In this document: positions 1 to 64,000 of the stretch, piece after piece | Layout of the letters: the number at the start of each line of letters is the position of its first letter | Numbering within the stretch: position 1 is the stretch's first letter | From: Phellopilus nigrolimitatus | Taxonomy: Eukaryota > Basidiomycota > Agaricomycetes > Hymenochaetales > Hymenochaetaceae | Assembly (NCBI GenBank): GCA_021029095.1 | Contig: JAJOHG010000005.1 | Span: forward strand, 930,001 to 994,000 | Length of the DNA: 64,000 nt | Reading direction: 5' to 3' | Notes under the pieces: generated by a model | What the model saw: only the letters and a program-made list of their open reading frames with translations | The model's database searches: none | What the model was told of the DNA's origin: nothing | Translations under genes and position numbers: made by a program

Positions 1-1646
1 TTAACATCGCATTCTCTTGGTCAAATAGTAACTGATAGCTCGACTAGATTTTCTTGTTGCCGACCTTGCGCTGGCCTCCCAGTCCATACCTTCGTTTACA
101 ATCTCCTCCATGACCCTCCTGTCCTCCGTACTGGATGCACAGCCCCCAAGCGCGATAGTGGTTCATGTGCACTTCCTGAGCCACCTGCTTGAGCAGATTG
201 CGGAAAACAGCGAGTATGCGCACCATACGCTCATCCTTGTCGGGGAAGGCGACTTGCCGAGGTTCTTGGAAAAGCTGCAGGTGAAGATCCTTTGGTTGGC
301 CGACCTGGAGAGAAAGGGTGCGAAAGGAGAGGCTGTACAAACACCTGCGATTGGTATGACCCTCTAATGAGTGACGAGTCGGGTTGCTTACACAGAGATT
401 ACGGTTGCAGAGCCGGAGGACGTTTTCTCGGTGTCTTACTATCCAGGCCCCAACAACGAGCTAAGAGCCACTCAGCTGACACATCAAGTAGGCTTGATCT
501 GTAGCCCTTGGCATCAAGCTGGATTACTGATTCTTTCCCCTAGAATTTGACTGCGGGCGTCGCCGCTACCCGCGGACTTTTCCCTCTCAGTGGTCCCATC
601 TCGCCGTCCGACTCCATTGCGTCTTCGCATTCGCTTTCTACGCCATTGGGACGCTCTATAGCATATACTGCTGTATATGAGGGCGCTCATTTTACTACTT
701 CCGACTCGACCGTCGTGTTTGCCACTGATGATAGTACGTATTTTCTGTTCAGAGACGTAGTGAGTGAAGACGATGCTGATATTAATGACAGCTTCTGCTG
801 ATTCTGGCGCGGTTCTAAAGAACATCATTTCGACGAGTCCTTCACCTACGATTGTTTTTGTGTTAGTAGTTCACCTCTTTCAATTACACACGATGAGGAA
901 GAATTAACGCGTTCTTTGTTATTAGTACGCCCTCTCAACTGAACGCCGTTGTTTCGTCCATTATGTCTATCGCGCAAAAATCGCCGCTGTTCTTTTTCGG
1001 GTGGCGTCACAAGCTATACCATTTGCAACAAGGATTTCTCAGCAAGGATAGCATGTGGGACAGTTCGCTCTTTGCTTCTGCACGTAAGGCAGCCTTGAAA
1101 GGAACGGCCGACAGCCTGCGAGCCGTAATAGTCAGCGGTGGTATGTCCCATTCCTTATTTTAAGCAATGATGATTCATGAAACTATGTACGTAGGCGCTG
1201 TCGAAGCGAAGACACTAACCCCTGCCCGTCTTGCTCTGTCCGTGCCCATCGTGAACGCGCATGAACACCCGCTTGTTGCCGGCCCTGTGTTCTTCTCCCA
1301 CCCGCTGGACTTCCAGGAGTTTCCGTCTTCGGGAGACCCGAAGCTTGCGGACATCGCGCACGTGGGCCCTCCATCGATCAATGTCGAGGTCAAGCTCACG
1401 AGCGTGGATGACGCAGCAGTCGAAAGTGGGGCGGATCCCGTTGGCGACGTAAGACACCTTTCTTTCTACTAATATGAACTATCTAATTAATTCTTCCGCG
1501 TGCAGTTGGTCGTCCGCGGACCCTCCGTCACACACCCGCTGGACGGGGAGTCTACTCCGCACAGCTGGGTTCACATTGGTGAGAAAGGCGTCGCGCAATC
1601 GAACGGCACCTTCAAGGTGATTTCGGCGCCCAAGTATCATATTTGA
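1..1646 (+). CDS. AMP-binding / long-chain acyl-CoA synthetase-like protein, 5' end outside window
   Basis: Exons read (about 38)-353, 396-487, 544-733, 791-861, 926-1140, 1195-1448 and 1506-1646, joined by short GT-AG introns in one consistent frame. The protein resembles the middle and C-terminal part of fungal acyl-CoA synthetases. It has a segment reading VSYYPGPNNELRATQLTHQN, where the family has its Thr/Ser-rich AMP-binding loop. It also has a later SLRAVIVSGG strand and a VGPPSINVEVKL...LVVRGPSV block. Such enzymes activate fatty acids with ATP to acyl-AMP and then acyl-CoA. The first visible coding base follows a probable acceptor near position 37, and an in-frame stop lies just before it, so upstream exons lie outside the window. 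The C-terminus stops shortly after a HIGEKG...NGTFKVI segment and lacks the lysine-bearing C-terminal domain, so activity is uncertain. The acyl specificity cannot be read. Confidence 0.72.
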
Positions 1647-2063
1647 AGCGATGTTAGATGTGTAATATATATAATACGTGTTTTTTGTTACATTGTCCAT
1701 AAAAAAGCAGGATATACTGTACCTTGCTGTCTATGAAATCATTGAATGACGTTTGCTCCGGTGGGAAGGATATAAGCCAAACTTGTCGCTTGAGGTTCTT
1801 GTGCTAGACGCGACCCGGGTCTTACGAGTCACGTGTTCGATCGCGGTGGTTGTGATGAGGAATCATGTGGTTGTTCTGTTGTATGGTGGCTGTGGCTTCG
1901 GATTCTCCTATAAAAGGAACTGACTACTATAAAGCCATGTCGATCCTGTGCGCCATACACCCCCAACTTCAACTCCCCTCAGCCACGCGCTCATTCCGTC
2001 TTCACGTCCCGTTTCATCTTCAAGCTTATCCAAACCCAACCCAACCCAACCTCATCATAAGTC
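1647..2063. promoter_or_regulatory. Intergenic region and histone H1 promoter with TATA box
   Basis: A canonical TATAAAAG box lies at 1909-1916, about 150 bp before the histone H1 ATG. It is followed by a pyrimidine-rich leader and a small CCAAC tandem repeat at about 2034-2050. Strong TATA boxes fit highly expressed histone genes. Nothing else recognisable is seen between the stop of the upstream gene and this promoter. Confidence 0.55.
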
Positions 2064-3129
2064 ATGAGTTCCCCTGCTGAAGACAAACCTGTGGTCCCCG
2101 CGAAGAGGTCCGCGAGGAAGGCCGCCGCCCCGCCTCCTAAGAAGGCGAGCACGTCTAAGCCTGCCCCTAAGAAGGCGGCCCCGGTGAAGGCACCAGCGGG
2201 CTCGCACCCTGCGTGGAAGGACATCATCAAGGTACGTTGGCTCACTCTTGTTGCGATTCCGCTGTGCATACAGCCTGACTAACGACATCCATCTCGTGCT
2301 CGTGTCTTGCAGGAAGCCATCGCAGATCACCCGGAAGACGCACGTGCCGGCGTCTCGCGCAGCACTATCAAGAAGGTGTGTTGCTATTTCTTTCCTTATC
2401 ATCGTATCGAGCGTGTGGCTGATGTTGCGTCATCTGCCACAGTACGCGGAGACGAAGTACAAGGTCGAAATGTCCGGTCTTAACCTATCGATGTTCAATC
2501 GTGCAATCACCCACGGCGCCGAGACTGGTGTCTTCTCGCTCCCGAAGGGTCCCTCTGGCAAGGTCAAGCTTGCCCCAAAGCCCAAGGCATCTGCTTCCGC
2601 TAAGGAGGTTCGTCATCCTGTCTTACATTCTCTCATCTTTCGTACGCTGACAGATCCACCAACTTACAGAACACGAAGCCTGTCAGCCCGAAGCCGAAGG
2701 CGGCGGCGAAGGCCACATCCAAGCCATCTAAGCCCGCTGCGAAGAAGACCTCCCCCTCGAAGGCTGCACCGACGAAGACTACAAAGGCTGCCACTACAAA
2801 GGCTGCACCGGCTAAGTTAGCCACAACAAAGAAGGCAGCCACAACGACATCGAAGAAGCCTGCCGCACCAGCCAAGAAGACCGTCGCAAAGGCATCAACT
2901 GCGAAGAAGGCAGCACCTGCGAAGAAGACGACGACCAAGAAAACAGATGCAAAAAAGGTATGCGTTATCCTGTCAGATTCTGAGTTACTCTTCTGTTGCT
3001 GACGCTCTTATGACTTTGTACTAGACTGCTGCGAAGACGTCAGCGGCGAAGCCCAAGTCTAAACCCGTATCGAAACCTGCCTCGAAGTCCAAGCCTGCCT
3101 CTAAGAAAGCATCAGCATCGGCAGCCTGA
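2064..3129 (+). CDS. Linker histone H1
   Basis: Five exons: 2064-2231, 2313-2375, 2443-2607, 2670-2957 and 3025-3129. The order is an N-terminal Lys/Pro/Ala tail, then a globular winged-helix (H15) domain, then a long C-terminal tail of repeated Lys-Ala-Pro motifs. The globular domain runs from HPAWKDIIKEAI through STIKKY and LNLSMFNRAITHGAETG to a G-rich end. Linker histones bind nucleosomal DNA at entry and exit sites and compact chromatin. The start is the first ATG after a TATA promoter. The C-terminal tail is built of near-repeats (KKAA, KAAP, TTKK), and its GC-rich antisense frame is open by composition only. The length (about 260 aa) suits a fungal H1. Confidence 0.93.
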
Positions 3130-3455
3130 TCTTCATTCGCGTTTACTTATGCACTGCTGTCTGTAATATCTTATTTGTTCTATCGTGCCTTTAGTTTCAT
3201 TACCGCTTCCCTTTGCACACCGCGGAATGTCTGGCCAGCGGTGTTGTCCACCAAGGCCTTGCTGGGGCTCTGGGGCTTATATCGTTCTCATTCCTTGTAC
3301 GCCTATGTAATCGTATGTTTGTGCTACTTTTATCATTAGACTTCAATCTATTTTGCTTGCTCGAAACTCCGGTCTGTATGGCTACAGCAATAAAATCCGC
3401 AACTTCAAATCTTCAGCTGTTACGCTTACTAGTTTCGTGAAAGCCATTGGTTCTA

Positions 3456-4713
3456 CTAAGACACAATGCATGCAACGCTGCCTAGCTGTCTACGAACGTC
3501 ATGGTAGTCAACATCATGCGCTAAAGAAAACGCGAATCAGATGTCAATGAAAGTATTAGAAAAGGCAGAGTAAGTCGACTTACAGTCCTCTACTTCTCCC
3601 CATTTCTCGATTTGGCTGTTCACTTCTACATGGGTAGCCTGGGCAGCCTGCTCAACATCGATCCGGCCGCGAATGAGCGCGAGCGCGATGAGGAATGATT
3701 TTGTAGTATACGTTGCGCGCTCCATCGCTATGAAGAACGCCAAACAAAAGGAAAAGTCAATCCGACAGCAAGGACACGGAATTGAAGCGTCCGCACCAGC
3801 TAGCTGCCATTCGTCAAACGTCGCCAGAATGTCTTTGAAGCGCGCCATGGTCTCCGCGGGCTGGCCTGCAGCAAGGAGCGACTCGTGCACTTGGACTTTT
3901 ACACCAAATTCATCTTGAAACCATGAGAGCAGAGGTTTCCAATGCGCGTCCTGGAGCTTGACGAGGGACGTCGGTCTATCTCCGTGAAAGCTTCATGTAC
4001 AGAGCAGTTAGTCGGAATGCCGTTGCGAAGCGTACGAAACCAGACGAACCATATTGTGTCCGTCTCGAAGTACTTCAGCAAAGCAGCGCGGACTTCTTCC
4101 TGCGTTTTTTTCTCGCGCAGCGCATCAATGGCGCGGCTCGCCAGACTCGTCTGCTCGTTCGTCAGTGATGATATAAGAGATGGATTTAAACATTCAACGC
4201 GTACCATAGGCAGGGCATGTGCCTTCAGCACCTTCTCCTGGTTTTCCCACTCGTTCGCAATGAGAGTCGCAACGAGCCGCTTCTCGTGCGGGACGACTAA
4301 TACATTGCCCGAAGGCGTCTTGAGTGCGCGTCTGTCAAGGGTCCACCGCAAAGCCGTCTGTAAAATTTGTTCCATTCGTTCGTTCATTCGCGAGTCAGGA
4401 CAGCACCAATGGGCATATTATAGACGTACACACCAGGCCTTGTATCAATCCCGACGCTCTTCCAGAAGCGCTTCAGCGTGGCCTCCGCTCCTACACGCAC
4501 CAGAAATTAATAATCGGTCAGCGATAAATTTATAAGTATATAAAAACGAAAAAAGTGCGTACGATTCGTTGCCGTTATGGGCGTGCCGTCCGGCGTCGTC
4601 GCGTAGCCCCTTACGGTGCGCGCAGCAACGGGCGCTGTAAACAGTCGATACGACGGGCATGCTGTCCGCCAGCGCGCGAAGGACGTCCTGCACGACATGC
4701 TCGCGAATGCCAT
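3456..4713 (-). CDS. ATP12: Mitochondrial F1-ATPase assembly chaperone ATP12 (ATPAF2 homolog)
   Basis: ATP12 binds free F1 alpha subunit in the mitochondrial matrix before F1 assembly. Family blocks are clear: EATLKRFWKSVGID, ALKTPSGN, LVATLIANEWENQE, TSLASRAID, YTTKSFLIALALIRG and EVNSQIEKWGEVED. A basic, Ser/Arg-rich N-terminus beginning MAFASMSCRTSF fits a mitochondrial presequence. Exons in transcription order are 4713-4563, 4490 to about 4430, about 4333-4205, 4150-4036, 3979-3797, 3727-3584 and 3520-3456. The junction after exon 2 is a problem. The sequence that should encode the DG-AVTLD strand before ALKTPSGN is present but one base out of frame near 4343. An alternative donor (GTACGT at 4429) and acceptor at 4334 restore the frame but delete that strand. 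The gene is divergent from MSH3, with 155 bp between the start codons. Confidence 0.85.
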
Positions 4714-4868
4714 GGCGTGCGCTACTTGTGCGCACCGTTTCGGGAAGGCGGGAAAGTCGGGATTCGGAACGCGAGTGACGAGATGATGTGTCACGCGTCA
4801 AGCTGAAGCGCGCCTGTGGCTACCGTAGCCACAAACTTTACACTCCTGCTCATTCACGAGGCCGGATT

Positions 4869-7800
4869 ATGAGCTCTCCAAACACGAAGGGACAATTATC
4901 CATCTCGTCGTACTTTGCGACGCAGTCTGGCTCTCCGTCGAAACATTTTGCGCGTCAAGGAGAGAAGCGCCCTGCCAGCGCTGTCGTTGTGGATCTCACC
5001 TCAGACGGCGACGCCTCCGAGGCCGAGCCGCCGCCCAAGAAGACGAAAACATCGTCAGCAGCGCCCGTAAAGAATGAAGAGCAGCGCATCTTTGTGCCTG
5101 ACCTATCCAACCCGCTACATGAGCGCCTGGGGCCGGAACCGGGGCCGTCGACGCTTATGACGACGCCGCCTCCTCGCCCTCGCACTCCCGTCGGCTCTGT
5201 AAAGAAGTACAGCTTTAACAATGCGTCAGAAAGTAACGATGTCCCAGAGACTCCAGAAGAGAAGCGCGCAAAGAAGGCAAGGCGCGAGGCGTTCAAACGA
5301 AGGCTGCTCGGTGACAACAATATGTTCAGCAAGCAGACCAAGAGGGCGCCGCCGGTGGAAGAGAGGCGACCCGCCCTTATCTCTGATGCCGTGGACATCG
5401 ATGACCTTGAGAACATCAGAGACAGAGAGGAGGATGAGAGCAGTCTAGAGGCGAGCGACCGCGAGATGAGCGCTCTCCCGAACTCCGTAACTTCGAAGGC
5501 ATTCCTAGGCTTCAAAGGAAAGGGGAAAGAGAATCCTCAAATGACGTCCTCAGCACGGAAGGCGAAGAAAGTAACCACGGAAGAGATTGGTCCTTCTGGT
5601 GAGACGTATACCCCGCTGGAGAAGCAGGTGCGTCACATCTACGTTCTTCGATGCATGACAATTGTTTTAGATGGCGAAATTGCATGATACAGATAAAATC
5701 GTTTAAAAAGAAATACCCGGATGCCATTCTTATGATCGAAGTTGGCTACAAATACAGATTCTTCGGTGAAGATGCTAAAGTAAGATAATTTCTTTCACGA
5801 GGGATGGTACTCGAACTGACAATGTACATATGATTAAGATTGCCAGTGAACTACTTGGTATAGTTCAGTTCGTTAAGCGGAACTTTTGGACTGCGAGCAT
5901 ACCGACTCACAGACGAGACATTCATCTTAAAAAGTGAGTTCTTTCTCTAAACGTGTACGTCGTGGACATGTTTGATTGACTTCTCGTGTAGACTACTATC
6001 TCATGGGTATAAAGTGAGTTTCAAAATAGATCGGAAGGTTTCTTCTATAACATCATCAATGCAGGTCGGTATCATTGGACAAATAGAAACAGCCGCCTTG
6101 AAAAAAGTTTCGGAAAATCGAAATAACCCTTTCCATCGAGCGTTGACAAATATGTACACTGCTGCGACGTACGTCTCGTCATCTTTGCTAAGACGAAACA
6201 GGTATTCATTCGGACCTTAGCTACATCGATGAAGTTGAGAGTGTTGACGACCCATTACTCCTCACGCCTCCGATATTTATGTGCATCACCGAGGGTTTAC
6301 TCGGGGGCATGGGTGCAGACGAAAGAGTCTCGTTCGGCATTGTAGCGATTACACCAAGCACAGGTGATGTCGTATGGGACGAATTTGAGGATGGCTTTAT
6401 GAGGAGTGAGCTGGAGGTGATACTCTATGTGATGAAGCCAGAATCGTTTTCTGACGTATTTGCTTGCAATGTAGACAAGGATGGCTCATATAAAGCCATC
6501 AGAGATCCTGGTGTCGAGCAAGACGCTAAGTAAAGTGACAGAGAAGGTTCTGCATTATCAGAAAAAGTAAACAAGTCATCTCTGGTCTTCGTATGTCACG
6601 CTGACTGTGCATTCGTCTAAAGGGAGGCCTCTTCTAACGAATCTGCTCGCGACAAAGTTCGTCTAGAACGGTACAAGGATGAACTCGGCTACACGGACGC
6701 GTTTCAGCAACTCCAGACTTTCTACATGCAGAAGAACAAGGGTAAAGCCTCGGAGAACTTCAAGTCTGGGAAGCTCCTAGCAGCAATATCGGACCTTCCT
6801 CGAAAGGCGTCGATTGCACTCGCGCACAGCGTCAACTATCTGAACTCCTTTGGGCTGGCCGACGTTCTGACGCAAACGCAGTTCTTTACGAAGTTCACGG
6901 AACGGCAACATATGTTGTTGAATGCAAACACGCTCGCGAATCTGTATGTTCTCCATTTATTTATTTATTCATCTGGTATGCTGCTAACCGTAAACAGAGA
7001 GATTTACCGCAATCAGACCGACCTTACGACGAAAGGCTCGCTCATGTGGGTTTTGAACAAAACTAAAACCGCTTTCGGCGCACGATTGCTGCGTTCATGG
7101 ATTGGCCGGCCTCTTGTAGATGTCAGGTAAGCGCTCAAAGATTTTCTGTAAACATGAGGATCATGTATGCCATACTTCTCGTAGTGCTCTTCAGGCAAGA
7201 GTAGATGCTGTGGAAACTATTCGTTGTGCCGAGGCATTCAAGAGTAGAGAACACCTCCTGCGACTCCAGGATCTTCTAAGGGGACTTAAAGATGTAGACC
7301 TTGCGAGAGGGCTGAGCCGTATTCAGTACTCCAAAGTGAGCCTTTCTTGAAATAACGGGTTTATTACGTTTTCTGAACGACTTTTTCAGTGCACTCCGAA
7401 GGAGCTTGCGAAGCTTCTAATGGCGTTCAGTAGGGTGGCAAATTCATTCGACATCTTCGCATCACTCGAGGACGTCGGTTTCTCCACGCCCGTCTTGAAC
7501 GAAATTGTCTTTGCTCTGCCCAAATTACGTTCCTGTATGAAACAAATCATGACTTGTATCAACCTAGAAAAGGCGAAGGAGGACAAGAGAGATGAGCTAT
7601 GGTCTGATCCAGACAAGTACCCTGAAGTAGACGACACTAAAATGGCGAGTGGTACAACTATGCCAAATGATCACTTCAAGTTGTTTATGCTGAATTATGA
7701 ACTCATAGGCTATCATGGCTGTTGAATCTGAGCTTGCTGATCATCTTAAAATGAGTGCGTCGTCTTTTCGAATATTCAGAAGCGTAAGCTCTAGATTTGT

Positions 7801-9301
7801 GTTTTAGTTCGCAAGATTTTGAAGAAACCGGCTGCACAATATGTAACTATCAAAGACGATGAGGTGTGTTCTAAGTCTACTCATCATATGGTTTTTCGGT
7901 TTTCTCAACGCGTTAACAGTATCTCATTGAAGTCAAGAAAAACGAAAGACGTGATATTCCATTGACATGGGAGGTTGTTACTAGGCATGATTCATTTGTC
8001 TTCAGCATCTACACTCCTTGCTTATATGGTTTACTAATAGCACGAAGTCAGCTCGACGCTATCGCACTCCGGAGGTCAAGAAAAAGCTGCAAGAACGTGC
8101 CCAGTACCAGGAGAAACTGGAAGCCGAAGCCAACAAGGCTTACCTCGCATTTCTGGCGGAGATCATGGACGAACACTATGTGACTCTCCGGAATGCCGTG
8201 AATAAGCTCGCCATTGCAGACTGCCTATTTAGCCTAGCAGCGGTGGCCTCGCAGGATGACTATGTTAAGCCCACGTTCGTCGAAGACGATGTTTTGGAAA
8301 TCACAGACGGACGGCATCCCATGGTGGAGCTGCTCCGCCAGGATCCCTTTGTTCACAATAGCTTGTGCTTGGGTGGCTCCGATACCCGGGCCAAGATAAT
8401 CACCGGGCCAAACATGGGAGGGAAGAGTTCCGCGGTGCGCATGGTCGCGCTCATAGCTCTCATGGCTCAAATCGGCTCGTACGTGCCAGCCGCGTCGGTG
8501 CGAATGAGTCCGTTGGATGCGATATTGACTCGTATGGGAGGTATGTACTGGCTAGTGAAGCCATACATAGTACTAACTGGTACAAAGCTTCGGACGATCT
8601 TGCGCGGGGCCGTTCGACGTTTATGGTCGAGATGTCCGAGACCAGCGACATCCTACACAGCGCGACGCCAAAAAGTCTCGTCGTTTTGGATGAACTCGGT
8701 AGAGGCAGCTCTACTTTCGATGGCGTGAGTTTTTTGATAAATATGATTTTTTTGGAGTGAATTTAAAATATCCAATCCGATTGTTTTCTTAGATGGCCAT
8801 CGCAGGAGCGACTCTGGAGCATCTGGTCGAGAAAAAAGAATGCAAAACTCTCTTCATTACGCACTACCCCGTCGTAGCCATATCCACAGAACGCAAGTAC
8901 CCGAGTAAAGCTACTAACCTTCACATGGGTTTCACCGAGGACACGACCATCGAAGGGAAGAGAGTGATCACATTCTTATACCGCCTTACAAACGGCATAT
9001 CTTCTGGGTCATATGGCATAGAATGTGCACGGCTCGCAGGAATACCGGAGAAACTTCTTGAGTCAGCGTCAGAACAGGCCGAGAAGATGCAGAAAGCTGT
9101 GCAGAATCGTGGTCGGACGAATCGGCACGTTGATTTTCGCTCTTCTGAGCGTTGTATTGACGGTGTCTTTGTTTCAGGACACGCAAAGCGTGCGAAATTA
9201 TGCGCGTTCTACAGACATGCAGCGCAGAGGGACAAAGGAGACAATTAGATGAGCTGCGGACAACACTACAAGTTTTGACAGCTCTACCAATGCATATATA
9301 A
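4869..9301 (+). CDS. MSH3: DNA mismatch repair protein MSH3
   Basis: MutS homolog that pairs with MSH2 as MutS-beta to recognise insertion/deletion loops in the nucleus. Near the start, QLSISSYF matches a PCNA-interacting PIP box. The mismatch-binding domain reads [22 protein letters not shown], the MSH3 type rather than the Phe-X-Glu MSH6 type. Lever and clamp regions follow. The ATPase domain has Walker A GPNMGGKS (about 8406-8429) and Walker [16 protein letters not shown] (about 8679-8724), and [18 protein letters not shown] lies near the end. At least a dozen short introns are needed, for example 6417-6471, where removing the intron restores HIKPSEIL. The last intron is uncertain. I favour a C-terminal exon reading [11 protein letters not shown]...[14 protein letters not shown] that ends at the TAA at 9299-9301. 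Two other frames would stop at about 9250. Confidence 0.93.
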
Positions 9302-9312
9302 TGACGGAAATT

Positions 9313-12300
9313 TTAATTTTCGGCCTCGGCTGCTGCCTTGGGAGCCTTCCGCACTTTTTTCCTCTTAGGTTTCCTAGGCGCAGAATCGCCATCACCGGTA
9401 CCCTCGGTCTCGACTTCCTGCTTTCTTTTCAACGCAGAGGTAGATTTAACCTTATCCGATTTTGCTGGTGCCTTATCTGCCTTCGAGTTTGAGCGCGCTT
9501 GTGACTGCACGAGCTGCGAAATCTGCTGACACGTGCCAGCTAACGAAATCGATGCTCTAAAATGCTCGGATGAAGACAGCTTTGTAGCCAGCTCGCTCCA
9601 TTGCTTGGGCGACCAAGACTCCTTCAATGTGGACGTATCGCTAGCGATGCGCTTCGAAAAGCGGCATAGTTGCAGAGCAACCTTGAGTGCTTCCTTCATC
9701 TGGCCAGCTGTCATGACTGGCTTATCTGAAGTGCACGAGGTGAATACGATATCCGAGAAAACCTTAGAGATAGAAGGCATGAATGCAAGGATTTCGTCTT
9801 TCTTGGAGTCCTAAGGGCCTACTGAGTACTTTTATCCTCTGGTTTCTGAGAAAAGCATGGCTTACTGGTTGAGGAAGTGACGTGAGAATAGTCTGGACGA
9901 TGTTAAACGCCTGGGTCTGGCGGTACCCGTTTGTAGCATTCCCTATCATCTCTACGACCGACATACGAATGCCCCATGCTTGTAAGGGAAAACGGCGAAC
10001 GAAATCTAGGATGAAGCCGGTGTTCAAAGCTGAAGCCTTGCGAGTGAGGAAGTCCGAAGTTGACTCTGTGTAGATACGAATTGCCGCCTTTTCGTCTACC
10101 GTAAGCAGCGCCTTCGTAACGAAAAGACTGCACAGGCTGATCGTCGAAACTGTGTCTGACGAGTGAGACTTCCTTGCGCGCTGGTGCAGAGATTCTAAGA
10201 GCTCGACTGCTTTTGAAGGGTCTGGGATAGGAATGGCATCCTTCGTCTTTGCCAATCGAGAACGCAGGATACCCTTGGCCTTGTCGGAAAGCTGCTTCTC
10301 ATCCGAGCTCGCCGTAGACACAAGTTCGACGAGGGGTAGGATGAAACGGAGAACAAGACTACTGCTAGGCTGCTTTTTTACGAACGTTTCGACAAGGTCA
10401 AGTACACGATTCTTGAAGTAGGTCGCTTCTCGCTGTGCTCCAACGTCTAGAGATATATAATTAGGGATGATACGGGCAGGAGATTCCAATAATTACTGAC
10501 CTTTACCCTTCTTCCGCTCCTCAGTCCTTGTCCGGAAGACCTCTGCTAGCTTCTCGTCAATCTGCATCATCTGTTCGTCATCCATACTTGCATCGTCGGA
10601 AGAGCCATCCGATTCGTCGCCTTCGATGGCCGCTTCTTTAGCAGAAATAGTAGACATTGCAGCCTGTAGAACCTTCCGGAGTTCTTCAGCCCCCTCTTCT
10701 TCATTGTCTTCATCTTCGTCCTCGTCAGCGGATTCAGGCTTGTCGTCATCGTCGTCATCGTCTTCGGAATCTGCCTTGCTTTCTTCTTCATCCGTCTCCT
10801 CGTCTTCGTCCACGTTTTCTTCACCCGGGTCCCGCCTCTCCAATTGCTGCGAAAGACGTCAGAAGTTATCCGCCGATGATATAGAGATCCTGCACTTACC
10901 GCAAGAATCAGATCAATCGTACTGTCCGTTGCCAAAGGACTTAACATTGCAAACGACTGATTTGCAATCATCCGAGTGAAAGAAGTGGACTGCTCGAGCA
11001 AGCCGATGATGATGTCGACAATCAGGTCTATCGGTGCTCGTTCGTCGCCGTCTTCGCCGTCTTGTTGCTTCTTTTTCTTCTTTTTCTCTTTCGTGGGCAC
11101 GAAGAGTTTTGTGGAAGCTTCGACGCAGTCCTACCGACAGAGTAAGGTATTGCTACAAGATTGTGCGAAGTCTGTCCTTACGTGCAAAGTTTCCCAATCC
11201 GCCTCATCTTCATCGTCGCAAAAACACTTCAGTGTCAATGCATTAAGCAATAAAATAGCACCGCTTGCGGGCTCACGACCATTAGCCGATGCCTTCAAAT
11301 GAAACAAATGAAAAGTCAGGTTTCTTCCTGACCTTCAAGCTAACCCACAGCCCACTCACATCGATTTTGCCCACAGCTGACATTGCTTCATTTCTCGACC
11401 GTTCTGCCTCCCCATCGAGCTTCTGGATTACTTTGACGTGTTTAATATCCTTTTCAAGTTCAACAATCGTCCTGAGGACTTTTGATATCCAGTATTCGCC
11501 GTCAGCAGCGACAGCGGTTGCTTTGATTGTCCGAACATCGTCTTTCGTCCCCACCGTTGTTGAGAGGCTTGTGAGATCGCCAAGACAGGCTAGCAACTTC
11601 GTTTTACACAGATTTTGCAGTTCCTCTGTGAATGGCGGCTCGGGAACAGTGCGCAGCTACCGAATGAGTTTAAAACGATGAAGACAGAGTAGCACATATG
11701 TTACTCACGGCAAGATTTGTGCTTTTTGACGACTTTTTGGAGACATTGAAAAATGCATGAGTAGTCAGCCAGTTAAGAACCAATCCGATGCTTTCGTCGT
11801 TTTTAGGAATCGAGCCTTTCCGAATCAGACTTGTCATTTGATCGACAATCCAGGCTCGCCGAGCACCGATAGACGCAAATCTGAGGAGTGTCAGAAAAGA
11901 AGTCATATGAGAGTGAAGCAACTTACGAATCGCTCTCTTCTTCCTCGTTGACCTGCTTGAGGAGGTAATCGATATAGACTTTTATACCATCGCTGTCCAT
12001 GTTCGCCAAAATGGTCTCAACGGTCTTTGTTTTTGTGATGCGATCAAAATGGAAGGAGCCATTCGTCCCGGTCAACTGTAAAACGAGTGTGAACCCGGCT
12101 TTAGGGTCCTTTTCAACGACTTCATGGACATCCGATGCCTGTTGAACGGTTAAGCGATCAGCAGCGTAATGATTCTGATCAACTAACCACTTGTCGAGCG
12201 ATTTTGTGCAGATATCTATCGTTTTTAGAGAGTTGATTGATCCATGATCGCATAAAGTTTTTTGTGAATAGCAAAGGTAGTGTCATGGGTGGCAGACGGC

Positions 12301-13545
12301 GCAAGGCTTTCTGGAAAACCAAGAAGCCCCAATATTTACGTAGCGGTGACGACGATGCTGAGAAAAGTGTTTCTGGGTTTGCATAGTAAGTAACTTTTCG
12401 GAACTAAGAGGTTTAGAGTAACATACCATCGACAACTATGCGATAGAAGTCTTGAAATTTACCAGACGGCGCAGAAGCAGCTTCTGGAGCAAAAAGAATA
12501 TCGAGAATTACGTCCCAGACAAAATGTAGCTGAGGTTTCCAGGGTCCAGCAGAGTGCTTTGACGTATCATCTTCAGCCGTACCCTCTGCAACCGAGTCCT
12601 GTTCCGCAATTTCCAGCGACTAGCGATAGATAAATAATACATGCATACCTTCAAAATACGCCCAAGGGAGATCAGATTTGTGGTAGCCAGGAGGTCCGGA
12701 CTTTTAAAATATGAACCGCAGAAAGTCTCCCAGTCCATTTCAGGGCGCATTTTCTGCAGTTTCAACGTGACAGCAACCTTTTCAGGCCCCCATGATTTAT
12801 CTCCAATAAAAACACGATCAATGAGCATATCGAACGCTCCGTTCTTCCATTGCACATCGGACGCATATAATGCATCGACTGCTGATGCCAGAGTCCACCA
12901 ACAGCTTTCTTTCAGCCAAGACTTCTTTTCTCCGAGAGTCAGCAGCTCTGTTAGAAACGTTTCGAATGCTTTAAGGGACCCTGAGCTTGTAGAAGACGTC
13001 CTAAGTGGCCTTTGACGGAATAATAGGCCAGACTGAAGGATCGCCTTGAGCCCAAAAAGCCTGGCAAAAAACATATCGCGCTCTTCTTGACCTGACATAC
13101 CACCAGCCGTCTGCGATGCATTGTTAAGTAGTACCAAGACCTGTTGGCATGTAACAGTGTCTATGCGGACAAAGAGCTAGGGAAAAAATCAGAGAATAAA
13201 CAGATAGAAGTTGCATAGTCAACACACCTCTGTCAATGCAACTGCGAAACCAATCCTACTGCTTTCTCGAGGGCTTGCAAGTCCACGGATAAGACGTCGG
13301 ATAGCATAAGCAACATCTGCTGCATTGCTTGCGTCAAGTCTGGAGGAATACACGTCGTAGTCATCATCCTTCCCACTCCCCTCACTGTCCTCTTCATCCT
13401 CCTCTTCCTGTCCAGTTTCCGACACGAAGTTTTCCTGGAACTGCTGAAGAGCGGACACGAGTTTGACCGATGCATCAATGCGCTCGCCTTTCCCGGCAGA
13501 AGACAAGTGCCAGAAAAGAGGAAGAGTTGTGGCCGCAGCAGCCAT
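9313..13545 (-). CDS. POL5: POL5 / MYBBP1A-family nucleolar protein
   Basis: POL5 (DNA polymerase V/phi family, no real polymerase activity) acts in rRNA synthesis and 60S biogenesis in the nucleolus. Transcribed right to left: the N-terminus is LPLFWHLSSAGKGERIDASV, then long alpha-solenoid repeats. A conserved block contains NDRYLHKIARQVASDVHE. A highly acidic stretch lies at about 10500-10830, and a basic Lys/Arg tail (RKPKRKKVRKAPKAA) ends at the TAA at 9313. The start chosen, at 13545, begins MAAAATTLPLFW; an upstream exon cannot be excluded. Several short introns are clear, for example 13177-13227. At the intron starting at 12648 a far acceptor gives about 50 nt and a near one only 29 nt. 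The stop lies 11 bp from the MSH3 stop on the other strand. Confidence 0.9.
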
Positions 13546-15287
13546 GTATGCTAGTTGCTTAGCGGGCGTATTCTGCAACTCTTTTTTTTTTCCCAAGTCG
13601 CCATGTCCGGCGATCATCAATGCTCGGCAACAGTTCGGCGACGGCTCAGTACGTAAGCTGCTCAGTTGCGAGCCACAGATCTGTCCAACATTCATAGATT
13701 CTTTTGCCGCAAAAGTCTGCTTCGCTTTCATATACATAGATCTGTCCTATGCTAGCGATAGACCCGAAATTGTAGCTCACTACGCCCCGTTTCTTTGAAT
13801 AAACGCTCAGTCGCTTGCATGGTCCTCTTAGCTCTCTGTCGTATGTTTGAGAGCATCCTTTCCAGCACCGCCCCTACACCTCAAACCTAGTACTCAGGCT
13901 GTACCATGTGCGTCTTACTAGTAAGCAACAATCCGACTGAAGATTAGCAAGACGCTCTCAAAATAACAATACATACTACTACTTATCATCTCTCCTGTTA
14001 TGATGAACATTCAACTTATAGAGGCCGTGGCTTTCAGCGGAACCGGCTTTAAGTCAGATCCCTAGCGTCTTATGTACCGCGTTGAAGCTCATTTAAAAAA
14101 AACCCCTTTTCATCTCCGACTTTGTTGAAATCATGCTGTCACCTTGTTGATGAGCAACAGTCATGCCTTCCGAGCAGAAGAACACCTCGAAACTGCCGCG
14201 GAATTGACGCATTAGTTTTAGTTCTTCAACTTTTGCTCGCTTTATGCTGAAGATAAATTTGATAAGGCCGGAAAGGAAATGTTTCGGTTGGCGATTTTGA
14301 TGAAACCGAGACGACAACAACGTCTTTCAAGTACGCGACATGGCTAAGAGAGTATCCGTGTTTTATTCAAGTCTGGAAATGTAAGTGAACTGATGAATCT
14401 TCACCCAGGCTGACGTCGCACACAACTACGATGGTGGAAGGAATAAGGAAAGGGCGTTATGTTGGCAAGATAAAAGCAGGCTTTATTTCAATCACGTTTA
14501 TGTGTACCAGTAAAATCAAAATTTGCTATTTGTATCGATTGGACAATCAGAGGTGGACGAGCATCGGCCATTCCTTACATACATGTGTCTATCTGCGCCA
14601 CTTGGGAGTTTCGACATTGTCGCCTTAGTGCACTCTAAGCGGATCACCGGGCTGTTGATAAGGTAAGTCTGTAAGCAATCATCTACCTTTGATCTCGCGT
14701 GAGCTCCCCAACAAATACCACGAAGAGACTTTATAGATTTTCTTGTAGGAGGTTTTCATTGATCAAATCTTTGTCGATTACAGAAAAGACCCATCATGAT
14801 CCGTAAGTTTAGATAGAGTAGATAGAGAAAAAATAAAAATCACTTAATTATTTAAGTTTATTCACTTATATGGAGAGGGTTTGTGAAAGTGCATACGAAG
14901 CGTAGCTATAAGCCTTATGCGATCAATCAATTTCATTGAGGTTGAGGAAGGACTATAATAACTGACATTGGGTAGAAAAAGAGGAAACCGAAGATAGGAT
15001 ATGCATGTACATATCTTTAAGAATCCGATAATCTGTCGTTGTAACTGTGAAGAATGATGAGCAAACTTTGTCAGGGAAAGCTGTTCGTCATCGGTACGGC
15101 ACGACACGACACGACACGAAAGATCGACGATATTAAGTTAATAATTAACGCGTTGCGCGCCTTCCTCACGTGGCTCGTAGTTTCTAATTTCAGCGACAGC
15201 CGTTGCTAACCTAAGGCCTTGTCTGGACCACCTACCAGGACATTCGGAGCTGCTCATCTCAGCTCGAAGACATAAGGTATATTTAAA
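13546..15287. other. Intergenic region between POL5 and CAP
   Basis: About 1.7 kb lies between two divergent start codons. Only short unsupported ORFs occur on either strand, and no family was recognised. A small CGACA tandem repeat lies at about 15097-15118. The region presumably holds both promoters. Confidence 0.5.
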
Positions 15288-17217
15288 ATGTCGCAAGGAG
15301 GCCTGCATTCGTTGGCCACGATCATAAAACGGCATGTTTTGCTACTGCCTTCTTGACACCTCGTGGTCTGATCTTATCCTTCATCGTATTCGTAGGCTCG
15401 AAGCTGCTACGTCTCGTCTCGAAGACCTCACGGTCACCCAAGCAAGCAACACGGCACCAAAGCGTGACGATGGGTCCGCTGATAAAGGCTCCACCAATAG
15501 CTTCAGTGCCCCTCCAGCCCCTCCACCCCCACCCCCTCCACCTCCTGCGCCTACCATGGCTAAGATTCCTAGGAGTGTCGAAGTATTCGACGAGAACATC
15601 ATTGATGGGAAGTTGAAGGCGTTTGTGAATCTGACCAAGTCCTTTGCTTCACCGGTTGTGATCGAACAGGTGCGTGACACGTCATTCCGACGCAACACAT
15701 AAAATTCAGCTTGGAGCTTATATACATTACGCCAAGGTCGGATATGTCGAGAGCGCGTTCAAGAACTTGCGCTCGGCGATCCTCACTGCCTCATCATGTA
15801 CCAAAGCAGATGCGAAGGCGATTAGCGTGCTCCTGGAACCCCTCTCGAAGGATGTGATGGCAGTCCTACAGGTCCCAGAAAAGAACCGAAAGGAGCGCGT
15901 CTGGTTCAATCATTTGCAGGTCATTGCGGAAGGGACGCCAAGTCTGGGCTGGATTGAAATTGTAAGCTACTAACTAAACATGTCCAAAAATCCAATTGCT
16001 TCATCGTTATTTATTTAGGAACCTAAACCAGGCCCCCATGTTGCGCAGATGAAGGAATCTGCCGAGTTCTATGGCAATAAGGTCATCAAGGAGTTTAAGG
16101 ACAAGTTAGTCTGCTGCTCTCTTACAAGATCCAAAGCATTAATTTGATCATTGCTTTGTAGGGATGCAAAGCATGTTGAGTGGGTTCGGGCATGGATATC
16201 TTTACTGGAAGAGCAGCGCAAGTATGTCATGGAATTCCACACAACAGGACTCGTCTGGAATCCGAAGGTTTGTCTATTTCTACCGCGTGAGACCACGTAT
16301 TGAACTCATGCTGAGCATTGTACGTAGGGCGTATCTCTGAGCCAGTACTCTGGAGGATCCACATCAGCTAGCGCTCCTCCGCCGCCACCACCTCCACCTG
16401 CAACAGCAAGTGCGCCTTCCTCTAGCACTGGGATAGGTGCTGTATTTGACGAGCTCAACCGCGGAGGCGAAGTGACAAAGGGCTTACGGAAGGTCGACAA
16501 GTCTGAAATGACGCATAAGAACCCCGACCTTCGTGTGTCTAACGTGGTTCCCGCGAGTGAAAAAGCTTCTCCGAAGCGTCCAGTTAAGCCATCGAAGCCC
16601 GCATCTCTGTCTGGAAAGAAGCCCTCCAAATTTGCGCTGGAGGGCAATAAATGGTTTATTGTAAGTGAAGAAGTGCTTTCATCGTTTCCTCCGTTAAAAA
16701 TGTTTCTTAGGAATATCAAGAAAACGAGTCTGGGCTCATCGTTGAGAATGCGGAGATTAACCAAACAGTTAATCTTTTCGCGTGCAAGAACACGACAGTG
16801 CTGGTCAAGGGGAAGGTCAACGCAGTCACGCTCGGTGAGCTACACGGCCGTTATTTGAATAAGAATATATGTTCAAAATTGCTAATCATCATCGCAGTCA
16901 ACTGTACCAAAACTTCTGTTCTCGTCGAATCTGTCATTTCGACCATTTCGGTGACCAACTCCCCATCCTTCGCGCTGCAGATTACTGGCGCTGCTCCGAC
17001 TATTCAACTCGACTCTACAGACTCCGGGCAGATCTATGTCTCGAAGGAATCTCTCGGAGTTGAAATCACGACAGCGAAATGCAGCTCAATCAACGTCAGT
17101 CTGCCTGTGGAAGGCGAGGAGGACGGAGTATTTGTGGAGAGGGCGGTACCGGAGATGTTGAGAACGACCATTAAGGATGGAAAATTGGTGACTACGATCG
17201 TAGAGCACTCAGGCTAA
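15288..17217 (+). CDS. SRV2: Adenylyl cyclase-associated protein CAP / SRV2
   Basis: CAP recycles cofilin-bound actin monomers and, in fungi, links Ras to adenylyl cyclase. The first exon encodes MSQGGLHSLATIIKR, and the second continues LEAATSRLEDLTV, the typical CAP start. In order there is the cyclase-binding helix, a first polyproline run (about 15510-15550), the helical folded domain, a second polyproline stretch (about 16378-16402), a WH2-like basic region and the C-terminal beta-helix (NKWFIEYQENESGLIVEN onward). Exons: 15288-15331, 15396-15669, 15710-15961, 16019-16104, 16162-16267, 16328-16660, 16711-16834 and 16898-17217. The first intron needs a GC donor (AAACG|GCATGT), because every GT alternative breaks the frame into LEAATSR. 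The gene is complete. Confidence 0.94.
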
Positions 17218-17394
17218 CCTTTTGCTATTTTCTTCCCTATACGTCTACTAATATACATTTGGGGTGTTCGTGGATGCTATACATTAATCGTTGCTTTGTT
17301 TTGGCTGAATCGAGTGAATTCACAATCTTTACCACGTGATGCGGATTAACTAGCACGAAAACAGCATTGAAATTTGAATGAGTGTGAATGCTTA

Positions 17395-17426
17395 GCCCCA
17401 GTGAAAAGTCACTCGTGTGAAATCGA
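17395..17426 (+). repeat. Left terminal inverted repeat (32 bp)
   Basis: It begins GCCCCAGTGAAAAGTCACTC and is identical over 32 bp to the reverse complement of 19468-19499. It is preceded by TTA at 17392-17394. Confidence 0.9.
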
Positions 17427-17759
17427 GCCGTATCGTAGCAGATCGTAGACAATCTTGTGTATTCGATTCAGATCGAGTGAACTCGGATGAGCTGTGTTGC
17501 GACTCAATTTAGACGTCTGATTTTCCGTTGCAACTTGCTCAGGAGATCGACGCGAATGAGAAAATTAGCTAAGTAAAAATAAATTTGCCCAACGAACTGC
17601 ACACACGGCTTATGTAAATTGAATTCGTCCCACAACTCAACCAGTCGCTCGAACTCGCTCGGACTTGTGCTCTCGTTCAAGTCGCTTCTCACGTGCTCAG
17701 TTTAGAACTCCGTTGCCCTCCGCCAAAAAATTTGCGGTTTTCACTTGATTGCCTTATGA

Positions 17760-17957
17760 CAAAACTTCTCTCCACCACCATCGCCCTCCACAGCAAAAGG
17801 CGATCGTCGGCTTCTCAAAGTATGTTTGCTGTGTGCGCTGCAGAAGCGCTGGGCCACCCAAGAGGATTGCATCAGCATACCTTTCGGCCGACAAGCACAA
17901 CGTCACCGTCGACTCAAAATCGCCGAGAACGAGCAAGAGTTGCACTTTAGCGAACAC
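17760..17957 (-). pseudogene. SEC31 fragment (ancestral coatomer element part), captured
   Basis: The minus-strand frame reads LVLGDFESTVTLCLSAERY, then ADAILLGGPALLQRTQQ, then TYFEK. This matches the conserved SEC31 segment in which GDFESAV...LC..ER.ADAILLA..GG.ELL.RTQ..YF is diagnostic. SEC31 is the outer COPII coat subunit. Only this short block is recognisable. Upstream in transcription order the sequence changes to a fragment of another gene on the opposite strand, and downstream it runs into the element's subterminal DNA. A few family residues are missing (the VRG between LLA and GGP), and no start or full gene is possible here. Confidence 0.7.
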
Positions 17958-18017
17958 ACTCCCGCAACGCTCGCCGCTGCGGACGGCGCCGCTGCGCTAC
18001 CCGTCATGCTCTTAACA

Positions 18018-18655
18018 GGCAATATCAAGTTTGAAAGTGCATGCTGGCCCCTTTCTTCCTCCCATCTCGGGCGTGCAGGAGACGAGGACCTAATCAGGTA
18101 CGCGTGGCCGCAGGACTATAGTTCCACGTCGACAAGCTGTCCTCCGCGCATGTCTACCTGCGCCTGCCCGACCGCGCGGATGGCGTGCCGGCGGGTGCGG
18201 CGGCGGGTGCGGCGCTGGGTGCGGCGCTGTCGTGGGACGCGCTCCCCGAGGCGCTGCTCGCAGACTGCACGCAACTCGTCAAGGCGAACTCGATCGAGGG
18301 TGCGTGGCGCCAGCCGGCCGTTCTCTTTCTCTTTCTTTTCTTTCTGTTCTGCGAGAGCTGCGGCGCTGGGGCGGGGACTTCGTCGGCTAAACTATGATAA
18401 TTGCTTTTTTCTTATGGTAGAAAATGGGAGACATGGCCGTCGGACAAATCCCTTTCAAGCGCGACAAAAATGTGCGTCCTTCCCCTCCCCCTTCTTCACT
18501 TTTCCTGGTGTCGAAACTCAAAAGTAACAGGTGAAGTGCGTGCCCCTCCCCTCATAAAAAAACTCCTGCTTACTTCGTCCGACCTCGATAGTACACGTTG
18601 CGAAGAGCGAGAATGCGATCGTGAGCCGGCTGAACAAGGCGAAGCTGAAGAAGTC
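18018..18655 (+). pseudogene. CCDC25-like (NFACT-R/DUF814 domain) gene fragment, captured and broken
   Basis: Plus-strand segments match the CCDC25/Jlp2 family in order. They are GNIKFE, then [68 protein letters not shown] and VHVAKSENAIVSRLNKAKLK. Breaks are visible. One frame shift between the DY and FHVDK blocks (about 18121-18124) removes the Trp expected there. The exon that should encode the N-VNVVYTPWSNLKK strand after NSIEG is absent. An Ala/Gly-rich insertion extends the loop after LRLPDRADG. Intron remnants with plausible splice sites are kept, which points to genomic rather than cDNA capture. The segment lies wholly inside the transposon and overlaps no host gene. Confidence 0.75.
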
Positions 18656-19112
18656 TGCTTCCGCATCCAATCACGCCGTACCGCCAAAGTCATCCCACAC
18701 AGGGACAGAGCGGTCATGGTCGACTCACCATCAACGGCTTTCATGACATCAGTGTGGTCTGACGCGACGCTCGTTCCCTGCTCGGACGGTGTACGTTCGC
18801 ATTCTTGTTCCTGTTCCGGCGAAAGAGACTACAGACTCGTGCACCTTACTCTCCTCAGCATCGAGCACGTCTACCGGCACTTGCGTAGATGTTGCAGTCG
18901 CCCTGATCTTCTCAACTGCTTCCACAACACACGTTGTGATCTCCGACTTCGAAAATCCAAGCAGCATGACGAGCTCTTCGCGTGAGTTTGCTTTGAAGAG
19001 ACTCGCGAGCGCCTTCCGGCTTGCTGCGTTGTGTCCCGCGCGGGTCGGTGTTGTGGATCCTTTCCGGATGGAAGGCGGTCAGGTCTGGTGTGCGGGGTGA
19101 GGGCGATTGGTG
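18655..19112 (-). pseudogene. Second SEC31-like fragment, captured
   Basis: The minus strand reads an open segment with SREELVMLLGFSKSEI and VVEAVEKIRATATSTQVPVD. Further on it reads DRSVPVWDDFGGTA, a stop, and LDAEADFF. The last part resembles the SEC31 stretch ending in an A-DFF motif just before the ancestral coatomer element. The first part has normal codon texture but I recognise it only by position. An in-frame stop and loss of frame beyond the block make it non-functional. It would lie upstream of the 17760-17957 block in a normal SEC31, with the CCDC25-like piece replacing what should be between them. Confidence 0.5.
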
Positions 19113-19467
19113 TGCAGGGCAAGCGTGACTGGTTGCTCGTCCTCGATGTCATTTTTGTTGCTGCGTGTTTTTATGTTTTAGCGTAGCGTACAACAAATAC
19201 AGTGCTCGATTTGATTTTATAAAGAAAAAAGTAATGTGATGAACTGTCAGATTTAATTCGATAACATCCGATGAGACACGATACATGAATAGAAATGATA
19301 CGATTTTGCGCGATCCTGCTATAGATTCTGTCGAATGAAAACGGGCCTGCTCGAATGATCCGATTTCACTCGTTTTCACTCATTTTGACGATAAATAAAT
19401 CGTTTTATTCTTAAAATATATTGTGATATCGGACCAGTTCGATTAGTCCTATGTCATGCGATCTAAT

Positions 19468-19499
19468 TCGATTTCACACGAGTGACTTTTCACTGGGGC
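19468..19499 (-). repeat. Right terminal inverted repeat (32 bp)
   Basis: Exact inverted copy of 17395-17426, followed by TTA at 19500-19502. Sequence similarity between the two ends stops immediately inside the 32 bp. Confidence 0.9.
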
Positions 19500-19531
19500 T
19501 TAGCGCTTAACGCTCAGCACAGACCATCAAG

Positions 19532-22500
19532 ATGGATAATGCTGGTTGGCATGCGAGCCGTCGTGCACAGAGGGTGATTTTTGTGGATCTATCGTCAATT
19601 AATATTTACTGATGCAAGACCGGATCAGAATTCTGGCTTGTACGAAAATCCTCAGCGAGGTCCTGATGGGAGGTATGATCCTGTCGAGCAAGTCTCCCCG
19701 GTCAACGACGGTTTCATAGGCGGCTTCAACGTCAACTCTGCCCAGCCAAACCGCCTTCAAATTCCAGACTACACAGCGCCCCAACTTCCTCCCAGGCCAA
19801 ATGACTACCCTCCGACGCCTCCTGCTAAAGATGGTGTCTCGTACTTCACCGGCCCAAATGGCGCGCGATTTCATAACCCTGATTTTAGCCGGCAGGCGTC
19901 TCAGCAGTCGTACGCGACTTTGGACAGCCGTGGTGACTCGTTTATGTCCAAAATGAACGCTGTCGATAGGTCACCGCTTTCCTTTAATTCTAGCATAGCC
20001 AAAGGGTATTGACCAATGCCGAATAGATCCCGATACCTACGCGCTGTGCGTATGGATCCTTACCTACAGCTCATGGTCGGACCTCTCCTTAGGTACGATA
20101 CAGTGGATGAACACGGTGTCTGGAACGGGGCATGCATGGTCGTTTGTGAGTATACCGTGTTGCGCAATTATTATATCATATTCACACTTTGCTACAGCCT
20201 CAGATGCCACGTCCATTTATGAACCACATCCTATGCTCACGTATGAATGGGATCCTCAGGGAACGGGGATTAGCAGATCGACCTCCCATATCAACGGCAA
20301 AGGGCGTTCTTTTGATTTAGGACCTCACCCAGCGGATCCTCACTCCGATGCTGCCCTTTTAGATGCAAATGGCTCGTCTTTGCAGAGCAGCACCGCTCGG
20401 AAAGAAAGTGTTCCGGGTCACGAAATTTGGGTGTATGAAGATCCCAGAGGACGGTATGTCCATGCACAAAATTCACAAGGTAGAGTTAGAACAGCTATGA
20501 CTACTATTCACGTGGCAACAAATACCTGCTGCCAATCTTCACTGGTAAAGTTGATACGCTCAATGATAATCCTGCTGATCCAATTGCAAACGGATATTCC
20601 TTTAGTTTGATCCAGCCCGACTGTTTTCATTTCGTTTCGTCAAGATTGGCGGCAGGTGTCTATGGCGCGTGAATAGCTGTCATAGTTGTAATAACTCGAC
20701 CTTACAGTCAGCTCGTCAGACTTAAGTGAAGACGTGTACAGCACATTTACTTTCTGGAGGTTCATGATCCAGATCCCTTTAAACCAAAATGAGATGTGCG
20801 TTAGGTACACGATCAATGGCGGGCAGGCATTGGAATTTTTTGTTCCCGGGAGAAATGAGAATATGAAATGGGCTGCTCATTCTGTAATGCTTCTGTTTTG
20901 CGAAATTTTACAAACTTCTTTGACAAATTTCTACCCAGTGTAATGGATTCAGTGCTGGGATCAACTCCGATGATTTTCGTGGTCCAGGTTTTGATAGCGG
21001 CTATGACCCCGTGTGGATCGACCTACTGAAGAAACATGAGCTCAGCCCGTTTCATGTGCTCGTCGGCGGCGGAGACCAAATCTATTGTGACGGGTAAGTC
21101 TGTTGATAACCTTTGTAATCTGTTCTGGCGATACTCAGTCATCGTTGAAGATTGACGAGAGAGCCAGAGATGCAGGAGTGGCTGCAACTATCAAAGCCTG
21201 AATTGAAATTGAGATATCAGATTACACTTGAGATGAGGGCCGCGCTCGACCGGTTTTACTTCAACCATTACTGTCGAGTCTTCCAAAGCGGAGCCTTCGC
21301 TCGAGCAACAGCTTCAATGTATGTGCTTTTATAGTTTCTCTTTTGTCTTCTCTTTGTTGAATATATCATAGACCGATGGTCAATATGGCAGGTGCGCTCG
21401 ACAGTATGACCTTCCTTCCTAGGCTGAGCCACTCACAATGCTCTAGACGATCATGGTATGTTCGGTTAGCCTTTTCCTTCTCCTGATAATTGCTCACAGG
21501 TTTCCGTTTCGACAGATTTGGTTAGATTTTTCTGTTTGCACTGTGAATCTATTGAATAAATGCCCCTTCCCCAAAGATTGATGGATTTGGAAGCTGTGAG
21601 CGTATATGATATCTCTTTAATTTCATGTTAGTAATGTGTTAACAGATCCTGACGACTTGCAGCGATCATCCGTTTTTAATACGTATGTGGGTCATAAACC
21701 CTGTTTATTTGTCTCTGACTTTAACAGAATTGGCGCCCGCGGTTATTTCTTCTTCCTACTTTTCCAATGTTTTATTAACGGTATGTGCGTGCTCTCCATC
21801 CCTTCAAAGTTAACTACATGTCTGGCATTTCTCTAGTCGAGGTTGATGGAACTGATGATCGGCTCGGAGCCCATTCCAACAAATCGGTTATAATTGGACA
21901 GCGCGGTCCTTATATCCCTTACCCCTCCCATTCGTTCCTCTCATACTTAGGGCCGAACTGCTCCATCTTGCTTTTGGACTGCAGGTATGTTTTCCTTACA
22001 ACCGTTGCTTTTGCTGTCTTATTTGTTTTTTCTCGACTCGTGGACTGTCAGAGCCGAGCGGCGCAAAGACCAGGTCTGCAGTCCGTACGAGTACAACAAA
22101 GTTTTTGAAAAGATTTATCGCCTACCTCCCCAAGTGCAGCATCTGGTTGTTCAACTTGGTGCGTCTGTAGCCCTGGTGCTATGATGGTGGAGGCTAATTC
22201 TTTGCGTATCGAGGTATTCCAATTGCGTATCCCCGCATGAACTTCATGGAGAGTCTGCTTGAATCCAAGTTAAATCCGCTTGTTGCCATGGGAAAACGGG
22301 GATCTACGAAAGTAGGAGGCTTCGTGAACAAGTTCAACGCAGATGCGGAGCTGTTGGACGATCTCGTGAGTTCTTATTTGCAAAAAAACAAAATGCATCT
22401 TTTAATCGCTTTTCAATTTTAGAACGATCACTGGACTTCTAAAGGCCATAAGGTATCTCATTTACTTTGCATCATTGAACTTATTTTATTAATCTGACGT

Positions 22501-23220
22501 GTTTTGAAGGCAGAGAGAAATGAGTTCATACTGAAATTACAGGAGTATTCACGTAGGACGCACACTCGAGTGACGTTTTTGTCAGGCGACGTACACTGCG
22601 CGGCCGTTGGTGTTTTCAAGACCTTGGTGAAGGAGAAGAAGCAACCTGACATAAACCCCGCGATCGATCATCGCTATATGTTGAATATCATCACGAGTGA
22701 GTTTCGCTTGCTTCTCTTTTTTCATATCAAACTGACAGTGAGCAATGCTAGGCGCTATTGTCAATACTCCGTAGGACTTATTTCCTCGCGTATTTTGATT
22801 TTCCTCTGACTGTTTCTCTCAGCCCGCCTAATGCTGTCCTTTCGCTGGTAACGAACCGTGCGTCGAAGAACCATCAGACCCTTCACTACGCCGAGACCGA
22901 TGAAAGCATGGCGAGTCCTTCTTGCATTCAGATAGATTTTTCATTAATAAAATAACTTCTATGACACCCAGATACCGTTGTTCACTCAGGACACGGATGG
23001 GTCGACGGGGAATAGCAAGGTGGTGATGGGACGACGGAACTTCTGTATGGTCGAGTACGACAGCAACGGAAACCTTGTCTTCGATATTCGAGTTGAGAAG
23101 GAAAAGGGGTATGGCACGACTGTCGGGTGAGTTATACTGTTTGTCAATGCACCGAATGATACACCATCTTATGATTACCATAGATACCCTATCAGAGCGC
23201 CCGGACCTCATTGGCAATGA
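19532..23220 (+). CDS. PhoD-like phosphatase / metallophosphoesterase
   Basis: Fungal PhoD-fold phosphatase, about 18-20 exons, function in the cell unknown. The N-terminal third is Pro/Tyr/Gly-rich (PPRPNDYPPTPPAKDG). The catalytic fold begins with FHVLVGGGDQIYCDG (about 21049-21092). The DDHDLIDGFGSYPDDLQ motif is assembled from tiny exons: 21372-21391, 21447-21455, 21516-21520 and 21577-21595. FLSGDVHCAAVG follows at about 22580-22615. The protein ends GYPIRAPGPHWQ at the TGA at 23218-23220. Asp and His residues in GGGDQ, DDHD and SGDVHC are the expected metal ligands. The start at 19532 (MDNAGWHASRRAQR) is only 30 bp after the transposon's target duplication, so the promoter lies in or beyond the element. 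An original start further upstream is possible. Confidence 0.85.
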
Positions 23221-23351
23221 CGGGATTTTTCATCTCAGTTCCTCAAACTCTTGCTCTGAATGCTACTGTTTCTCATTTTCCGAGACGTGTGTTGTAGCAT
23301 ATAGCGTACTCATCTCAGTTGAATTTGGATAACGGATTTCAGGATTCAAAG

Positions 23352-23451
23352 TATGTATTAGTCTCATAATTAATATCTATACCATGTACATGCCCAGTGA
23401 AAAACCGCATGTATGCCGATATCACTAATAAAAATTCTGGTCCATTGTCAC
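23352..23451 (+). repeat. Dispersed 100-bp repeat, copy A
   Basis: Begins TATGTATTAGTCTC and ends CTGGTCCATTGTCAC. It aligns with 29133-29231 in the same orientation with about nine differences and one gap. It lies between the 3' ends of the PhoD gene and the M1 aminopeptidase. No terminal inverted repeats or clear target duplication are seen. The short ORFs on both sides (23400-23720) are not recognisable genes. Confidence 0.8.
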
Positions 23452-23807
23452 ACGTATCTAGACGCCTTATTATCAAACTGGAAGCGGATGCATCGTAAGC
23501 TGATAGAGTTGGGCTCCATTGTGACCATTCACTTGCCTCTGTCTGGTCCAACATCCCCCGAGCTCCACATCACGCTTCTCGACTATGGCATCGTTGCTCA
23601 TTCGGAGCACTCGATCCCGTTTGCGGTTGATCGATAGCAAGAACGCGCCCAAGGAAGCATAGCAGACGGACTTGCCTACAATTTCAAACAAGTAGCATTG
23701 TGTGAGCATATAGTACATGTACTCTCTAGATGTACGAATATACGAATTGAACTGTTTAACATTTGAGTCTCATGCAAAAAAAAAAAGAAAGATCAGAATT
23801 CATTGAA

Positions 23808-26800
23808 TCATCGTTTCGATTCCTTGCTCCACTCCTCCAACCACTGGACAACATCATCCGTTGACCTCTATTCGAAGTTACGTCAGCTCGTATCCTCACG
23901 ATGAAGCACAAAAACCAACCTCAAGTACGGCAGCGTGCGCACGAATTGTATCCAAAGCCTGGCTTAGACTAAGGTTGTACTTAGACACGTCCTTGTCCTA
24001 TGAACTTTTCTTAAACCAGTATTGAGATCAATTTAATTAGCATTTCGTACTTTGAAAAATTCTTCCGTATCCTTGGCGTCAGCCTCTGAAGAAAGCTTCT
24101 TGAATGAATACTGATGATTTTATTATTTTATTCCGTAGTCAGCTTATAGATAGTATGGGAGTATTTATCGACGTACGGAGACAAGGTCAGAGAGTTGCGT
24201 GTTAGCGGAGAAACGCTTATAGATCTGAGAATCATGGTAATTAGTGTTTGCCGTTCCATCGGTGCAGATCAATCGTACCTCCTCATAATTGGCCTTAAAC
24301 CACTGCGCCATTTGACGCCTCGTCACAGTGTTACCGGAGAGTTTTCCAATAAACCTGTATACGTCCTGGTCTCTAGCTTCAGTCAAAATAATATTGAAGG
24401 TTTCATCAATCAAGTTCGGATCCGTTGCAGCACATAATGCAGCACTACGATTAAAATGGTTCAGCATGGTTGAGAGCTTTGGATAATTGACATAGGACAA
24501 ACATCGCCGCAGTCTAGGAGAAAGTAGTGTTCAGATGAAGATTACACTCGCACTCATGAAAAGGAAGTGCGTACGTGTGTGGTCGGTGTCTTCGGCTTCT
24601 TATAGATAGCTTTAATCGCGTCATATTCAGCTCGTCCACCATGCTTCACGACCTGTTCGAAAAAAAGTGAGGTCCATACCCTTCTTTTTGATGCCTAAAA
24701 TCCTTACAGTGGTGTATGTTGCTTTCTCCAAGTCCAGTGAAATACCTGCATCATCGCCGGTCTTCAGATACTCGGCAAACCTCTTGCTGAGTTCCTTGAC
24801 GACTCTAGGTGAAAAATGAGTTTACTGTACCAGGGAAAGAAGATATATTACGCGGGCTCATCACTCGCAGCAGCCCTAGAGATGGCCAGTGAACGCAGCT
24901 GTTTCGTGTCTGCAGTGTCTGATTTGGAGTAGTCGTATCCGAGTTTGTCGACTATAGGAGCGTAAAGAGACTAAGAGAGTAATGTAAGGCCAGAGCACAA
25001 GGTGTCAGAACTAGGAGAAAGCATCATTACAGATCTGAACTCTTTCAGAAGGTGCCAAGCCTGCTTATTTTCCCAGAAGATATTCGCAATGTCGCCTAGG
25101 TTGTCGCTGATTCCCTGCCACGGAAGGACTGCGATATAATTAGCGCGGCGAAACATATCACGTTCGTGCACTAAACTCACATTCTTCCTCGTGCCGAAGA
25201 TTCTGTATTAAGGCCAGTGCGACACTGACATTGCCGAACCCTGCATTTGAGAGGGCAAAAACGTCGTTGACAAGACCAATGCGATCGTCCAGAGAAAATA
25301 CGGAGTCTTTCTTAGCAGCCTCCGCACCAATTTTGGCCAAGCGCTCGGGTGAATAAAGCACACGATCTGTCATGATCGTGAGACCGATGAAAGTAATAAT
25401 GAAGTTAGTGGATGCTTACAAACACCGGTTGTGTCACAGTTGAGCTTGAACGGCTTGCTGGTATCCAATGGGATAGTGATCTCCTTGTCCTTCAATAAAG
25501 TGCGATCAACCTGTGCAGTCGGTAGTCTGAGCGTTACTGGGTGAGCAGTAAGTCTAAGATGCGATTTACATTGAGCTTGCCATCAGAATCGACTGATGCA
25601 ATGTTCAGAGGAATTTGCCAAATAGTCTTATTATCCTTGTCTGCTGCGGGCCCGGTCTCGAGGAAACGGTCCTGGCGAACATGAATAGCACCCGCCTTTT
25701 CCGTTACCGTCAGCAAAGGAAACCCCATCTGAAAACGTAAATGGGTAAGTAGATCTTGCTAATTTCTTCAGGTCACACACTTTCGAAACCCAATTATCCA
25801 TCATAATAGCGATGTCAAGACCTAAACATTCGGGAACATTGAGATGAGAAACAAAAAAAAAAAGCTCATCACTTACCTGAGGCTTCTCCAATTCCATCCC
25901 AGAGGTCTTTGCTAACACTATTGGCGTAAAGGTGCTTCTTCAAATAGATCGAGACACCTTTAAGGAAGGTCTCCTCTCCAACAAAAGCAGACAGCATCCT
26001 TAAAACTAGCCACGTCTGTAAGAAACAATACCTGAACACTCCATTGTATGAGTAGCTCACCAGATCCAGCTTTTGAGTACGAAAGGTCATCAAAGATCTA
26101 AAACATTATTCGTTAGAAGTCAGATGACAGACACTTTTTTGCTTTACACAAATGCGCCGACCTGATTGATCTGATTGGCATCGGGACAGTCCACTTCAAT
26201 CGGGTGTGAAGAAAGCTTCGCATCCATATTAAGAGCACCATTCAAGTGATCGATGATGAACTCCGAATACACCTTCCACTCGGGAAAGATCCTGTCAGTC
26301 TTCAGTATGATGTCGTCTCTAAATTTACCGCTACTCTTACTTGTCTGCAATAAAGCCATGAGTACGTGCACATAGAATAATTCTATCAGCTTACCAATAG
26401 TGATAACTTCGCCCATCTTTCGGATCCAGAATCCGTCAAGTCATGAAAATTCAATAAAAAAATATGCACGAACCAAAGTTGCGAAACCTGAGTTTACTCA
26501 TCAGATATGAATAACAAAATGGAAACGAATGGTGTACCTTCATTCAAATATCTTATGCGTTTTATCAATTCAAGATAGAGACATGTACAGATAGAGCATT
26601 ACTCACAGATTATCCCACCAAGCCATCTGTAAGCCTGTAGGTTCACGTAATCAATGCAAAGCGTAGATTCACGTACAGTTGTAATATCTCCAAACCACAT
26701 GTGCGCTACTTCATGACTCTGCGTAGTCGCTATCTGCTTCTGAGCCGCCACACCGACTTTCTCGGGGTCCAGACAGAATGCAGTCGTGCACCCGATGATG

Positions 26801-28126
26801 AGACCCTATATCACCATTAACACGAGACATAGATTAAGCACTCATTTACAAACTTACCCAGTTCTCCATTGCCCCTGCATCAAAATCACTCGCCTGGCAC
26901 ATGTCAGTCCTGGAAAGTACAACTGAGCAGTACAAGGATAACGTACAATAAGAGTGTCCAGCTTCGGAAGAGGATATTCAACGTCGAACATCTGCTCGTA
27001 AAGCGGGAGTACTTTCCGCTTGATGTCAAGAGCAAATTCTGCTTGGTGAATAAAGTCCGAGGTTGCTGGAGGGAGTGGAAATTAAAACCTAAGCACAAAA
27101 ACGTGTTTGCTGCTTTACCGTATATACGCAAGGGCCTAGTCTTCCCACTCAAGGGACTGACATAGGAGCTTTCGAGATAATCAAAGTGGCCGTTCGCAAA
27201 TGCGACCAGATAACTGGACATCTAATGCGAGACTTCTTCAAGACGTAGTTTCACGAGCCCCGCAACAACTAACGTACCGGAGGTGTGCGATCAAACTTGG
27301 TGATTTTCCATTTCTCAGAATCCACGCCTATACATGGTTCCATAAGTGCACAACTTAATATCTATAAACAGTTACCAGAAGTGTACGGTTCCTCCGACAA
27401 GGAGGGCATATTGCTCAGGTTTACGGTGTCCTTTCGCGAAATCCTGCATTGATGGAAGAATTCGAGATTCAGGGCAAGTTATAGGGATGGAAAAAACCGC
27501 ACAGAGTAACGCTGTACGTGGCTTTCAATAGAGGCTCATCCCAGCATGGAAAAGCCCGTCTAGCAGCGGTCGGCTGCATGGGAAAACGCATTGTATCAAA
27601 CTGATTAATCTTTCTCGGAAAGGGTTTACTCACCTCAAACTGGGTGAGCGCGTAATATTGCTTCTTCCCGTCCTTTTCCCAGGACGAAAGGTAGTAGCCC
27701 ATCAAATCTCCCGTCAACTCAGCGTCAAATTTGACTTCCAGTTGCGCCTTCGAGCCCATGGGAAAGGCAGTCGGAAATTTCAAAATCGCACACTCCGTCA
27801 CCGGGTCCAGCGACTGCGAGGTCGGGACCTGCTTGATCTTGAGGGCATCGGAGTGAATGGTCACATCCTTTATGTTCAAGTTGGAGGTATGAAAGACGAT
27901 AGAGGACGTCTCCTTTAAAATCTCCAGACTACACAAAACGTTCAGGATTCAAATCAACAGTTCGCATGGGATACACTTACTCGATGACCACAACGCCGTC
28001 AAAAGCAAGTTTCTCGAGATCTGTACGGATGGTGACATCGTAATGAAGAGGTTTCACGTCCAACGGCAAACGATGCTCGTTGATTGGCACGTTGGATGAG
28101 GTAGAAATTGATCCGGGCGGTGCCAT
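23808..28126 (-). CDS. M1-family zinc aminopeptidase (APE2/AAP1 type)
   Basis: Gluzincin aminopeptidase that removes N-terminal residues from peptides. Substrate motif GAMENWG is at about 26857-26884. The zinc site is HEVAHMWFGD (about 26690-26722) with the distal WLNEGFATLMGE. N-terminal beta domain blocks are HRLPLDVKPLHYDVTI and AFPCWDEP, and the C-terminal ERAP1-like helical domain ends RSTDDVVQWLEEWSKESKR at the TGA at 23808. About twenty short introns interrupt it. The start at 28126 gives a cytosolic form beginning MAPPGSIS. An upstream in-frame ATG at about 28237 would add a basic Ser/Arg-rich segment, so a second targeted isoform is possible, as in yeast APE2. It converges with the PhoD gene. 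Confidence 0.93.
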
Positions 28127-28689
28127 GGAATGAAATGCACAGTAGAGACTTCGAGCAGTGAATCGTGAGGAAAGGAAGTGTGACACGTCCTGAGTTGATG
28201 CGTCCTGGACCAGCCTGTCCTTTTGGTACGCATGCATAGCATTGAGGGTGAGCCGTTCGGGGCTTCGGCCATGTGTTCTTTCAAAAGGGCACATGGGAAA
28301 TTAGCGAAATCAGTAGCCAGCACGCGATGCTTGACGGCGGTGTTGACGTAGACACATTGTACTAAGTACTTCAGGCGGCCGCGGTGTGATCAATCTGCCT
28401 CCACGGCGTCTACCACCAGCGCACTAAGTAGTCAACCGGCTCCCTCACTGCTAGCTGTATCACCAGAATATATGTAACGAAGTGCGTGTTCATTGTTAAC
28501 AATGTTATTGACAAGCCTTGCTTTACAGTAGGTTGGAGAGTAGACACCGACCAAACGGATAGGAACAGCAGAAGGTGAAGAACAGCAACAGTAGAACATT
28601 TCTGGTCAATGAGCAGTGTGAGTGTCGTTCACGAATCGTTCAAGGATGAGGCTTCCAAGGTGAGATAAAGGCTGAATCTGCGGTACTTA
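28127..28689. other. Intergenic, upstream of M1 aminopeptidase
   Basis: It contains the aminopeptidase promoter and possible 5' coding extension (to about 28300). No other gene, repeat or RNA was recognised. Confidence 0.4.
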
Positions 28690-29080
28690 TCAGTGAATAA
28701 ACTTCTGGAAAGTCTGAGGCAAAGCAGGGATGGAAAGAGTCTGCGGGAGTTTCTTCGACAGTGAGCTTCGGTCGTGCGTGCCAATAGTTTGTCGAATAAA
28801 GTTGTAAATGTCCTTATTGGCGTCCGCCAGGAGACCGTATCCCGTGTCGAGTTCCCGGTTAATGTTCGCGCACTCGGTTTCCAGAGAGAACAGGTTGTTA
28901 GGTTACTTGATACTGAGTGGAAGTTAGTCTGCGCGCGCACAAAACGCAACAAATGCCTCCGCTAACCTTTCCTTCCCTCATTTCATGCAAGTCGGCCGCG
29001 GCCTCGTTCAGGAGATTTCTCGCGGCGCGTATGTCGCTACGTATTCCACGAGACTTATTCGCAATATTGGAGACGATAAC
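28690..29080 (-). pseudogene. Decayed or 5'-truncated gene of unknown family (helical protein)
   Basis: Two minus-strand blocks look coding. Block 1 (29080-28967) reads VIVSNIANKSRGIRSDIRA then ARNLLNEAAADLHEMREGK and ends at a GT donor. Block 2 (about 28886-28690) reads NLFSLETECANINREL, then DTGYGLLADANKDIYNFIR, then QTIGTHDRSSLSKKLP, and ends FQKFIH-stop. The composition is amphipathic and helical, coiled-coil-like. The two blocks cannot be joined in frame, because a four-base TAAC insertion precedes block 2. Upstream of block 1 lie only the 100-bp repeat and the end of BRE2, so no first exon exists. I do not recognise the family. Confidence 0.45.
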
Positions 29081-29132
29081 CTGGAAGACAAGCCATCAAG
29101 CGGCAAGTCGCCATCATCCAAAGTCATATACA

Positions 29133-29231
29133 TATGTATTAATCTCATATTTAATATCTATACCATGTACATGCCCAATGAAATACGTATGTATGCCGAT
29201 ATCGCTAATAAAAATCCTGGTCCATTGTCAC
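29133..29231 (+). repeat. Dispersed 100-bp repeat, copy B
   Basis: Same-orientation relative of 23352-23451, about 90% identical by eye. Its right part, read on the minus strand, encodes the last residues (MDQDFY) and the TAG stop of the preferred BRE2 reading frame. Confidence 0.8.
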
Positions 29232-31214
29232 GTCAGCAGCGGGTGCGGGGGAGTGCTCTGAATTCTTGAATGCGTACTCCTCCATGATAATCGTTGGCGC
29301 GGGGCCAGCTTCCGGATACGCAAATGTAGAACCGGACGCCGAAAGAGAAGCAGCCGCTAATTTTTGCTCTTCCTCGAGCTGCCTCAAACGCAGCTTCTCC
29401 TGCTTTTTGTTTCGCACGACGCGCGCGCTCCAGCACGCGTTTTCGTTCGCGTCGCTCTGTAACCTTCCTTTCGGCCTCTGTCATTTGTGGTGGTCCCTCT
29501 GCGGCAGGCGGCTGAGTCTGAGGCTGGAGCTCCTGCGATGGCCCCGGAGTGGGTACGGGTGCGGAAGGTGCCGAGGGTGCTGAAGGTGCTGAAGGCGCGG
29601 GAGATGGCTTCGGCTCTGGGGGGACCTTGGGCTTTGGGTGATCCTGAGACTTTGGGCGACTCTGCGGAGGCTTGGGAGGCTTATTAGGCGGTCTCAGTCC
29701 GCGGCCCTTCTTTGTTTCCCCCACATCTTTCAGATGCTGCGCATTCTGCTTCGCCTCGGCTTCCTCCAGTTCGTCCAGGGCCCACTGTTCCTCCATGAAC
29801 TCCGCATAGCGCTCGCACAGTGGCCGCCATGTGCGCGTTTTGGTGTCCGCTGAGTCTGGGTCGCCTGCAAGGACGCCTTCGATGTCCGCGGGCGGCGGGA
29901 ACTCGAAATCCGGGCCTGCGTTGATATGCACGCGCGCGCCATTGAAGAGGGAAATGAAAGGGTAGTATCCGAGCCAGCCGTCATCGAACGGGTTCTCGAT
30001 GTGCTCGATGACTCCCTCTCGCGCGCGCCGTCTGCTGCGGTCCTTGCGCGTAGAGGGAACGCTGCGTAGCTGCAGGTAGTCGTACAAGTCTTGGAACGCG
30101 ATTCCCTGCGGCACGCCGTTAACAAAATAAGCAATGTGTGATCCGCGTAGAACAGGCAGGGACTGCAGGGGTGCAGGCTCCACGACGGGCTTGCTCCCGC
30201 GACCCCGCTCGGGCACGTTCTTGATGGTTGCAGATTTTTTGGCGGAGGATGGGACAGAGGCTGTGTCCTTGGACTTGTTGGTGGCAGACTCCATGAGAGC
30301 AATCATCTCTTTTGACTGGGCGTACTCTATAGATTCGAAGTACTCTTGTCCTTTGAAATCAATAGCGATACGTTCGCGTTTGATATGCGCTGGGTCGTGC
30401 GAGTCGTTTGCTCTCGGCTTGCGTTTCGGAGGAAGGGATATATACATGCCAATGACATCCCCAGTACCGAATGAATTTCCGTACGGACGGGGTCTTGACA
30501 AGGTGACTTTATGCCCGTTCTTGTCTATGTAGCCGTAGCTGTACCCATCCAGACCAGCAGGACAATTTAGATTAGCTTCTCGTCTCCCCCAGCCGAGGCG
30601 AACATGTGCACCCTCCTTCGCCTGGCTATCGGACGCTTTCGCGCCTCCACCGTGCTCGACCTTTATCTCCACATACCACTTTCCCTCGCGCACAGGCACG
30701 TTGAGACGAGCACTCCGAAAACCCTTCTCGCCGCAGAGTCCCAGGCCGTCCGTGGTCACCTTCAGGAACGGGCTGCGGTCCTCCCAGCTCACGCGGACAT
30801 ACCCGTGGGGCTTACTCTCGATGGTACGGAACTGAAGGATGGAGCCGGGTTCGGCAAGACCTGCAGGAACATATCTGAAGTTCAAGCGGTTGAGTGCGAT
30901 CTGGTCGGTCGTGTGATATATGGAGCCCTCGCTGGTGGGCACGAAGGTAGGCCCGAGTGATACGGTACGGCGCGGACGAAGAGCGGACTCGCTAGGCATT
31001 GGCGACGACGACGCCGCTGCCCTCCGTAGCCTGCGCGCCGGGGAATCCTAGATCAGAAGGCGCGGGCGAAGAGGCGGTCGCCGTAGTCGCGACGCTAATG
31101 GCGGCGTGTTTCCTCTTGCGGTTGTTCGGAGGTGGCGGCGTGTTGTACGTAGGGGGTGCTGGTGTGGACGCTGCAGAGTTGTCGGGCGGTGAGGAGGCTT
31201 CTCTAGCTATCATG
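29205..31214 (-). CDS. BRE2: COMPASS complex subunit BRE2 / ASH2-like SPRY protein
   Basis: Nuclear subunit of the SET1/COMPASS histone H3-K4 methyltransferase. The SPRY domain is seen from RLNFRYVPAGLAEPGS through YVRVSWEDRSPFLKVTTDG, WYVEIKVEHGG, VRLGWGRREANLNCPAG, YSYGYIDKNGHK and GDVIGMYI to a split second half (AYFVNGVPQGIAF, YYPFISLF). It is followed by a Pro/Lys-rich, charged tail. The N-terminal exon (MIAREASSPPDN...NRKRKHAAIS) reaches the SPRY frame if a 46-nt intron is removed upstream of 31000; otherwise the start would be the ATG at 30999. At the C-terminus two frames compete. The one ending MDQDFY at 29205 needs a 37-nt intron or one-base change near 29400-29440. The unspliced frame ends at 29233. 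The gene is divergent from the E2 gene, 175 bp apart. Confidence 0.87.
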
Positions 31215-31389
31215 GTGGGATGCAAAGTACTCGGCTATAGGCCAACATGGAGTTACATGGCCACAAATTAACCTATAAATTAACCAAAAGGGGAAACTCA
31301 CAGCCACTGTCACGGTCGGGATGACGCGCCGAGCTCGAGTCGATCTTGTCTTCCCGCCAACTACACACCTCTATCACTCACGTCCAGCC

Positions 31390-32356
31390 ATGAGCAACAA
31401 AGCCGCTCGGTACTTCTTTCTGACTATTCCCTTTTTTGAGAGTGCCGCTGACCATCTGCCCTCAGACGCATCGGCAAGGTACTTATTCTACCTCAATGGG
31501 TAATTGTCCACTCAATGCATCTGGCGTACAGGAATACAAGGAACTCCTGAATGCACCGATCGAAGTATGCAACTGAGCTATCTCTAGGATGTATCTCATC
31601 GTCTGATCCAGGGTGTAACGGTTGGATTAGTCGTAGACGAAGATCTCATGAAATGGGAAGGATCAATAGTTGGTGTGGTATGTCGCCCGTTGGCAGCTGC
31701 AATCGTCTTCCAACAATCTGACATACTCTAAGAGGGGTACTCCGTACGACGGTGGTATTTTCAAGTTTGAAGTCGATTTTCCGAGCGATTTTCCTTTCAA
31801 GCCTCCCAAAGTGAGCCATGACAGCCTACTTCCCGATCCCGAAATGACGGTTTTAGTTCAAATTTACTACTCGAATTTATCATCCTGGAGTGAACGACCA
31901 AGGTTCGGATAAGGGCCAAGTCTGTCTGGCAATTCTTCGCGATGAAGTTTGTTTATCATATTTCTTTGCTGTTTTCTATGCCTTGACTTATGACTTCTTT
32001 TTGGTGACGCCGATCTCAGTGGAAGCCTGCAATGAGCTTCAGATCAGGTTGGTGGCGATAAGTATCGTTCCGGGACTGACTTAAACCATCATGATAATAG
32101 TGCTCCTGGCTATCCAGGATAAACTCTACAACCCGAAAGCCGACGATCCTTTTGAGCCTGATGTTGCGCAGGTGCGTCTTACGGGTCCGATGGCGAAAAC
32201 TAAATCTCATCGCGGAAATTCCGCAGGTATTGAAGGAGGACCCAGATAAGTTCAAGGCTACCGCGAAAGAATGGACGAAGAAGTATGCTCATCTTACATG
32301 GGACCAGTGATGTCTTGCTAATATTCGCTGCCTTTTGCAGGTATGCTCAAGGTTAG
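31390..32356 (+). CDS. Ubiquitin-conjugating enzyme E2, UBE2L3-like
   Basis: A complete class I E2 of about 150 aa built from eight or nine exons, including a 20-nt first and a 13-nt second exon (31466-31478). The order is MSNKAARRIGKEYKELLNAP, then DEDLMKWEGSIVGV, RGTPYDGGIFKFEVDFPSDF, PFKPPKFKFTTRIYHPGVND and KGQVCLAILRDEWKPA, with the active-site Cys in QVCLAIL. It then reads VLLAIQDKLYNPKADDPFEP and ends KFKATAKEWTKKYAQG. E2s accept ubiquitin from E1 as a Cys thioester and pass it to an E3. The KGQVCL...WKPA pattern resembles UBE2L3/UbcH7, which works with HECT and RBR ligases; that detail is inference. It shares a 175-bp bidirectional promoter with BRE2. Confidence 0.9.
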
Positions 32357-32944
32357 CCGTTCGAGAATTAAGCTGGATAGCAGATTACCTGCATTCTTAT
32401 AATATTCGGGCTCAAACTTTTGAAATGATTTTAATGACAATCGCAACTATATCTCCCTTGTATTTACCAATTGCAAAGAAAGTAATGTGAAAAAAGAAAA
32501 GATAATGAAAAGGGATCATTTACTATTGTTTACTGTTAGATGTCCATACCTAGCCGACAAACCACGTTTCTTCACCGAGGCGGAGGCGATCACGGGCAGT
32601 CGTTCTTGCTCCTATACAACGCTTCTGCTCGTCGTCTCGTCGTCGTCACTGTCGTTCTTGTCGCCGCCGTCACCATCTAGCTTGTATAAATTCACAAAGT
32701 TGCCAGTCGCTCGTTCTCTTTTTCTTTTTTTTAATGCTCTGCTTCTAAACTTGCCAACGCCTCTCGGACTCGCGTCTTCCACGTTTTCAAATCATTGCGG
32801 CTCGTCAGCCTACTTCTGATCATCCGGTCCTTTCCATTGCACACGCCTTTCCGGATTTATCTCGCGTCGTTCGCGCGGGCTCTCGCTTTTGATCAGCAGA
32901 ACGTGTTCTAGGCGAGGTTTTTTATTCAAGGCTGGGTGTTAGCC
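32357..32944. other. Intergenic region before serine-rich gene
   Basis: Contains CT-rich and TCG-rich tracts at about 32600-32730, a likely pyrimidine-rich basidiomycete promoter. No gene seen. Confidence 0.4.
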
Positions 32945-35900
32945 ATGCACCGCTTCCGGTGAGTACTTTCTCTTAACTGGATACATCCCTTCGTCGTCCA
33001 TTAATTTCTCCTCGCTTTTCTCCGGTACATCTTTCGTTTGGGACTATCAGGAAAAAGTCCGATACCAAACGGAGCGAGCTCTCTGCTGCGGGTTTCGGTT
33101 TCGCCTCGAGTTCGCAACCCATTCCATTTCCAATTGTCACGCAGCAAGTGCAAGTGCACCCTCCTCCGGAATTACCAACGCTACCTCCCGCCAGTGATTT
33201 TCGGACATCTTTGATCTTACCAGAGTGCGTATTTAGTTTGCCTATGTCCGTTTTGCGATTATCCTCGTGTGCTCATCCATCCTCATTTATGAAATGAAGT
33301 CTGTCCAGGCGGTTCACGTTACTACGCTCATCCACAGGCAACCCTGTCACTTTGGAAGACTTGAGGAACAGGTTTGCCCAGCAAAGAGCGAAGGGAAAGG
33401 GAACCCAGATTTCTGAAGAGGAGGAAGAGATGCTGCTGGACATGCTGAGCCGCATTCGTGCACATGGTGCGGGATTGGGAAGTGTGAGTTCGAAGGTCTC
33501 TTCTGGCAGTGACGCGGGAAGCTCGTACGTTGCGAGCGACCCGTCATCCGCTAGCGTTTCCTCGAGCGAGGTCGCGTCCTCCACGTCGTCAACTGTACGC
33601 CAGTCGACCCAGTCGACGACAACGATGTCGTCTAGTGTAGGCTATGATGCGTCACTCGGCTCTGTCTCACCATCCGGTCGAGGCAGCAAACGCCACAGCA
33701 ATAACCTGTTCGGAAGCCAATTTAGAGACATGCGGTACATGCGGAAGACGTCCAACAGGACCATTGGGAGTAACCGCAGCATTTTGTCGTCCACCCCAAG
33801 CGAGTCCACGACAGAAAGCACGAATGCACTGATCGACTCGTACTCCGATGGTCTGCTCCGTCCTGTAACGCCGGAGAACGGTACCCCACCTGGTAGCACG
33901 TCTTCAAGTCCAGTCGATAATAGGATGCCGGCTCGGCGTACTGCCCTGTCTCATGTCTCGTCGGTAGAAGACGGGCTTGGCCCTCTTACCAGCCCATCGT
34001 CACTGCGCTTTAGCAAGCAGCTAACGAATGGGCAAATGAAGCGATTGTCGGTATCATTGGAGGAGGTTATCAAGGAAATAGAGGAAGAAGCGGACGATCA
34101 GGTGCTTGTACCGCGTTCTCTGCCATCTACGCAGCAAAATGGGAATGCCATCTTGTCAGAATCAAGCAAAGCGTTTGCGTTGACAACGGATGACGTGCGT
34201 GCCTTGTTCTGTCTATTGTTGCTCTTGTATTTGCTATGTTATTATCGTAACCATTTATTAACGGCGTTTTTATGGCTATGCAGAACGACTCCAACTCGCC
34301 GAAGGCTATCTCCGAGATGAGCAACGGCCCCCCTGTCGCTGACGTGGACAGGCCCAGTTCTCCAGGAGCCTACCGCTCTTCGTCGCCATACCGTGCAGGA
34401 GGTTCAACGTCGCCTGTACCCCGCGTTCCCGGTTATATTCCCGGCATGCCACGTCCTGTCACACCTGCTCGAGAGGCAGACCTGGATGATGTGCGTTCTC
34501 GTTCGACAACTCCGCGCGCAGCCTCCTCGTCTTCATACGATCGCGCAGCGGCTGCGACCGTGCCACTTTCTGCATCTGCATCAGGCCTGACCCGGCAGAC
34601 CGCAAATACATCTCCGATTCCCTACAGCGGGCGTCCCGGTTCTCCGCTAACACCTCTCCTTGCCCAAAAGACCCAGGGCGGTAGAGTGACGCCTGAAGAC
34701 CGTCACAGAAATGGGGTCAGCTCCGCAGATCGTGCATCGCCTATTTCTCATTGGCGTAGGCCTTCATCACCTCTTTCAAGCAGCAGCACCGCATTTCAGT
34801 CCTTGAACGGTGGCTCGCGGCCTAGCACACCCTCCAACGTCACTTGGAACGTCTCAGGACGAACTTCTGGGCAGAGTGCGAGAGCGCTCGGGCGTAATGG
34901 CACACTGCTCGGTCACAGCAGGAACCAAAGCAGCGCAAGTGTCGGGGATAACCAAGAGAGTGTAAACAGCATGATCAGCGAGAGTTCAAAAGACATTATA
35001 CGCTCACCAGATTCGTCTTATCTGTCTTCGTTCGCCGAAGACAACAGCGGTTCAGACGTTCGAAATAATTTTTTTTCGAACGGATCGGCATTGCCTACGT
35101 CCTCCCTCGGATATGCGGATCAGGACTCACCTTCAGGATCCTCCAACATATTTGGCACTGCTCCATCCTCTGGTGTCGACTATTTGCGATCAACGCCCAC
35201 TACATCAGCGTTCGGCGATTTTTCAAATAAGCACCTTCTCACACCCCCAACTTCCCCTTTTGCTCAGAAATTCAGTAACAACCCTCTCTTTATTTCACCT
35301 ATGTCTAATAATTCATCTCGATCATCGCTCGTTTCCGTCGGCTCAAGCTATCATTCATGGGAGGAGGGTAATGATTTTGGCGCAGGATTCATTAACAAGC
35401 CAGACAGGATTGAGCCCGCTTGGCATGAGGTTCCGGGTGCTGCAATGACTGCGGCTGACGAAAACCTCGCCAACCACAGCCTCTCAGGGAGTCGCAGCAA
35501 TTCGACTTCGGACGACCCCGAGAGCATTTTACACCAGTTTACGGGACTTTCGAAGCTTGATCTGTTGTCAATCCAGGGAAAACTGCTAGAGGCCGCGGCG
35601 TTGAGGACGAAAAACGTGGAGACTCGGTCGCCCTCTACTCTTCGCCGTCGTCGGCCTTCCACTGCGCAATCGATCCAATCTGCTGGTGGACAGCAAAGTC
35701 GGGTACGATTCTTTTTTTTTTTCGTTCTAGGCTTTGTTTTTGAAAATAATCTACCTAACAGACTACAAGTCCCGCTCCGCAATTTTCAAAATACGAAGTT
35801 CCATGGACCCCCGACAATGCGGCCAAGGCCAATGCTTTGCTTAACTCCGTGGTAGACAGTATCCGGCAGCCTGAGCGGGAACCCGAGCGTCGAGATTTCG

Positions 35901-38415
35901 GGACGGAAGAGAATGGAGATACAGAAGTGCTGGCTGCTCCTGCGCCCTTGGGTACTTCCAGCTTGGGTACCTCCAGTCCGCGGCGGCGCAACAAGGACCT
36001 TGCGGATATTTTGTTCGGCTCAGTCGAGGATGTGCCGGTGCCAGTCCTTCCTGAATTAGTACAACAGCCCCCGCAGAAGCAGCCTGAGGTCCAAGAAGAA
36101 AATATCGAAGAAGAGGAACACGAACATGCCTCTCAAGACGTTTCTCCGGACACGCCCACGGCAGACGAGACACTTCATCCTCGCCAGTTATGGAGCAGCG
36201 TATGGGGTCGCCAAGTCCTCCTGTCGCTAATCCTGAAGACTTGATGCGCCAGGTTCAGGAACGCACTGAGGCCGCCATGGCACAGCTTCAGAGATCTCAA
36301 CAAGGGAGGTCACCGGTGCCGGGGCCGGGCATAACAAGAAAAAAGGTTCATCTGCAGGATATTTCCGGGCCGCTTCTTGTCCAGTCTTCTACTAGCATCA
36401 ATAAGCTTCCAGCAGTCTCTACTTCTCCCGTTAAGTCCCCTCAGTCTGACTTTCAGCGGACGGTTAAGATGTCGCTTTCAAAAAGATTGCGTAATACACT
36501 CAAAAGCAAGGGCTCTCAGCCTAATGGTGATGAGGTAACACCGTGGACCAACGATTACACTTCAGCTTCGTTCTCGAACTCTCCTCGCGCAGAACATCAT
36601 AGTCTAACACCATCCAAGATTAATGTGCTAGGCCCTGGAAGTGTAACGGACCTCAATGCGCAACCTAATGGACAACCGAAGTTCTCGAACGTTTCCCCTC
36701 CTGCGTCAGCTGGACCTAGTCTCAAAGGTTTCATGTCGCGCTTCCGTAAAAAGGGACAGACCGACTTGGAGAATAGCCAACGGAATACATCGACGTTCAA
36801 TACATCTTCGGTTACACCTTCATTGTCAACGCCTCCTGTTGGCCGGCATAGCTTCTCGTTGCCGACTTCTGCTTCTCTACTATCACGTCGTGAAAGCATA
36901 TCTCAGGGACATGCTAATGATGCTTCTGGCCCGATGGCTCCGTCAATGTCTCGACAGCCGACAGAAACGCCCACAATCATTGCACCGGCCTCGCCTCCCT
37001 CACTTTCCCCGCCTTCAGATCCTGCAGCGTTGAAACAGTTCTATCAAGCGGCACAGAGCTTAGGTTTAGATCAATCTGCTTTGAATGAGTTCCTGGCCCG
37101 CTCGCAGCCGGCCGCTAGTAAAGGCCCCGAGTGGTCATCTTCGTCAGCCACCACCACTCTGACACGCAGCGACTCAGCCACAGCCAGGCCGTTCCTCGAA
37201 ACGCCGCGTGCTTTCAGTCCACTCATTCCCGAGGTTTACGTTGATCGTCCACCTGCAGATCTTTCGCGAAGCGCATCTCGGCAGTATGCTAGCTCTCCGG
37301 TGTCTGCTGCACCTCGGCGCGTTCGGCAGATCGCCGATGCACATGCGAATTCGCGAAACACAATCTTGCGGCGCACTATAATCTTCCCATCTGCAAATGG
37401 ATCTACCCAGGACGTAGCGTCGTTGGTACGGAAGACTTCGACCAATCGAAGGCGGGCCAGTGGGGTATCCGTACAATCGAATCGTTCAGTGCATGACAGG
37501 GTCCCTACACCTCCGCCTCTGAAGGTGAAAAGGCAATCGATCGATCCGTTTCCCCCAGTGCCGAATCTCCCTTCATCTATGTCGGGGTCTAGCCAGGGGG
37601 CGCTTACACCGTCGCCAATCTCTCGTCTCACGCCAGAGACTCCGTTGGAGAAGTCGAATTCGCTGTACGACTCCTTGTGCGTATTTTGTTCTTCCTTCCG
37701 GACACTTATCTTATGCCGTCATTCCGCGCAGCTACGATATGTATGCTGGTGATAGAACGGGCGGCGTGCAGAGCCCAGAACTACTTGAGCCTCTTAAAAC
37801 CCCCCCTGACGAAGGTCTTCCGGAAATGGAAGACGGACAGGCCCTCGAGGTCATCGAGTTGGCAAATGGGGAGACTATCTGGTGAGCTTTGTGATCTCCG
37901 TAATGAATGACAAAGATTTAAGTTTTCGCGCAGGTCGATCGTGAATGGCCTGAGATCGGATGACGCTGAGTCATTCTACCCGAGTCGTGGTAGCCTGGAT
38001 TCCGAGTACTCGGCAATGCCGCCACATGATGGCGATAGCGAGCAGTTGTTCTTCAAGGACCACACGCGTACTGGGTCGAATAGCAGCAACGTTTCTAAAT
38101 TTGCTAAGAGGAAGAGTCAGGTAGCGGGTCGCCCGGAAACGAAAGTAAGCTTCCTTTTTGCTTCTTTAGCCCTACGTACTATGTCGCCTAATCATGCTGC
38201 GCCTTTAGGTTTTCTACAGCTCTTCGACACACATTGCGCGCCTCATCGAACAACTCTCTTCTAGCACGGAAGCGGCGTCCTTCAATATTAAACCGAAGCA
38301 ACCTGCTATTCCTGGGCACTCGCACTCCGGCTCGCAGACGACGGAGTCCGACATTCAATGGACAGTCGAGGAGCGCTTGGAGCATATGCTAGGCTCCATG
38401 AATACAGAAGCCTGA
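32945..38415 (+). CDS. Large serine-rich protein conserved in basidiomycetes, unknown function
   Basis: The first exon is 14 nt (32945-32958, MHRFR), followed by KKSDTKRSELSAAGFGF. A short block, LPERFTLLRSSTGNPVTLED then LRNRFAQQRAKGKG and ISEEEEEMLLDML, looks structured. Most of the remaining roughly 1,600 aa is low-complexity Ser/Pro/Thr/Asn-rich and likely disordered. A C-terminal block reads ALEVIELANGETIWSIVNGL, then VFYSSSTHIARLIEQL and IQWTVEERLEHMLGSM. Many SP and TP dipeptides suggest proline-directed phosphorylation (inference). Around 36089-36198 the frame changes. It is fixed either by a 110-nt intron (36089-36198) that removes an acidic stretch or by one missing base near 36172. 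I do not recognise a named family. The long antisense Ser-rich ORFs here are compositional shadows. Confidence 0.75.
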
Positions 38416-38692
38416 GTCGATTATCTCCATGAACGATCTTTTCCCTGGTTAAGGTTCCCGTGTGATTGACTGTACTACCTGTGCAGCGTTGGACTGATAT
38501 TCTGTAATGATTGTATACTTTTCCCTATGGCGCTACGCGCAGTGCATCTTTTATCGTCTTTTAATACAATATTTGCATGGCTTTCTTTTTTTTTCCAATG
38601 CTACTGGTACAGAGGGGAATACATAAGTGGAATGTGGTACAAAGCCAATGTTCAGTGCTCGTGTGTATACTTATATATCCGTCCGTCACGGA

Positions 38693-39640
38693 CTACATGG
38701 TGTTGGCGTCTATCCATCGGTTGACGCTAAGCGCCAAGAGGGCCTCGAGGAGGAGCGCGGGCTGGGCGAAGGTGTATTGTAGAAAGGCATGGGAGGGCCC
38801 GACGGGCGTCGCCTGGTCGAATTTGCGGAAAAAAGGCGATGCGCTCGTTCTGGGCGGTCTGCGGCATATGATATAGCTAGCAGAGTTAAGAGGGGGAGGG
38901 GGGCGAATGAGCGGACGCGAAAAATGCGAGAAAGGGGCGAGCGTCCGGGGAGATCGGACGGGCGGCCATCGCGAAGAGAAAAATATAAGGTGCAGGAACA
39001 CGCACGTCGTAGCTGCACGGGTCTTCGCGCGTTCTGCGCCACTCGAACTTGGACCCGTTGAGAAAGAAGGCACGAGCGCTGTGGGTTCCCAGACGGTCAG
39101 GAAACCTAGCTATTTTTGCCAGCGGGGGGAGCTGGACGCTTGGACTTGCCTTGCGGAGGAGCCGGGGAGGACGAGTCTGGACATTGGAAAGGACTGCCTG
39201 TGCTTGACGGAGCACATGCCGAGGTAGTTGTTTGCGCTCCAGTCAAAGGCGGCGACGGTCTCGTCCTGGTTGCGATAAATCTAACAAATCCTTTAGCGAC
39301 ATGTACATGTAATAATTGTGTGGGCGTGTGGGCGTGTAGGCGTGCCGCGTTAATTAAACGTCCCGAGGCTGATCAGCGGCTGACAGCGTCGATCCACTTG
39401 GCCTCGGGAGGAGGCTCGACTTGCTTACCATCGTGCGCGTGTTCGTCATGAACACCTCAGGAGTCTCGAACCGAAAAAACACCGGCTCGACGTCCTCGCC
39501 GATGATGATGCACTGCCAATAACCAGCGTTAAGCTCGCCGCGGCGTCGCCCAAGTGTGGGCGACGTGGACTGTATGCGCTCACCTGGCGTGGAGTCGCGC
39601 GCAGGCCGGTGAAATAGAGGTCATAGGCGGCCGGGGCCAT
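38693..39640 (-). CDS. Small conserved fungal protein, DUF6593-like, with one frame break
   Basis: Exons read MAPAAYDLYFTGLRATPRQ, then CIIIGEDVEPVFFRFETPEV...NTRTM, DETVAAFDWSANNYLGMCSV...PGSSA, RAFFLNGSKFEWRRTREDPC and YHMPQTAQNERIAFF. The end is RKFDQATPVGPSHAFLQYTF then LLLEALLALSVNRWIDANTM. The beta-rich pattern and the central FEWR motif recall the fungal DUF6593 family; function unknown. Exon 3 to exon 4 uses a GC-AG intron (39106-39149, donor AG|GCAAGT). A run of six T's in the coding strand (38829-38834) breaks the frame, and five would restore it. Either the assembly has a homopolymer error or the gene is newly inactivated. The family call is tentative. Confidence 0.6.
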
Positions 39641-40261
39641 AGACTTAGACTGAGCTCGGGGCCCGAATAAAAGCAAGACGATGCGCGGACGACGTCGACG
39701 GAGGGAGGAGGTGCAGGCTGCAGGCAACGCATTCCTGCGTGGGCTGCTTGCTTTTTGAGGGCGGCAGGGAGGAGAAGGTAGAAGGGGAACAGAATGGGGT
39801 ATGTATTCCGAGTCCAGGTTCTGACTGTGGTTCGCGCGCCGGACGGTACTTTGCCGACCACCTCCCGTGATTAGGCAGGGGACGATAGCTATCATCACCA
39901 TTGATCCTGGGAAGACTGCAAGGCTCCAAAGACCCAAAGACTCTGAATAGGCGCCGGGCTAACACCACGCCGCCCTTCATCCTCCTCACTCCATTTAAAT
40001 CTCGCCGTGCATCGACGCGTCCACCGACGCGCCGTTTCGCCGTTTGCCTAGCGCCCCACGTGCTGCTCGGAATTACGCCTCGCGCCGCTTGAAACGCTTA
40101 CTCTTATGCCTTGATTGACAGAACGTAAATCCTAAACGCTAGCTCTCTCACTCACTTACTCACTTCCATCTTCTCCCACATGTGCATGCGTGCCCAGAAC
40201 CCCCCCACATGGTTCTGTTCCAGTCACTAACAGGTGCAGAATTCTATTGAACCATGTACAA
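39641..40261. other. Intergenic region
   Basis: Contains GC-rich antisense ORFs without family resemblance and likely the promoter of the small fungal gene to the left plus the 3' UTR of the BTB gene to the right. No other feature was recognised. Confidence 0.4.
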
Positions 40262-41882
40262 TCAGCCAACCTTGAACAGTGCCCGTCTCTTCGTCTTGCG
40301 CGTCACGTGAACAGCGCTGCCTGAATGGCCTCCTCCAAAGGCCAGAACAACCGTCTCCTCCACGCCTCCTCCGCGTGTCCGTTTTCTCAGGTCGATGGCT
40401 GCCTTTGCGAAGCGGAAGCGCTCCTGATCGGATCCTTGGACGTGATAGAACATGCCGTATGAATGGAGAAGACAAAATTTTGTGTTACGACAGTGAAAAT
40501 ATGGTAAGTAGCTCCGTCAGTGTCGCTGATCTGAGATAGCAAACGCCCGGAGAAATTACTCACCTATTTGGAACATCGGCGATTCAATGGCATTCTTGAA
40601 GAGGTCGAACGGCACGCGCGAAAAGATACCCAAAAGCGTCTCGCGTCCATTGCTCGTTGCAGAGTGCACGTCCAGCATGTTCGGGAGCGTGCAACACATG
40701 AAATCGAACACGTCCGAGCGGAGTTGCGGTGCATATGCGTCGAAAACGGTCTGGCGTTGTTCCTCGGATGGTGTCGCTGTGCCATCATTAAACGGCAAGC
40801 CGTCCACAAAATCGACCCATTCGTTGATGGTTTCGACAGTGATGGACTCGCGGCACGCCTGATATGCGTAATTGCAGAGGTCGCTCATCCCGCCGAGGAG
40901 ACAACCAGCGGCAAGGACCGCGCGCGCATTGTTTGGCGACAAACTATTCAGAGACACTGAGGAGTAGAGGTAGCCTAGCGCTGATGGCCAGAAAAAAAGA
41001 ACATTAAATTTGTGATGATTGGAAATAAAGTACGACATCGACGATATTCACCTACTGCGAATCCCTAGTTCCGAAAGGGACCGTTAGTCACGCTATTTAC
41101 ACATGAGATGTTAAGCATGCTCACTTGGTCAGTAATCTCTGGGATGCTTTCGAGGGGAACGTAAATAGTGTTCATGCCACCAGACTTCGGGGACATCGAA
41201 ATCAGGTGAGCAAGGTATGGTGACCGCGAAAGTATGATAGCGTGAAGTTGGTATCTGTTCTGGCGGGCATGCTTTGAGGCACAGCCGAGTAAAATGTCCG
41301 AATACATATCAGAACGAGATTCAGGCGAATATGAAGTATTCGGGCGCGCCGGCTCACCAAGAGAGTGTCTGCGTATTCCTGGGGCGCACGTGAGCACTTC
41401 AGCTTCTTTATAAAACAGAAACGAAGAGACAAAGAGCACGCACACCCATCTGGAAGCCAACATTGTACAAATGGTCAACGATTTGCTCGTTTTGTGAAGG
41501 AACGAAGGATGTGCTGAGCGGCAGTTGCGGGCGCAGCAGTGAACGAGGCGCAGCCGGTCAGAATGGAGAGTCGCAAACGAAGTTGGAGTTTAGGCGCCAA
41601 ATGCAAGGCGAACTTCAGCTCAGGCCAACAAGGAGACCTGCGAGTAGCGGAGTTTCTGGACATCGAAACGCACCTTGTATAGCCATTCACCGCACCAGTA
41701 GATGGCCCCGCAACGCCGTAGCCCCCATCGTGCACCACGTCGGGCCCGCTGTGGTCAATGCCGTTTGTCCCAAGTACGCGTGCCACGCCGTCGTCCGCGC
41801 TCGACGGGTGCGGTGACGCCGAAAGGGAGTGGGAATGGCCGTTGGTGTTGGTGAAGACATATGGCGACGGAGAAACAGACAT
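40262..41882 (-). CDS. BTB/POZ-domain protein
   Basis: BTB proteins often serve as cullin-3 substrate adaptors. The N-terminus MSVSPSPYVFTNTNGHSHSL is disordered. The BTB core reads EQIVDHLYNVGFQM, EYADTLL, YQLHAIILSRSPYLAHLISM, then FAVALGYLYSSVSLNSLSP, ARAVLAAGCLLGGMSDLCNY and WVDFVDGLPF. It ends ERFRFAKAAIDLRKR ... HVTRKTKRRALFKVG at the TGA at 40262. The exon structure between about 41480 and 41680 is unresolved. The sequence linking the N-terminal exon to EQIVDHLY needs one or two very short introns or an indel. The gene lies head to head with an F-box gene, with start codons 124 bp apart, so two potential ubiquitin-ligase adaptors may share a promoter. Confidence 0.78.
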
Positions 41883-42006
41883 GATATATTATTTTGAGTA
41901 TACAGAAAGCAAAACGAAAGCGAGGTGAGGGAGCGGACTGGAGAATGGCGCAGATTCCAAGAGAAGCTCTAGCGTGACGCGCCACCCAATCCTTATTTAG
42001 GATCAG

Positions 42007-43953
42007 ATGGCAAGAAACAGGTACAGGATACCTTTCGGTTGTCTTGCAGCTCTCATCCTTGACCTCAGCATCACAGACTTACAAAAACAACCAGGACATC
42101 ATTCCTTCTACAGTGTTCCAGAAATTATGAATGAATTAGTCGTGCAAACGAACGATCACAAGCCGACATTCTCCACATTTGGTCCACGCGTTTCTTGGTC
42201 GACGAATCCAAGTCTCCTTCGTTCCATATTCTCATTCAACGACCGAGGGGACAACGCGAGATGTGCTCGTGTCTGCAAGGGCTGGAAGAATCCAGCGTTG
42301 GATCTCGTTTGGGAGCAGCAGAATTCTCTTCGGCCGCTCTTCTGCTTATTGCCGTGCATCGTGCTGGCGAAAACGGCCATGGGCGTCGAGCTAAAAGTCA
42401 TTCGTCCCGTCGAACACACTGACTGGGACAGGTTCATTGCATATGCTGATAAAGTCAAGATTTTGTCCTTGAGTAAGTCACTTAACGAAAAGGGCCGTCT
42501 TGAAATCACGGATGCCGCTTTGCTGGAGTTGGTCATGTTCAGGCCATTTGTGACATTCCTTCCTCGACTGCTAAAGTTTAGGTTGGATGTGGATGAACTA
42601 CAGCTAGTTTGGCTGCGTTTTTCGAGACTGTTTCTCCGCGATGGTCTCCAAAGCTTGGCAATTCGGATGCCGACGGACAAGACGAGCAAAAGCCACGCAG
42701 CGTTGTTTCTCAGAGACGTTGCATCGCTGTCGCCTAGACTCATGTCTTTTTGTCTTTATCCATCTCCAATGGCCATGGAGCTGAAGCCCGAAGTTGCCAA
42801 ATTACTTTCGCATCTCGATGGTTTAGAGACACTGGAGCTCCCTCGATATTATATCTCCCAAGACATCGTTAATCAAATTGCACTCATACCTCACCTTCAA
42901 GCATTCTCTGAGGTTGGCGACGATTACACGAGCGACATCTCCATGCCCAGATTATATAATCCAGAGGGTCACGACCGGAATGCTTTCACTAAACTCAAAA
43001 AGCTTCATATACATGGGTCATTGGGCTATTCCTCCCGACTCTTGCGCGTTTTCAATGTCAGCGGTAGCGTGACGTACATTGTGATAAATTTGGTGGAATA
43101 CAGAAACCTGGGATACACTGGCAAAACTGGTAAGAAGGGGTCAAGGGAGTCGATTTTCGAAGGGTCTTCAGAGGGCTCGAGCACCTCTAAGGAGCCTCTG
43201 GAAGGCTTGATCAAACTCCTCTACGAAGTGTGTCCCAGAATCAGGAGCTTGGAGATATCCTGCGACGACTATCGGCCGGCACCCGGCGTCGCGCGGGCGC
43301 AGCCGCCGCCGCCGCCGCCGCGGTGGGATGACTCTCCGTCCAACCACCCGCTTCCTGTCATCACAAAACAGACTCTTCAACCACTGGGCAGACTTCGCTG
43401 CCTCGAACTGGTCAAAATCATGTACGACCAGCAGGCTGTGCTATCAGATGATGACCTCTTGGAGATCCTTCCAAGTCTCTCGAGCATAAAGTCTTTCCAC
43501 CTTATTTGTGACGCAGGAAACCAGTCCAGGCCGTCTCTCACCCTTGCGGTATTGGCTCGGCTGGCTCAGGTTTGCGCAATGTCTCTGGAAGACCTTACAC
43601 TCCACGTCGACGCGACGCAGATTCCCGAACGCGCTAATACTAATCCCACGCCATTCGCAGTGCTGAGAAGGCTGTCTCTGACAGGATCGCCCATCAGGAG
43701 CCCGGCGGATGTCGCGCTGTACCTCAGCCAGCTTATCCCGCCCAGCTGTGAACTCGCAGCAGAAAGCGCTTCGCACCTGGGCGCACAGTCTGATATGCCA
43801 GCTCGCGATGACGAATGGGCGGTGGTCCGGGGGTACTTGCAATTTGGCCGCCGTGTCCGGTCTGTGGATCTGGATGCGATACGTGCTCTGCAGTTACAAA
43901 ATGCCGATCTGCAGGCAAGATTAGCGTCGCTTTCTTCTGGGGAGTCGATTTGA
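42007..43953 (+). CDS. F-box / leucine-rich-repeat-like protein
   Basis: A single uninterrupted ORF of 648 aa, unusual here because neighbours have many introns. It contains an F-box-like segment at about residues 68-115 (LLRSIFSFNDRGDNARCARV then CKGWKNPALDLVWEQ), followed by LRR-like stretches (LETLELPRYYISQDIVNQIA; LKKLHIHGSLGYSSRLLRVF; RSLEISCDDYRP; LEDLTLHVDATQI). A short polyproline tract lies at about residue 435, and a coiled coil (ALQLQNADLQARLASL) ends the protein. Expanded F-box families of this form are common in Agaricomycetes. They are expected to recruit substrates to SCF ligases, but the target cannot be read. The true start may be a later ATG such as MNELVVQTNDHKPTF. Confidence 0.8.
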   Translation: MARNRYRIPFGCLAALILDLSITDLQKQPGHHSFYSVPEIMNELVVQTNDHKPTFSTFGPRVSWSTNPSLLRSIFSFNDRGDNARCARVCKGWKNPALDLVWEQQNSLRPLFCLLPCIVLAKTAMGVELKVIRPVEHTDWDRFIAYADKVKILSLSKSLNEKGRLEITDAALLELVMFRPFVTFLPRLLKFRLDVDELQLVWLRFSRLFLRDGLQSLAIRMPTDKTSKSHAALFLRDVASLSPRLMSFCLYPSPMAMELKPEVAKLLSHLDGLETLELPRYYISQDIVNQIALIPHLQAFSEVGDDYTSDISMPRLYNPEGHDRNAFTKLKKLHIHGSLGYSSRLLRVFNVSGSVTYIVINLVEYRNLGYTGKTGKKGSRESIFEGSSEGSSTSKEPLEGLIKLLYEVCPRIRSLEISCDDYRPAPGVARAQPPPPPPRWDDSPSNHPLPVITKQTLQPLGRLRCLELVKIMYDQQAVLSDDDLLEILPSLSSIKSFHLICDAGNQSRPSLTLAVLARLAQVCAMSLEDLTLHVDATQIPERANTNPTPFAVLRRLSLTGSPIRSPADVALYLSQLIPPSCELAAESASHLGAQSDMPARDDEWAVVRGYLQFGRRVRSVDLDAIRALQLQNADLQARLASLSSGESI

Positions 43954-45232
43954 GTAGGAGAGGGATCACTCAGAGTCTGCGCACTATGCCAGGCCCTAAA
44001 TATATGTGCTCGCGGGGGCGGGCCTGCGGGCCAGTCTCAACCAATACTTGGAGAATCGCGGGATGGATCGTCTTGGTTGTCATTTTGTTTGTGCAGCCTC
44101 TTTTAGATATTTATGGGCTCTTGGATCACTGTCGAGAACAGGAGAACTAGTGTTGGCTGCGAACTAGTAAAATAAAAGGGCACTGGAAAATCGGAAGGTC
44201 GATTTTTCTGTGCACCTGGGGCGTTGGTGTAGGAGCAGTTGATATTACATTAATGCTCCGCGCCGTATGCGTATCTACCAAATGGAAACGGGCCATATCG
44301 TATCGCGCTGAAGGGGGTCGAAAATACGGGTTGTATTATGCGTCCCGTATCCTTATTACCAGTGATTGGTCCGACCTTTCTACTGGCCACCGACCCGACC
44401 AGAGTCCATAGGTCTGACCCGAGGGTCAATAAAAGTTTGGAAAATGGGCGGGTCGGTGGGGTCAGTAAAAGCTGGCCCGGCGCGCATATTTGCCAAATAT
44501 TTGACTGCAAACTCAGCTAATGATGTGCTCGTTAGGCTATCGAATGCTGTTGATATCTCTGACTACCATTCCAAGTGTCTTCAGCATTACTTGTAAAGGT
44601 TAAAGGACGTGTTCCATGTCACTGACCGACTCGCACTGACCCTGTGAAAATTTCACTGATTCTTTACAGACCCATAGACCATTGACCCGGGTCTGACCCA
44701 ACACTGATTACGGCCCTGGTGAGGTGTCCCCACTTGTTTTTGAGAGAAACAAAAATATATGTCTGATGATCTCATTCAGCTCTGTTGGTACCTTTTAGCT
44801 TCGAGTAAAAAACTTACCGGTGTATTGCAGGTTGGAAAGGGCCTACGGAGAAGGATGATACAAGCCGTATCCAGATACGCTCCGTACCGTAATGCTCGCT
44901 CGGCGGCACATCTAGGTGTGGCGCCCTAGAACGACACGGATGATGAGTGCGCACTGCGGATGGGAAGCGCCCTTTTCTTATTGAGAGGGACCGTAGACTT
45001 TTACACCTACCTGTAGCAGACGTCCGAGCAGAAAAGTAGGCCTTACGAGAAGCGCTGACGGCAAGGCAGTCTTCTGTCCAACAGATGTCTTTTTTTTTTT
45101 TTTGTTATCTATCAATGCATGAAGCTTTTAAGTTGTGTCTAAGTATCAGCGCAGCTAGTGTCAAACGCGCAGGCTGAAACCCGCATTACGACTACGCTTC
45201 CATCGTTGCTGTAGAATCTAGACAGACAGCAT
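43954..45232. other. Gene-free 1.3 kb with possible transposon remnant
   Basis: No convincing gene is present. Between about 44340 and 44725 there are imperfectly inverted segments rich in GGTCTGACCC / GGGTCA motifs. The right edge reads CAGGGCCGTAATCAGTG on the minus strand, and the left edge has a loosely similar TTACCAGTGATTGGTC. This resembles an eroded MITE-like element but lacks clean ends. A T-tract lies at about 45089-45102. Confidence 0.3.
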
Positions 45233-46296
45233 CTACCCCGCGCAGCCCCAGACGATCGCCTCTTCTAGCCCGTACACCTCGCCAACGCCCGTGCCGCCCG
45301 CGCCTGCGCCCGGCGCATCCATGTCGACGAAGGCGCTCATCAGGTTATTCGAGATCCCGTTCAATTTAGCGTGCGCGCCTTGTATGCACGCGTACGCCGG
45401 CGGAGGCGAGACGTACCGTTCCGGCCCCGGCACCGCGGCAAGCTGCAAAGAGCAAAAAGATAACGATATGCCGAAAACGAGTGAGAAACCGGGAAAGGGG
45501 TTGGTTAGGGCAAGCGAGCCTCGGTTTGTTTTGCTCTCACCATGTGCGTCCTGTCGGACGCGAACCTCTCCACGTATTCCTCCCCGCGCACGACACGGAA
45601 GACACTGCAAAGTGTGGGTGAACGTCTGGCTCTGCACGGTGCAAACGTCCGGCGCACTTGCTCACCTGCGGTACGCATCCGGGACCGTCCACCCCGCGTC
45701 CTCCGCCGCGGCCGTAGTGTAGGGAAACGTCGCGGCGACGTAGTCTGCAATATGCGTCGTTTGTCCAACAGCACGCGTTCAGCTTCAGCATCGAGTTCGC
45801 GCAGGAAGGGCTGCTGCGCCGAGGCTGACCTTCCCAGGGGCACGGCATCGGCAGCCTGCTGTCGAAGTCGTACACCCAGCTGCGGACGCGGTCTGGCGCG
45901 AGGCCCGGTTCGCCCGGCTCCCTCGCTTCCGGTCCTCCGTCAGCATTTGCTTCCGGGCGGCCCGCGCCACGGCTGCTTTTGTTCGCCAGCGGCTTGAGCA
46001 TCAGCACGACGTGATAGTCCCAGACCACGACGTCCGTGCGCTGCTTCTGGCTCCATAGGGCGACCTTTATGGTTGGCCGATCGACATTGCGAAGAACGCG
46101 GTGGGAAGTAAACAGCTAACCGCACCGTTTTCGCGGGATTTGAGATGAAGATAGCGTAGGCGTGCCAGGACGCGCGGACTATCGGATCTTCGAGGAAGGC
46201 GCTTGCGAGCAGATAGATGTTCTCTTCGCACCAGTTTGCGGTGTACACGCTGCCCGGCGGCAGGGGTGGGGGCCTCGGAGCGAGAGCAAGAGACAT
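45233..46296 (-). CDS. Protein N-terminal glutamine amidohydrolase (NTAQ1, WDYHV protein)
   Basis: NTAQ1 deamidates N-terminal Gln to Glu, feeding substrates into the Arg/N-degron pathway. The catalytic triad is visible. The Cys is in YTANWCEENIYLLASAF, the His in VVVWDYHVVLMLKP, and the Asp in SWVYDFDSRLPMPCPWE. The downstream DYVAATFPY, FRVVRGEEYVERFASDRTHM and the C-terminal LEEAIVWG also fit. Five exons: 46296 to about 46128 (MSLALAPRPPP start), then pieces ending at the TAG at 45233-45235. An Arg/Glu/Pro-rich insertion (about 20 residues) between the His and Asp motifs and a Gly/Ala-rich insert near the C-terminus are longer than in animal homologs. All key residues are present, so the enzyme is predicted to be active. 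Confidence 0.9.
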
Positions 46297-46635
46297 TCTG
46301 GTAGTAGGTAGTGTGGTATGGTTTACAGAGCACGGCGGATGGGGTATACGCGTTATTTAGAGTACATTGAATCTCCGACAATAGTCTTTTGCAGAAGACG
46401 TTATCCAAAGTACAGCGATCAAGAGCGCAAACAGTAATTTTTTTTTTGCAAAAAGAAAAGAGGGAACGCAGGCGTGAGTCATGCTGCAAGGTATGCAGAT
46501 CCCTGCGTGTGCGAAGACGACGTCATCAGCCGGGCAGCATACATACACACCGAGCAGAACACGTACAAGGTAAAGGTATAGTCGTTATCGTTCGTGGCGC
46601 GAAATACGATCACGCGTCCGTGCGCGCGCGCGCTC

Positions 46636-47049
46636 TCACTTCCCCGCCTTGTGCTTTCCGTCCCGCCTCCCCGGGCTGCCCTTCTTCGCGAGCACGTCCT
46701 GCAGCTCCGGCGACGACCGCTCCAGCTTGAACGGCTCGAACACGTGCTGCCGCGCCGCCGCCCCCGCCGCCGGCGACGCGCTCGCGAGCCCCGCCAGCAG
46801 CGGCGGGCCCGCGCGCGCCGCCTGGGGCGCGTGCACGGGCGTCTGCGCGGTCGGCAGCGACGACGGCGCGGACGGCGCCAGCGGGGGCGCAGCGGGGTGG
46901 TGGTGCGGGTGGTGCGTGTAGTCGTGTGCGGCGGGTATCGGCCGCGGATAGGGGTACGGCGCGGGCGCCTGCGGCGGGATGTTGTTGATGTTCGTGAACG
47001 GGTGCGTCGCGAACGGGTCGAACGACGCGGGGACGATCTGCGACGACAT
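46636..47049 (-). CDS. Small Pro/Ala/His-rich protein, unknown function
   Basis: A single exon of about 137 aa. It starts MSSQIVPASFDPFATHPFTN and has a low-complexity Pro/Tyr/His middle (PYPYPRPIPAAHDYTHHPHH). It ends with a charged block, EPFKLERSSPELQDVLAK. The two ends look non-random and the frame has strong GC3 bias like its neighbours. I do not recognise a family. The ATG was chosen because upstream in-frame codons look like 5' UTR. It runs tandem with NTAQ1, 340 bp upstream of it. Confidence 0.55.
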   Translation of the reverse strand: MSSQIVPASFDPFATHPFTNINNIPPQAPAPYPYPRPIPAAHDYTHHPHHHPAAPPLAPSAPSSLPTAQTPVHAPQAARAGPPLLAGLASASPAAGAAARQHVFEPFKLERSSPELQDVLAKKGSPGRRDGKHKAGK

Positions 47050-50000
47050 TTTCTTTTCTCTTCTTTCGAAGATTTGGGTGGGGGCGGAAGCAGCGGCTGA
47101 TGGGCTCTGCTGGCGATGGAGGGAGGTGTGAGCGAGCAGCACGGCCCTTTTGTAGTGCAAAAGCCTCGAGGAAAATGATATTTAGCGCAAGCCTGTAATA
47201 ATGCAGGGACTCGGCAGCCGAGGAACCGCCGACAGAATGCAGCGTCTAAACCCTCCGTTTGTTCGCCACGCGATCGTCCCGTTCCGCTCAGGGTCCATGT
47301 CCGTTACCCCGCGTCACTTTCTACATGTCGCGGCCCCAAGCGTCGCACGCTCATTGGCAATTCATCCCTTCTGCAAATACAAATAAGTACCAATCTCACT
47401 ATTTGACCGCACAGCATGCTATGTATTCTGTATACAGCGCGCAAAACACACAAAAAGGTTTCTCGGATCTTGGCCTTCTTTTATTTATCTGTCTATCTGC
47501 GCGGCGGTTACATGACTCAGAGTTCAAGCGCGGTCTCCCCTTGCCCGAGCGTGTTACCAGACAGAGCGTGCACCTGCCGCTGTCAGATCTTCACGAACTT
47601 CACGCGCTTCCCGCAGGACACGCAAGCAAATCAGATGACTCTGCGTTCTTTGAACCTGTGAACATTATAGAGATTAACAACGGATATGCGATGCGAACTC
47701 ACCTGCCACCAGCGATCTCCCAAAGTATTATCTTGGTATATAGACGGCCGAGTTTTCGGGTCAAAACAGTTACTCAATTCGGCTAGAAGACGACGGTTTC
47801 CACAAAAGTATATAAAACTCAGTCCAACACTCCAAGATCCATTCCTTCCCCCATTGACTGTTTGGCACCCTTCTTCATTCAAAAGGAGCGCAGTAGGGTA
47901 CCATGATCAAGACATAGGACAGTAGAGACAAAACCTGGAGTGCGGTCAAAAAGCCTTTGGTTGCATGGACAGCTTGACATAAAGTTCAAGCAATGTAAGC
48001 AGGCGATACTCGGGTTAACCAAGGCGTCAACAGCACTGAATAAGACTCCAGTGATAAGCTCCATCGACTGTCATCTTGAGGAATTTCTGCCACAAACGCC
48101 GTGCGCGTTACAGCTGCGGAAGTCGACATGTAAGGTCATGCGACAGCCCGCCGAAAATCTTTCGTCAGGTGCGATCGCACACCCGTCCGATATCGAAATG
48201 AGCGCGTGAAGCAGACGAAATTATGGTTCCGGTTAATCATTGGTTAATCATTGGCACTGAGCGTTCGGCGCGTCGACTGCACTCGGACTTGCTGGGAATT
48301 TCAGCAACGCTTGGGGAAGGCGGGTGTTGTGAAAGGGTTCGAGCGTCGCACCAGGTCCCGAGGAAATCCACTAAGTAAAACCGGAAGACAGCCTGGTTCG
48401 AAGTAGTCGCAGAGTATTAAGAGTCAATACATCTTCAGGCCCGGCGCAATCAAAAGAGCGAGTGCCAGTAAGTGCGTGATTCGTCAGCGCTTCAGCTTCT
48501 CCAGACAGGAGTGAAGCGGGGAAGACGCAGGACAGATAATCGTCTCGAGATCGGCGCCCTTCACTCAATTGCGATGTGACGGGTATAGGAAAGCCGAAAC
48601 TCTGTCCGGCCCCTGGAAGAAAAGCGCGCGCGGGAGACACCTGAGACCCAAAGAAAGCGGGATAAGGCGTAGACACGGTCTCGTGAATCTCGTGAGTCAC
48701 TGCGTACCCCGTGCATTCAGCCTATTCAGTTCATTCAGTTCCTCGCAGATGCGTCTTCACCCATCCGTCTCCGTCCGTCAATCACGTGGTTCCTGAAATA
48801 GCCGCACTTGGCTTCCGTGCGCGCTTCGTGTTCCTGCAGAAGTCCGGATCGATCAATTTTGAGACATTCGTCTGTGAAACGCTGCACCTCTTCTATCCAT
48901 CAGGTCCGATAGGAGTTTACTGACAGACAACAAAAGATCAATTCACCAAGACATGGCCGAGCTTTCACCGTATTAAGTGCATGCGAAGATAGCAATTTCT
49001 TAGTATGAACGCCTTCCCGCAACACTGACAGAAAAAAACCAGAGTAGGTCTTCCTTCTTTCTGCAAGCGCGAGGGTAGATCCGGAAGAATGCCAGTCAAG
49101 TGAATGCCCGTTGCCAGTTCTCGGGTTGCGCACCGAACGCGAAGCAGAGTAGCAAACGTTATGCCGGTAGTAGGTAAGCAGAACACTGTAAAAACACGAG
49201 CGAGGCTTCGACCTGCCTTGAGGAACGTCACGAGTGAGTCATCTGCGGAAACTCGTAAGTAACCTTGAGAAAATCCAGTATGATCGGTATTCTAGCGACA
49301 AGAGAAGTGTTTGCAGATCACGCTGTTTGCATTGACCTAGGGAAACTTACGTGGCAGATGTGTAAAATTTCCTGTCCGATACATTATAAGACGTGCGGCA
49401 GCAGAAGTCAGGTCGTATGACTTGTTGGTGAAAAATACCCAACAATCTGTGCGAATGAACTCGAATGATCTGAACATGTGTATCAATCTGCATACCTTTC
49501 AAAGACGCGCTTATTCTCTTCCGGCTGATAGAGATGATTTGAACTTAGAAAATTTGCAATAGCAGGCCAAGTAGGTAAAACGTGCCCGGAATACGTGCCC
49601 TGTATTGAAGGATAGGGGCGATGGTAGATTACTCGAAAAGGGCGGTCAAAATAAGCGAACTAACCAAAGGCAGGCAGGGACAGATGAACCCTTAATTAAA
49701 AAAATCAATTCCGTGAGGATAGCCCTAATCAAGAGTATTATATTATGGACCTGCGACAAGCCAATGTTAGCGGTGCGAATGGGATCCAGGAGTACCAGGC
49801 GCTCACACTGCTGAACTTGGCACGAGGTGTGGCACTTTCGAAGTACAGTATTAAAATTAAGACTTGGAGTAAACTTTCCATGAGGAATCGACAAGCGTCC
49901 GTGCCGTTTAGATGCGAACGGCAGGTGTGAATGTCATGAGAACGAGCTTGAGAGCGCGTTGCTCAAGTCGGCCGATGTAAGTGATTGTAGAAGTAAGGAG

Positions 50001-50062
50001 CAATATAGGGGCTGGTGGGGATTTCAAAGGTCCGTCGATGTAGAGAGGAGGCTATGGCCGAA
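47050..50062. other. Gene-poor 3-kb gap
   Basis: Only short ORFs occur. One minus-strand stretch at about 47701-47790 (ELSNCFDPKTRPSIYQDNTL then GDRWWQ) has coding texture and is followed by a good GTGAGT donor and a CACAG acceptor. However, no start codon or continuing recognisable exon is found. The rest shows no conserved family, no terminal repeats and no RNA gene that I can support. Confidence 0.35.
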
Positions 50063-52072
50063 CTAAGTCCCCACATAACGAGAGTACGAATCCCAGGAGG
50101 GCCCTTCAGCAGGCGATAATGGCCTCCAAGGTTCCACAATCTCGTCGGTATCGTTCGCCGCGAGCGGTGCTGGACGGAGGCTATCGTCGTCGTCATTGTC
50201 GTCGATGGCTGCAAGTTGGCTTCTTCGTCCGCTACTCTCGAACTGATCGACACTCGTCATGATCTGTTCCGCTATGCCTTTCATGGCCCAGCTGTCGTCA
50301 TCCTTGTCATCATCCTCATTCGTGGCCTCGACCCAGCCATTTGATTCCGGCTCATTGAACAAGCGGTTCAATACCTCGATGTTCACTCGAGAAGCGCCGC
50401 CACGTTCGCGATCGCGTCTCCGTGTGCGAACTGTGAGGGCCCCGTCATCGCCGTCCTTCTCTCGGGCCCAATCGCACGTTTTCATCAAGACTTCCCGTTC
50501 CTCTGCATTCCTCAGGAAACCCTCGAGCTCGCCTTCGGCAAATAGTTCCTCGTCTGCAATCTCTTCTACGGATTTCTCCGCTGCCAGAAGCTGCAGGCGG
50601 GTCGGAGGGTGCTTGAAGGAAGGCGAATCGGTAGTGAGGAGGTGAGAAGCGACGTCAAGCGACGGGGCCGCATCGTTCTGAGCCTTTTTGGACGAGCTCG
50701 CTGGTAGATGCAACGGAGAAAGAAGGAACTGGGACACGTCATCAATATGACGCGTCTTCCGACGCTTCCGAGGCCGCAAGGGCTGCGATGTCGACGCTTC
50801 GTCGGTTCTCTGGAGGTCAACTTCGCTACTTGAGCTGATCTCGGAAGAACTCACAGATTCGACTTCATCGTCGGGTGCGCTCAACGGCTCCGAAGCTTCA
50901 AGTTTCGCTCTCCACACACCCGCCTGAAACTGCACCACGTCCTTCAAGCACCTGGCAACGACGACTCTCTTTGCAACCTTTGACGTCGCCTTTCTACCAC
51001 CTATATCCCCAGAGTCCGCTAGCCAAGGGACACTAGCGGCCCATCCTTCTATCTGCTCGTAGATAGTCTTGTAACGCCGCATAACCAGATCCTTACTAAC
51101 CCCGAACCGCATCCCCAACGCTTTCGCAAGGTCCCCGCAGTGTGGCAAGGAGCTTAACACCTCGCCCTCAAGAGCAAGGATATAGATCGCACAAGCAGTG
51201 GGAGGAGATGGTACATGTGTTAGGAGACCCGATCGGGAAATGAGTTCCGAAAGCGACAGAGCGGAGCGAAGTGCGGTGGGAAGATGAATTGTCTTGAGAA
51301 CCTTAGTAAGATTTGGGGGTAAAGAGGGTGAGCACCCGGCGAGCATTTCAACGATCTGCTTCTGAAGGGCAGGAAAATGCCAGCTGGGGTCCACCGATGT
51401 TAGCTTGACTTCAAGAAGGGCGACCACCATTGTGAAGGTGCGAGCAAGAGCAACAGGGGTTTCATCCAGGAGATACTGACGTCAAGAGAACATTAATTTC
51501 GATGCTTCTATGACTCGTTGGTACCACGAGGAGACACATACCGCAATATCTTTAATAGTTTCGCCTTTTTGGCCTTCACGAAGAGCAATCGCAAGGGAAG
51601 CTCCAGACACGAGTCGCGCTTTTTTCCCATAGCGAAATCGACCTTTCTCCATAGCCAACTCGAAAAGGTAGAGCGCTCGAGTGGATAAAGCTGGATGTCC
51701 GATCCTTTTTGCTAAAGCCTCGGTGTATTGACGCATGGAAATCTGCAGTGAATATTAGGAAGAACTCAATTGAGTTGCCGCAATTCTTTTGAACGGGGAT
51801 CGTGCAGCACGTACCTTGTTCCTCTCCGCGGCCGCCAACTTCCCCTGACCGGCTAAATCCCACCCGCTAGCGCTGCGGAAGCTCTTGAGAGTCGAGCGAG
51901 ACTGAAAGGCAAGGACATAATGGTCCTTGCCGTCGTCCGCAGGGTCAATATGGGAGTCGAGGAGAACTTGAGAGGGGTCCTGGAGAGTGCCGCAGCCCGT
52001 ACAGACAGCTGACCCCGCATCGCTATCCCACACGAACTCTTCGCCGCATTCGCCGCACTTATCGGACCTCAT
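50063..52072 (-). CDS. TFIIB-fold transcription factor, BRF-like
   Basis: The N-terminus is a TFIIB-type zinc ribbon, CGECGEEFVWD...CTGCGTL. Then GWDLAGQGKLAAAERNK and two cyclin-like repeats follow (RIGHPALSTRALYLFELAME; LVSGASLAIALREGQKGE; ACAIYILALEGEVLSSLPHC with ALGMRFGVSKDLVMRRYKTI). The C-terminal half is acidic and Ser-rich with basic patches (RPRKRRKTRHIDD). This layout fits the pol III initiation factor BRF1 or a basidiomycete TFIIB-related protein. The C-terminal half lacks an obvious BRF1 TBP-binding block, so I leave the symbol blank. Three exons are seen, with introns at about 51745-51813 and 51479-51545. It is divergent from trehalose phosphorylase, 311 bp apart. Confidence 0.75.
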
Positions 52073-52383
52073 GGAGGAGGCCGAAGACCAAGGACGACGA
52101 CCAAGTCCGAATCAAACTCTCCTATATCTTCCAGGTATCTTCGAGATGGTCGGCCGTCAAGCGAACTGAATCGTTCGTTCGCGCGTGCGCGTAAGAGTGG
52201 CGTCAAGTTGCCTTTTATAGATAGGCTGGACTCCGAAAGTCGACTTTGGGAAGCTGTATGATACGCCTTCATAAATGCTCCCTATGGCGCATCAGCGGTT
52301 TCCCTCTCCCCACTCTTCTGTCTGCCGTCCCGATACATCGCAGACACTTCTCCCTCTACGCATACAGCCATTTTACTCAGAAC

Positions 52384-55134
52384 ATGGCACCACACAAGAA
52401 TGCCGAGTTCGTGTCCGTCGCGTCTGGCGAGTCCCTGCGGCGCAGGCTCTCCAGCGTGTCTGGCGACAAACCAGTCGTAACTGGCTTCACAAGCTTGACA
52501 GTCAGTGGACAACATTAACTTCTTGTATATGGTATTTTGAACTTGCCGACTGCAGTCTATGTGGGCCGGCATTGCTGGAAGTCCTGCTCCCAACGAAGGC
52601 GGCTTCGAAGTCTCAATCTCCATCCACGACTCCGTGTACAATACCGACTTCGCGTCTACCATGATTCCGTTTACACCCGGAAAGGCCTCTGCTAGTGCTG
52701 AGCAAATTGAAAGTCACATCATTGACGCCTTGCGCAAATTTTCTTCTGAGCATCTCTGCAAGTTCCTGGGTGCTGGTGTAACGCTTTCTCTTATCAAAGA
52801 GGTGAGAATTAGTGCATGTGTATCTCACGAGAAGCATTTGGCGCGAACGTTGTTGTCTTCAGGCACCTAATTTGTGCACCCGTCTTTGGCTGGAGATGGA
52901 CATTGTCCCAATTGTACGTGTTTTGTTTTTTTCTTTGAATTCCAGCGCTGACTTCACGAATACACAGGTGTTTAACATCAAGCCGTACCATACAGAAAGT
53001 CTGACGCGGCCGCACATTAAACACCGCATTCCCTCCGCAACCAATAGCATGATTAACTCTCAGCTGCAGTCTGGAGCCGAGACGCCGACATTCTTGGCCG
53101 TTACTGGCGGCTCTGCAGGTGCTGCTGGTCTGCAAGCAGGAGTGACGGGCAAGCTGCCGATCATGCGCACGCTTGACGAACAGGCAGACTCAGCGGCACG
53201 CAAGTGCCTTATGTACTACGGCCCTGGAAATAACCCACGTTTGACCATTGGCCCGAGGAACCAGGTCACCGTCGATGCTGCAGGAAAGATACACCTGATC
53301 GACGACCTGGAAGAGTACGAGAAGACAGTAGGCTCAGGCACTTGGAACGCGGTGAACAAATTTGCGGATGAGCTGAGGGAAAAGAAAATCAAGATAGGCT
53401 TCTTCTCTTCCACTCCACAAGGAGGTTCGTTGTCTGCTATTTTTCTACTTTTCTATAATTGTATCTCATCGCTCCTTTCAGGCGGAGTCGCACTCGTAAG
53501 CCGACTATACTGACGTCATTTCGAAAAAGGTTAATCCTTAATAATCTTATGTAAGATGCGACACGCGCTTATTCGGTTCCTGAATCTTTTGGACGTCGAT
53601 GCCGCATGGTATGGTTTGGTTTTACCCGAATAATGAGCTTCTGAGTAGCTGACAACCTTGTAGGTACGTTCCGAACCCATCTCCGAGCGTGTTCAGGACG
53701 ACGAAGAACAACCACAATATCCTTCAGGGTGTCGCTGCACCCGACTTGCGCCTCACCAAGGAGGCTAAGGATAACTTCAACCAGTGGATCTACAAGAACG
53801 GCCTGCGCTGGACTGCAGACGGTGGGCCCCTCGCCCCAGGTGGCGTTGATGTTGCATTCATCGGTAGGCTACGTGCTTAATGAGTTGTGCTTGTTATGAT
53901 TTGACTAACTGGTTGAGAACAGACGATCCACAGATGCCCGGTCTCATCCCGATGATCAAAAAGAGCAGGCCCGGACTGCCTATCGTGTATCGTTCGCATA
54001 TTGAGATCCGTAGCGACTTGACGAGCATCAAGGGCTCGCCTCAGGAAGAAGTCTGGGAGTACCTTTGGAAGAACATCCAACTGGCCGATCTGTTCATCTC
54101 TCATCCAGTGAGCAAGTTTGTGCCGACAGACGTGCCAATTGAGAAAGTTGCTCTTCTGGGCGCTGCCACTGATTTGTGAGTGCTGCACAGTATGCAATGC
54201 ATCCGCCTACTAACTGCATCGGTAAAGCCTTGACGGCCTCAACAAAGAGCTAGCGCCCTGGGACTCGCAATTTTATATGGGAGAATTCCGCAGTCTCTGT
54301 GTGAAAGAAAGAGTAAACGAGCTCAAGTGGCCGGAACGGGACTACATTATTCAGGTTGCGCGCTTCGACCCGTCCAAGGGTATTCCGAACGTCGTCGATT
54401 CCTACTACAAGTTCCGCAAGCTGCTGGAAGGCAAGGTGGAAGCCGAGGACGCTCCGCAATTACTAATCTGTGGACACGGCGCCGTCGATGACCCTGACGC
54501 TAGCATCATCTACGATCAAGTGATCATGCTTGTGAATAGTGAACCTTACAAGGAATACGCAAACGACGTCGTTGCTATGAGGTTGCCCCCAAGTGATCAG
54601 CGTACGTTCATGAATGCGATTTTAGAGAGAATTCACTAATTTATTTTATTTTATATCTTTTTTTTCTCCGTTGTTTCCGCAGTCCTTAACGCATTAATGC
54701 AGAACGCAAAGATCGCTCTTCAGCTCTCGACTCGCGAGGGTTTCGAGGTAAAGGTCTCTGAAGCGCTGCACGCTGGTAAGCCCGTCGTCGCCTGCCGCAC
54801 GGGTGGAATTCCCCTGCAGATAGAGCACGGCAAGTCCGGCTACCTCTGCGAGCCGGGAGACAATGCTGCTGTTGCGCAGCACTTGTTCAACCTGTATACG
54901 GACAAGAAGCTGTACGCTACAGTGAGCGAGTACGCGCGCACGCATGTCTCGGACGAGGTCGGAACGGTCGGCAATGCTGCTGCCTGGCTGTACCTCGCGG
55001 CGGTTTTGACCCGCGGCACGAAGCTGAAGCCCAATGGCGCGTGGCTCAACGACTTGCTCCGAGCGGAGGCGGGTGAACCCTACCAGCCCGGCGAACCGAA
55101 GCTTCCTCGCGAGGGTCTTGTTGTCCACGCCTAG
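52384..55134 (+). CDS. Trehalose phosphorylase / trehalose synthase (GT4, CCG-9 type)
   Basis: Basidiomycete retaining trehalose phosphorylase interconverts trehalose plus phosphate with glucose and alpha-glucose-1-phosphate in the cytosol. Diagnostic blocks in order: FEVSISIHDSVYNTDFAS, FLGAGVTLSLIKEAPNLCTR, RTLDEQADSAARKCLMYYGP, KIKIGFFSSTPQGGGVALMR, DVDAAWYVPNPSPSVFRTTK and DDPQMPGLIPMIKKSRPGLP. Then come IVYRSHIEIRSDLTSIKGSP, QVARFDPSKGIPNVVDSYYK and STREGFEVKVSEALHAGKPV, the GT4 nucleotide-sugar E-X7-E region. It ends EGLVVHA. About eight exons start at 52384 (MAPHKNAEFVSVASGESLRR). The family is intact, with no missing key block. Trehalose turnover supports stress tolerance and fruiting in these fungi (general knowledge). 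Confidence 0.95.
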
Positions 55135-56110
55135 ATGCGAGTGGTCGATCTAGTGCATAGGTAAGATCTCATTTTAAAGCTCGATGAGAACATTGTATAA
55201 GTACAGCGAGCCACAATTCTCTGTACCGCAGTTAGACGAATTTTGCGTCTTACCCAACTCATTGTAAAATTGTACCATTGTAACAAAAGATTTGTTTGAG
55301 GTTTCGTAGCATAGACTTTATTTAGTCTTCTGCGTAGATTTCGATCGAATAAGGATGACCGTGTACCTCGCCCATTTGTAAGGGAGAACTCGCGCTTCTG
55401 ACATTTTTTCTCCCTTATATGATCAACGCACGTTAGTATTTATGTAAGGTTTAAGGTTTGTTCTCGACGCGTCTTGCTGTCCAGAACATTTTTATACAGT
55501 ACTTACCGTACGCCTTGAGCACAGGTTTTTCACCATCAGTAAAGGCAGTGCGATCTACAGCCGCATGTCTATTCAGCTGTATTCTAAAACAAGCAATTGC
55601 AGCGTATCTAGATTGGAGAAACAGAAAAATTCTTCAGCCCGTATATGTAACTTACATGTGATCGAGATGTGGAATTGATGACGTGCCAAATTTCACTAAA
55701 CTCTTTGTCTCTCCTGAAATACTGGTAGTAGCAGTAGAAGGAGGGACGCTAGAACCCATCAAGTAGTTGCGATTGTATCAGTTTGTCTCGGAACGAATTA
55801 TGCGATGACTTAGCTTGAGATAAACTACGCTCCCGCATATTATCACGTATGCCTCTTGCAAGGATACAAAGACTTAATGAGATCGATTAAAGCAAGCCCA
55901 TATATAGGTTGAAGGAGACACTTAGACATTTGGAAGCTTCTAAACAGAGGCGGTCAAAGCTGTGTGGCGGTGGTCCAGCCACATTGCATAACACGCAAAC
56001 AGCCGACGCGTCTCGGTGATAAAATGACGGTCGCGTCCATTTTTGCTCCTTCCTCCGCGTCTGAGACTCCTGCCGTCGCTATCTCTTGCGCTCGCTAGTT
56101 TTACTTAAAA
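55135..56110. other. Intergenic region
   Basis: AT-richer sequence holding the 3' UTR of trehalose phosphorylase and the promoter of the next gene. No gene, repeat or RNA was recognised. Confidence 0.4.
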
Positions 56111-57086
56111 ATGGAAATCGACCTGCTCTCCCCTCAGATGCGCATGCGCACTGCCTCGAACAAGCGTGCGCGCTCCCCAGACTCACCGAGTCCGCTGGAG
56201 AGAGTGCCGGTGAGTATGTGCTGTAATTGTAATATCTGCTGCCACAAGCACACGTTTCTGAGGAAGACTGTCTGGGTTTTTTTTTCCCGTGCAGAAACGC
56301 GCTCTAATCATCACGCACGAGCCTGTACCACAGCTAGCGTGGAATTCTGGTGTGTCTTCAACTCGGAGTCCTGGAGCAGGCATGCGGCGGTGCTTCCACG
56401 ACGATGAGATGGTCCACCAGACGCGCGAATTGTCATTACACAGTCCTGCACTGGGAAATGGGGAGCAGGTTCCACGCGTTGGTGATGAGAGCCTGGGCTA
56501 TGGCACTCGAGAAGACGTGCAAATGGTACGTGCGGAGAGGCGCGGTGATCATCAACGTGCAGTGACGCATCATTTCCTCCAGAACGAAGATAATTATTGT
56601 CCAATGTTCACATCCCAGATCAATGCTCAGGAACACAACACGCCTCCCATACCCGCTCTACATAAACCGGAAGTTGAAATTTCTACGATGGCGACCTCAA
56701 CACCCCGGCACCAGCATCACTGTCAATACCCAACATCCCGACCCTCGGCACAAGACCTTGTCATCCCGCCGCAAGCGGAGGAAAAATCGCAAACGCTTCA
56801 GCAGCTTGAACCTCACAGTGCCCCGCCGCAAATCGCGTTGCATCCTGCGACGCCTTTGACGCATTCTGAAGGCGTGCCATTCGTACCCACATCCCCGTCA
56901 ACTCCTGCCCTCGATCATGTCCCTTCGTCGCCGATGTCCATGGATAACTATCCTTCGTCGCCTTCGTCACCGTCGACTTGGAGAAACGGCGTGCAGAAGA
57001 AGCGGCATTTGGTATCGATGGGCCCACGCGGCGACTGTGAGAAATGCCGTCTGAAAGTTCCTGGTCATTGGATGCACTTTGATTAA
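56111..57086 (+). CDS. Small basidiomycete protein with C-terminal CEKCRLKVPGH motif, unknown function
   Basis: Two exons (56111-56209, 56295-57086). The N-terminus MEIDLLSPQMRMRTASNKRA then RSPDSPSPLERV joins KRALIITHEPVPQLAWNS. The middle is Ser/Pro/His-rich and likely disordered, with short conserved-looking pieces (MVHQTRELSLHSPAL). The C-terminus SMGPRGDCEKCRLKVPGHWM ending HFD has two Cys and two His that could bind zinc. I believe such a C-terminal motif recurs in agaricomycete hypothetical proteins, but cannot name a family. A further intron inside the second exon (for example a GT at about 56525) is possible. Confidence 0.65.
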
Positions 57087-57319
57087 AATGTCCTTCCATC
57101 TTTTCTGGATGCATCGTTCACTTATTCTTTTCTCACTCGTGCTTATTTATCGTTAAATTCGCATTCCCGCACACTATTCTTCGCCTTCTTATACAATACT
57201 AACGTTTATTCTTCTTTACGTCGCTCATATTTGTAGGATCACGAACATACTTTTACTCACGCATACGCTTTGCACTTGTATTTATTATTGCAAATGTCTT
57301 CACGCAGCCTGTTTGAACT

Positions 57320-58816
57320 TTATGAGTGTTCGGCATCGCTCGACGATCTTAAACGCGTCATCGCTTTTTCATCGTTAGAATTGCTGCTCTGCGAAAGAGA
57401 TTTCTTCTTCGCCTTCTTCCTTCGCCTACGATCGCGCTCGACCTGCTTCGCGCGCTTCATATCCTCCTTCGAAAGCCCAGGATTCGCAATGTGGTCCAGC
57501 TGAATAAAGATCAGAAGTGATATCTTAATAAAACTGTCCCTGAAATGAAGTTAAAGGAACGTGCCCTCTCCAATAATATTTTCCTCGCAATCGTTCGATT
57601 TTGTGTGAGTGAGCGCGTCTCCTAGAAGAGTTGAAAAGCGGGTTAGTAGCTTGACACGGGTGCAAATCGCAGTTGCCTACTTGGCACGACACACGAATGC
57701 CGGTTGGTTTGTGCAGCAATTGGACATTATTCTGCGTCTTATTTATGGACTGGCCTCCTGGACCACTACCTGTGTATTGACAAGCAAATTTTCGTAGATA
57801 ATAGAAAAAGAACGTTCAGCGGAAACTGTTCCAGTAATTGCGGAGCTAGGGCAGAACGGACCTCGCACAAAGGATTCCTCAAGGTCGCTCTCGCTTAGTT
57901 CTGGCTTAACCCGACGCTGGTGTGAGCGTTTGAGGGCCGAGAAGTTCTGCTTTCGAAGCGAGTCGGGCGATGACACTGTGCCCTCACTTTTCACGTTTGC
58001 CTCTCTTTCCTCGCTCGTGTCGCTATCATCATTCACTATTGACTCAGACAAAGTGGAGACGGAGCGAGTTGCACTATATTATAAAATGGGGAGATATTAA
58101 CAATGCGATTAAGACAGACGTAGATAGCGGCCGACCAGAGGGAGACAACGCACGGCCGGGGAGCCCACTCACACACTGGACGCCGCGCCTGCAGCTCCAC
58201 CCCCACAGCATGTCTGCCGCTTCCCTGCCCGGCGCAGCTCGCTGGGCGACGGCGCCGACTTGACAGAGTCGTTTGAGCCGAGCTCCGTGTGTTCGGTAAT
58301 TCGTAGTCCTTAAAATTTACAAGACAAATAAGAGAAGGCCCCGTGAAGCCGATTAAAAGAAAACCCACGCCAGACGCCCTGCTCGTCTTGGACCATTGAC
58401 CCTTCGTCCCCTTCTCGTGCTTGCACTTCGGGGGCAGGAGCGGCGAGAGGCGTGTCCACCTTCATGCCCTGGACGACGTTGCGCCGCAAGACATCGGCTA
58501 TTTCCCGACCGAGCTGCACGCGTGCGGCATACGCAGCGGGGTCGCTCTGCGTCCTGCCCTCGCGGAACTCGGTGCGCACTTTCTCACGGAACGCTGGGAC
58601 GACGAGGGCGGCAAAAAATCAATGGCTAGTTTTAACGCGGTAATTATTTGCTTGGTACGCACCGCTCAGTAGACGGTCATCCCCTGCACGTATGTGAGTG
58701 CTTGAAACACACCGCTTATTACCAAAGGACTTACCCTTGAACGTGTTCCCCGCCGCACGAAACAGCGTGCGATACGTCGCGCGGGCAGATGCACGGAGCT
58801 CCGAAGACACAGACAT
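57320..58816 (-). CDS. Apparent fusion: LYR-motif complex III assembly factor MZM1 + GGQ release-factor-like protein RSO55/MTRFR
   Basis: Eight exons in transcription order: 58816-58735, 58683-58663, 58593-58369, 58308-58173, 58073-57862, 57769-57681, 57621-57565 and 57499-57320. They total 1,002 nt (333 aa plus stop). The first half is MZM1/LYRM7: [20 protein letters not shown] (LYR-type helix), [26 protein letters not shown] and [17 protein letters not shown]1 stabilises the Rieske protein before insertion in complex III. The second half is a class I release-factor domain: [53 protein letters not shown], then [12 protein letters not shown] and a basic tail. GGQ is at 57750-57758. The fifth exon has no Met and its first base completes a codon split by intron 58074-58172 (donor GTGAGT), so the two halves read as one protein. 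The intron before the last exon is GC-AG. Confidence 0.8.
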
Positions 58817-58954
58817 ACGAAGGAGTTAAGAACTCAGGCTCGTAAACGCGCAATTAAATTCTGACGAGTTTCTCTTGTAATAAATTCTCACGGTTTTACC
58901 TTTAGGGATCGACGCTGCTATTCCTGCTTACCTCCTTCTCCTGCCTCTCCGACG

Positions 58955-60186
58955 ATGCCTGCCGCCCGCCACGCAAAGCGCCCCATACCATCTTGTACAC
59001 CGCGCAGCACTATTAATATTTCATCGTCATCTCTTCCAGCCAAAATTGACTCGGCCCTCAAACAGTTGCGCGCCGTAACGCGCCAGCTCTCCCCGCTCGA
59101 AGCCTGTCTGGCCGACGAGCTCCGGCTCCTCGAGCGACTGTACTACAAGGGCGTCAACCAGCATCGCTCGGCGCTGTTCTGGCGGCGGGTTGAGGAGACA
59201 AGGAGGCTCGGGAAAAGGGTGCACGAGATGCAGATGCAGGGCCTCACGGATGACTTGAGGTATCTGTTCTACTGCGCTCGAGGAGGACGCAGAGAGGAAG
59301 TACGTGTTGTTTTTTTCGCGTTCGCGGCGTCATTGTACTGCGGTTAAGAAGCTGACGGCGAAAGTCCGAAGATCTTAAAAGCGCGTGGGCGCAAGTGCCT
59401 GACGCGCGTTTCGTACATTTTACACATGAACGCACGAGGGGCTCGTTGGAATTGATAGCCAGAGTATGTTCCCTTGCTATTCTTCGGTTCAAATGGCTTA
59501 TAACGTGTCGTAGGCAAGAGAACGGTTCTCCGGAGCTTTTCAGTGGGTATTCGCGAACAGATAAATGCATGCTACTCTTCTCTAACCGAATGCTACGCAG
59601 TTCGTTCTCGCTCATGATGCAGACCGGCGCGTTCTTGCAGCTGATTCTGACATTGACTGCCATCGTCTCGCGGATGGATGCACTTGTGGCCGAGATGAGC
59701 ACTGTGCTAGAGACGCTATCCGCTACGCTCTCCTTACTCCTCGAAGCCTTGGTAGTAGCAATTATCTTACTTTTCTTTTTGCACTGCGACTGACCTATCT
59801 TCTAGGGCGAGAAGAAAGCAAAGATAAAAAGCAAAAATGACGCAAAACGCCCCATCAAGAGTGATCCGCGCTCTGGGTCTGACGTGAAAGTGGATTTTGT
59901 TGTCGACGAAATTATGGATGAAGACCTTGGGAGTGCCGTTATACGAAGAAACGTCGAGGTTCCCTCTTCAAACTCCAACCCAGACCACGATTTTTCCGCA
60001 GACTCATTTCTCCTAGAAGCAGAACCAGTGCCGAGCCTCATCGTTTCGACAACGGTCGAGCACGCTTCAAGCACAGTCGCGTCCTCGACCGCGGGCAGGA
60101 CCCCCAAAGACCGTACCGGGGAGACCAAGAAGACGAAGAAGAAAAAGAAGCGCGACGAGATCGACGACATTTTTGGGACGCTGTAG
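58955..60186 (+). CDS. RMP1: RNase MRP protein subunit RMP1
   Basis: RMP1 is specific to RNase MRP, which cleaves pre-rRNA at site A3. The core signature is LERLYYKGVNQHRSALFWRR followed by VEETRRLGKRVHEM, the family's N-Q-H-R helix pair. The next exon has AWAQVPDARFVHFTHERTRG, then LMMQTGAFLQLILTLTAIVS. The C-terminus is a long charged tail ending KKKKKKRDEIDDIFGTL. Four exons: 58955-59299, about 59366-59463, about 59602-59750 and 59806-60186. The acceptor before SEDLKSAWAQ is inferred from frame. The start is 138 bp from the divergent MZM1-RSO55 start. Confidence 0.82.
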
Positions 60187-60335
60187 TCTGTCGGGCTTGT
60201 AGCGTGTAGGTGTATAATACAGTCACTATGCAGATGTATAATTTAGTTTCTCCAATTCGACCAACTTCACAAATATACCCTGTAAACCGGCATCTAGCAC
60301 TCCTCCAGGTTCTGCTCGTCCAACCTCGCATCCGA

Positions 60336-60719
60336 CTATTTGAGGACCTTCTGGAGGCGGGCAAGGTGGTAGTTGATAGTCGACTGCTTGCCCTTCGCGC
60401 CGACCGTCTGCAGGACAAGTCACGCACCAAGTCAGTGTCGCACAACGAGTCGAAAAAAAAGCCGAAGGAAACGAGTAGACGCACGTTGTTCCGCATGCAC
60501 TCCGCCAGAGACTGCGCGGAAGCGGCGCACGCGCCCATGTTGCTGAGGTCTCTGGAGGCCGCCCAGCAGTTGAGCATGGCGAGCGTCTCGCCCGCGCAGG
60601 GCGTCTTGTAGCCGGCTGCAAGCCAGCGCGTGAGCAACAAAAAAAAACCCCCCGCAGCGGGACGGCAGGGAACACCACGCACGGCTTCCCTTGCGGACCT
60701 TGAGCTTCTTGATGTGCAT
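60336..60719 (-). CDS. MRP10: Mitochondrial small-subunit ribosomal protein MRP10 / mS37 (CHCH domain)
   Basis: Three exons encode about 80 aa: MHIKKLKVRKGSP, then GYKTPCAGETLAMLNCWAAS and CAASAQSLAECMRNN, then TVGAKGKQSTINYHLARLQK and VLK-stop. The paired CX9C motifs (C-AGETLAMLN-C and C-AASAQSLAE-C) mark a CHCH protein imported by the MIA40 oxidative route and built into the mitoribosome small subunit. Introns remove a GC-rich stretch with a long homopolymer at about 60635-60655 and a T-rich stretch at about 60450-60470. The size and motif spacing are normal for the family. It converges with RMP1, stops about 150 bp apart. Confidence 0.87.
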
Positions 60720-60975
60720 TGGCAGCGACGACGAACGACTATAGTACCGACGCCTCTGTGCGCGCGTTGAGCTGGGCTCGGCGTCACCGGGACGACTTTT
60801 TTCAGCCCAGTCCAGGAAAGGTAATAATAGTGTCACGTGATTCCACGTATCTATTCGCCACACGTACACGCCCGTCGACAGCTGCTTCACCTTTGTCCTC
60901 TGTCTTTATCAGACCTTGCTCACTCTACGTACGCCCTGCCGGGGACAGCGGCGGCTTATTGCACAGACGAACGCG

Positions 60976-62411
60976 ATGGCGACGCGCTCGTCGTTCAACA
61001 AGAACAACTCTGGTGGGTGGTCGATCTGGATATGCGCAAGATAAACGCGGCTGGGCGCGGGCTGATAATGCGAATGCGCTGTGCCAGCGGTGAAGCGCAT
61101 CATGCAGGAGGCGCGCGAGCTCGCGAACGACCCGTCGACGGAGTACAGCGCCGCACCCCTAGAGGTATGTCTTTATTTCTAAACTGATAACGTACAACGG
61201 GGACGCATGCTGAATGCGCTCCAGGACAACTTGTTTGTGAGTACCTCATCGTGGACCCGCAATTGCCTATGGGGTCGGTTTCTTATCTGGCCATGATACT
61301 TTGTAGGAGTGGCATTGCACCATGCGCGGACCTCCCGATACCGACTTCGAAGGCGGATTGTACCACTTCCGCATCATTCTGCCTGCGGAATACCCATTCC
61401 GACCGCCGTCACTCATTATGCTCACGCCCAGCGGGCGTTTCGAGACGAACACAAAGGTGCGTTCGAAGAGAGCACTGAACTTTATAATTATCGCCGACTG
61501 ACTCGGTATGTGTGTGTGTGTGTATCTATGTGTATCTACAGATCTGTATCAGCTTCACGAGTTGTGAGTGAGAAGTGCACGAGGGCGACGTTCTCCTGAG
61601 TCTAAGCGCTTCGAACAGATCATGAGGAGTTGTGGCAGCCGGCATGGGGCGTCCGGACAGGTGCGTTTCCCCCTTCGCACACTCTAAACTCTGCGCAGAA
61701 ACCTTGATTCTCAAATTCTCTGTCAGCAATCATCGCGCTGCAAGGTTTCTTCCCGCTGAAGGGGCAGGCGGCGATGGGCGTCGGGTCGATGGAAGCGCCC
61801 GCGTCGGAACGCCGGCGGCTCGCGAAGCTGTGGGTCGATTCGCCTTCTCCCTTGGGCCCCGGGTGACAGCTAACCGCGGAGCGAACCCCCTCCTTCCCCG
61901 CAGGTCACACGCGTGGACCTGCCCGCAGTGCAAGGTTCCGAACCACGAATCGCTACCCGATGTGCCTCAGGCTGTCTCTCAGGGGGATCAGCAGCAGAGC
62001 ACGGAACCGCCCGCGCCTTCGACGCCTTCGGACAGGGACGTGCCGAACGCGGAAGGTCCGTCGCCGCCGCCGGACGCTGTAGCTGCAAAGGAACGGGCGG
62101 AACCACCAGCAGTGGTGGCGACGGGCGCTGCGTCACCTGCGTATGGACATGCGCATACTGGGCCTGCAGAGACGGAGGCCGCGCGTGCGGCGTCTGTGCC
62201 TTCGGACAGTTTAAACATCGGAGAGGGGTCCGAAGCGGAAGGCGGGTCAGTTGAGCAGGGTGCGGTCGCACGGGTGGAGGAGCTTCTTCCTGCTGTGCGC
62301 GGGCGCTCGGCGCCGCCGCCGTCGTCGTCCCGTCCGCCGATCGCACTGGACGCGGCGATTGCTGTGCTGCTGGTGCTGGTGGCAGCGCTGGTGTGCCGGA
62401 AGGTGTTCTGA
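60976..62411 (+). CDS. ER tail-anchored ubiquitin-conjugating enzyme E2, UBE2J1/UBC6-like
   Basis: E2 of ER-associated degradation. Blocks: AVKRIMQEARELANDPST, AAPLEDNLFEWHCTMRGPPD (spanning a 12-nt exon at 61225-61236), GGLYHFRIILPAEYPFRPPS and LIMLTPSGRFETNTK. ICISFTS carries the active-site Cys, HEELWQPAWGVRTAIIALQG follows, and APASERRRLAKL closes the UBC fold. A long Pro/Ala/Glu-rich linker starts AWTCPQCKVPNHESLPD. The end is one hydrophobic helix, LDAAIAVLLVLVAALVCRKV, fitting a C-terminal tail anchor with the catalytic domain in the cytosol. The start chosen, MATRSSFNKNNS, is joined to AVKRIM by a GT-AG intron. The ICISF...WQP spacing matches UBE2J1 rather than soluble E2s. Confidence 0.9.
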
Positions 62412-63288
62412 TAGAGGGCAGGTCGGGTCGGGCCCGACGCTCCGTTCCTTTTTTCTTTTTTCCCCTTCTATTTTGCCTTCTTCGTCCATTACACAATCGC
62501 TACTGACTCGCTTGTATGTATCACCGAACACTGTACAGATAATACGCACTAGAGGAAATATTGAATCATAATGTGGATGAAGCGCGCTGGCAGCCTGAGG
62601 GCTGAGGCTGGACACGGAGCTGACTCGGAGATGAAGGGCGAAGGATAGCGCTCGAAAGGATAGTTTGAACTCTCGGCTGGGGGAACTGGTGACCTCGAGA
62701 TCGAGCAGCAACGCGACAACGCAACTCCGCCGCCGCGTAGGATCTGCCGATATTTTCGAAGGGCCCTGTATGCGGTGTCCGGTTCTGGCTTCTGCTGGCT
62801 GCGTCCCGTTATATCCCCCACTCCCTCCTCTCTCTGCCTTCTGCCTTCGCCTCTGCCTTCTCCCTTCGCCTCTGCCTCTTCGTCGTCGCCGTCCGTCGTC
62901 TCTTCTCGTTCCGTCCCGCCTCGTCTCGCCTCGTCTCGTCTCGCTGCCCGCCATCGCCGTGCACGACCCCAGCATGCTGCTGCGCGCTGCCTCGCCCGCC
63001 CCGCTCACCTTCTCGTAAGCCGCCGATACAGCACACACACACACACACACACACAGCCCGTCCGTCCATCCAAAACACCTTCCGTCCGGCGTCGTCACCG
63101 CACGCACGCACGCACGTACGCCTGCCACACCCCCCAAAGCAAAGTCAAACGCCAGAAGCCAGAAGCCAGAAGCCCGCGCAGCAAGTGACGCAGCGCCCGC
63201 ATCATACATACCATACATCATACATACATACATACACACGCACCACCCACACACCTCACCTGTACCTTGTACACCACGCACCCAGCCC
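62412..63288. repeat. Simple-repeat-rich intergenic region
   Basis: Contains CTCTGCCTT-type and CGTCTCGC-type pyrimidine repeats (62815-62945), a (CA)12 run at 63032-63055, a GCAC tetranucleotide run at about 63100-63117, an AGAAGCC heptamer repeat (63151-63173) and a CATA repeat (63203-63236). The long minus-strand ORF here is a by-product of this composition. It probably includes the promoter and 5' UTR of the following gene. Confidence 0.7.
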
Positions 63289-63957
63289 ATGGCGACGTCG
63301 CTCGCACCTGCCCGCGCGCGCGGGCACTCTACAAATACCAGGCCGGGCGCGGCCCCCAGCGGCAGCCACTACCAGCCCGCGCCCCGCTCCGTCAGCGCGC
63401 TCTCCGCGATGGCCCTGTCCATGTCGCCGTCGAGCCCGGGCGTCTCCAGTGGCGGCCAATCCTCTTCCTCGTCCTCCTACCAAAACGCCACGGCTCCCAC
63501 GGGCCAGCCGACCGCCGGCGGGCGCCCGCGGCTGCAGCGCGCGGGCTCGCACCTGCACCGCCCCGCGGCGCTGCACATCCCCGTGCCGCCGACGCTCGCG
63601 AACTCGCCGCACCTGCAGTCGCCGCACAGCATCTTCCGCCGCGCACACGCGCCCGCCCGCACGACGCCCGGCGAGGAGGAGGAGCGCTGGCTGCGCGACA
63701 CCGTGCCCATGGACGGCGCGGGCTCCTCGCCCCCGCCCGTGGCCCTCGCGGGCGACGCGGGGGCGCCGGGGTTTGCAGCAGGCCTGGCGGCGCGTGCGCG
63801 CGCGGCCTCGACGTCCGGCATGTCCGTCCCCGCCGCGCGCGCGCTGCCCGCGGGCTCCCCGAGCGCGTCCCCGTCCTCTACGCCGCGCGGCGCCGGTGTA
63901 TACACGCACTCGCGCGCGCCGGCTGCGGCTGCGCTGGCGCAGCACGACCGCGGGTAG
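63289..63957 (+). CDS. Pro/Ser/Ala-rich protein, unknown function
   Basis: An ORF of 222 aa, extremely GC-rich and low-complexity. One internal block looks constrained: LHRPAALHIPVPPTLANSPH, then SPHSIFRRAHAPARTTPGEE then EERWLRDTVPMDG. The flanking regions are Ser/Ala/Pro repeats. It starts MATSLAPARARGHSTNTRPG after a repeat-rich leader and ends at the TAG at 63955. No family is recognised. A splice donor near the end could extend the protein beyond the window. Confidence 0.5.
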   Translation: MATSLAPARARGHSTNTRPGAAPSGSHYQPAPRSVSALSAMALSMSPSSPGVSSGGQSSSSSSYQNATAPTGQPTAGGRPRLQRAGSHLHRPAALHIPVPPTLANSPHLQSPHSIFRRAHAPARTTPGEEEERWLRDTVPMDGAGSSPPPVALAGDAGAPGFAAGLAARARAASTSGMSVPAARALPAGSPSASPSSTPRGAGVYTHSRAPAAAALAQHDRG

Positions 63958-64000
63958 GGCGCGCAGCCGCGAAGGCCCGCGAAGACCCGCGAAGGGGTGC

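Follow-up and report, generated by a model that had tools for sequence, protein, structure and literature searches.

We found that a 2,101-bp segment of the window, the 64,000-nucleotide stretch analysed here (C445:930001-994000 in a 56.4-Mb assembly of 635 contigs), is best read, with a probability of about 0.88, as a non-autonomous Pack-TYPE DNA transposon that would depend on a CACTA-like Transposase_21 supplied in trans by relatives and would have gained its cargo by template-switch capture. It combines terminal inverted repeats (TIRs) and a target-site duplication with fragments of host genes whose parents lie elsewhere, it has no transposase of its own, and a putative autonomous partner is present. 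An element of the Pack-TYPE kind, holding pieces of two host genes, was what the sequence-only reading had proposed; this is borne out by further copies, by the parent genes, by an empty site and by the presence of similar ends on elements that encode a transposase.

The window element and its insertion site

The features of the window element are collected in Table 1. Its size, first put at about 2.1 kb, is confirmed by measurement, and the perfect long inverted repeat is also present, at 30 bp rather than the 32 bp originally read. What had been taken for a 3-bp TTA duplication is instead the middle of a 7-bp duplication, GCTTAGC, which consists of the 2 extra bases per side of the former repeat plus its flanking TTA; because GCTTAGC is nearly its own reverse complement, it had lengthened the apparent repeat. 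The element was described as lacking a transposase and none is seen in it: three of its open frames gave no Pfam match, and a DNA comparison with the C90 transposase gene gave no match. Just upstream we observe the end of an adenylyl-cyclase-associated-protein gene (window 16798-17217), and since the element stands just downstream of this gene end, its position is probably intergenic.

Table 1. Features of the window element (positions in the window)
Feature	Position	Strand	Remark
Target-site duplication GCTTAGC, left, 7 bp	17390..17396	.	single copy at empty allele C504
Window element	17397-19497		2,101 bp; perfect 30-bp TIRs
Left TIR, 30 bp	17397..17426	+	30 bases identical to right end
Left end common to other family members	17397..17802	+	78-91% to same end, 19 other loci
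SEC31 fragment 1	17803..17934	- (antisense)	125/141 identical to gene at C614
Filler, 7 bp, SEC31/CCDC25 junction	17935..17941	.	aligned to neither parent
CCDC25-type fragment with introns, broken frame	17942..18644	+	parent C346
SEC31 fragment 2	18644..19044	- (antisense)	341/413 identical to gene at C614
Right end common to transposase-bearing element C90	19131..19497	+	88% over 367 bp
Right TIR, 30 bp	19468..19497	-	
Target-site duplication GCTTAGC, right, 7 bp	19498..19504	.	

When joined by one GCTTAGC, the flanks of the window element match C504:1801-2270 at 470/470 positions; longer flanks match C504 at 99.9% over 1,244 bp and 99.05% over 1,265 bp, and the two flank matches overlap there by exactly 7 bp. 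The flank match with one GCTTAGC and the 7-bp overlap identify C504 as a counterpart of this locus, within the same assembly, that lacks the insertion. An empty site, which the sequence-only reading had looked to related strains for, exists here as one 7-bp GCTTAGC and not as TTA alone. C504 probably derives from a second nucleus or haplotype; APC1, GARS and COPB2 each also match two contigs. The window element moved recently.

A family with 7-bp target-site duplications

The assembly contains other copies and, in elements with similar ends, a transposase, whose joint absence would have refuted the sequence-only reading. A search for other copies revealed a family, with at least 82 stretches matching the window element (40 of 61 candidates scored), and an 18-bp end pattern occurs at 66 sites in the assembly, compared with 5 for the reversed control. 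When 44 of the 66 end sites were paired so that the two ends face each other, 22 elements of 1,735 to 15,644 bp resulted, the window element among them, with one-ended sites and C555 left out of the counts. Not every one of the 22 is independent, C434 having the same duplication and near flank as C623a. Exact 7-bp duplications border 20 of the 22 TIR-bounded elements (the exceptions, C625 and C623b, lack a matching one), and the longest flanking identity in those 20 is 7, tested up to 15 bp. The duplication follows the consensus NNTNANN, with T at position 3 in 19/20, A at position 5 in 19/20 and both in 18/20, compared with a TNA frequency of 5.4% over the positions of the window. In 20 elements the perfect inverted repeats are 18 to 41 bp long, in C246 and C1 just 5 bp, and CCCARTG stands at both ends in 20/22, with CCCAGTG/CCCAGAG in C246 and C1.

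Later insertions have broken up several family members, among them C603 (by a copia-type frame), C623a (by about 5.4 kb) and C334 (by repeats). C555 is split by about 27 kb, its ends lying near 757906 and 787048, 29 kb apart, and CCTGAGG flanks both of them. Subterminal ATCGW/WCGAT motifs, counted at 12 ends of 6 elements, numbered 3-8 compared with shuffle maxima of 4-10; because the count was above all 60 shuffles at 1/12 ends only, we claim no TnpA-like sites. The viral contigs gave two end-pattern matches, neither of which encodes a relative.

Transposase-bearing relatives

Transposase_21 (PF02992) frames were found in two members of the family, C90 (15,644 bp) and C246 (14,765 bp), which have ends similar to those of the window element and 7-bp duplications. 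The frames span 847 and 810 codons from stop to stop and score 37.8 and 35.9 bits (cut-off 28.6) in C90 and C246, respectively, and by DNA search the gene is present at just these two loci, both TIR-bounded. The ends of C246 match each other for 5 bp before the first mismatch. The two transposases are identical at 699/809 amino acids (86%), with differences at codon positions 1/2/3 of 84/50/210, a sign of purifying selection. They display the motifs DG-x3-Y...W, ADGP and D-x-M-H, and a PDB search with the transposase returned nothing useful (E 0.66). Common to both elements is a second frame with MVNDTVDNQIV repeats (55% over 489 codons, 129/137/197 by codon position), whose Pfam matches come without any single significant stretch. 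C246 has an uninterrupted counterpart at C24 (95%), and C90 has counterparts without the insertion at C368 (86%), C611 (90%) and C423 (84%), which are repeats and may not be allelic.

Judging from the shared ends, the window element is most likely moved in trans by the transposase of C90/C246-type relatives. Of the autonomous partner that had been envisaged, with a Harbinger or other DDE transposase, C90 and C246 show the similar ends and a transposase, which is of the Transposase_21 type. Three further members were rejected as autonomous partner, each lacking a Transposase_21 DNA match: C603 (7.2 kb) owes its size to the copia-type frame and C334 (5.0 kb) to the repeat insertions, and the structure of C43 (4.1 kb) was resolved in part.

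Captured SEC31 and CCDC25 pieces

The segments recognised earlier as SEC31 and a CCDC25-type gene align to parent genes at C614 and C346. The C614 gene has a 1,017-codon open frame that matches solved SEC31 chains (best E 7e-26), and the C346 gene contains the NFACT-R_1 domain PF05670. The CCDC25 fragment is identical to C346 at 354/459 and 249/329 positions, introns included (76-77% overall), and has 13 differences in 202 sites when compared with the parent exons. Retained introns had been ascribed to both pieces; this holds for the CCDC25 piece, with boundaries placed by eye, and the SEC31 piece, lying inside one open frame, is uninformative. The introns show that genomic DNA was captured in the case of CCDC25.

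Both pieces occur together in five copies, the window element, C368, C468, C614a and C163, and in all of them CCDC25 stands in place of 191 bp of SEC31, its left junction bearing a 7-bp filler and its right junction being blunt or sharing one base. The element C614b carries an uninterrupted SEC31 piece (673 aligned bases, 85%) without CCDC25, and its right SEC31 breakpoint is common to the other SEC31-bearing copies, indicating that SEC31 was captured first and CCDC25 later. Within CCDC25, 187 bp are kept in the window element and the parent and missing from the four sister copies, and about 75 bp are kept in the sister copies and missing from the window element. Movement followed capture, as the five copies have five different 7-bp duplications and the window element has an empty allele.

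C614a lies about 3.3 kb past the end of the SEC31 open frame, which may be chance or a trace of the capture site. Partial SEC31 copies on C434, C146 and C2, 95% identical to the intact gene and joined to other sequence, differ from it mostly at third positions (53-56 of 81-85 changes), and no W-type TIR, that is, one like those of the window element, surrounds them within the 4.8 kb examined.

Other cargo in the family

Beta'-COP (COPB2) DNA lies in sense orientation between the same two ends in 12 of the 22 elements; C90 has it solely within a nested element, and 9 elements are without it. COPA/B propeller and WD40 domains are found in the COPB2 parent, located at C23, and the COPA/B TPR domain in frames from both C334 and C43; C43 contains a Piwi-domain piece as well (E 4.7e-44).

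The transposase-bearing elements carry cargo too. C90 contains 2.1 kb of APC1 (2,133 bp aligned, 94% to C146, with APC1 domains), which in comparison with C246 was inserted with no loss of element DNA; at its left edge the junction is blunt or has a single base in common, and at its right edge there is a 4-bp microhomology with APC1, CTCG. Na/Ca-exchanger DNA (PF01699; 87-91% to C334) is present in both C90 and C246, as is Argonaute-like DNA matching the locus C90:607600-610800. This locus, the one matching place at which Argonaute domains were checked, has ArgoN, ArgoL1, ArgoL2 and Piwi domains above the cut-off; the C246 piece has ArgoL1 above and ArgoN below it. The Argonaute-like piece has at least 33 matching places besides C90 and C246, a large family even when haplotype double counting is allowed for. 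Two further inserts in C246, matching C182/C57 (91-94%) and C334/C12 (91%), gave no Pfam match.

Nested in C90 is a second, hAT-like gene-carrying element of 1,975 bp (C90:61390-63364), with ends TAGGGCATACC and 8-bp duplications TAATAGTA in C90 and TAGGGTAG at C98, all read by eye. Its cargo comprises COPB2 DNA (87%), DNA matching C190 at 94% and DNA matching, at 93%, a gene at C379 that a PDB match identifies as glycyl-tRNA synthetase. The element has five more copies, with 98-100% identity.

Fate of the captured pieces

A free copy compared with a constrained gene is expected to differ at the three codon positions in a ratio of about 1:1:2, and two free copies evenly. We observed 5/8/8 over 530 sites between the SEC31 pieces of the window element and C368, 26/26/47 for the APC1 cargo and its parent (two frames summed), 20/20/44 for C603 COPB2 and its parent, and 15/18/39 for C614b SEC31 and its parent. 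With even or roughly 1:1:2 counts in several comparisons, free decay is the main pattern. Other counts are uneven: the SEC31 of the window element differs from the present gene at 15/8/42, a third-position share above 1/2 (one-sided p 0.012), and from C614b at 15/17/29, above the 1/3 expected (p 0.015). Uneven as well are the Na/Ca exchanger of C246 (21/9/29) and a single COPB2 frame of C631 (2/4/17). As a whole, the counts support the view that, exceptions apart, the captured pieces decayed as pseudogene sequence; the uneven SEC31 counts may reflect a diverged source allele or some remaining constraint.

Relation to known systems

The CMC clade is given 2-5 bp duplications, mostly CA..TG ends, C(2)C and H(3-4)H motifs and a DDE triad (PMC12730594). 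The present family has the Transposase_21 (tnp2) type transposase of CACTA/EnSpm (CMC), with PF02992 above the cut-off, but its duplication is 7 bp instead of 2-5 bp and its ends are CCCARTG instead of 5'-CA..TG; with these two departures it is CACTA-like by enzyme only. Two D motifs are seen in the transposase, together with cysteines in the form C-x3-C (HCRLYC), and the third acidic residue and the H motif were not placed. At E 0.01 both transposases match PF02992 alone, with no KDZ or Plavaka domain. The TRC elements (PMC1636069) resemble the family in their Transposase_21 domain and in having like DG-x3-Y...W and D-x-M-H motifs, and some animal repeats start with CCC; they differ in their 2-bp duplications, as do Cryptococcus CNIRT6 (3 bp) and CNEST (2 bp) (PMC12810828), from the 7 bp found here. 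For fungal elements of the CMC type, published duplications measure 2-3 bp (PMC12810828, PMC12730594).

Plant Pack-CACTA and Pack-MULE elements are likewise non-autonomous TIR elements with host-gene fragments (PMC8903248, PMC13317346, PMC8616336), whereas here the genome is fungal, the ends are CCCARTG, the duplication is 7 bp and captures occur in transposase-bearing elements too. For animal Pack-TIRs, gap filling or fork switching with short microhomology is proposed for capture; those elements are mostly single copy (PMC8277862), in contrast to the multicopy family, serial capture and resident transposase gene observed here. In ascomycetes, DNA transposons also multiply host-gene sequence, hAT elements carrying histone H3 and a Tc1/mariner element an ORF (PMC3538342, PMC6710886), and the Pyrenophora case is reported as a first example of transduplication in fungi (PMC3538342). 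The transduplicated H3 of Pseudocercospora and relatives has no introns, comes from a transcript or retrocopy and moves in hAT elements that make 8-bp duplications (PMC6710886), in contrast to the capture of genomic DNA from several genes and the CACTA-like transposase seen here. Fungal DNA transposons bearing TET/JBP, in basidiomycetes and EnSpm among others, represent gene uptake as well, of one dioxygenase gene proposed to aid the transposon (PMC12730594), unlike the broken host-gene pieces found here, in non-autonomous elements too. Pleurotus helitrons are reported not to capture host genes (PMC4289320).

Alternative explanations and proposed mechanism

The 3-bp TWA duplication is characteristic of PIF/Harbinger elements, and TTA is placed symmetrically at both ends of the window element, which is why the sequence-only reading favoured this superfamily. 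The duplication is however 7 bp in the window element and in 20/22 elements overall, with TTA the middle of GCTTAGC, so a non-autonomous PIF/Harbinger element fails; the transposase-bearing elements C90 and C246 also carry Transposase_21, and we regard this assignment as very improbable. That a hAT7-type transposase moves the elements and the Transposase_21 gene is itself cargo would fit the 7-bp duplication, a length known for hAT7. Duplications of 7 bp are described for hAT families in Puccinia, as against 2-5 bp for the CACTA-like clade (PMC12730594). No hAT transposase was found in the elements: 19 distinct frames, mostly from elements, gave no hAT hit at E 0.01. The hAT dimerisation domain occurs at 7 places in the genome, none near these ends; 4 of the places are on contigs that lack any listed end site, and the other 3 share a contig with end sites at a distance of about 100 kb or more. 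The purifying selection on the Transposase_21 gene also speaks against this explanation, which we consider improbable. If no transposon were involved and an inverted repeat bordered a segmental duplication of gene fragments by chance, the element family, the duplications and the empty allele would be left unaccounted for; nothing was found in favour of this reading, which is practically negligible.

Concerning the mode of capture, two neighbouring elements could have enclosed a gene and been joined by flanking-element deletion, as proposed for Arabidopsis Pack-CACTA (PMC8616336, PMC13317346), and the sister copy C614a is indeed a neighbour of the intact SEC31 gene, at a distance of a few kb. 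Yet in sequence C614a differs from SEC31 by 12.1%, close to the 12.3-13.4% of the four other CCDC25-bearing copies; APC1 sits within an existing element with no element DNA lost and a 4-bp microhomology, and CCDC25 lies inside SEC31 with a 7-bp filler, making this route unlikely. We favour template switching because the CCDC25 introns are kept, the junctions are blunt or almost blunt or show 4-bp microhomology or 7-bp filler, and APC1 is a clean insertion. In the proposed sequence of events, an ancestor gained genomic SEC31 DNA between its ends and a CCDC25 segment later replaced 191 bp in the middle of SEC31, as can be read from the sister copies, the copying most likely proceeding by template switching in gap repair, to which the few junctions point. 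Insertion took place here at an NNTNANN target with a 7-bp duplication, as the duplication and the empty allele attest, most likely through an enzyme that the 15-kb relatives encoding CACTA-like Transposase_21 would provide in trans, consistent with the shared ends, and the captured pieces then decayed as pseudogene sequence, in line with most of the codon-position counts.

Significance

Pack-TYPE gene shuffling is described mainly for plants and lately for animals. In the open-licence PMC literature, as far as its available excerpts extend and with absence counting as weak evidence, we found no report of a Pack-TYPE family in a basidiomycete; the fungal reports found there concern other systems (intronless ascomycete H3 in hAT elements, TET/JBP, helitrons). 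With the order of capture preserved in sister copies, two transposase-bearing partners and an insertion-free allele, both capture and movement could be followed directly in this genome. A more tentative possibility is that the family represents a distinct CACTA-related lineage, with CCCARTG ends, a 7-bp NYTNARN duplication and Transposase_21 plus a repeat-bearing protein, that shuffles genes serially, even its transposase-bearing members capturing core genes, and whose Argonaute and antisense pieces could feed or blunt small-RNA silencing. If true, a tnp2-type transposase with 7-bp duplications would widen the known range of its clade.
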